Positions 1 to 34,835 of a DNA stretch of 34,835 nt are shown here, piece by piece; within the stretch, counting starts at the first letter, position 1, and each line of letters starts with the position of its first letter. This DNA is from Alphaproteobacteria bacterium (lineage in GTDB: Bacteria; Pseudomonadota; Alphaproteobacteria; Micavibrionales; Micavibrionaceae). The position numbers were made by a program, and so were the translations under genes. The notes beneath the pieces were generated by a model. That model was not told the origin of the DNA. It saw only the letters and a list, made by a program, of their open reading frames with translations, and did not search any database. Where the stretch lies: NCBI GenBank assembly GCA_016125135.1, contig WGMJ01000007.1, positions 1 through 34,835 of the forward strand. The letters run 5' to 3'.

Positions 1-389
1 CCATAGTGCTTGGCGGTGAGCAGGCGGGGCATTTGATATTGGGTGATTACGCAACAACGGGTGACGGGCTTTTGGCCGCGCTTCATGTCATCCGCTTCTG
101 GCGCGAGAGTGGCAAAAAAGCCAGCGCGTTTTTAAATGTATTCCAGCCCTTCCCGCAGGTGCTGAAAAATGTGCGTTTCAGCGGTGAGTCGCCTTTGCAA
201 AAAGATGTTGTAAAAGAAGCCATTAAAAACGGTGAAACAAAATTAAAAACAACAGGTCGTTTGCTCGTGCGTGCCTCTGGCACCGAGCCACTCATCCGCG
301 TGATGGCCGAAGGGCGTGATTTGCAGTTTATTACAAACGTCGTTGATGAAATTTGTGGCGAGATAGAAAAATACGGAAAGGCTTCATAA
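1..389 (+). CDS. glmM: Phosphoglucosamine mutase, C-terminal part (5' truncated by window edge)
   Basis: This is the last ~129 codons of an enzyme that converts glucosamine-6-phosphate to glucosamine-1-phosphate, the step before UDP-GlcNAc and hence peptidoglycan and lipid A synthesis, in the cytoplasm. The open frame enters from the left edge (first full codon at position 3). It begins in the conserved LGGEQAGH loop (substrate specificity loop of the alpha-D-phosphohexomutase family) followed by [13 protein letters not shown]. Near the end it has [16 protein letters not shown], the phosphate-binding loop of domain 4. These segments fit GlmM better than phosphomannomutase/phosphoglucomutase. 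The stop is one base before the purA start, so the two are probably co-transcribed. The active-site serine lies outside the window. Confidence 0.93.
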
Positions 390-390
390 C

Positions 391-1680
391 ATGGCAAATG
401 CAGCAGTCGTTGGCGCGCAATGGGGCGATGAAGGCAAGGGAAAAATTGTAGACTGGCTGGCTGCACGCGCTGACCTTGTTGTGCGTTTTCAGGGCGGGCA
501 CAATGCGGGCCATACATTGGTCGTGGGCGACAAGGATTACAAATTGCGTTTGCTGCCTTCTGGTATTGTGCGCGGTAAACACGCTTTGATTGGTAATGGC
601 GTGGTCATAGATCCTTTTGCGCTGCTTGCCGAGATTGATGAAATGGTAAGCAAGGGACTTACAATTACGCCTAACAATTTGAAGATTGCCGAGAACGCAC
701 ATCTTATTCTCTCTGTTCATGCGGCGGTTGATCAGGCGTTGGAAATAGCCAAGGGTGCAAACAAAATAGGCACAACGGGCCGTGGCATCGGCCCTGCCTA
801 TGAAGACAAGGTTGGCCGACGCGGTATTCGTGTGTGTGACCTTGCGTTTCCGGACACACTGAAAGATCAGTTGGAGAGGTTGCTAAGCCATCATAACCCG
901 CAATTGAAGCGCTATGGTGTGGAAGAGATAGCGCTTGATAAGTTGCTGGCATCACTGCTTGAAATTGCGCCGCGTATATTGGCGCATGCTGTGCCTGCAT
1001 GGAAAATCCTGGATGAAGCAAAAAATAAAAAACAGAATATTCTTTTTGAAGGGGCGCAAGGGTTTTTACTGGATATTGACCATGGTACCTATCCGTATGT
1101 GACATCATCGAACACATCTGTAGGGCAGGGTGCGGCAGGCTCGGGTGCGGGACCACAAGCCGTAGGTTATGTACTAGGCTTGGCAAAAGCTTATACAACG
1201 CGCGTTGGTGCTGGGCCTTTCCCGACGGAGCTCTTTGACGCGGTTGGCGAAGAGATAGGCCGTAAAGGACACGAGTTTGGGACCAATACAGGGCGCAAGC
1301 GCCGTTGCGGTTGGTTTGATGCGGTGCTGGTACGGCAGGCCTCTAAAATAAGCGGTATGAACGGCATTGCGCTTACGAAGCTTGATGTACTTGACGGGTT
1401 TAAGGAGCTTAAGATTTGCACCGCCTATGAATTAAACGGGCAGAAGCTTGATTATCTTCCGGCGGCCCCAGCTGTGCAGGCGGCTCTCACGCCGGTTTAC
1501 GAGACTATGCCGGGCTGGAGCGGAACAACACGTGGCGTTCGAAAAACAGAAGATTTGCCGCAAGAGGCAAAAAACTATGTCAAGCGGCTGGAGGCACTCA
1601 TTGAAACACCAATAAGTGTTCTTTCAACAAGTCCGGAGCGGGAAGATACCATATTACTCCACGACCCCTTTGCGGGATAA
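391..1680 (+). CDS. purA: Adenylosuccinate synthetase
   Basis: This enzyme joins IMP and aspartate using GTP to make adenylosuccinate, the first committed step of AMP synthesis. At 429 residues it has the usual family length. The N-terminal GTP-binding loop [10 protein letters not shown] (about residues 12-21) contains the catalytic Asp, and GGHNAGHT follows at about 36-43 with the catalytic His. Further family blocks are [14 protein letters not shown], a [14 protein letters not shown] segment, [13 protein letters not shown] and the guanine-recognising TKLDVLD near residue 330. The ATG lies one base after the glmM stop, pointing to translational coupling. The next gene starts 24 bases after the stop with no visible terminator, so transcription could run on into the pseudokinase gene. 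Confidence 0.97.
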
Positions 1681-1704
1681 GGCTTTTGCAGTAGAATCAG
1701 GGGT

Positions 1705-3840
1705 ATGGCCGATGCTCCGCCACAGCCGGACGATCCTTCTGCGTCCAACGAACAGCCGAAAGATGTAAAACAGCCCGCCGCAGAGTCCGGCGATAAAGCG
1801 GCTGAAAAACTTGCAGCCTCATGGGATGGCGAGCGTATATTCCTGAAGGGCGAAATAGAAATTTTTCCTGACCAGCGTTTGCCGGAGTATGATCAGCGCA
1901 CAATAAAGGCATATCGGGCGCGCAGCAAAAACGATGAGAATTGCTATGCGTTGCTTTGTGATAGAAAGCTTTTGCCGCGTGTAGGGGCTGCTGCAAAATA
2001 CCACTCTATTCTCAACCCGAATCTTGCGCGGCTTGTTGCATCCGGTGTTGTTGACTGGCTGCCAGAGAAAAAGCAGATATATGCTTTTATTTACGAGAAC
2101 CACGGTGGCCGTAAACTCACAAAACTTATCGAGAATGTCAGCCTGGGGTGGAAGGCTGAAACTGTTATCAGCACGATTATAAAGCCGCTCGCTTATGTGC
2201 TTGATGATTTGCGTAACGTTGACCTTGTGCATGGCTCTATCCGTCCGGATAATATTTATATTGTGGGTGAAGGAGCGTCTGCCAAGGCTATTCTAGGTGA
2301 GTGTCTGGCATTGCCGTTCTCGTATGCAACGCCTGCGGCACTAGAGCCAGTGAATAGGGGGGTTGCCCAGCCTATAGCGCGCGGGTTGGGGTCGTTCGAT
2401 GATGATCTCTACCATTTCGGTGCCACAATTGCCTGTATATTGCGTAGTAACGACCCGATGACAGGGCGGATGCCGGCGGAGATTACCGAATACAAAGTCG
2501 AGCATGGCAGCTTTCAGAGTTTTATCGGGCGCGAGCGGATTGTTGGAAATATTCTAGAACTTTTACGCGGCCTTTTGCAGGATGATGTCAGGCAGAGATG
2601 GAACCTCGAGGATTTGTTGGCATGGCTGCAAGGAACACGGATTAACCCCAAGCAGCAGGCTGCCGGTGTGCGTGCCAAGGCATCGCGTCCGCTTGATTTC
2701 AACCATAAAAAATTTATGCGCCCGCAATTGCTTGCGCTTGAAATCGCTAACCACCCGCTCTCTGTGCCTGCGCTTGTAACGTCCGGCGATCTCAAACAAT
2801 GGCTGAATCGTTCCTTGCAGGATACGCCTGTTGAAAAGCAGGTTGATGAAGTTGTACTTTCCTTGGGTGAATCCATAGGTGCAAGCAACTACGCGCCGAA
2901 GCTCGCCCTCAGGTTGGCAGTAGCGCTTAGCCCCGAGCTGCCTATTATCTATAAGGGTTTGAAGTTTTATCCTGATGGTTTTGCCAATGCCTTTGTCGAG
3001 GCTGTAGCGGCTGGTAAAGACCTGACAACCTATGCCGAGATTATGCAGGAGCAGGCGGTTCTTTACTGGATCAATCATGCGGACGTCACGAAAATGGATG
3101 TTAACACTCTGATCCACGGGTTTGATAACGCGAAAAATTTCCTGAAGCATCAGATGATCGGTTACGGGCTGGAGCGCTGCATTTACGTTTTGTCCGCCGA
3201 TGCACCATGTCTGAGCGATAAGTTAAGAGATTACTATGTCAGAACACCGGAAGATCTGTTTATGGCACTCAACCATATGGCAGAACATGGCGACAGGCCC
3301 GACATGCCTTATGACCGGCATATAGCCGCATTTTTGTCGGTGCGTGATCGCAAGGTCATTGACAATTATCTGGCAGATATTGCATCAGGCGAACGTCATC
3401 GCTACGTGATTGGTGTTTTAAAATCACTCGCGTTGATCCAGACAAGGGCTAAATTGCCGGAGGCGCCTGCGCTTTCAAGCTGGATGGTTGACTTTGTAAA
3501 ACCAGCTATCGGCCGCTTCCATGACAAGGAACTGAAAACAAGGCTTGCCGACAAGCTCGAGCGCGTAAGAAACAAAGGTGATATGAGCAAGGTTTTGGCC
3601 GTATTTGAAGAGTCGAACATTGCGCAGAATGATTACCGTGGATTTTATATTGCGCTACGCGACTACCTCCGCCTGAAAAACGAAATTTTCATGCTTCAGG
3701 GTAAGCTTGATCATGAAAAAGATTTCGGTATGGATGCAGGCCGCCAGTATGCAGCAGTGATTTCGGGCGCGATTGCAATTTTACTGGTGCTGGCCTATGC
3801 GGCACTTCACTTCGGCAATGGGTTCACAATTGTAGGTTAA
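1705..3840 (+). CDS. Tail-anchored protein-kinase-like protein, predicted pseudokinase
   Basis: 711 residues. Residues 1-40 are acidic and Pro/Ala/Lys-rich and probably disordered. Residues ~55-312 look like a Ser/Thr kinase fold: the catalytic-loop position reads HGSIRPDN (176-183) where active kinases have HRDxKPxN, an FDDDLYHFGATI segment (231-242) matches the helix-F DxYxLG block, and QDDVRQRW (292-299) matches the final DPxxRP helix. The catalytic Asp is Ser, the DFG region reads LGEC (197-200), and the VAIK-like strand reads YALLC (81-85) without an obvious Lys. I therefore infer that it does not phosphorylate by the standard mechanism. Residues ~330-670 are mostly helical and unrecognised. 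One hydrophobic helix (about 682-703) ends the protein, so the body should face the cytoplasm. A GGGG-rich Shine-Dalgarno sits unusually close to the ATG. The stop is one base before the next gene. Function unknown. Confidence 0.72.
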   Translation: MADAPPQPDDPSASNEQPKDVKQPAAESGDKAAEKLAASWDGERIFLKGEIEIFPDQRLPEYDQRTIKAYRARSKNDENCYALLCDRKLLPRVGAAAKYHSILNPNLARLVASGVVDWLPEKKQIYAFIYENHGGRKLTKLIENVSLGWKAETVISTIIKPLAYVLDDLRNVDLVHGSIRPDNIYIVGEGASAKAILGECLALPFSYATPAALEPVNRGVAQPIARGLGSFDDDLYHFGATIACILRSNDPMTGRMPAEITEYKVEHGSFQSFIGRERIVGNILELLRGLLQDDVRQRWNLEDLLAWLQGTRINPKQQAAGVRAKASRPLDFNHKKFMRPQLLALEIANHPLSVPALVTSGDLKQWLNRSLQDTPVEKQVDEVVLSLGESIGASNYAPKLALRLAVALSPELPIIYKGLKFYPDGFANAFVEAVAAGKDLTTYAEIMQEQAVLYWINHADVTKMDVNTLIHGFDNAKNFLKHQMIGYGLERCIYVLSADAPCLSDKLRDYYVRTPEDLFMALNHMAEHGDRPDMPYDRHIAAFLSVRDRKVIDNYLADIASGERHRYVIGVLKSLALIQTRAKLPEAPALSSWMVDFVKPAIGRFHDKELKTRLADKLERVRNKGDMSKVLAVFEESNIAQNDYRGFYIALRDYLRLKNEIFMLQGKLDHEKDFGMDAGRQYAAVISGAIAILLVLAYAALHFGNGFTIVG

Positions 3841-3841
3841 T

Positions 3842-4369
3842 ATGGCGAAAAAAGAGAAAGCGGCAAAGGTAACTAAAGCAAAAAGGCGCAGTAACAAACT
3901 GAGCTGGAAAGGGCAGCTATTACTTGTTGTTTCAATAATAAGTGCCGCAGTAATGCTGCCGATAACGATTCTATTGTTTGTAGGTATGATGCCGACTTTG
4001 GCCGCTAGTTTTATGGATCGCTCACGCGACAAAATGAAAGTCTTTACCGTGGGGTCTTTGAATTTTGCAACCTGCTTTCCGTTCGTTCTCGATATTTCTA
4101 CAGGCGGGTTTAAAAGTGATCAGGCAATAAACCTGATTACCGATGCACAAAATATCATCATTATGTTCTCGGGGGCGGTTGCGGGGTATTTGCTGGAGTG
4201 GGCGACTGTCGGTGTTGTGGCCACAATTGTTATCGAGCAGGCGCGCGGGAAGATAAAATCTATGCGAAACACACAAGAGGAGCTTGTCGAACGCTGGGGT
4301 AAAGAAGTGCGTGGCGATATTCCCCTTGATTCTCAAGGGTTTGCTATTGAATTGCCCGAGCAATCTTAA
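3842..4369 (+). CDS. Small membrane protein of unknown function, partner of the pseudokinase gene
   Basis: 175 residues, not recognised. The first ~20 residues are strongly basic (Lys/Arg-rich), then comes a long hydrophobic stretch (about 24-56) that could be one long or two short membrane helices. A further hydrophobic pair lies at about residues 75-85 and 105-130 (around GAVAGYLLEW). The C-terminal ~45 residues are charged and hydrophilic. The basic N-terminus suggests it stays in the cytoplasm. The ATG follows the pseudokinase stop by a single base (TAA-T-ATG), so the two are very likely co-translated. The first pseudopilin gene begins 129 bases downstream. No signal peptide cleavage site or known motif is visible. 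A membrane partner for the tail-anchored pseudokinase is an inference from coupling only. Confidence 0.75.
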   Translation: MAKKEKAAKVTKAKRRSNKLSWKGQLLLVVSIISAAVMLPITILLFVGMMPTLAASFMDRSRDKMKVFTVGSLNFATCFPFVLDISTGGFKSDQAINLITDAQNIIIMFSGAVAGYLLEWATVGVVATIVIEQARGKIKSMRNTQEELVERWGKEVRGDIPLDSQGFAIELPEQS

Positions 4370-4498
4370 GGGTTTTTTCAGGTTTTTCAGCGATAATAGT
4401 AAATGGAACGCGCAGTTTTTTGCGTGTTTTTTTGTGCCTGAAAAAAAGAAAAAGGTTGAGATAAATTCTCCCATAATTTTAGCGGGTTAGGTGGTTTT

Positions 4499-5029
4499 TT
4501 GGGGTTCTGGAAAGCTTATTTTCGCGAGAAAAAAGCGGCGACGGCGGTCGAGTTTTCGCTGGTGGCCTTACCGCTCATTTATCTGCTGATTGGCATACTG
4601 GAAATTTCACTTTTCTTTGCCACATCAAGTGTTATTCACGGGGCATCTTCACAGGCGGCGCGGTTGATTAAAACAGGGCAGCTGCAGCAAGGCGGTGGTG
4701 ATGCCGAGCAGATATTCAGTGATGCGCTTTGTGCGAATGCGGATTTCATGGTGCGGTGTGGCGACATACGTTTTGAAGTTGTCCCACTCTCTGACGGGTT
4801 TTCGTCCTTTGCTGACATGCCAGCTGAATATGATAGTGATGGCAATTTTACGCCACGTCCATTTGATGCAGGCGGTGTAAATGATGTTATTATGGTGCGG
4901 TCGGTGTATCCCTACCATTTTGTGACACCGCTTCTTTCTGTCTTTATGACGGGGGCACGGAATAGCGTTAAAACGATTATGGCGACGGTCATTTTCCAGA
5001 CAGAACCATATGATTTTTCGGATAGCTAG
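4499..5029 (+). CDS. tadE: TadE-like pseudopilin
   Basis: 176 residues. It has the TadE layout: a short basic N-terminus, then KAATAVEFSLVALPLIYLL, a single hydrophobic helix, then a periplasmic domain. The Glu at the fifth position of the mature helix is kept, while the residue before the presumed cleavage point is Ala rather than Gly. TadE-family proteins are minor pseudopilins of the Tad pilus, processed by the prepilin peptidase. The frame is open back to a stop at 4457-4459 but contains no ATG or GTG before codon ~80, so TTG at 4499 is the only conventional start that keeps the membrane helix. A GGTGG sequence lies about five bases upstream as a weak ribosome-binding site. The next gene starts one base after the stop. 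Confidence 0.85.
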   Translation: MGFWKAYFREKKAATAVEFSLVALPLIYLLIGILEISLFFATSSVIHGASSQAARLIKTGQLQQGGGDAEQIFSDALCANADFMVRCGDIRFEVVPLSDGFSSFADMPAEYDSDGNFTPRPFDAGGVNDVIMVRSVYPYHFVTPLLSVFMTGARNSVKTIMATVIFQTEPYDFSDS

Positions 5030-5030
5030 A

Positions 5031-5564
5031 ATGAAGAGAATAATTAAGCGTTGGCAAAACTATAAAAATTCCGCCAGCGGAACAGCTTTGGTGGAAGCGG
5101 CTTTGCTTATACCTGTAATGCTAACGTTACTTATGGGGGCGGTTGATATCGGAACGGGGATTGTGCTTTCACAACGGACTGTGAGTGCGTCGCAAACGGG
5201 GGCTGACCTGATGGCACGAAACGTTGAAGTGGGCGACTCGGAGATCGAGAATATTATCGACGGGGCAGAGCTTGTTTTCGAGCCTTATGCTGCGGGTGCT
5301 GCTTTTGGCATTGATATTGTGAGCGTGCAGTTTAACGCCTCGGGAAACGCCAATGTTGTGTGTCGGGAAACCAGAAATATGTCGCCTAATGATGAAGCTA
5401 TTGAAAGTGTTGATGGATTAGGTACAGCGGGGGAAGGCATGGTGATTGTCACGGTCCAGTATCAGTATGAACCATATTTTGCGAGTATATTTATTCCTGA
5501 TTTTACATTCAGGGAGGTCGCATTTACACGGGGAAGGCGCAGTGCTGTTGTGAACTGCGTATAG
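5031..5564 (+). CDS. Second TadE/TadF-like pseudopilin
   Basis: 177 residues, counted from the ATG at 5031 (MKRIIKRW), one base after the upstream stop; an in-frame upstream ATG at 5010 would overlap the previous gene and adds no recognisable sequence. The N-terminus is basic, then SASGTALVEAALLIPVMLTLL gives a type IV-pilin-like cleavage site (Gly before, Glu at mature position five) and one membrane helix. The remaining ~130 residues would be periplasmic, with two Cys (in NVVCRE and at the extreme C-terminus, VVNCV) that could form a disulfide. It belongs with the TadE/TadF minor pseudopilins needed for Tad pilus assembly; I cannot tell TadE from TadF by sequence alone. The TadG gene follows after three bases. 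Confidence 0.85.
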   Translation: MKRIIKRWQNYKNSASGTALVEAALLIPVMLTLLMGAVDIGTGIVLSQRTVSASQTGADLMARNVEVGDSEIENIIDGAELVFEPYAAGAAFGIDIVSVQFNASGNANVVCRETRNMSPNDEAIESVDGLGTAGEGMVIVTVQYQYEPYFASIFIPDFTFREVAFTRGRRSAVVNCV

Positions 5565-5567
5565 GGT

Positions 5568-6902
5568 ATGAAGAAGCGCGTAACACATTTTTTAAAATCA
5601 ACCGTTGCTGCATCGGCAATTGCTTTTGCGTTGCTCATCCCTGTTGTTGTGGGCGGCGCTGGTATGGCGGTTGATGTCGCAACAGCGTATCTTGTGCAAG
5701 CACGGCTTTCGCATGCGCTGGATGCGGCTGCGCTTGCAGGGGGGGCTGCGCAGGCGCATGGCGAGGGGTTGCAGGAGGCTGTTGAGCGGTTCTTTAACAA
5801 AAATTACCCACCTGAAAAAATAGGCGCAACGTATGATTTATCAGTGGCAGAAGTGAATGAGCGTATTGAAGTGTCGGGCCGAGCCTATTTTAACACGGCC
5901 TTTATGCGTTTTCTCGGGATAGACCGGCTGAATGTGCATGCAAGCTCGCAGGTTACAAAGCCAACGCGTAATATCGAGTTGGCAATGGTACTTGACGTGA
6001 CGGGGTCTATGTCGGGGAGTCGTATTTCCGAGTTGCGCGCAGCCGCGAATGATCTTGTTGATATTATTGTGCAGGACAGCCAAACGCCGGCTTATTCTAA
6101 AATCGCTATTGTGCCCTATTCTATGGGTGTAAATGTAGGTACCTATGCAACACAAGTGCGCGGTAGTTATACAAATGGTTCAACCTGTACCTCACCCGGG
6201 TGCCAATATTACAGGTTCCGTAACCCGAGCGGTGACCAGAGAACACTCCAGATCAGCAGCTGTGTATCGGAACGTTCGGGCGCAGAAGCTTATACAGATG
6301 CGCCGCCAACAGACGGGCTGATCGGGCGGAACTATGCCAGCTCAGGCAACCCGTGTTTGACAAACCGTATTGTTCCTCTCACTAGCAACAAAACAACGCT
6401 GCATAACAGTATTAATAATCTGGTCGCAGCAGGCTCTACGGCTGGGCATATCGGGACAGCATGGGGCTGGTATATGGTATCGCCCAATTTTGGCTATTTG
6501 TGGGCGGATAATGAAAGCAGACCAGCGCCCTATGGCGAAGAAGATCTGGTCAAGGTTGTGGTGTTGATGACAGACGGGGATTATAATACGGCTTATTGCC
6601 GCGGTGTTATTGCGCAGGATTCAGGCACGGGGAGTGGTTCAAACACGGACAAAATAAATTGTAATGCAACAAACGGTAGCCCGTTCTCTCAGGCACAACA
6701 GCTTTGCACCGCAATGAAAGATGCGGGCGTTATTGTTTATACAGTCGGGTTTGATGTTGCGAACTTGCAAGGCGCAAGAGACGTTATGGCGAACTGCGCA
6801 ACTGATGCAAACCATGCCTATTTCGCGGATGACGGTGACGAGCTGCAGCAAGCCTTCCGTGATATTGCACGGAATGTTTTATCCATTTATCTATCACGCT
6901 AA
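5568..6902 (+). CDS. tadG: TadG-like pilus protein with von Willebrand A-type domain
   Basis: 444 residues. The N-terminus has a Tad-type membrane helix (STVAASAIAFALLIPVVVGG) with Ala where pilins have the conserved Glu, followed by a DVATAYLVQARLSHALDAAAL segment typical of TadG. Residues ~137-435 form a von Willebrand A-like region: a MIDAS-type DVTGSMSGSR motif around residue 142 and LMTDGDYNT near residue 330, with a large Cys-containing insertion between them. TadG proteins are envelope components of Tad pili, and the vWA part is thought to bind partners through a metal ion. The ATG is three bases after the preceding stop. This is the last gene of the + strand arm; it faces tadC on the - strand 51 bases away. 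There is no clear terminator in that gap. Confidence 0.9.
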   Translation: MKKRVTHFLKSTVAASAIAFALLIPVVVGGAGMAVDVATAYLVQARLSHALDAAALAGGAAQAHGEGLQEAVERFFNKNYPPEKIGATYDLSVAEVNERIEVSGRAYFNTAFMRFLGIDRLNVHASSQVTKPTRNIELAMVLDVTGSMSGSRISELRAAANDLVDIIVQDSQTPAYSKIAIVPYSMGVNVGTYATQVRGSYTNGSTCTSPGCQYYRFRNPSGDQRTLQISSCVSERSGAEAYTDAPPTDGLIGRNYASSGNPCLTNRIVPLTSNKTTLHNSINNLVAAGSTAGHIGTAWGWYMVSPNFGYLWADNESRPAPYGEEDLVKVVVLMTDGDYNTAYCRGVIAQDSGTGSGSNTDKINCNATNGSPFSQAQQLCTAMKDAGVIVYTVGFDVANLQGARDVMANCATDANHAYFADDGDELQQAFRDIARNVLSIYLSR

Positions 6903-6913
6903 GGGGGAGCATA

Positions 6914-7042
6914 ATGAAGACGATAATACGCTGTGGACGGGAAAACTTTGTCCTTATTGGGCCTGCGTTGCCTGAAGGATCGCAGGGCCGAGAATTACCA
7001 CGAACAAGGCCGGCAGGAAGAATAATATCATTGGTACAGTAA
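6914..7042 (+). other. Doubtful 42-codon ORF with a strong ribosome-binding site, at the convergence point
   Basis: An AAGGGGGAG sequence sits five bases before an ATG, 11 bases after the tadG stop. The frame (starting MKTIIRCGRENF) runs 42 codons and overlaps the 3' end of tadC antisense by 89 bases. The peptide has no hydrophobic helix or recognisable motif. It may be the stump of a former downstream gene of the tadE-G arm cut off by a rearrangement, or chance. I do not claim it is expressed. Confidence 0.15.
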
Positions 7043-7907
7043 GTTTGGGCGGCAAGGCTGCGGCCTTACGTTCAGCTTCTGCCATACGCATATCGCGGAG
7101 TTCATCCGCAATGGTTCTAATCACACTTGAAACAGATGTTCCGTATTGCTCGGCCTGAATAAGGGCGGTGGCAAATGATTTTGCAGCACCACTGCCAACG
7201 CGTCGGGCAAAATCCTGCAAGGCCGCGCGGCGATCGTTCAGCATACCCATTTCAGCGCTTAGAATGCCTAGCTCTTCTGCAAGTGTGGGGGCATGCTCTG
7301 CCACTTCTTCCGAAACACGCAATATTGTTTGTTCAAGGCCAATGCCGCCCTGCACGCAAACCAGCATCATGTCGAGCGCATCGGGGAATGTGATATTGAT
7401 TTCCTGCTGGCGTTTCAGAATGTGGTTCTTTACAAGAATGCGCGGCAACATAAAGCCAAACGCACCCATGCCAAGGCAGGCAAACATAACGGCGGCCTGT
7501 GAAAACTCTTTTTGTCCGCCCAGCATGATCAGCAGCGTGAAAAGTATGAGGAAAACAGGGAGGCCAATTTGTGCGGCCAGATACATAAAAGGGGCTTTAG
7601 GGTCGCGGATGCCGGCTTGTAACATCTGGTCCCGCAGTTTTTCGCCATAATCACCAAACATGATTTTAACTTTGAAGAAGAGCGCTACGGATTCGCGGGC
7701 TGTCAGACTTTTATCATCGTGGCGGTCATTACCGGCTTTCACACTTTCAAAAAGCGTCTTCCGTTTTTTCTCGATGATATTTCTTGTGCGTTCTTTTTTC
7801 TCTTGCTGGCGCAAATAGGGCATGGCAAAGCCTGCAAACGAAAGGGCGGCCACCAATGCACTTGCCAGAATAATAATCATGTTTTCTGTTTCAGGGCTAA
7901 AAACCAA
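6954..7907 (-). CDS. tadC: TadC, Tad pilus inner-membrane platform protein (type II secretion F family)
   Basis: 317 residues. It has an N-terminal membrane helix (residues ~9-30), a cluster of hydrophobic helices at about 108-160, a soluble T2SF domain at ~170-280 (FPDALDMMLVCVQGGIGLEQ, the typical start of this domain; then SFATALIQAEQYGTSVSSVIR) and a C-terminal hydrophobic helix. GspF-family proteins such as TadB and TadC form the inner-membrane platform that couples the CpaF ATPase to pilin insertion. The gene starts four bases after tadB and is the last of the - strand arm. Its stop faces the tadG stop on the other strand. TadC homologues typically pair with TadB, as here. Confidence 0.94.
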   Translation of the reverse strand: MVFSPETENMIIILASALVAALSFAGFAMPYLRQQEKKERTRNIIEKKRKTLFESVKAGNDRHDDKSLTARESVALFFKVKIMFGDYGEKLRDQMLQAGIRDPKAPFMYLAAQIGLPVFLILFTLLIMLGGQKEFSQAAVMFACLGMGAFGFMLPRILVKNHILKRQQEINITFPDALDMMLVCVQGGIGLEQTILRVSEEVAEHAPTLAEELGILSAEMGMLNDRRAALQDFARRVGSGAAKSFATALIQAEQYGTSVSSVIRTIADELRDMRMAEAERKAAALPPKLTVPMILFFLPALFVVILGPAILQATQAQ

Positions 7908-7911
7908 TTTT

Positions 7912-8898
7912 CTACACCTTGAAGTTAATCATTTGTTTCATAACCAGAATGCCCATGCCCATCCATATCAAGGCACCGGTTAAAAGCACTTTGCCGGTGG
8001 GTGTTGTAAAAAGAACATCCATATAATCGGGGTTGATCGCGTAAAGCCCGCCCGAAACAAGAAAGGGCAGCGCGCCAATAATGGCCGCAGAGGCTTTTGC
8101 TTCTGCCGAGAGAGCCTGCACTTTTCTTTTCAGGCGGAAGCGCGCGCGGATAACGCGGGATAGATTGCCAAGAACCTCCGAGAGGCTTGAGCCCGTCTGC
8201 TGTTGGATCGCAATCGCTGTTGCAAACATATTCATTTCAGGGATTGGCATACGGGTCGTGCCAGCCATTACGGCTTCGGCAAGGGGGGTGCCAAGTTTTT
8301 GTTGGTCGTAAATGCGACCCATAATTTGCCCCATCGGGCCGGTAAATTCGCGCGCCACCATCGAAACGGACTCGGCAATCGGCATGCCAGCCTTTAAAAG
8401 CCGTATCATCGCTTCAAGGGCATCGGCAAAGTCAGCTAGAAATTTTTTCTGCCGCCGTTGGGCAATTTTCTTCAGTACAAAACGCGGAAAGCCGAAAACG
8501 CCAACAATAGATAAAAGTATAACAATGATTTGCTGCGCATGCAGCACCGAGGAAAGCCCCGCAAAAAGCAGACCGGAGAGAAGGGAGAAAATCCAGAAGC
8601 GCAGCGGAGACATTTCAATTCCAGCCTGTAGCAAAAGCGGGCGCAATGTATCTTTTTTGCCGGTGTCCTTTTTCTGTTCCGAGTCTTTTAATTTCCTTGC
8701 CAGGCTGGCGCGGCGCTTGTCACGAAGCTGGCCTTCTGTTGCGGCGTTGTTGCCGGTAAAGGAATGCCCCTGAATGGTTGCAAAAATACGCTGCTTTGTT
8801 TCACGCTGGCGATTAAGGTTATAAACCAGATAAACAAGCAAGAGCCCGCCCACAAGGACGGTCATGGCCAGTGTAATGAAGAGGGCCGGTAAACTCAC
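7912..8898 (-). CDS. tadB: TadB, Tad pilus inner-membrane platform protein (type II secretion F family)
   Basis: 328 residues. An N-terminal membrane helix (about residues 5-27) is followed by a basic cytoplasmic linker rich in Lys/Arg, two adjacent membrane helices (~103-143), the T2SF domain (FADALEAMIRLLKAGMPIAES at ~162-182; IAIQQQTGSSLSEVLGNLSR at ~230-249) and two C-terminal membrane helices. It is the partner of TadC in the pilus assembly platform. Its start overlaps the end of cpaF by four bases (ATGA type), implying translational coupling. The paired platform proteins and order cpaF-tadB-tadC match Tad loci in other alphaproteobacteria. Confidence 0.94.
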   Translation of the reverse strand: MSLPALFITLAMTVLVGGLLLVYLVYNLNRQRETKQRIFATIQGHSFTGNNAATEGQLRDKRRASLARKLKDSEQKKDTGKKDTLRPLLLQAGIEMSPLRFWIFSLLSGLLFAGLSSVLHAQQIIVILLSIVGVFGFPRFVLKKIAQRRQKKFLADFADALEAMIRLLKAGMPIAESVSMVAREFTGPMGQIMGRIYDQQKLGTPLAEAVMAGTTRMPIPEMNMFATAIAIQQQTGSSLSEVLGNLSRVIRARFRLKRKVQALSAEAKASAAIIGALPFLVSGGLYAINPDYMDVLFTTPTGKVLLTGALIWMGMGILVMKQMINFKV

Positions 8899-10352
8899 GA
8901 ATAGGCCTCCTCCATCGCATCAAGAACCATTTGCTCGCAGCCATATTGGCGTGCTTTATCAAAGAATTTAGGGCGCAGCCCTGTGCAACGCTGCTGTGAT
9001 ATCAGCTTGCCCTTATTATCTTCGCCTGTAATATCCAGAACGAAGAGGTCCTGCATGGTAATTACTTCGCCTTCCATGCCTGTAATCTCGGAGACATGGG
9101 TTACTTTACGCGACCCGTCGCGCAAGCGCTGCACCTGAATAATAACATTGATGGCGGCAGAGATTTGCTCGCGCACGGCGATGGTCGGTATGTTCAGATT
9201 GCCCATAGCAATCATGTTTTCCATACGCGAGAGTGCCTCGCGCGGGTTGTTGGCGTGGACCGTGCCCATTGAGCCGTCATGGCCTGTATTCATGGCTTGC
9301 AGCAGGTCAAACGCCTCGGGGCCACGTACCTCACCCACAATGATGCGTTCGGGGCGCATACGCAAACAGTTGCGGACCAAGTCCCGCATGGTTACTTCGC
9401 CCACGCCCTCAAGGTTTGCGGGGCGCGTTTCTAGTCTGACAACGTGCGGCTGCTGTAATTGTAGTTCGCAAGCGTCTTCACAAGTCACAATGCGCTCGCC
9501 ATCTTCAATATAGCGCGTTAAACAGTTCAGCATTGTCGTTTTGCCAGAGCCTGTACCGCCGGAAATAAGAACATTGACGCGGCTACGGCCAATCGCCTTG
9601 ATGAGTTTGGCGCAATTAGGTGTCATCGAATTAAACTCAACCAGTTTTTCAATTGTCAGTTTTTCCCGCGTGAATTTACGGATGGTCATGGTCGGGCCAT
9701 CAACGGCAAGCGGCGGGATAATAACGTTTACACGGCTGCCATCAGGCAAGCGTGCATCACAAATAGGGGAGGCTTCATCAACGCGGCGGCCAATGGCCCC
9801 CACAATACGCTGACAAATGGTCAGCAAATGCTGGTTATCGCGGAAATGGATATCTGTTTTCTGGATCTTACCCTTGCGCTCAACATAAACCGTGCTCGGG
9901 CCGTTGATCATGATATCGGCAATACCATCTTCTGCGAGTAATGGCTCGAGCGGCCCAAAGCCGAGCATATCATCGGCGCATTCCTTGGCGATCTGTGCCA
10001 GTTCGCTAGGTGTCAGGTCAAGATTGCGGAAGCGGGCGATCTCTTCAACGGCTGTTTGCACTTCCTCGCGGGCTGACTTGGCTTCCATGCGCGCAAGGGC
10101 TTTTAAATCAATTCCGTCACGCAAATCACTCCAGATGCGTGAGCGCGCACGCTCTAGTCTTATGGCTGTTATAGGATCGGTTGGCGCTGGTGGTGGCGGC
10201 ACTGGCTCTGTGACCGTCTCGTGCTTGAAGCTTGGTGTGATATGCGGTTTTGTTTCCTGCATCTCTGCCGCTGGTGCTGTGCTTGCCTGCTCGGCAGGGG
10301 CGGGCTGCTTCGGCGGGTGAGAGTGAGATTGTTTTTTACCAAACCCTGACAT
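8895..10352 (-). CDS. cpaF: CpaF/TadA, Tad pilus assembly ATPase
   Basis: 485 residues. This is the hexameric secretion ATPase (GspE/VirB11 superfamily) that powers Flp pilus assembly from the cytoplasmic face. The first ~60 residues are Pro/Ala-rich and probably disordered. The N-terminal domain covers ~65-250 with a [20 protein letters not shown] block. The Walker A motif GGTGSGKT is at 265-272, an Asp-box-like region follows, the Walker B/His-box region contains [20 protein letters not shown] and [16 protein letters not shown], all intact. Its start is two bases after the cpaE stop, and it overlaps tadB by four bases. The order cpaE-cpaF-tadB-tadC is the standard one. Confidence 0.97.
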
Positions 10353-10354
10353 GG

Positions 10355-11602
10355 CTACCTGCCTTTATCTTTTGAAAACAGACCGCCTAACGAAAAACCT
10401 TTTGACGAGGCTTCCTTCTTTTTTTCCTGCGGATGTTTGCCAAGGATGGATTGTAATAGATGGTTGATCTGGGCTTCCAGCGCTTCACGTCCTTTCATAT
10501 TGAGAGGGGATTGGCCTTCAATTTCTGAAAGTGTGAATAATTTTGTGTCGTTGGTGATATAAGCGGCAGGTTTTTGTGGTAGGGCAGCCTCAATATCCTT
10601 ACGCGGGATATCGAAAGTTGATGATGTGCCTTCTTTGTTGATGACAATATGAACATGTTCTGTTTGTCCACCACGTAGGTCAGAAATCTCCTGATAAAGC
10701 GCCCGTGCGGCGCGAAGTGAGGGCAGCGTCGGTGTGGCGACAATAACAATATGTCCGCTTTTTTGTAGGGCGCGGCGCTGCAATTTATGGGCAATGCCTG
10801 AGAGATCAAGAAAAACATAAGGGTGGTTTTCCATTAGCCGGTTTAAAAGTAGTTCAGCATTTTCTTCATCAATTGAATCATCAAGCAATGTATCAAGCCC
10901 GCTGGCAAGTACAGATAGATTATCTGCCGCCTTTAAAACCATACGCTTTAGACTGTCGGGGTCATTTGTAACGGCTGCGCGTGCCGCTTGCTGCAATGTG
11001 GTGGAAGATTCAAGCCCCAGACTGACACAGGCGTAGGACCAGCCACCAGCCCAGTCGAGGAAAAGCGTTTTCTCATCGAAGTGTCCTGCATTGGCCTGCG
11101 CGGCGAGAAGGGCGAGTGTGCTGGTGCCTGTTCCACCTTTTGCACCGATAAAAGAAACTAGTGTGCTTTCTGTTGTACCAAGGCGCTGAATAAGTGTGCG
11201 GCCCATAACTTCGGCTAGCGTTTCGGCGGTAAGGGGCTTTACAAGATAATCACTCACACCCATATCGATAAGGCGACGATACAGGTAAACATCATTCACG
11301 GGGCCGATAATGATAGCAGCTGTATTGGCATCACAATGTTCTGCGAGCTGCTCGAGCTTTGCCGGAAAGCTTTCATCAATTGTATCTGTTTCAATGATAA
11401 CAAGATCAGGTGATTTGTGGGACTTATAGCGTTGAATGGCAGTCTCGACATTTCCTTCAACGGCTTGCATCTGAACACGGGCAAAGCGCCAGTCGTTTTT
11501 CAGTGCTTCGGCATGGGTCTTGAGTGCATCATCATGCACCACAAGTTCTATTCTTGCGGTGGGCAAAAGTGTTGCGATATTGTTTGCTTCGGTAAGTCCC
11601 AT
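10355..11602 (-). CDS. cpaE: CpaE/TadZ, receiver-like domain plus ParA/MinD-type ATPase domain
   Basis: 415 residues. Residues ~15-140 resemble a response-regulator receiver domain (ending DMGVSDYLVKPLTAETL), but the phospho-acceptor position in SPDLVIIETDT is Glu, so phosphorylation there is unlikely. Residues ~148-380 are a ParA/MinD-like domain with a deviant Walker A reading KGGTGTST: the leading signature Lys is present, the P-loop Lys is replaced, as is usual for CpaE-type proteins. The C-terminal ~40 residues are Lys/Ser-rich. In Tad systems CpaE/TadZ helps place the pilus machine at a cell pole. It is preceded by cpaD with a 31-base gap and leads directly into cpaF (two-base gap). Confidence 0.92.
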   Translation of the reverse strand: MGLTEANNIATLLPTARIELVVHDDALKTHAEALKNDWRFARVQMQAVEGNVETAIQRYKSHKSPDLVIIETDTIDESFPAKLEQLAEHCDANTAAIIIGPVNDVYLYRRLIDMGVSDYLVKPLTAETLAEVMGRTLIQRLGTTESTLVSFIGAKGGTGTSTLALLAAQANAGHFDEKTLFLDWAGGWSYACVSLGLESSTTLQQAARAAVTNDPDSLKRMVLKAADNLSVLASGLDTLLDDSIDEENAELLLNRLMENHPYVFLDLSGIAHKLQRRALQKSGHIVIVATPTLPSLRAARALYQEISDLRGGQTEHVHIVINKEGTSSTFDIPRKDIEAALPQKPAAYITNDTKLFTLSEIEGQSPLNMKGREALEAQINHLLQSILGKHPQEKKKEASSKGFSLGGLFSKDKGR

Positions 11603-11633
11603 ATCCCTGTTCCGGGCCGGATTTAACCAGCCA

Positions 11634-12302
11634 TTACTGTGTATTTGCGGACGATTCTAGCGGCGCTAATTGCTTGTTCGGCTTGTCGTCATAATACCCG
11701 CTGCCCTGTATCGCGTTTACAGTACGCCTTCCATCAATGCCTTCACCGCCTTGTGCGCGGCCTGTTAAATCACGCGGGTTGGCAATTTGACGTGCGATCT
11801 GTGCTTCAACGCTGCAGCCTATGTGGTAGCCATCAAGCTCTTCTGAAATGGTTTGGCCAGCGGCGAGCCCTAGCTCACGCCCTTCGCAAGCTGAAGGCGG
11901 CTTTGCTTCTGCAGTATCAAATGAAACCAGAATTTGGCCTGCACTGGCGTAATCATTTACAGGTAGCGCTTTAACGGCAATCTGGTGGATGCTACGCGTT
12001 CTTAAGCTGTTTGCAATTGAATTCCCCGCGAGCCGCGCCTGCTCAGCAGGATCGTTTGGCGCATGCGGGTTGTAAGTTGCGGTTATCACCATCGGGCCAG
12101 CGCCGATGCGCTCATATTCCGATGCAATAAAATTGAAATTCGCTTCATCGCCCATACTAACGGGGAAGCTATGGTCAAAAGTACCTTCATGTACTTCAAC
12201 ACGCTGTGGGATCAGTTCATTGGGTACATCCATACTTGCGCATGAAGCCAGCAGGCCCAGCGAGGAGAGGAGAAGCAGTGTATATTTAATTGAGTCGTTC
12301 AT
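11634..12302 (-). CDS. cpaD: CpaD-family Tad pilus lipoprotein
   Basis: 222 residues. The N-terminus is a lipoprotein signal peptide with lipobox LLASC, giving Cys21 as the lipidated residue. The mature part has the CpaD pattern (PQRVEVHEGTFDHSFPV, then AGPMVITATYNPHAPND, a central Cys-containing region, and NPRDLTGRAQGG). CpaD proteins are needed for the outer-membrane part of the Tad apparatus and sit with the CpaC secretin. The ATG lies 19 bases after the cpaC stop and the gene is 31 bases before cpaE. Two Cys in the mature domain (in SACEGRE and GCSVEAQ) could form a disulfide in the periplasm. Confidence 0.9.
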   Translation of the reverse strand: MNDSIKYTLLLLSSLGLLASCASMDVPNELIPQRVEVHEGTFDHSFPVSMGDEANFNFIASEYERIGAGPMVITATYNPHAPNDPAEQARLAGNSIANSLRTRSIHQIAVKALPVNDYASAGQILVSFDTAEAKPPSACEGRELGLAAGQTISEELDGYHIGCSVEAQIARQIANPRDLTGRAQGGEGIDGRRTVNAIQGSGYYDDKPNKQLAPLESSANTQ

Positions 12303-12321
12303 GTGCTTTATCGTACCATAA

Positions 12322-13773
12322 CTATTTCAGGATATAACCAGGAGCTTTTGTTGCGGCAAGGGCAGAGGCTGCATCATCCCCGTAGCGGTTTATCATGTTT
12401 TTCCGGAATGCTTTTTCCATGTGGTTGACCGGCTGTACCTTTCTAACGGAAGCTTGCCCTTTATCGGCATAGGGCTTCACCAGATAAGGCGTTACCACCA
12501 CAACTAGTTCGGTTTCGTCTTTTTCAAAAGAGCGTGATTTTACAAGGTCGCCGAGTACGGGCGTATTCTTGATGCCGGGTAGGCCCGACATACCCTTCAC
12601 GCTTTGTGATTTTATAAGGCCGGAGATCATCAGGCTTGCGCCGCTGCCCATTTCCACGGTTGTGGTTGTGCGGCGAACATCAAGGCCGGGTACTGTTGTA
12701 TCTTCCAGCTCAACCCCTTCTGTATAATCAAGGGATGAAACCTCGCTATCCATTTGTAAATTGATGCGGTCTTCATCCAGTACAACGGGTTTAAAGTTGA
12801 GAGACACGCCGAATTTACGGAATTTAATTGTCAAGTTCCCGTCCTGATCACGGCCAGACGGGTACGGGAATTCACCACCTGCAAGAAAGCCTGCTTCTTC
12901 ACCGGAAATGGCAGTCAGGTTTGGCTCGGCAAGGATTTTTACGAGCCCGTCTGATTCAAGCGCGTTCAAGAGTACTTCAATAAAGCCGATACCTGCAACG
13001 CCTGTATCAAAAACCAGACGGCCAACACCGAAGGGATCTTCTGTAAGGCCTGTTAGCGAGTTTACACCTAAAGCGCCTGTGGCTGTGCTGCCGAGCGAGT
13101 TCAACCCGTTGCGGCCGAAGAGGGAGTTTGTCCCTTCACGCGGATCGTTGATGCTGGTTTCTGTGCCAAGCTCTCGCAAAATCTGGCGTGTGGCTTCAAT
13201 AATACGGACGCGTAACATAACCTGTTGTTCGCCATCAACACTTAAGAGGTTCTGGATAAAATTATCAGGGTTCTCTGTGCCGCCTTTGGCATCAATGTGG
13301 CCGGCAACAAAGCGCACGACCTTTTCAGCCGTAGCGGGTGTAGAAACTTTTCCTGTTAATACAAGGCGGTCACCGATGGTTTTAACCTGCACTTCCTTTT
13401 CGCGTGGGAAAAGCTTGCGGATATTTTCTTCAACGGCATCCGTATCAATACCGACATGGACGTTGTACTGCGATAGTATTTCACCCGTAGCATCAAGCGT
13501 AATAATATTTGTATCGCCCAGCTTCATGCCCACGACATAAAGTTTATCGGCTTGAATGGCTGTAACTTCGGCTATAGCAGGGTCTGCTACCATAATGTCT
13601 GACACCATGCCGGGGAGCGTCACCATTTTTGCTTTGCCGAGTGTGAGAGCCAAAAATTTGTCGGCCTTGTCAGCAGCGCTCGCAAGGTTTTCTTTTGAAG
13701 CAAAAGCATGGCCTCCCGCTAAAAGCAGGATGGCAATGGCGCAAAGTCTGATCAGATTAGCGTATATTTGCAT
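12322..13773 (-). CDS. cpaC: CpaC/RcpA, Tad pilus outer-membrane secretin
   Basis: 483 residues from the chosen ATG at 13773. Earlier in-frame starts exist (13827, 13785), but the 13773 start gives a clean signal peptide (MQIYANLIRLCAIAILLLAG, Ala-x-Ala cleavage near AFA) and a GGGGTG ribosome-binding site. An N-terminal pilus/secretin domain (~40-130; TLGKAKMVTLPGMVSDIMVA) is followed by a BON-like segment, and the secretin channel domain covers ~250-445 (VSLNFKPVVLDEDRINLQ, the VPGLDVRRTTTTVEM block, GLPGIKNTPVLGDLVKS, LVVVVTPYLVKP). It forms the channel through which the pilus leaves the cell. The start overlaps the end of cpaB by 17 bases. Confidence 0.95.
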   Translation of the reverse strand: MQIYANLIRLCAIAILLLAGGHAFASKENLASAADKADKFLALTLGKAKMVTLPGMVSDIMVADPAIAEVTAIQADKLYVVGMKLGDTNIITLDATGEILSQYNVHVGIDTDAVEENIRKLFPREKEVQVKTIGDRLVLTGKVSTPATAEKVVRFVAGHIDAKGGTENPDNFIQNLLSVDGEQQVMLRVRIIEATRQILRELGTETSINDPREGTNSLFGRNGLNSLGSTATGALGVNSLTGLTEDPFGVGRLVFDTGVAGIGFIEVLLNALESDGLVKILAEPNLTAISGEEAGFLAGGEFPYPSGRDQDGNLTIKFRKFGVSLNFKPVVLDEDRINLQMDSEVSSLDYTEGVELEDTTVPGLDVRRTTTTVEMGSGASLMISGLIKSQSVKGMSGLPGIKNTPVLGDLVKSRSFEKDETELVVVVTPYLVKPYADKGQASVRKVQPVNHMEKAFRKNMINRYGDDAASALAATKAPGYILK

Positions 13774-14605
13774 TACGCACCCCATCTTGTGAGAAAATTC
13801 TAACGGTACGGCTATCGGCCGAGCCACGTTTCTTAAGTTCTGTAACCCTGTTCAGTGTCGGGCTGGTTTCAACATCTGTTGTGAGGGGCGGTACAAGGCT
13901 TGTTATCGCTTCTTTATCGCCAACGGGGCGCAGTGCAAGGCTTAGTTCACCAAGTGATGTTGCAAGCGCAAGTTTCTCGGCTTCTTTTGGTGTTACCTGC
14001 AGCGTTACTGTTTTTGCAATTTTTGCGTTTGTGTCTTCTTTACGGGCTGTCTGGTCAATGGCCAGCACCATGATGTTCTCGAGAATTGTTTCACTGGTGA
14101 ATTTATTGACGAATGTTTGAACAGAATTATTTTGTGAAACACCGTCAACACGCAGCTGATGGGTAAGGATGATATCAACATAATCACCGGGTGATATAAA
14201 GCCACCTACCATTTTCTCGGCGGCGGTTTTAATAGCAACGGCGCGCATGCCGTTTTCCATGCGTGTTGCTAACGGGTTGCCCTGACCACTTGAAATAAAA
14301 GCGCTACGTGTAATGGGCTCGCCCATAGCAACATCACGTTTCAGCCGACCAGTAGCGGCATCAAAAGCTTCCTGATCTTTCTGCTGGATAATAGAGCCGG
14401 GAATAATATTCTTTTGTGACCATTGTTTCCATTCAACATCTTCGGGCTTCAAGTCTTTGCCCGCGACAAGATCTGCTGTTGCTACAAGAATATTGGCGCT
14501 GGCTTCTTTTTTGCCCGCGCTTTTTATAGCAGCACTTACCAGCATGGCTACAAGAAGTGCCACGGCTAGTCCGCCACCAATAACGATCATCATGTTTCTG
14601 TTCAT
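13757..14605 (-). CDS. cpaB: CpaB/RcpC, periplasmic Tad pilus protein with SAF domain
   Basis: 282 residues. One N-terminal membrane helix (residues ~5-27) anchors it, followed by a SAF-type domain at ~38-100 (ILVATADLVAGKDLKPEDVEW; a VAMGEPITRSAFI segment) and the RcpC/CpaB domain (~115-240; AVAIKTAAEKMVGGFISPGD, YVDIILTHQL, TVTLQVTPKEAEKLALA). CpaB proteins bridge the inner-membrane machine and the secretin, possibly through peptidoglycan. The gene begins 105 bases after the cpaA stop, the largest gap within the assembly-gene part of this arm. The Shine-Dalgarno is probably GGGGA nine bases before the ATG. It overlaps cpaC by 17 bases. Confidence 0.94.
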   Translation of the reverse strand: MNRNMMIVIGGGLAVALLVAMLVSAAIKSAGKKEASANILVATADLVAGKDLKPEDVEWKQWSQKNIIPGSIIQQKDQEAFDAATGRLKRDVAMGEPITRSAFISSGQGNPLATRMENGMRAVAIKTAAEKMVGGFISPGDYVDIILTHQLRVDGVSQNNSVQTFVNKFTSETILENIMVLAIDQTARKEDTNAKIAKTVTLQVTPKEAEKLALATSLGELSLALRPVGDKEAITSLVPPLTTDVETSPTLNRVTELKKRGSADSRTVRIFSQDGVRNANIR

Positions 14606-14710
14606 CGATCAATTCCCCGAATGGGGTAGAGGTAAGAATACGCTTGAGAAAAGCTTTTACTCCACACTCACAACTACCCCGAAACCTGTAATAAAACGTT
14701 AATCTGTACG

Positions 14711-15250
14711 CTATTGCGCTAAAAACGCGGTTGCCGACGGGGCGTAATACCCCAAATGCACAAACGCGAATATTGTGCCTAATGCAATGGCTATGCCATA
14801 TGGGACAATGCTTTTTCCAGAATATATCTCCTGGAGCCATTTGCTATTATTTGCGGGTAAAATATTTTTCTTCTTCAGAAATATGGTAAAAATCCCCAGA
14901 AGTCCGCCAAGTAGCGCAGTGTAAAATGCAAAGGCCATCAGGTCGCCTAGTGGAAACCAAAGCGCTGCCGCCGTGGCAAATTTTGAATCGCCCGCACCAA
15001 AAGTGCCGAACGTATATATAAGTGCCGTCACGCCAAAAACAATAAGCGCCGAAGCAAGGTGCGGTATGACCCAGTCAAGAAAATCGCTAAAGCCTGTTAT
15101 GAGCATCACAATGAATGCAGCGGGAATAAAAAGCCCCGCAAGCACAGCCACAATACGATTTGGAATTTCCATCTTCATATAATCTTGTGCCGCCGCCCAA
15201 AGGCACAGCAAGCTTGTAAGAAGTATAATAAGAGAAATAAAAATCGACAT
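14711..15250 (-). CDS. cpaA: CpaA/TadV, type IV prepilin peptidase
   Basis: 179 residues, almost all hydrophobic with about six predicted membrane helices. The two aspartates of the TadV/GspO aspartic peptidases are visible: one in AAAQDYMKMEIPN near residue 23 and one in the GAGDSK motif near residue 86. It cleaves the leader of Flp and the pseudopilins at the inner membrane. Unlike GspO/PilD it lacks the extra N-terminal methylase part, as is normal for the Tad enzymes. It starts 20 bases downstream of the terminator that follows flp, with a poor ribosome-binding site, so its expression is likely to be much lower than that of the pilin. Confidence 0.93.
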   Translation of the reverse strand: MSIFISLIILLTSLLCLWAAAQDYMKMEIPNRIVAVLAGLFIPAAFIVMLITGFSDFLDWVIPHLASALIVFGVTALIYTFGTFGAGDSKFATAAALWFPLGDLMAFAFYTALLGGLLGIFTIFLKKKNILPANNSKWLQEIYSGKSIVPYGIAIALGTIFAFVHLGYYAPSATAFLAQ

Positions 15251-15270
15251 GGTTATAATTTCATTTCATA

Positions 15271-15302
15271 AAAAACCCACCCCGATGAACACGGGGCGGG
15301 TT
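15271..15302 (-). terminator. Intrinsic terminator between flp and cpaA
   Basis: Read on the - strand, an 11-base-pair stem (AACCCGCCCCG with CGGGGTGGGTT, one G-U pair), a seven-base loop and a run of six T follow the flp stop by 17 bases. It should end most flp transcripts before cpaA; read-through would feed the assembly genes. Confidence 0.85.
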
Positions 15303-15319
15303 CTCTTGTGAGGTTAATT

Positions 15320-15508
15320 TTAGTTGGCAGCGTCTGCCAGTGTTGTTTCCATGTCTGTGAACAATGTATTCAACTGATCACCGAATGCTACAACCGCAGC
15401 CGCAATTGCAAGCGCAATGCCTGCCGCAATTAGCCCGTATTCAATAGCTGTCGCGCCTTCTTCTTTTTTGAAATAGGCTTCTTTCCATGCAAGTAACTTC
15501 AGCATCAT
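15320..15508 (-). CDS. flp: Flp major pilin
   Basis: 62 residues, the normal Flp size. The leader MMLKLLAWKEAYFKKEEG ends in Gly and is followed by ATAIEYGLIAAGIALAI, with the Glu-Tyr pair at mature positions five and six that defines Flp pilins, and a single membrane helix that packs in the filament core. CpaA should cut after that Gly. The gene begins with two consecutive ATG codons; AGGAG lies eight bases before the first. It is the only Flp pilin gene in the window. It has its own upstream region with CtrA-like half-sites and is followed directly by a terminator, the pattern expected for a structural protein needed in large amounts. Confidence 0.96.
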   Translation of the reverse strand: MMLKLLAWKEAYFKKEEGATAIEYGLIAAGIALAIAAAVVAFGDQLNTLFTDMETTLADAAN

Positions 15509-15592
15509 GTAGTTTGCTCCTGTTTGTGATTAATTAGTTTTTGTAGATAGCGGTTGAACCCCCAACCTTCTCTTAGCTTAGCGCAGTTCGTT

Positions 15593-15608
15593 TTAAGTTG
15601 AAGTTAAA
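15593..15608. promoter_or_regulatory. CtrA-like box upstream of flp
   Basis: TTAA-GTTGAAG-TTAAA matches the alphaproteobacterial CtrA consensus TTAA-N7-TTAA(C) except for the last base. It lies about 85 bases upstream of the flp start, a suitable distance for a CtrA-controlled promoter. In Caulobacter the equivalent pilin gene pilA is CtrA-activated. A third TTAA half-site follows at 15616. Confidence 0.6.
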
Positions 15609-15623
15609 CATTTCATTAACTTC
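15600..15623. promoter_or_regulatory. Inverted repeat upstream of flp
   Basis: GAAGTTAA, eight bases, TTAACTTC: a perfect eight-base inverted repeat overlapping the CtrA-like box. It could be an extra CtrA half-site pair (N8 spacing) or an operator for another dimeric regulator of the pilin gene. Confidence 0.45.
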
Positions 15624-15675
15624 GCTCAAATTTTAGGCAAATATTAAGTGATTTATGGATCAGTGTTTCGGGCAT

Positions 15676-15703
15676 AAAAAAAGCGCCTGTTTGGCGCTTT
15701 TTT
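15676..15703 (-). terminator. Intrinsic terminator after rpmG
   Basis: A-rich run, GCGCC, five-base loop, GGCGC and a T run form a symmetrical 11-pair stem 17 bases after the rpmG stop (- strand). It separates the ribosomal-protein transcript from the flp upstream region and could work in both directions. Confidence 0.88.
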
Positions 15704-15719
15704 ATCAGTAAGAAGAATA

Positions 15720-15947
15720 TTAGTTCTTCTTCGAAGGAGGCATTTTCTTTTCTTCGAAATCACAATGGCAGCCCAGCTTGCCTGTTTCAGGGTTGATCGC
15801 ACGTGGGTCATACTTACGTGCTTTCAGTTTCTCTGTAACGTTCTTCGGGTTTTTCCCTGCATAGTATGTATAGCCTGTTAGCTCGCCCTTGGCGTTCTTG
15901 CCAGTGCTGACGAGGCGGACTTTAACGGTTGCTTCTTTCTTTGCCAT
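15720..15947 (-). CDS. rpmG: Ribosomal protein L33 with enlarged loops
   Basis: 75 residues; bacterial L33 is usually about 50-55. The core is recognisable: TVKVRLVSTG, TYYAGKNPKNVTEKLKARKYDPR, and a basic FEEKKM near the end. Two insertions account for the extra length: about seven residues after the first strand (KNAKGELT) and about ten residues before the last strand (INPETGKLGCHC). The C-x-C in the second insert is not the four-Cys zinc pattern of zinc-binding L33, so metal binding is uncertain. The protein sits near the E site of the large ribosomal subunit. It has its own promoter in the 76-base gap after the RNB paralogue and its own terminator. Confidence 0.88.
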   Translation of the reverse strand: MAKKEATVKVRLVSTGKNAKGELTGYTYYAGKNPKNVTEKLKARKYDPRAINPETGKLGCHCDFEEKKMPPSKKN

Positions 15948-15976
15948 AATTCACTCTCTTGTACGAATTCTGCCGT

Positions 15977-16006
15977 AAACTAGGGAAAATACCCCCTCTG
16001 TGTCAA
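15977..16006 (-). promoter_or_regulatory. Promoter of rpmG
   Basis: On the - strand: TTGACA at 16006-16001 preceded by C, a 17-base spacer, then CTAGTT at 15983-15978 (TAGTTT with an 18-base spacer). The -35 is perfect; the -10 is weaker. The spacer contains GGGTATTTT in exactly the same register as in the rpsD promoter. The -10 lies 30 bases from the rpmG ATG. Confidence 0.65.
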
Positions 16007-16023
16007 GGGGATTCAGCCTAAAA

Positions 16024-17862
16024 TCAGGCAATACGAAGCGCTCTCTGCATAAAAGGCGCTGTTGTGGCGGCTAAACGGGGCAAACTGGCATCGCGGAACG
16101 AGAGGATATCTTCCGAGATATCAAAATTCTCGATCGTTAATTTCACGGTCTTCCCGACTGTTTCGGCGATATTTTTCGGGTTCTGGTCACGGATCACCTG
16201 CTGGAGTGACGGAGCGAGATCTTGCCTGCGGATCTTCTCGCGGATCGGGCAGTTGAGTAGCTGCACGATTACCCCATCATCAGCGACATATTCAATACGC
16301 GCTTCGACAGTGTAAGGCTTTATCTTTTCTATGCGCACAGGGGTTCCTGTTTTAGCGGCTTCATTCTTGGCATCTTGAATGGCCCGCTTTTGCTGCGCGT
16401 AGCTTGAAAACTCCTGCTTCTTCAGCCAGGTCAGCGCTTGCACGCGGTCAAAGGCTTTTTGTTGGGCTTCTATTTTATCTTCCTGCAAACGCAAATGGAA
16501 AATTGTTCCCTCATCGGCCCGCCAGCCTCTTTCAGGATAGATGTGTTTTTCCGGATCATTTGTCGGGTTGGCAAGCATGTTGAGTGTTGCACGCTGTAGC
16601 ATCAAATCGGCATAGCGGCGTAAGGGCGAAGTCACCTGCCCGTAGGCCGGCAAGCCAAGGCCAAAGTGCGTTGCCGTATGGCCTGAGTAATGTGCGCGTT
16701 GAATAGATGACTGTATTTCAGAGGCAATAAGCATCTCCACCTGTTTGCCAAGTTTCTTTGTGCGTGCTGCATCCAGAATATCAGCCAGATCTTTCGGGCT
16801 CCAGTCATCGTAATCAGGTGTTGGAATACCAAGCTTCTCGAGCTGTGTTGCAAGACGTATAACCTGCTCATTGTGAAGGCCGGGGTGATGGCGGAGTGGC
16901 AGATGTATAACTGTGCCATCATAGTTTGTATAGTGTTTAATAAGTGCCGTTGCGGTGACAAAGCCGGCGGTGATCATGAAGTTCTCGACAATCATGCGGC
17001 CAATATCGTTTTTCTCTTCAATATAGGAAACAATCTCGCCACGCTTGATAATTGGTTTAAAACGTGTGGCGGGTACATCAAGCTCGCCGCGTGTTTTGGC
17101 GGCCATTTTCAGGCAGAGCGCTGCATCATGCAAATGTTTTAGTGTTTCTTTTGTCTTGGCATCAAGGCGTTTGTGCTTATGTTTCTTTCCTTCGCGTTCA
17201 TGCTCTTTACCGCCTTGCAGGAAGTCATCGACATTCTGGTAGTCAGGGTTTGCGTGAACTTTAATGCGGCGGTCATGGAAAACGAATTCTTTTACATTGC
17301 CGCGTAAATCAATATCGATTTCTATTACAACGGCATCGCGCGCTTGGCCGGCTTTAAGCGAGCATATACCGTTCGTCAGCGGGCCGGGTAACATGCGTTT
17401 GACGGCAAGGGTATTGTAAACCGAAAAGCCAAGGCTTTTTGCTGCCTGATCAATCGGACTATCTGGTGGCACGTGTTTGGCAACGTTGCTTATCGCTACA
17501 AAAAGTTTATAGCCCTTTATTTTTTTATCCTTATAAACAGGCTCTGCATAAATTGCATCGTCATGTTCGTGGGCGTTCGCGGGGTCGATTGCGAGAAACG
17601 GAATATCAAGAAAATTCTGTGTTTCATCTTTCTGTACTTTTCGCATTTCGCGCAGCTGCGATTTCGCAAGCCCGCGAATTCTTTTCCATGTCATCGGCTC
17701 GCTGCTGTTGGCGGGATAGGCATGCTGAAACATCTTCTGGCTCAGCGCGCGGCTTGATGTTGTCAGGTAATCATTTTCTGAAAGGGGGAGTCGGAAACCC
17801 GCCGCCTGCTGTGTGCGGCGTGTATCTTGGCTTGATGCGAGAAAATTCTTCTTTATAGCCAA
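16024..17862 (-). CDS. RNase II/R-family (RNB domain) paralogue with an altered active site
   Basis: 612 residues. The RNB catalytic domain covers ~85-440. The metal-binding block reads IDPANAHEHDDA (92-103): Asp93, Asp101 and Asp102 are kept but the second of the four carboxylates is Glu99 instead of Asp. The other signature, TSPLRRYADL, with the catalytic Arg, is intact. There are no cold-shock domains before RNB; residues 1-80 are basic and unrecognised. The C-terminal ~110 residues could be a degenerate S1-like fold (PYTVEARIEYVADDGVIVQLL). It probably is, or descends from, a 3'-5' exoribonuclease; activity is uncertain. Start: TTG at 17862, ten bases after the rnr stop, with no better start until ATG at codon 44. 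It lies directly behind true rnr, suggesting an old tandem duplication that diverged. Confidence 0.85.
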   Translation of the reverse strand: MAIKKNFLASSQDTRRTQQAAGFRLPLSENDYLTTSSRALSQKMFQHAYPANSSEPMTWKRIRGLAKSQLREMRKVQKDETQNFLDIPFLAIDPANAHEHDDAIYAEPVYKDKKIKGYKLFVAISNVAKHVPPDSPIDQAAKSLGFSVYNTLAVKRMLPGPLTNGICSLKAGQARDAVVIEIDIDLRGNVKEFVFHDRRIKVHANPDYQNVDDFLQGGKEHEREGKKHKHKRLDAKTKETLKHLHDAALCLKMAAKTRGELDVPATRFKPIIKRGEIVSYIEEKNDIGRMIVENFMITAGFVTATALIKHYTNYDGTVIHLPLRHHPGLHNEQVIRLATQLEKLGIPTPDYDDWSPKDLADILDAARTKKLGKQVEMLIASEIQSSIQRAHYSGHTATHFGLGLPAYGQVTSPLRRYADLMLQRATLNMLANPTNDPEKHIYPERGWRADEGTIFHLRLQEDKIEAQQKAFDRVQALTWLKKQEFSSYAQQKRAIQDAKNEAAKTGTPVRIEKIKPYTVEARIEYVADDGVIVQLLNCPIREKIRRQDLAPSLQQVIRDQNPKNIAETVGKTVKLTIENFDISEDILSFRDASLPRLAATTAPFMQRALRIA

Positions 17863-17872
17863 CCCCGTTTAA

Positions 17873-19777
17873 TTAACGCTTTTTCTTCTTGTCCTTATGC
17901 TTATAGCGGGTTGGCTTGCCGGATTTCAACTTTTCTTTGCGTTTGTTAACCTTTTTACGGTCATGTGGGGGCCTATTGCCGCGGTCATCACGGCGGGAAT
18001 CACGGGAAATCTTTATTTTTTCAAGGTGGGGCAGGTCAGCCCCGTCCCTGTTCAATATCTCGAATACCGAGCTACCGGTGGCCGGGTCAGCTTCTTCGAT
18101 CTTCACCATCACCGGTGCGCCGAGGCGGTAAACACGCCCGAATCTGCGCCCTATAAGCGCCTTATTCGTTTCATCAACATGATAATAATCATGCGGCAGC
18201 GAACGAATGGGCACGAGGCCGTCAGCCCCGTTTTCTTCTAAAGTGACGAAGACGCCAAAGCGCGTAATGCCATTGATGCGGCCCTTGAACACGCGGTCAG
18301 CAGGCTGCTCGGAAAGCCATGCCGTGCAGAAGCGGTTTGTTGCGTCACGCTCGGCTTCAACAGAGGTGCGTTCGGTTTCAGATATTTGCGTACAGAGGTC
18401 ATCAAGTTTATATACTTCTTCGTCACTCAGCCCGTCATCGCCCAAACCATAGGCGCGTATCAGCCCGCGGTGTACCAGTAAATCGGCATAGCGGCGAATA
18501 GGGGATGTAAAGTGTGCGTATTTCTCGAGTGCTAAACCAAAGTGCCCGATATTCTTTTTGCTGTAAAAGGCTTGTGTTTGCGAGCGCAGCACCATTTCAT
18601 TAATGATCGTATAAAATTCTGACTCTTTCGCGTCTTCCAGAATTTTATTCAGCTCACGCGTCGAGAAGTTTTCAGCCTTGGGCATCTGGTAACCGAAAAG
18701 CTTCAAACCGTCGCGGGCAAATCCCATTTTTTCCTGTGTGGGCTTATCATGAACCCTATACACGCACGGCGTTTTTTTTGCTTCCAGCGCTGTAGCGGCG
18801 GCAACGTTCGCCAAAATCATCATCTCTTCAATAACCTTGTGGCTATCAAGCCGCTCACGTTTTTCAACGCCCACCATGCGGCCTTGTGCATCGAGCTTGA
18901 TTTTACGCTCTGGTGCATCAATATTCAGCGCGTTGCGGTTTTGCCGTGCTTTATCAAGTATAGCAAAAGCGTCATACAGGTTTTTGACAAGCGGGTAGAG
19001 AACATCGTTTTTATCTGTATCGTGGATTTTCTGGATTTGCTCGTAAGTTGTACGCGCATAAGAGCGCATAAGCCCGCGCACGAATTTGAAATTCGTCAGC
19101 TTACCGTCATGGTCAATGTACATATGTACAGCCATACAGGCACGCGGCTGGTTTGGCACGAGCGAGCAAAGATCGTTTGATAAACGCTCGGGCAACATCG
19201 GGATCACGCGGTCAGGGAAATAGGTTGAGTTCCCGCGCCGTATCGCTTCTCTGTTCAGCGCTGTGCCCGCGCGGACGTAGTAGGAAACATCAGCAATTGC
19301 TACAAGAATATGGTAGCCGTCATCGGTTTTCTCGGCGAAAACAGCATCGTCAAAGTCGCGGGCATCCATACCGTCAATTGTAATTAGCTTGATGTCCCGT
19401 AAATCCGTGCGCTTGCCAAGCTCTGGCACGGTCATGTCTTCCGTTTCGGCAAGCACATCTTTCGGGAATTCGGCTTTCAGCCCGTTTTGGTGTATCGCAA
19501 TCAGGCTAATGCTTTTCGGGTCAGAAATATGACCTAGTACCTGCTTCACAATCGCCTGTTTCATGACCTCTGCACAGACAAGATCACCAATGTCGAAATT
19601 TTCGACTGATTTGCGAAGGTCAATAGCGAATGTATCACGGATTTTTTTATTCGACGGTGCAAAGCGTGGCCCGTCTTTATCTTTCACCACAAAGCCGATC
19701 ATGGAAGATTGCGTAACAGGTCTTTCCGGTGCCTTGCCGTATCTTTTGTTATTACGGCCGCGGTCAGAATGTCTCAT
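17873..19777 (-). CDS. rnr: Ribonuclease R, short form
   Basis: 634 residues, clearly shorter than the usual 730-810. RNase R is a 3'-5' exoribonuclease that degrades structured RNA. The RNB domain starts near residue 125 with all four metal-binding Asp in IDGMDARDFDDA (Asp135, 141, 143, 144), continues through NSTYFPDRVIPMLPERLSNDLCSL, and has HFTSPIRRYADLLVHR. An S1 domain follows at ~500-580 (GRINGITRFGVFVTLEENGADG), then a Lys/Arg-rich tail that in this family helps bind structured RNA. Before RNB only about one cold-shock-like domain remains (~25-120); the N-terminal winged-helix and first cold-shock domain are absent. The start overlaps the topA stop by four bases (ATGA), so the short N-terminus is fixed by the operon. 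Confidence 0.92.
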   Translation of the reverse strand: MRHSDRGRNNKRYGKAPERPVTQSSMIGFVVKDKDGPRFAPSNKKIRDTFAIDLRKSVENFDIGDLVCAEVMKQAIVKQVLGHISDPKSISLIAIHQNGLKAEFPKDVLAETEDMTVPELGKRTDLRDIKLITIDGMDARDFDDAVFAEKTDDGYHILVAIADVSYYVRAGTALNREAIRRGNSTYFPDRVIPMLPERLSNDLCSLVPNQPRACMAVHMYIDHDGKLTNFKFVRGLMRSYARTTYEQIQKIHDTDKNDVLYPLVKNLYDAFAILDKARQNRNALNIDAPERKIKLDAQGRMVGVEKRERLDSHKVIEEMMILANVAAATALEAKKTPCVYRVHDKPTQEKMGFARDGLKLFGYQMPKAENFSTRELNKILEDAKESEFYTIINEMVLRSQTQAFYSKKNIGHFGLALEKYAHFTSPIRRYADLLVHRGLIRAYGLGDDGLSDEEVYKLDDLCTQISETERTSVEAERDATNRFCTAWLSEQPADRVFKGRINGITRFGVFVTLEENGADGLVPIRSLPHDYYHVDETNKALIGRRFGRVYRLGAPVMVKIEEADPATGSSVFEILNRDGADLPHLEKIKISRDSRRDDRGNRPPHDRKKVNKRKEKLKSGKPTRYKHKDKKKKR

Positions 19778-22278
19778 CCGGCTTTTTTCTTCTTGGCAAA
19801 GCGCCCGCGCGCAGGGTTGGCAGGTTGCGCCAGCAGGTCAACCGCACGGTTGAGACCAATTGAAAGTACATCATCACCCTTCGGGATGGATTTGAACTTG
19901 CCTTGATGCTTCAGGAACGGGCCGAAGCGGCCAACGCCTGCTTCGATCGGTTCTTTTGTTTCAGGGTGCATGCCAACCAAACGTGGCAGCTCTAATAATT
20001 TCAGCGCAGATTCAAGCGTAACATCTTCAGGCTTGGTGCCTTTTGGCAGGCCCTGGCGTTTTGGTTTTGGTGCGGCTGGCTTTTTCGCTTTCTTCGGCTT
20101 GGCTGCTTTTTTGGTTTTTGTTGCAGTCTTCCCTTTGCCTTTTTTCGGCTTTTCTTCTACCGCTTCTTCAGGGGCAGGGGCTGGTTCTTCCGCTACTTCA
20201 GTCACTTCCGGTGCATCAATTTGCACATAAGGGCCGTAAGGGCCAAAGCGCAGTGATACAGTGCGGCCTGTTGCGGGGTCGGTGCCCAGCACTTTTGGTT
20301 CTTGTGATTGTGGCTTCACTACTTCACCGTCTTCGCCTTCGGTTTCAACGGCGAGCGCTTGTGTGTGGCGGCACTCGGGGTAGTTCGAGCAGCCAATAAA
20401 CGCGCCGAATTTACCAAGCTTCAATGACAGCTTGCCTGAATTACAGGTCGGGCATAGGCGTGGGTTCGGGTTTTCTTTTGTAACAGGGAAGAAATGGTCG
20501 CCCAGTTCAGCGTCCAGATGGTCAAGCACTTGCGTGATTGTTAAATCTTTCGTGCCTTCGATAGCAGATTTGAAACCTGTCCAGAAATCGCGCAGGGCTT
20601 TTTTCCAGTTCAGATCACCGTTTGAAATTTCGTCGAGGTCTTCTTCCAGGTTCGCTGTGAAATCATAATCAACATAACGCTCGAAGAATTTTTTCAGGAA
20701 GGTTGTGACCAAACGGCCGCGATCTTCAGGAATGAAGCGGCGCTTATCAAGGACAACATATTTGCGGTCTTGGAGAACCTGAATAATAGACGCGTAAGTT
20801 GACGGGCGGCCGATGCCAAGCTCTTCAAGCTTTTTCACAAGCGTTGCTTCCGAATAACGTGGTGGCGGCTGTGTGAAATGCTGGTTCGGTGTGACACCGT
20901 TCAGCTTGATAACATCTTTTTCATTCAGCACTGGCAGGCGGGCTTCTTCTTCATTATTGTCAGTGGCATCTCTGTCGTCTTCGTCTTCTTGGTAAAGCGC
21001 GAGGAAGCCTGGGAAGGTCACGGTTGAACCGCTGGCACGGAGAACAACATTACCTGCTGCGTTTGCAATATCGGCTGAAACCTGATCAAGCACCGCGTTT
21101 TCCATTTGCGAAGCCATGGTGCGCTTCCAGATCAGCTCATATAAAGCGGCTTGATTTGCGTCCAAAAATTTTGCAACGTCAGCAGGTTTGCGTGAAAGGT
21201 CCGTCGGGCGGATCGCTTCGTGTGCTTCCTGCGCATTCTTTGCCTTGCTCTTATAATCACGTGGCGCGGCGGGCAGATAATCAGGCCCGTACTCGCGTTT
21301 AATGACATCACGCGCTTGTGCAATCGCATCATCCGATAATGTCGTGCCATCTGTACGCATATAAGTGATAAGGCCCACTGTTTCGCCGCCAATATCAGCG
21401 CCTTCATAAAGTTGCTGGGCTGTGCGCATTGTCTGGCTGGCAGAGAAGCGTAGTTTGCGAGACGCTTCCATTTGCAGGGATGAAGTAATAAATGGGGCGG
21501 CAGGGTTGCGGCGTATTTGCTTTTTCTCGACCGAGGCAACGCTGTATGGCTTGCCTTCAATCGCGGCAACGGCGCGGCTTGCCCCAGCTTCATCCTTGAT
21601 GTCGAATTTATCAAGCTTCTTGCCATCAAGCTGCGTCAGACGGCCTTTAAACTTCTCGCCTTTCGTTGTTTCAAGCGCTGTTTCAACGGACCAATATTCA
21701 ACGGGCTTGAAACGCTCGATCTCGGTTTCGCGTTCGGAGATAAGACGTAGTGCAACTGATTGCACACGGCCTGCTGATTTCGAGCCGGGTAGTTTGCGCC
21801 AGAGCACGGGCGAAATATTAAAGCCAACCAGATAATCAAGTGCGCGGCGCGCAAGATAAGCCTCAACAAGGTTGGCATCAATCTCGCGCGGTTTGCTGAA
21901 AGCGGCCTGTACGGCCTTCTTCGTAATCTCGTTAAAGGTCACGCGTTTAATGGTTTTGCCTTTATCGGCGCCTTTTTCCTGCAGGGCTTGGGTAATGTGC
22001 CATGAAATGGCTTCACCTTCTCTATCAGGGTCAGTCGCGAGGTAAACAGTGTCGGCTTTCTTTGCGGCAGCCGTAATTTTTTTCATGATGTCGGAACCGC
22101 GGTCACTCAGTTCCCAGCGCATGGCGAAATCTTCATCGGGTAGAACGGAGCCGTCTTTGGCGGTCAGGTCGCGCACGTGACCGAACGAGGCCATCACCTC
22201 ATAATTGCTTCCAAGGTACTTATTTATGGTTTTCGCCTTGGCAGGCGACTCAACGATCACTAAATTTTCGGCGCTCAA
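19774..22278 (-). CDS. topA: DNA topoisomerase I
   Basis: 834 residues. It relaxes negative supercoils by cutting one strand. The TOPRIM domain begins NLVIVESPAKAKTINKYLG, with Glu10 and the DPDREGE metal-binding acidic cluster at 83-89. The active-site Tyr306 is in GLITYMRTDG. One four-Cys zinc finger (CPTCNSGKL to GCSNYPEC) lies near residue 600. After it come basic FGPYGPYV and GRFGPFLKHQGKF repeats as in other alphaproteobacterial TopA, interrupted by a long Ala/Pro/Glu and then Lys-rich linker (about 690-745). The start is TTG at 22278, overlapping the dprA stop by four bases (TTGA), with GGAG eight bases upstream. Its stop overlaps the rnr start. Confidence 0.97.
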   Translation of the reverse strand: MSAENLVIVESPAKAKTINKYLGSNYEVMASFGHVRDLTAKDGSVLPDEDFAMRWELSDRGSDIMKKITAAAKKADTVYLATDPDREGEAISWHITQALQEKGADKGKTIKRVTFNEITKKAVQAAFSKPREIDANLVEAYLARRALDYLVGFNISPVLWRKLPGSKSAGRVQSVALRLISERETEIERFKPVEYWSVETALETTKGEKFKGRLTQLDGKKLDKFDIKDEAGASRAVAAIEGKPYSVASVEKKQIRRNPAAPFITSSLQMEASRKLRFSASQTMRTAQQLYEGADIGGETVGLITYMRTDGTTLSDDAIAQARDVIKREYGPDYLPAAPRDYKSKAKNAQEAHEAIRPTDLSRKPADVAKFLDANQAALYELIWKRTMASQMENAVLDQVSADIANAAGNVVLRASGSTVTFPGFLALYQEDEDDRDATDNNEEEARLPVLNEKDVIKLNGVTPNQHFTQPPPRYSEATLVKKLEELGIGRPSTYASIIQVLQDRKYVVLDKRRFIPEDRGRLVTTFLKKFFERYVDYDFTANLEEDLDEISNGDLNWKKALRDFWTGFKSAIEGTKDLTITQVLDHLDAELGDHFFPVTKENPNPRLCPTCNSGKLSLKLGKFGAFIGCSNYPECRHTQALAVETEGEDGEVVKPQSQEPKVLGTDPATGRTVSLRFGPYGPYVQIDAPEVTEVAEEPAPAPEEAVEEKPKKGKGKTATKTKKAAKPKKAKKPAAPKPKRQGLPKGTKPEDVTLESALKLLELPRLVGMHPETKEPIEAGVGRFGPFLKHQGKFKSIPKGDDVLSIGLNRAVDLLAQPANPARGRFAKKKKAG

Positions 22279-23423
22279 GCGTCATTCTCCAAACGGCAAA
22301 TCCGTTGCCCCGGCAGTCTTAAAATGCGCCCCGCCAGCTCAAGATCAAGCAGAGTAGAAAGGACGCTCCCTGTACTCAATTGACAGATGCGAACGATTTC
22401 GTCAACAGTCACAGGGGTGGAGGAAAGTATTCCGTAAATTTGCGCCGTATAGTCGCCATTGTCATTTATATATATGTCAGTGCTTTTCTCCTGCAGTTCC
22501 TGTTGCAGGTTTTGCGCGTTAATGCGCGGCTTAAATTCTTGAAGCTCTTGCAAAATATCTTCTGCGCCTGTGGCAAGCTTCGCCCCCTGGCGGATCAGGT
22601 AGTTCGGCCCTTCCGCGCGCGGGTCAAGCGGGAAACCTGGGACGGCAAAAACTTCGCGCCCCTGTTCGGCGGCAAGGCGGGCTGTAATCATCGAGCCTGA
22701 TTTCATTGTCGCCTCCACAATAATTGTGCCTTCGGAGAGGCCCGAGATAATGCGGTTCCGCTTCGGGAAAATCTGCGGGTACATTGGCTGGCTTAAAGCT
22801 TGTTCTGTTATCAGCAAGCCTTTATCGGCAATTGCTTTATACAGTTTGTCGTTTTCGGGCGGGTAAATAACATCAAGCCCGCCGGCCAGCACAGCCACTG
22901 TTCCCGTTTTCAATGAGCCTTCATGTGCGGCTGTATCAATACCCCGTGCTAAACCTGAAACAACTGTGTAACCCGCTTCACCCATATCGCGCGCCAGCTT
23001 CTCGGTAAATTTGCGTCCGTTCAGTGATGCATTACGCGCACCCACAACACCAAAACATGGTTTTTGCAGAAGTGAAATATTACCCATGTATGAAAGCACA
23101 GGCGGGGCATCATCAAGCGTTGAAAGAATAACGGGGAAGTTTTCTTCGTAGGCGCAAATAAAATCACCGCCATATTTCAGCAGCGCTTCATATTCTTTTT
23201 CAATTGCACCTGTTTCGGGGGCCTTCAATGGTTTGGCGCGGCCTCCGCGTTTGGCAAGGTCAGGCAAATGTGCAAGCGCTGTTTCAGCACTCTGGTAACG
23301 GTCAAGTAAACGGTAGAATGTTGCGGGGCCTACATTTTCTGTGCGCCACAGCCGCAGCCATGCAAGCTTTTCGGCGCTGCTGACATCTTTCAGTTTTTTT
23401 GTTTTCTGAAAGAGGGGGAGCAT
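22275..23423 (-). CDS. dprA: DprA/Smf, DNA-processing protein that loads RecA onto incoming single-stranded DNA
   Basis: 382 residues. It binds single-stranded DNA entering during natural transformation and recruits RecA. A short N-terminal SAM-like region (~20-60; WRTENVGPATFYRLLDRY) is followed by the extended Rossmann fold (~100-300) with all family blocks: GVVGARNASLNGRKF, SGLARGIDTAAHEG, VLAGGLDVIYPPEN, SEGTIIVEATMKSGSM, AEQGREVFAVPG. A C-terminal winged-helix domain (~315-375) is present, as in many proteobacterial DprA. The start shares one base with the plsY stop (TAATG). Position between plsY and topA is usual in alphaproteobacteria. DprA occurs in many species not known to be competent, so it does not prove competence. 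Confidence 0.96.
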   Translation of the reverse strand: MLPLFQKTKKLKDVSSAEKLAWLRLWRTENVGPATFYRLLDRYQSAETALAHLPDLAKRGGRAKPLKAPETGAIEKEYEALLKYGGDFICAYEENFPVILSTLDDAPPVLSYMGNISLLQKPCFGVVGARNASLNGRKFTEKLARDMGEAGYTVVSGLARGIDTAAHEGSLKTGTVAVLAGGLDVIYPPENDKLYKAIADKGLLITEQALSQPMYPQIFPKRNRIISGLSEGTIIVEATMKSGSMITARLAAEQGREVFAVPGFPLDPRAEGPNYLIRQGAKLATGAEDILQELQEFKPRINAQNLQQELQEKSTDIYINDNGDYTAQIYGILSSTPVTVDEIVRICQLSTGSVLSTLLDLELAGRILRLPGQRICRLENDA

Positions 23424-23989
23424 TACTTTTTCCCGATCTTCGGTTCTTCGCCTTTAAGCAGGCGTTGAATGTTTGATTTGTGTCTGTAAATGGCAAGCAC
23501 GGATAAGATGAGCAGGGCAATGACATTCTCGTCCAAAAAGAAACCGAAAATCGGCATTGCAATTCCTGCAATGATTGCGCTGAGAGATGATATGCGCGAG
23601 ATGATGGCTGTCAGGAGCCATGTTACACCACAGCATAATGCGAGAAGTGGGTTCAGCACCAATAAGCCGCCAAAGGTTGTGGCCACGCCTTTGCCGCCCT
23701 TGAACTTCAACCATACGGGGAAGTTATGGCCGAGAATTGCAGCAAGCAGGTACCAAGGGTTGCTTCCAAACAGTAAAAGAGCCAAGGCACCCTTGCCACC
23801 GTCTAATATAAGTGTAGCGAGTGCCAGCTTTTTGCTGCCTGTGCGCAGGACGTTTGTAGCGCCTATACTGCCCGAGCCAATAGCGCGGATATCGCCCAAG
23901 CCAGCCATTTTGGTGAGGATCAAACCAAAGGGGATAGAGCCTAAAAGATAGGATAAAACAAGAAAAAGCCCCGTTTGCAGGTATTCCAT
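23423..23989 (-). CDS. plsY: Glycerol-3-phosphate acyltransferase PlsY
   Basis: 188 residues from the ATG at 23989. It transfers the acyl group from acyl-phosphate to glycerol-3-phosphate, the first step of phospholipid synthesis, in the inner membrane. Five or so membrane helices are visible. The conserved cytoplasmic loops are present: YLLGSIPFGLILTK, the GSGSIGATNVLR block near residue 40, and HNFPVWLKFKGGKGVATTFG near residue 100. The frame is open for 28 more codons upstream, but those residues are not PlsY-like; the ATG at 23989 begins the first helix directly. It is the first gene of the plsY-dprA-topA-rnr operon and diverges from rpsD, from which it is separated by about 150 bases. 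Confidence 0.94.
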   Translation of the reverse strand: MEYLQTGLFLVLSYLLGSIPFGLILTKMAGLGDIRAIGSGSIGATNVLRTGSKKLALATLILDGGKGALALLLFGSNPWYLLAAILGHNFPVWLKFKGGKGVATTFGGLLVLNPLLALCCGVTWLLTAIISRISSLSAIIAGIAMPIFGFFLDENVIALLILSVLAIYRHKSNIQRLLKGEEPKIGKK

Positions 23990-24012
23990 GACCTTTTTAA
24001 GCACGCTTTCAC

Positions 24013-24041
24013 TTGACAGGCAAAGGGTATTTTGGCTAAAA
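24013..24041 (+). promoter_or_regulatory. Promoter of rpsD
   Basis: CTTGACA (TTGACA at 24013-24018), a 17-base spacer, then CTAAAA at 24036-24041 (TAAAAA with 18). The spacer contains GGGTATTTT in the same register as in the rpmG promoter. The predicted leader before the rpsD ATG is about 90 bases and ends with an AAAGGAAG ribosome-binding site. Confidence 0.68.
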
Positions 24042-24139
24042 ACGGCCATTCCCGAGAAAAGGGGCTTCGGCACCTTGCTGGTTTCAAGTCAGTCCATAAC
24101 GGCAATCGGGACAACAACAATAACAAAGGAAGTAAACTC

Positions 24140-24757
24140 ATGGCCGGAAAACGCCTGAATTCTAAGTACAAACTCGACCGTCGTTTCGGTTGTAATCTTT
24201 GGGGCCGCCCGAAATCACCGTTTAACCTTCGCCCAACAGCACCTGGCCAGCACGGCGCACAGCGCAGCAAGCCAACAGGCTATGGTATTCAGCTGATCGC
24301 GAAGCAGAAACTCCGCCTCTACTACGGTAACATCGGCGAGCGTCAGTTCCGCCGCTACTTCGAAGAAGCACGCCGTATGAAAGGCGATACCAGCCAAAAC
24401 CTTATTGGTTTGCTGGAGCGCCGTCTGGACAGCGTTATCTACCGTTCGAAATTCGCAATCACTGTATTTGCTGCCCGCCAGTTCGTGAACCATGGTCACG
24501 TTCTTGTAAACGGCAAGCGCGTTACAATCCCTTCATTCCTTGTTAAAGAGGGCGATGTGATTGAAGTGAAAGAGAAATCACGCCAGATTCCGGTTCTTCT
24601 TGAATCACGTGCATCAGCCGAGCGCGATATTCCTGAATATATCGATGTGAGCGAAAACGAAGCGAAAGCAACGTTCCTCCGCGTGCCGAAACTGGACGAT
24701 GTACCATACCCTGTTCGTATGGAACCGAACCTCGTGGTCGAGTTCTACTCACGTTAA
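24140..24757 (+). CDS. rpsD: Ribosomal protein S4
   Basis: 205 residues. S4 is a primary 16S rRNA-binding protein that nucleates assembly of the small subunit body. The start is the ATG at 24140 ([15 protein letters not shown]), preceded by AAAGGAAG; the frame stays open upstream but has no S4-like sequence there. The N-terminal S4 domain ([25 protein letters not shown]) uses a single Cys rather than a zinc site. The S4 RNA-binding fold is at ~94-160 ([34 protein letters not shown]). The gene is a single-gene unit with its own promoter and terminator, separate from the alpha operon, as in many alphaproteobacteria. Confidence 0.98.
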
Positions 24758-24781
24758 TACCGGCTTTTTAGAGCTATTTTC

Positions 24782-24809
24782 AAAAACCCGCCCAAAAGGC
24801 GGGTTTTTT
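24782..24809 (+). terminator. Intrinsic terminator of rpsD
   Basis: AAAAACCCGCC, loop CAAAA, GGCGGG and a T run: an 11-pair stem 24 bases after the rpsD stop, followed by six T. Confidence 0.93.
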
Positions 24810-24899
24810 AGTTCGAATTTTAGGTATTTTTCAACGTCCGTTAATTTCCATAGTGCATATTTGTAGCATACAAAAACAAATAGAATCGGTGAGTTGAAC

Positions 24900-25256
24900 A
24901 TGGACGTAACGGCGGTAATAGAGGGACTTCAGCATAGTTTAGCAACATATTACGGGGCAGACTGGATGTGTATGATCTGCGGCCTTATTGGTATGTACTA
25001 TATGACGCAGAAAAACAGTCTTGGTTTTATGTTCTCTTTCGCCGGATGTATTTTTGGTTTTGGTGCCGCTTATATTTCCCAGCAATACGGATTTGTGGCC
25101 TATAATATTCTGCTGATGTCGATGACAGGCCGTGCGCTTTATAGGGAAGGCTACTTCAAGCCTATTCTCGCAAGAATGCCGTCACTACACCGTGTAGCGT
25201 TTGCAGCTCCTGTGTCGTTGGCGCTAGCCTTGCCAATAGTGCTTTTAAGTTTTTAA
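24900..25256 (+). CDS. Small membrane protein of unknown function
   Basis: 118 residues from ATG 24900 (an in-frame TTG lies two codons earlier); GGTGAG sits nine bases before the ATG. Three or four hydrophobic helices are visible at about residues 25-38, 43-62, 65-80 and 99-117. The pattern of a short loop, Gly-rich helix, then VAYNILLMSMTGRALYREGY resembles small three-helix half-transporters of the SemiSWEET/PnuC-like kind, but this is a weak likeness and I make no functional claim. The last 95 bases overlap antisense with the 3' end of the methyltransferase gene on the - strand. The gene follows the rpsD terminator, and the 90-base gap contains no obvious -35/-10 pair. Confidence 0.65.
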   Translation: MDVTAVIEGLQHSLATYYGADWMCMICGLIGMYYMTQKNSLGFMFSFAGCIFGFGAAYISQQYGFVAYNILLMSMTGRALYREGYFKPILARMPSLHRVAFAAPVSLALALPIVLLSF

Positions 25257-25884
25257 CGGTTGCCGGTTTCATATCTGGCGATGTAAAGAAGCCCGCTTCA
25301 TCAAGCGCGGCTTCAAATCTTTTGAAGAAATTATCAAACTCGCCTTGTGTCGCGATATCTGTTTTACCCTTATGAATAAAGGCTTTTTCACCCTTATGCA
25401 GGGAAGCAGCAATCTGGTAGGTGATAATCAAAACGGCCTGCGCAAGGTTCAGTGACGAGAATTGTGGGTTTAGCGGAATTGTTATCAGCCCTTGTGCAAA
25501 AGCGAGTTCCTCACTGTAAAGCCCCACACGTTCCGAGCCGAATAAAAGCCCGATACGCTGTCCGCCCTCAAGCGCTTGGTGAATGGGGGCAATAGCGCCT
25601 TCAGGCGTATAAACATGTTTCACAAGGTTATGGTGGCGCGCGGTGGTGGCAAGCACGAGATGGCAGTCAGCTACAGCGGCTTCTACCGTTTCAAAAACAT
25701 CAACGGGGGTCATTTCATCAAATGCGCCGGCGCTCATCACGGTGGCGCGGTCACTGGGCCAGCCGTCACGCGGGGCTACGAGGCGCAAATTCCGGAAGCC
25801 GCAATTCAGCATGGCGCGGGCTGAAGCGCCTATATTTTCTCCCATCTGGGGCCGGACAAGAATGACCTGAAAATTATCGAGCAT
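25162..25884 (-). CDS. trmJ: TrmJ/TrmH-family tRNA 2'-O-ribose methyltransferase
   Basis: 240 residues from ATG 25884, chosen because LDNFQVILVRPQ begins the protein as in other family members; ATG 25902 and GTG 25911 are also in frame and none has a good ribosome-binding site. It is a SPOUT enzyme that probably methylates ribose 32 of some tRNAs. Motif 1 is GENIGASARAMLNCGFRNL, motif 2 GLLFGSERVGL, and motif 3 IPLNPQFSSLNLAQAV, the part that forms the knotted AdoMet site. A helical C-terminal extension (~165-240) matches TrmJ rather than bare TrmL. The gene overlaps the small membrane-protein gene tail to tail by 95 bases. A CtrA box lies about 100 bases upstream. Confidence 0.88.
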   Translation of the reverse strand: MLDNFQVILVRPQMGENIGASARAMLNCGFRNLRLVAPRDGWPSDRATVMSAGAFDEMTPVDVFETVEAAVADCHLVLATTARHHNLVKHVYTPEGAIAPIHQALEGGQRIGLLFGSERVGLYSEELAFAQGLITIPLNPQFSSLNLAQAVLIITYQIAASLHKGEKAFIHKGKTDIATQGEFDNFFKRFEAALDEAGFFTSPDMKPATVKNLKALLARLAPTTQELQTLHGVVTAFLRE

Positions 25885-25984
25885 AGCGACATACCATGGC
25901 ATAGCACACACAGGCTAACCATTTGTTTTTGTTGCAATTTAATTTGATTTCCATAATTATTATTGCTTTTTCGCCCTATTCGGG

Positions 25985-26000
25985 TTAAGATATCATTAAC
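25985..26000. promoter_or_regulatory. Perfect CtrA-type box
   Basis: TTAA-GATATCA-TTAAC matches the full CtrA consensus TTAA-N7-TTAAC. It lies between the divergent trmJ-like gene (about 100 bases away) and the 82-residue gene (22 bases away). A weak candidate promoter for the latter (TTGCTT at 25963, 17 bases, TAAGAT at 25986) overlaps the box, which would suggest repression in that direction. Confidence 0.6.
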
Positions 26001-26022
26001 TTTTACAAGGGGAGTTATAACC

Positions 26023-26271
26023 GTGAGCATCCTAAACAAAGCATCGTTCTTCAGCAAGAAAAGCCTGCAATCGGCAAACGGCAATTTCGACGTTCATGCC
26101 GCCTTTTATAACCTTGAGAGCGGCCGCCAGATGGTTCTTTGTGACCATCTTTTCAACGGAAGCATTGCTTCTTTCGAGCGCGCAGTAAAACTCCTTTGGC
26201 CACTCGCGACTTCAAATGATGCAAAAGGCCTCGAGCGTATGATCCGCTCACGTATTAAGGCTGCTGCTTAA
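26023..26271 (+). CDS. 82-residue protein of unknown function
   Basis: Start GTG at 26023, with AAGGGGAG ending about eight bases upstream; an in-frame TTG at 25963 would place the ribosome-binding site and the CtrA box inside the gene and is unlikely. The sequence begins with a Ser/Lys-rich segment (ASFFSKKSLQSANG), then FDVHAAFYNLESGRQMVLCDH, and a helical, basic C-terminus (GLERMIRSRIKAAA). No membrane segment, signal peptide or known motif is visible, so it should be a soluble cytoplasmic protein. It stands alone: an intrinsic terminator follows 18 bases after the stop. The perfect CtrA box directly upstream suggests cell-cycle-linked expression, which is an inference. Confidence 0.75.
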   Translation: MSILNKASFFSKKSLQSANGNFDVHAAFYNLESGRQMVLCDHLFNGSIASFERAVKLLWPLATSNDAKGLERMIRSRIKAAA

Positions 26272-26289
26272 TTCCAGATTTCATTCAAT

Positions 26290-26317
26290 AAAAAACCCGC
26301 CAGTCGGCGGGTTTTTT
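26290..26317. terminator. Bidirectional intrinsic terminator
   Basis: Six A, CCCGCC, loop AGTC, GGCGGG, six T. It serves the + strand 82-residue gene and, read the other way, ends the gltX-ABC exporter transcript. The ABC gene stop codon overlaps the last bases. Confidence 0.92.
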
Positions 26318-28121
26318 ATTGGGCAGCGTGGCTGTCGCCAATAAATCCACAAGATTGCATATCCCATAGTTTAGCGTAGAGGCCACCTTTCTTAAGAAGC
26401 TCATCATGTGGGCCGTCTTCGATAATCTTCCCATTGTCCATCACTAAAAGGCGCTCGAGATGTGAAATGGTAGAAAGCCTGTGCGCAATGGCAATCACGG
26501 TTTTGCCTTTCATTAAATCTTCAAGGCTTTCCTGAATAAGTCGTTCTGAGACGGAATCGAGTGCTGATGTTGCTTCATCCATGGCCAGTATGGGCGCATT
26601 TTTCAGGATGGCGCGGGCAATAGCAATACGTTGGCGCTGCCCACCTGAAAGTTTTACGCCGCGCTCACCGACAAGCGTGTCATAGCTTTGTGGTAGCTGT
26701 ACAATAAACTCATGCGCGTGTGCCTTTTGTGCGGCAACTATGACTTCGGCATCAGTCGCATCTACCTTGCCATAGCGGATATTATCAAGGATAGAGCGAT
26801 GAAAGAGCGTTGTGTCCTGCGGGATAATGGAAATATGGTCGATAAGGCTTTGGCGCGACACGCTATGCATATCTTGCCCGTCAATCAGGATGCTGTTTTT
26901 CTCGGGCACATAAAACCCGAGTAGCAAATTAATAAGCGAGGATTTCCCTGCGCCCGATGGACCAATAAGTCCGACACGTTCGCCTGCTTTGATATGGAGG
27001 TAAAAATCTTGGAATACACCGGTTTTGTTCTGGTAGCTGAAGTCAATATGGTCAAAAGTGATATCAGCTTTTTTTACAACAAGCGAGGTCGGATAATCTG
27101 TTTCAATCCGCTCGAGAGGTTCGCATATCTCTGCAATGCCGTCTTTTATAACGCCGCCATATTCATACATTTCACGGATGGAGGAGCCAATACTGGTAGA
27201 TTTTGTAGCTGTAATGGAAAGTAATGTCAGAGTCAGCGCAAAATCACCCTCTGTGATTTGTTGCTGAAGATAGAGGTAAATGCAAAGGCAGACGGCCCCA
27301 ATGAAGTAAGAAGACGTCATGACCTCGCGGATAAGGACAAAGAGGCGCTGGAATTTGAACATGTTGCCTTGTGAAATTTCTTCTTCTTTTACAAGGGCCC
27401 TAAGGCGGTTAAGCTCACGTGTCTGGGCGGCAAACATTTTAACGGCCTGATGGTTTGAAATCGCATCAACAATTGTGCCCGCAACTGTGTTTTTCTTGGC
27501 GGCGCGGTCGCGGGAGAGCTGTGCATTAACGGAACCCATTGAGAATACAACGGCATAGAAAAGCACATTCCAGAGTACGGCTAGTGCGCCGATATAGGGA
27601 TGTACAAAAAACAGGACTGCGAGGCCAAACAGGAAAATACATGTAAGGGGCAGAATGCCGTAAAATATAACGTCCAGCACAATCACGATATTCCATGAAA
27701 TATTGTAAATCTTCTGCGCAATATTGCCGGCTTCGCGGTTGATCAGGAAGTTATATGAATGTTGCTGCACATAATCAAACAGGCGTTCTTTCGTGCGCAG
27801 TTCATAAGGATTGCGAGCCAGCAGCCAGAACCATTCACGCAGCGGCGCAAATACAAGATTTACAAGTAGAACCGCACCGATAAGAAAAAGAACGGGAGAG
27901 AATGTTTCCCAGCTTAGATCGCCTGCGCTTTTGTGGGCAGTGGCAATCACATCAACAAAAAGCTTTATGACGTAGGAAAGCGCAATCTCGGAGGCGGAGA
28001 TAATGATGGATGTCAGCGCCAGGAAACTAAAGAAAATGATATAACGTGGCTCTTTCCCACAATGCCAGAGGAAGGGGAAGAGTTTATCAGGCAAGTAATT
28101 GGTTGTTTTACTTTGGCTCAC
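26316..28121 (-). CDS. ABC exporter half-transporter, permease fused to ATPase
   Basis: 601 residues, the size of MsbA-type half-transporters that work as homodimers in the inner membrane. The membrane domain covers ~25-320 with six helices; a coupling-helix region contains NREAGNIAQKIYN. The ATPase domain covers ~350-590: Walker A GPSGAGKSS (~386-394), Q-loop SIIPQDTTLF, signature LSGGQRQRIAIARA (~489), Walker B ILAMDEATSALD (~513), and the switch His in IAIAHRLSTI, all intact. The substrate cannot be told from sequence. The start is GTG at 28121 with GGGAG six bases upstream, 14 bases after the gltX stop, so it is probably co-transcribed with gltX. Transcription ends at the shared terminator at 26290-26317. 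Confidence 0.92.
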   Translation of the reverse strand: MSQSKTTNYLPDKLFPFLWHCGKEPRYIIFFSFLALTSIIISASEIALSYVIKLFVDVIATAHKSAGDLSWETFSPVLFLIGAVLLVNLVFAPLREWFWLLARNPYELRTKERLFDYVQQHSYNFLINREAGNIAQKIYNISWNIVIVLDVIFYGILPLTCIFLFGLAVLFFVHPYIGALAVLWNVLFYAVVFSMGSVNAQLSRDRAAKKNTVAGTIVDAISNHQAVKMFAAQTRELNRLRALVKEEEISQGNMFKFQRLFVLIREVMTSSYFIGAVCLCIYLYLQQQITEGDFALTLTLLSITATKSTSIGSSIREMYEYGGVIKDGIAEICEPLERIETDYPTSLVVKKADITFDHIDFSYQNKTGVFQDFYLHIKAGERVGLIGPSGAGKSSLINLLLGFYVPEKNSILIDGQDMHSVSRQSLIDHISIIPQDTTLFHRSILDNIRYGKVDATDAEVIVAAQKAHAHEFIVQLPQSYDTLVGERGVKLSGGQRQRIAIARAILKNAPILAMDEATSALDSVSERLIQESLEDLMKGKTVIAIAHRLSTISHLERLLVMDNGKIIEDGPHDELLKKGGLYAKLWDMQSCGFIGDSHAAQ

Positions 28122-28135
28122 TATAGGCTCCCTAA

Positions 28136-29473
28136 TCAGGCAGCCTTGAGGCGCTCTTTTGTTTTCTCGGGGCCAATAAGCGGCAATAGAACAGGCATTT
28201 CAGGGCCGTGGTCCATACCTGTAAGTGCTTGGCGCAGCGGCATGAAAAGCTCTTTGCCTTTGCGGCCTGTTTTTTCTTTCAAAGCATTTGTCCAGGCCTG
28301 CCATGTTTCGCTTGTCCATGGTTCGGGCGGTAGCATCGTGAGCGCCTCTGAAATAAAGCCTTTGTCAGCAATCACAGGTGTTACGGGGCCTTTGGCAACT
28401 TGCCACCAGTCTTTAATATCTGTGACACGCTCAAGGTTCGGGCGTACAACATTCCAGAAAGTTTCATCGATATCTTTGAGGCCCATTTTTTCAAGTTTGG
28501 GTTTTGCCATTGCAAAATCCATATCGTGTACCAGTTTTGCGTTCAGGCGTAAAATTTCGTCGCTATCAAACTTTGGCGTCGAGCGGGAGAAATGCGAGAA
28601 GCTGAATGTATTGGAAAGTGTTTTAATATCGGCAATTGCTTCAATCGGCTGTGATGTGCCAAGGCGGGCCAGCAGGCTACAAATGGCCATCGGCTCGATG
28701 CCTTCTTGCTCGCGCAGGTCACGAATGCTGAGCGCGCCCAAGCGTTTTGATAGTTTGCCGCCTTCTTTGTCTGATAAGAGTGGCAAGTGAGCAAATGTTG
28801 GTGGTTTTGCGCCTAAAGCCTCAAACATTTGTACGTGTGTGGCTGTATTTGTAACGTGGTCTTCGCCTCGCACAACGTGTGTAATACCAAAATCAATATC
28901 ATCAATCACCGAGCAAAGGTGGTAAAGCGGGCTTCCATCTTCACGTATTAGAACGGGGTCTGACAAATCGCCCCCCTGAAACTCGGCATGGCCACGGATC
29001 ATGTCATCCCAGATAATCGGGGTGTGGTTTAGTTTGAAGCGCCAGTGCGGCGTACGGCCTTCGACTTCGAATTTTGCTTTTTGCTCGTCAGTGAGTTTTA
29101 GTGCTGCACGGTCATAGATCGGTGGCAGGCCACGGTTCAGTAAAACTTTTCTGTTAAGCGCTAGTTCTTCCTCTGTTTCGTAGCAGGGGTACAGGCGGCC
29201 ATCGGCTTTTAATTGTGCAATACGCTTATCATAGTCGGCCTGGCGGTCGCGCTGGCGGGCGAAGGCATCCCAGTCCATGCCCAGCCATGTCAGGCTCTCG
29301 CGGATATCATCCACGCATTCCTCGCGGGAACGCTCTTTGTCGGTGTCATCAATCCGCAGCAGGTAATGGCCATTATTGTTACGGGCAAAAAGCCACGTAA
29401 TCAGGGCGGTGCGGATATTCCCGATATGCAAAAAACCGGTGGGTGAGGGGGCAAAACGTACTTTTACTGTCAT
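28136..29473 (-). CDS. gltX: Glutamyl-tRNA synthetase
   Basis: 445 residues. It charges tRNA with glutamate. The class I signature 1 is in APSPTGFLHIGNIRTAL (HIGN at 16-19) and signature 2 reads KLSKR near residue 245, a common GluRS variant of KMSKS. The YHLCSVIDDIDFGITHVVRGEDHVTNT block is typical of discriminating and non-discriminating GluRS alike. The length is slightly below the usual ~470. Many alphaproteobacteria carry two GluRS genes, one of them of about this length; whether this is the only copy cannot be seen here. The C-terminal anticodon-binding part (LMPLRQALTGMDHGPEM) is present. The ABC exporter gene follows after 14 bases. Confidence 0.96.
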   Translation of the reverse strand: MTVKVRFAPSPTGFLHIGNIRTALITWLFARNNNGHYLLRIDDTDKERSREECVDDIRESLTWLGMDWDAFARQRDRQADYDKRIAQLKADGRLYPCYETEEELALNRKVLLNRGLPPIYDRAALKLTDEQKAKFEVEGRTPHWRFKLNHTPIIWDDMIRGHAEFQGGDLSDPVLIREDGSPLYHLCSVIDDIDFGITHVVRGEDHVTNTATHVQMFEALGAKPPTFAHLPLLSDKEGGKLSKRLGALSIRDLREQEGIEPMAICSLLARLGTSQPIEAIADIKTLSNTFSFSHFSRSTPKFDSDEILRLNAKLVHDMDFAMAKPKLEKMGLKDIDETFWNVVRPNLERVTDIKDWWQVAKGPVTPVIADKGFISEALTMLPPEPWTSETWQAWTNALKEKTGRKGKELFMPLRQALTGMDHGPEMPVLLPLIGPEKTKERLKAA

Positions 29474-29535
29474 AAGGCTTCTTTAATAGCCGAAACCCCG
29501 CTTTTTCGCAAAGGGAAAGTAGCCTATAAAGGGGT

Positions 29536-30060
29536 ATGGCAGACAGCTTACCCCCTGTTTTTATTCGAAAACTTGCTTCGTCCGACCTTGCGGCCTGGGG
29601 CAAAATTGTTGTGCCTTTGAGTGGTTATAGTGCTGATGCCTACATGGCGCAGGCCTTTGCTGAGCAGGAATCGGGCCGCAGGCGCATTATCGGTGCGTTT
29701 TCAGGCGAAGAAATTGTGGGGTATGTTTTCCTCAATTTTCAGCCGCTCTATCAACCTTTCCGTAGCTTGAATATTCCCGAGTTTCAGGATTTACACGTTG
29801 TACCTGCAATGCGCGGTCGCGGCGTTGCTGCTGCACTTGTTGCATTTTGTGAAACGGCCGCACGTGAGTGCGGCGCAGAGATGATAGGTCTTGGCGTTTC
29901 AGTCCATAAGAATTTTGGCCCCGCGCAGCGCCTTTATGCAAAACTTGGGTACAGCCCTGATGGCAATGGAATTGTGCATGAGCGACAAAATGTAACTTTT
30001 GGTGAATTGAAGCCTGTTGGTGATGATCTATGCTTGATGATGATCAAAAGGCTTGCATAA
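29536..30060 (+). CDS. GNAT-family N-acetyltransferase
   Basis: 174 residues. The acetyl-CoA-binding motif is VVPAMRGRGVAAAL (about 88-101; the R-x-x-G-x-G/A pattern), preceded by the strand NIPEFQDLHV and followed by FCETAARECGAEMIGLGV and AQRLYAKLGY, the usual GNAT ending. The substrate is unknown; the family includes enzymes acting on amines, amino acids and protein N-termini. An AAAGGGG ribosome-binding site lies just upstream of the ATG. It diverges from gltX (62 bases apart) and ends ten bases before ppdK, so it may share a transcript with that gene. Confidence 0.9.
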   Translation: MADSLPPVFIRKLASSDLAAWGKIVVPLSGYSADAYMAQAFAEQESGRRRIIGAFSGEEIVGYVFLNFQPLYQPFRSLNIPEFQDLHVVPAMRGRGVAAALVAFCETAARECGAEMIGLGVSVHKNFGPAQRLYAKLGYSPDGNGIVHERQNVTFGELKPVGDDLCLMMIKRLA

Positions 30061-30070
30061 AGGATTCGGA

Positions 30071-32743
30071 ATGAAGCACGCATATAGTTTCGGTGGCACA
30101 AAAACAGAAGGCGCACGCGAGCAGAAAAATCTTCTCGGTGGCAAGGGGGCGAACCTTGCCGATATGGCGCTACTCGGTCTCCCTGTGCCGCCCGGCTTTA
30201 CCATTACCACAGAAGTTTGCACAAGCTTTTATCAGAACAATAAACAATACCCTGCAACGCTTGCGAGTGAAGTGAAGGCTGCGATTGCAGAAATTGAAAA
30301 AGCCGTGGAGGCAAAATTTGGTGATGCGCAAAATCCGCTTCTGGTTTCTGTTCGTTCGGGTGCGCGCGTTTCAATGCCGGGCATGATGGATACAATTCTA
30401 AACCTCGGCCTTAATGATAAAACAGTTGAGGGGCTCGCAAAACAAGCCGAAGATGCGCGCTTTGCGTGGGACAGCTACCGCCGCTTTATCCAGATGTTTG
30501 CAAGTGTTGTGCTGGATGTAGAACATTATGCGTTCGAAGATATTCTTGAAGATTATAAGATCGATAAAAAACTGAGCGCGGACACAGACATTGACGCGAA
30601 AGGTTGGCAGGAGATTGTGGCTGACTATAAAGACCTTGTGAAACGCGAAACCGGTGCAGAATTTCCGCAGGATACCGAAGCGCAATTATGGGCCGCTATT
30701 ACCGCTGTTTTTAACTCATGGCAAACACCGCGGGCCGTTACCTACCGTAAAATTCATGATATCCCCGAAGAATGGGGCACAGCGGTGAATGTGCAAGCTA
30801 TGGTGTTCGGCAACATGGGCGAGAGCAGCGCAACGGGTGTTGCCTTTACGCGTGACCCCTCAACAGGCGAAAACTATTTCTACGGCGAATATCTTGTGAA
30901 TGCCCAAGGTGAAGATGTTGTGGCGGGTATTCGTACGCCGCAATCGCTCACCATTACAGGCCGCAAGAAAAATGAATCTGGTGCGCCTTCCATGGAAGAA
31001 ATAATGCCTGCCGTTTTCAAGCAGCTTGATGATGTGCGTTTGAAGCTCGAGAAACATTACAAGGATATGCAGGATATCGAGTTTACCGTGCAAAAAGGCA
31101 CGCTTTATATGTTGCAAACCCGTAGCGGGAAAAGAACAGCTGCTGCTGCGCTTAAAATCGCTGTTGATATGGCAGAAGAAGGCTTGATTACAAAAGAAGA
31201 GGCGCTTTTACGCATTGAGCCGCAATCGCTTGACCAGCTTTTGCACCCCACGCTCGACCCGCATGCGCACAAGCATATTCTGGGTCGTGGCTTGCCGGCA
31301 TCGCCGGGCGCGGCAAGTGGTACGCTGGTGTTTTCTGCCGATGAAGCAGAGGAACGTGCAAAACGCGGCGAAGGTGTTATTCTCGCGCGGATTGAAACAT
31401 CGCCTGAAGATATTCACGGCATGCACGCAGCGCGCGGTATTCTCACAACACGTGGTGGCATGACAAGCCACGCAGCTGTTGTTGCACGCGGTATGGGCCG
31501 CCCCTGTGTGGCAGGTGCTGGAAGCATCCATATTGATTACGCGAAGAAAATACTCACCGCTGGCAATGAAACATTACGCGAAGGCGATGTTGTCACGATT
31601 GATGGCGGTACGGGCGATATTATGAAAGGGCTTGTGAACACAATACAGCCCAAGCTCTCGGGTGATTTTGCAACCATTATGGGCTGGGCTGACGCTCACC
31701 GCCGTATGGATATCCGCACGAATGCCGATACGCCGCAAGACACCGAAACCGCGAAACGATATGGCGCAGAAGGAATTGGTTTGTGCCGTACCGAGCATAT
31801 GTTTTTCGAGCCATCACGTATTCAGAATGTGCGTGAGATGATTTTTGCCGATAGCACAGCCGAGCGCGAGAAGGCGCTTGCCAAGTTGTTGCCGGCGCAA
31901 CGGGATGATTTCAAGGCGATTTTCACAATTATGAAGAATATGCCGGTGACGATCAGGCTTCTTGACCCACCTTTGCATGAATTTCTGCCGCATGAGAAAG
32001 GAGATGTTGAGGAGTTTGCACGGACAGCCGGGCTGGATATTGCCCGTGTCGAGCGGCGCTTGCTGGAACTGAAGGAAGCAAACCCGATGCTGGGACATCG
32101 TGGTTGCCGCCTCGCTATTACCTGCCCCGAGATTTATGCGATGCAGGCCCGTGCGATTTTTGAAGCCGCAGTTGATACTGAAGGAGCGGTGCCTGAAGTG
32201 ATGATCCCGCTTGTAGGGATAACGGGTGAATTCACAACATTGAAAAAGCTTGTTGATGATACGGCGCAAGCAGTTTTCAATGAAAAGGAAAAATCTGTCT
32301 CCTATATTGTTGGCACAATGATCGAACTGCCGCGCGCAGCCTTGCAGGCGGCCCAGATTGCACAAGAAGCTTCGTTTTTCAGTTTTGGTACAAATGACCT
32401 CACGCAAACAACATTCGGCATTAGTCGTGACGATGCGGGCAGTTTTGTACCTTATTACCGTGATAAGGGGCTGTTGGCGCATGACCCGTTTGCAAGCCTT
32501 GATACAGAAGGCGTAGGCGAGCTTATTTCAATTGCCTGTGAACGCGGCCGCAAAACACGCGCTGATATCAAGCTTGGCATTTGCGGTGAGCATGGCGGTG
32601 ATCCGGCTTCAATCGCGTTTTGTGAAGAAGTAGGGCTTCATTATGTTTCTTGTTCGCCTTACCGTGTGCCGATTGCGCGTCTCGCGGCTGCTCAGGCATC
32701 TATTCGTAGTAAAGGCCTAGTCGCCGCAAAGCGTGCGGCATAA
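30071..32743 (+). CDS. ppdK: Pyruvate phosphate dikinase
   Basis: 890 residues, normal for the bacterial enzyme, which interconverts pyruvate, ATP and phosphate with PEP, AMP and pyrophosphate. The ATG at 30071 is preceded by AAAGGA. The ATP-grasp domain (~1-340) has LLGGKGANLADMALLGLPVPPGF and VSVRSGARVSMPGMMDT. The phosphohistidine domain contains GGMTSHAAVVARGMGRPC, with catalytic His467 and the neighbouring Thr465 that regulatory kinases of this enzyme modify. The PEP/pyruvate TIM-barrel domain has GTMIELPRAAL, FFSFGTNDLTQTTFG and a C-terminal catalytic Cys in YVSCSPYRVPIARLAAAQ. The last 27 bases overlap the HAD gene on the other strand tail to tail. Confidence 0.98.
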   Translation: MKHAYSFGGTKTEGAREQKNLLGGKGANLADMALLGLPVPPGFTITTEVCTSFYQNNKQYPATLASEVKAAIAEIEKAVEAKFGDAQNPLLVSVRSGARVSMPGMMDTILNLGLNDKTVEGLAKQAEDARFAWDSYRRFIQMFASVVLDVEHYAFEDILEDYKIDKKLSADTDIDAKGWQEIVADYKDLVKRETGAEFPQDTEAQLWAAITAVFNSWQTPRAVTYRKIHDIPEEWGTAVNVQAMVFGNMGESSATGVAFTRDPSTGENYFYGEYLVNAQGEDVVAGIRTPQSLTITGRKKNESGAPSMEEIMPAVFKQLDDVRLKLEKHYKDMQDIEFTVQKGTLYMLQTRSGKRTAAAALKIAVDMAEEGLITKEEALLRIEPQSLDQLLHPTLDPHAHKHILGRGLPASPGAASGTLVFSADEAEERAKRGEGVILARIETSPEDIHGMHAARGILTTRGGMTSHAAVVARGMGRPCVAGAGSIHIDYAKKILTAGNETLREGDVVTIDGGTGDIMKGLVNTIQPKLSGDFATIMGWADAHRRMDIRTNADTPQDTETAKRYGAEGIGLCRTEHMFFEPSRIQNVREMIFADSTAEREKALAKLLPAQRDDFKAIFTIMKNMPVTIRLLDPPLHEFLPHEKGDVEEFARTAGLDIARVERRLLELKEANPMLGHRGCRLAITCPEIYAMQARAIFEAAVDTEGAVPEVMIPLVGITGEFTTLKKLVDDTAQAVFNEKEKSVSYIVGTMIELPRAALQAAQIAQEASFFSFGTNDLTQTTFGISRDDAGSFVPYYRDKGLLAHDPFASLDTEGVGELISIACERGRKTRADIKLGICGEHGGDPASIAFCEEVGLHYVSCSPYRVPIARLAAAQASIRSKGLVAAKRAA

Positions 32744-33385
32744 ATCAAGCAGGGAATGATCTGTTGTAATGACGTGGTCTGCCTTATCGCTGGGGATAGG
32801 CAGGAATGGTGGCGGTGCGTGAATGGCAATCATGCCGGCGGCTTTGCCCGCTGTAACGCCTAAATCAAGATCATCAACGAATATACAGTTTGCGGCTGTA
32901 AGCTTACGGCCTAGTTTATCTTCCAGCATTTTGAGGCCAATCAGGCATGGGTCTGGGTGTGGTTTCCCGATGGGCGAAACTTCATAGGTTACAATGGCAT
33001 CAAAATAATTGGCGATCTTTGCGGCATTAAGTGCAGTGTTCACGGGGTCATTACGTCCGTTTGACACAATGGCCTGCGGGATATTCTTGCTTTTCAGATA
33101 TTCAAGCGTTTCGGCAATATGCGGGGCAAGCTGTATGCTTGGCATGAGTGACTTATAAATCGCATCAACCTTGTTCAGATAGTTTTCCTGCGTTTCTTTC
33201 AGGCTTTTTTCTTTTACAAGCCAGTTATAAATTTCAACACCGCGTGATTGGTGAATAAAATGCCGGTCATCAACGGGGTCAAGTTCGATGCCATATTCTT
33301 TACATGTGTCGACATGTTTGCGCCAGTGCAGCGGCTCGCTTTGCACCAGCGTATTGTCACAATCCCAGAAGGCAGCTTCTATCAT
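32717..33385 (-). CDS. HAD-superfamily hydrolase, phosphoglycolate phosphatase/beta-phosphoglucomutase-like
   Basis: 222 residues. Motif I FWDCDNTLVQSE gives the nucleophile and acid Asp pair (about residues 8 and 10), motif II is VSNG (~109-112), the Lys of motif III lies in PIGKPHPDP, and motif IV is FVDDLDLGVTAG. A helical cap sits between motifs I and II (~18-85), as in subfamily I HADs. The substrate cannot be assigned. Its start overlaps the ygfZ stop by four bases (ATGA), so the two are coupled. Its end overlaps the ppdK 3' end by 27 bases. Confidence 0.92.
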   Translation of the reverse strand: MIEAAFWDCDNTLVQSEPLHWRKHVDTCKEYGIELDPVDDRHFIHQSRGVEIYNWLVKEKSLKETQENYLNKVDAIYKSLMPSIQLAPHIAETLEYLKSKNIPQAIVSNGRNDPVNTALNAAKIANYFDAIVTYEVSPIGKPHPDPCLIGLKMLEDKLGRKLTAANCIFVDDLDLGVTAGKAAGMIAIHAPPPFLPIPSDKADHVITTDHSLLDLCRTLCGD

Positions 33386-34068
33386 ACTTGCATATCCTTG
33401 TCTTTTACGAGGGCGAGTACGTAATTCCCCGCGCTTGAGCGTGTTTCTGCGCCTTCGGGGATACTATCTTTTGCGAAGGGACGCAAATGTTTCTTGGCAA
33501 GGCCGCGGTGATGCATGCGTGCAGTAAGTTCTTGACCGATATAACAGCCTTTCTCGTATGAAACGCCGTTTAGTTGCGGAATATTGAGCTCTTCCAGTGT
33601 GGATACGCCCAGTTCGGTATCACGGCTGCCATCGGGTACGCCAAGCTTGATACGCTGTTCGTCATATTCTTCAAACGGCATTTCAGTGCCTTGTGGTTTT
33701 GTATAGCTGCGGTAGCCAAGTTCTTTCAGGCGCGGGTCTGGGTAATCGGTTGGTTCTGTTGTTGCGTAAACATCAATATGCGGTAATGCTTCGAGTGTAA
33801 CTTTACTGCGTAATTTATAAAGCAGCAGTTTTTTGTGTAAATCTTCTGTGCGTGAACCGCCTTCGCATTCAAGCCAGAATTCATCGCTGTGGCGGGTGAT
33901 AAAGAAGTCATGAATAAATTTGCCTTGCGGGGTCAGCAGGCAAGCATAGAGCATTTTTTGGCGATCAAGCAGGCTCAGGTCATTTGTGACGATATTCTGC
34001 AAGAAGGAGAAGGCATCGTCGCCCGCTACTTTTACAAGGCCTCTGTTGGGAATGCTGGTAAAACGCAT
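33382..34068 (-). CDS. ygfZ: YgfZ/GcvT-like folate-binding protein, iron-sulfur cluster maintenance
   Basis: 228 residues from ATG 34068 (MRFTSIPNRGLVKVAG); an in-frame GTG at 34083 lies inside the palindrome and is less likely. The signature KGCYIGQELTARMHHRG contains the invariant Cys of the YgfZ family. The N-terminal block GLVKVAGDDAFSFLQNIVTND and LTPQGKFIHDFFI are also typical. YgfZ-type proteins use tetrahydrofolate and help build or repair certain Fe-S proteins, including tRNA-modifying enzymes. The C-terminus is somewhat short compared with the E. coli protein (326 residues) but usual for alphaproteobacterial members. The gene diverges from the glycosyltransferase and is coupled to the HAD gene. 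Confidence 0.92.
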   Translation of the reverse strand: MRFTSIPNRGLVKVAGDDAFSFLQNIVTNDLSLLDRQKMLYACLLTPQGKFIHDFFITRHSDEFWLECEGGSRTEDLHKKLLLYKLRSKVTLEALPHIDVYATTEPTDYPDPRLKELGYRSYTKPQGTEMPFEEYDEQRIKLGVPDGSRDTELGVSTLEELNIPQLNGVSYEKGCYIGQELTARMHHRGLAKKHLRPFAKDSIPEGAETRSSAGNYVLALVKDKDMQV

Positions 34069-34076
34069 ATTTTCTA

Positions 34077-34102
34077 TTAACACAAATAGGGCTTTGTGTT
34101 AA
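34077..34102. promoter_or_regulatory. Perfect 10-base inverted repeat between divergent genes
   Basis: TTAACACAAA, six bases (TAGGGC), TTTGTGTTAA. It lies in the 42-base gap between ygfZ (-) and the glycosyltransferase (+), nine bases before each start. It looks like an operator for a dimeric regulator; the stem lacks a following T run, and a terminator is not expected here. Confidence 0.5.
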
Positions 34103-34110
34103 CTAAAGCC

Positions 34111-34835
34111 ATGAAAATTCTCTTTATTACCGCAACCCGCATTGGCGATGCCGTTCTTTCTACGGGTATTTTGCGCCATATCCGCGAAACGCACCCGCAA
34201 GCCAAGGTTACGATTGTCACGGGTCCGCTTTGTGTTTCCTTGTTCGAGGCCTATCCGCAGCTGGATAAAATCATCGCGCTTAAAAAGCAGAAATGGAATA
34301 AACACTGGTTCGAATTGTGGCAACAGGTTGGTAAAACAAAATGGGATATCGTGATCGATATGCGCAATAGCGCAGTCTCACGTATTGTTTCTGCCAAACA
34401 GCGCTATATCTTTACAAAGAAATTCGAGAAGGCGGGACACAAGGCCGAGCAGGCACGTGCTTTAATGGGTCTAACGAAAGCGCCTGCAACAGAATTGTTT
34501 TTTACAGCGGACCAACAAGCGAAAGCTGTAAATATTATTGCTGATCCAGCGAACACAATTGCCATCGGGCCAACAGCAAACTGGATTGGCAAAACTTGGG
34601 ATGCTGCGCGTTTTGTTGAAATTGCAAAATGGCTCACAGGGCCTGACGGGTTTTTCCCCGCGCATAATATTGCTGTTATTGCAGCGCCGGGTGAGGAAGA
34701 TGTGGCCTATCAGGTCTTCAACGCATTGCCGGAAGATAAACGTATCGATGTGATTGCCAAAACAAACCCTGCAACAGCCGCAGCTGTTTTAAACCGCTGC
34801 CGTTTTTATGTGGGGAATGATTCCGGCCTGATGCA
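34111..34835 (+). CDS. Glycosyltransferase family 9 (heptosyltransferase-like), 3' truncated by window edge
   Basis: About 241 codons are present; the frame is open at the right edge. MKILFITATRIGDAVLSTGIL is the typical GT9 N-terminus, with the Asp in the GDAVL loop that acts as the catalytic base in heptosyltransferases. The second Rossmann domain starts near residue 150 (NTIAIGPTANWIGKTWDAARF, which matches the usual Lys-Trp block), and the last visible residues YVGNDSGLM are the start of the conserved GNDSG-x-MH donor-binding motif. GT9 enzymes add heptose or related sugars to lipopolysaccharide core; acceptor and donor here are not determined. It diverges from ygfZ across a palindrome. 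Confidence 0.88.
   Translation, partial: MKILFITATRIGDAVLSTGILRHIRETHPQAKVTIVTGPLCVSLFEAYPQLDKIIALKKQKWNKHWFELWQQVGKTKWDIVIDMRNSAVSRIVSAKQRYIFTKKFEKAGHKAEQARALMGLTKAPATELFFTADQQAKAVNIIADPANTIAIGPTANWIGKTWDAARFVEIAKWLTGPDGFFPAHNIAVIAAPGEEDVAYQVFNALPEDKRIDVIAKTNPATAAAVLNRCRFYVGNDSGLM

Follow-up and report, generated by a model that had tools for sequence, protein, structure and literature searches.

A family of membrane-anchored pseudokinases in Alphaproteobacteria and its likely partner, a downstream membrane protein

Membrane pseudokinases as hubs and the layout of the present locus

Bacterial pseudokinases are largely unexplored experimentally, and the seven annotated families counted in one review are of unknown function (PMC12599244). 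Precedents for membrane pseudokinases acting as hubs are EssB/YukC and TraF (PMC12599244, PMC10765036, PMC13037476). The pseudokinase domain of EssB/YukC, a protein of type VIIb secretion, is reported to bind the FHA domains of EssC, and its membrane segment to contact EsaA (PMC10765036, PMC12599244); EssB is further described as a core T7SSb component of Bacillota which dimerises via an extracytoplasmic C-terminal domain (PMC10765036). TraF, from the type IV secretion system of plasmid pIP501, is likewise a membrane pseudokinase with a proposed role in complex assembly, but it has two soluble domains, one on either side of the membrane, and belongs to a Gram-positive conjugation system (PMC13037476).

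The protein described here is encoded in the window, by which is meant the whole stretch of DNA that was analysed (34,835 nucleotides), by an open reading frame on the plus strand at 1705-3840 which starts with ATG 24 nt past purA and yields a product of 711 aa. Like EssB/YukC, it is a pseudokinase with three degraded motifs and one membrane helix, and it would be a non-catalytic protein that meets membrane proteins. It differs from EssB in that a helical domain precedes the membrane helix, in that only about 1-9 residues follow the core of the tail, and in its occurrence in Alphaproteobacteria. Membership of the EssB/YukC family is rejected because of this topology: an extracytoplasmic domain is missing, and the number of residues past the hydrophobic core of the tail has a median of 6 across the family (10-90%: 1-9), so there is no domain beyond the membrane helix. 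By analogy, EssB/YukC and TraF would be the nearest mechanistic precedents. The features of the locus are as follows.

391-1680, plus strand: purA, the upstream neighbour, regarded as lying outside the module
1705-3840, plus strand: pseudokinase gene, 711 aa, with a kinase-like domain, a helical C-terminal domain and a C-terminal membrane helix
1828-2640, plus strand: kinase-fold domain, residues 42-312, from VIA-align and profile matches
1945-1959, plus strand: beta-3 strand YALLC, residues 81-85, at the place of VAxK; no member of 152 has Lys at position 84
2230-2253, plus strand: remnant of the catalytic loop, HGSIRPDN, residues 176-183; a single member of 152 has Asp at position 178
2293-2304, plus strand: remnant at the DFG position, LGEC, residues 197-200; LGEC or LGDC in 98 of 152
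2656-3717, plus strand: C-terminal helical domain, residues 318-671 (354 residues), from the model, conservation and Pfam and PDB searches
3730-3813, plus strand: C-terminal membrane helix, residues 676-703, from the model and the hydrophobicity of members
3842-4369, plus strand: partner gene, 175 aa, with 3-4 hydrophobic segments, starting 1 nt past the pseudokinase stop
4408-4425, plus strand: putative intrinsic terminator, on weak evidence, after the module and ahead of the first TadE gene

Kinase fold and loss of the catalytic residues

An AlphaFold2 model of the 711-aa protein (mean pLDDT 88.5) matches kinases over residues 42-312, so that the protein-kinase fold of this region is supported by prediction and not by experiment. 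In VIA-align comparisons the region aligns with WNK3 (5o21_A) over 248 residues at 2.6 A, with a Z of 22.9, and structure comparison of the predicted model with the TYK2 pseudokinase gives a Z of 21.6. Pfam finds nothing above cut-off in the single sequence of 711 aa. A profile of 44 members (alignment A1, 44 of 50 homologues) picks out titin kinase and calcium-dependent kinases among PDB entries, with a best E of 3.6e-8, the best 60 of the 296 sequences found up to E 1 having been inspected; in the alignment to titin kinase, the HGxIRPxN of the family falls opposite HFDIRPEN and its LGE opposite EFG. An earlier note, which had only the letters of the sequence to go on, had claimed a Ser/Thr kinase fold followed by a helical region of about 350 residues and a tail anchor, and had staked the claim on what a structure prediction would give. 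The predicted structure is indeed a kinase fold, the helical region and the membrane helix are present at about residues 318-671 and at 676-703, and the motifs that the note had named are found at residues 176-183 (HGSIRPDN), 197-200 (LGEC), 233-239 (the helix-F block DDLYHFG) and 297-299 (QRW).

The catalytic residues were evaluated in 152 distinct aligned members, each an open reading frame of at least 550 aa, which remained of 182 after 30 had been dropped because their last 500 residues were identical to those of another. The beta-3 Lys is absent at position 84 from every member (in two, a Lys stands two residues further along), the catalytic Asp is present at position 178 in one, and the Asp of DFG is present at position 197 in none and at 198, shifted by one, in two; the common substitute for DFG is LG[ED]C (LGEC in 51 members, LGDC in 47). 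The GxGxxG loop is found in 0 of 152. Even if the alignment is allowed to slip by a few residues, none of the 152 proteins combines two of the three elements of the triad, and the homologues thus do not carry a Lys/Asp/Asp triad elsewhere, which was the other outcome that the earlier note had named as fatal to its reading. The replacement of the catalytic Asp by Ser and of DFG by LGEC and the missing strand-3 Lys, which the note had read from one protein, belong to degraded motifs common to all 152, and in the aligned sequences the loss of the triad is a trait of the whole family. The protein is a pseudokinase by the definition used for sequences, a kinase fold in which at least one residue of the triad is missing. 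The sole member with Asp at 178 (L139:1486-3600, minus strand, HGDIRPTN) is still without the beta-3 Lys and DFG.

The further statement of the note that all catalytic residues are lacking goes too far: the triad and the Gly loop are gone, but His176 is kept in 139 of 152 members (Cys in 12, Tyr in 1, Gly never) and Asn183, an Asn of the Mg-binding type, in 146. Residues of the fold are also kept, namely D234 (151 of 152), which we take to be the helix-F Asp, and R298 (152 of 152) and E214 (133 of 152), presumably the Arg and the APE Glu of a pair. Measured over the 121 rows below 62% identity, conservation amounts to 2.33 bits in the catalytic loop, 2.15 in the activation segment, 2.29 in helix F and 2.10 in helices G-I, and it is lower, at 1.52 bits, in the N-lobe. 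A C-lobe more conserved than the N-lobe is the pattern expected of a binding surface that has been kept. Given the loss of the triad and the Gly loop alongside a conserved C-lobe and activation segment, the likely role of the kinase domain is to bind a protein.

The protein was compared with several described families. In the GLW pseudokinases, GLW stands in the place of HRD (PMC12599244); position 176 is never Gly in the 152 members here. The DLHK pseudokinases keep the catalytic Asp and have no membrane segment, and the CP1 pseudokinases also have no membrane segment (PMC12599244); in the present family Asp 178 occurs in a single member, as noted, and the tail helix in 148 of 152. The best resemblance to a curated family is to the LanL kinase domain (NCBIfam NF038150), which 41 of the 44 members match at E <= 0.001. 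Identity as a LanL lanthionine synthetase is nevertheless rejected: residues 153-320 of the window protein score 30.8 bits against a family cut-off of 650, only the kinase region of that protein matches, and the 44 members have no LanC-type Pfam domain, or indeed any Pfam domain beyond kinase models. An identity as one of the anti-phage kinases (MkoA, PD-T4-6, MAD6) is not supported by the matches obtained; that to MkoA spans only residues 104-327, and 70-291 of the 1112 profile positions, and MAD6 matches 8 of the 44 members.

Distribution, C-terminal domain and downstream partner

A search of genome contigs with the single sequence found no relative, and a profile search of the same contigs found at least 297, of which the best 80 were taken. 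Of 95 genomes from the same family and order, the one that the window comes from included, 93 have a homologue, and this frequency, together with the degraded motifs common to the 152 distinct members, is far above chance. Among the sampled genomes of the class the pseudokinase is present in 131 of 385, or about a third (133 before two weak matches, G158 at E 7e-4 and G323 at E 2e-4, were taken off the list; G316, with 136 positions matched at E 7e-23, was retained). Because at most two candidates per genome were scored among the matches listed in this search, copy numbers of the pseudokinase are lower bounds. In a sample of the phylum 16 of 398 genomes match at a cut-off of 1e-30, and all of these belong to the same class, as do the non-matches listed; the same holds for a profile of the C-terminal domain, which matches 10 of 344 genomes. 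Named records that carry the pseudokinase include Micavibrio, Nitrospirillum, Niveispirillum and Azospirillum. By sequence comparison, the family is conserved, old and widespread in the alphaproteobacteria. The earlier note had missed how widespread the family is in the class, the membrane partner downstream and the confinement of the unrecognised fold to the C-terminal domain.

When residues 318-671 are folded alone from an alignment of 120 sequences (A2, all but one of the 121 members below 62% identity), the helical domain is predicted with a pLDDT of 96.4. Searches with this domain gave nothing at E <= 0.001 in the PDB with Foldseek (best 0.55), no match among the viral structures of BFVD (best E 0.25), no relative among PDB sequences (best E 0.024) and, in Pfam, no family common to more than 3 of the 120 members even at E 0.1. 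The best Z in VIA-align is 4.0, and the matches listed there cover mostly the last third of the domain, so a new fold is not proven. A weak possible internal repeat was seen in 2656-3717 (plus strand), consisting of a strand pair and then helices ending in a conserved Trp, with possible units at residues ~328-368 and ~411-456; an internal duplication (325-410 against 405-490) is weak by hhalign, at a probability of 19%, and is not claimed.

The hydrophobic tail exceeds the cut-off of 1.6 in 148 of 152 members, and the four exceptions are one cut by the end of its contig (L088) and three at 1.39-1.59. Another stretch also exceeds the cut-off in 18 of the 152, so that a single membrane segment is not certain in every member.

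The gene that starts directly after the pseudokinase encodes the partner, whose 3-4 hydrophobic segments are suggested by an averaged hydropathy profile. Among neighbouring open reading frames clustered by blastp, for which counts are lower bounds, the partner adjoins the pseudokinase at 140 of the 150 loci and without exception shares its strand, and the gap has a median of 9 nt to the first ATG and is at most 30 nt in 118 of at most 142; in four of the eight loci scored as partnerless despite having space for it (L162, L163, L179, L180), a profile finds the partner next door. In the 385 genomes of the class, both genes are present in 131, the pseudokinase alone in 0, the partner alone in 2 (both incomplete genomes, at 84% and 75%) and neither in 252, a co-occurrence that is uncorrected for phylogeny and was counted after a weak partner match (G098, E 8e-5 over 51 profile positions) had been taken off the list. 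Two genomes (G312, G396) have the pseudokinase and the partner inside different long contigs and still keep both; the unlinked partner lies after ychF in the former (L185:6880-7422) and, in the latter (L184:6951-7424), between xseA and an oxidoreductase gene, with folD following. In Azospirillum ramasamyi the pair stays together without purA beside it. The near-perfect co-occurrence, the adjacency and the retention of both genes when unlinked indicate that the pseudokinase and the partner are likely to form one functional unit. There are points against a strict module: copies of the partner without an adjoining pseudokinase exist, and at L160 a second copy of the pseudokinase lacks a clustered partner next to it.

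In an alignment of 54 of the 140 distinct partner sequences (A3), every sequence has P51 and W152, and almost every one has N74 and G77. No Pfam family fits the partner, and it has no relative in the PDB (best E 0.91). An EMC3/Oxa1-type insertase was considered and rejected, since one of the 54 members matches, at E 3.5e-4, amid other scattered single matches. Two genomes of one genus (G108, G240) have four partner matches and one pseudokinase match each, and the extra partner copies (L181, L182, L183, L200, L201, L202) lie in unrelated neighbourhoods; the pseudokinase was not found in the stretches around the three extra copies of G108. A histidine kinase lies upstream of one of these, and because it has no match in the sister locus of G240, nothing is inferred from it.

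Readings of function and the genomic neighbourhood

The reading that we hold, with moderate confidence, is that the dead, membrane-anchored pseudokinase serves at the inner membrane as a protein-binding scaffold or as a receptor and acts with the dedicated membrane protein encoded downstream; the role of scaffold or allosteric sensor that the earlier note had envisaged is still an inference. The soluble part of the protein would face the cytoplasm, and its membrane helix would contact the helices of the partner. The conserved region made up of the catalytic loop, the activation segment and helices F to I would form the surface on which a client or a further subunit docks, and the module would signal or assemble through binding, without phosphate transfer.

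The alternative that survives best, although we consider it unlikely, is that the work is done by the C-terminal domain, either as an enzyme or as a sensor of a small molecule acting via C502, D537, H539, Q579 and Y494, under regulation by the pseudokinase domain. All 152 members have Y494 and C502, D537 and Q579 are kept in 150 each and H539 in 149, the stretch 486-560 is itself well conserved at 1.97 bits, and W366 and D643 are likewise invariant or nearly so. The five residues resemble a ligand or active site more than what would be expected of a plain scaffold, and the confidence of the domain model, in which a known fold was not found, is high. Invariant residues can, however, be structural, and the PDB and Pfam searches found no sequence relative of known activity. 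Given these residues, the domain may sense or process a ligand. A bolder and rather doubtful combination would be an inner-membrane machine in which the dead kinase recruits regulators to a new helical fold, whose Cys/His/Asp/Gln/Tyr site senses or processes a ligand and signals to the partner; if this were true, a new type of signalling module would have been present across the class, masked by the label "serine/threonine protein kinase".

A non-canonical nucleotide reaction in the altered kinase pocket, on the models of SelO (AMPylation) and SidJ (glutamylation), appears less probable still than a working C-terminal domain. The residues on which such a reaction might draw are well kept, since in addition to H176 and N183 (139 and 146 of 152) an E or D stands at 199 in 139 members and R92 is present in 141. 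Against this, the position of the beta-3 Lys is never Lys, the Gly loop is present in no member, and no acidic residue stands at the canonical position of the DFG Asp (197); SidJ itself is reported to need repurposed ATP- and metal-binding residues (PMC12599244).

The surroundings of the locus suggest a further reading, which we regard as very improbable, in which the pseudokinase is an accessory protein of the adjoining Tad (Flp) pilus. Past 4369 there are 129 nt and then three genes, two of them TadE-like and the third encoding Tad and VWA domains. With the loci split by number and not by taxonomic record (L001-L115 against L116-L180), TadG lies downstream in 37 of the 66 loci of the window's group that have enough sequence, and TadE/TadG in 0 of 50 other loci; in the tree, all 55 loci with tad genes downstream fall within the clade of 92 members that contains the window's gene (support 1.0, midpoint root, 37 of its members being without recorded tad genes, some for lack of sequence) and none among the 60 members outside it. 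RcpC, a marker of the Tad system, occurs together with the pseudokinase in 66 genomes against 52.7 expected (odds ratio 1.9, Fisher p 0.004, uncorrected for phylogeny), but an RcpC match is absent from 65 of the 131 pseudokinase genomes. Given this absence and the confinement of the linkage to one clade, the pilus is a neighbour and not a requirement. The possible terminator also separates the pair from the tad genes, among 15 terminator-like sites in 1-7000 compared with 8.3 +/- 3.1 in shuffles. In the window, RcpC lies at 13928-14272 on the minus strand, opposite to the pseudokinase.

An active Ser/Thr kinase is highly improbable, because the intact triad is found in 0 of 152 members, even though two Azospirillum members carry the label "serine/threonine protein kinase" (their downstream gene being labelled "hypothetical protein") and Pfam detects Pkinase at E <= 0.001 in 15 of the 44. 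The finding of a dead family would correct this misleading kinase annotation of the relatives. The family was not found described in a literature search that covered titles and abstract openings and had most subscription papers outside its scope. What is new is the combination, in a membrane pseudokinase, of an unmatched domain with a partner of its own. The family is set apart from GLW, DLHK and CP1 by their described features; it occurs in cultured Nitrospirillum, Niveispirillum and Azospirillum as well, and always with the partner in the sampled genomes of the class.

The recurrent annotated neighbours of the family are purA, hisZ, the partner, tad genes, rpoH and housekeeping genes. purA precedes the pseudokinase in 67 of 92 members inside the clade of the window's gene and in 29 of 60 outside it, and since it does so on both sides it is probably an old, ancestral neighbour. 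Of the 50 loci outside the window's group, 27 have a gene for an RpoH-type sigma factor downstream, encoded on the opposite strand. Two loci (L156 of G369 and L159 of G227) contain two tandem copies of the pseudokinase with a partner gene after each, and G227 has a third pseudokinase-like copy (L186:6733-8922) adjoining a third copy of the partner.
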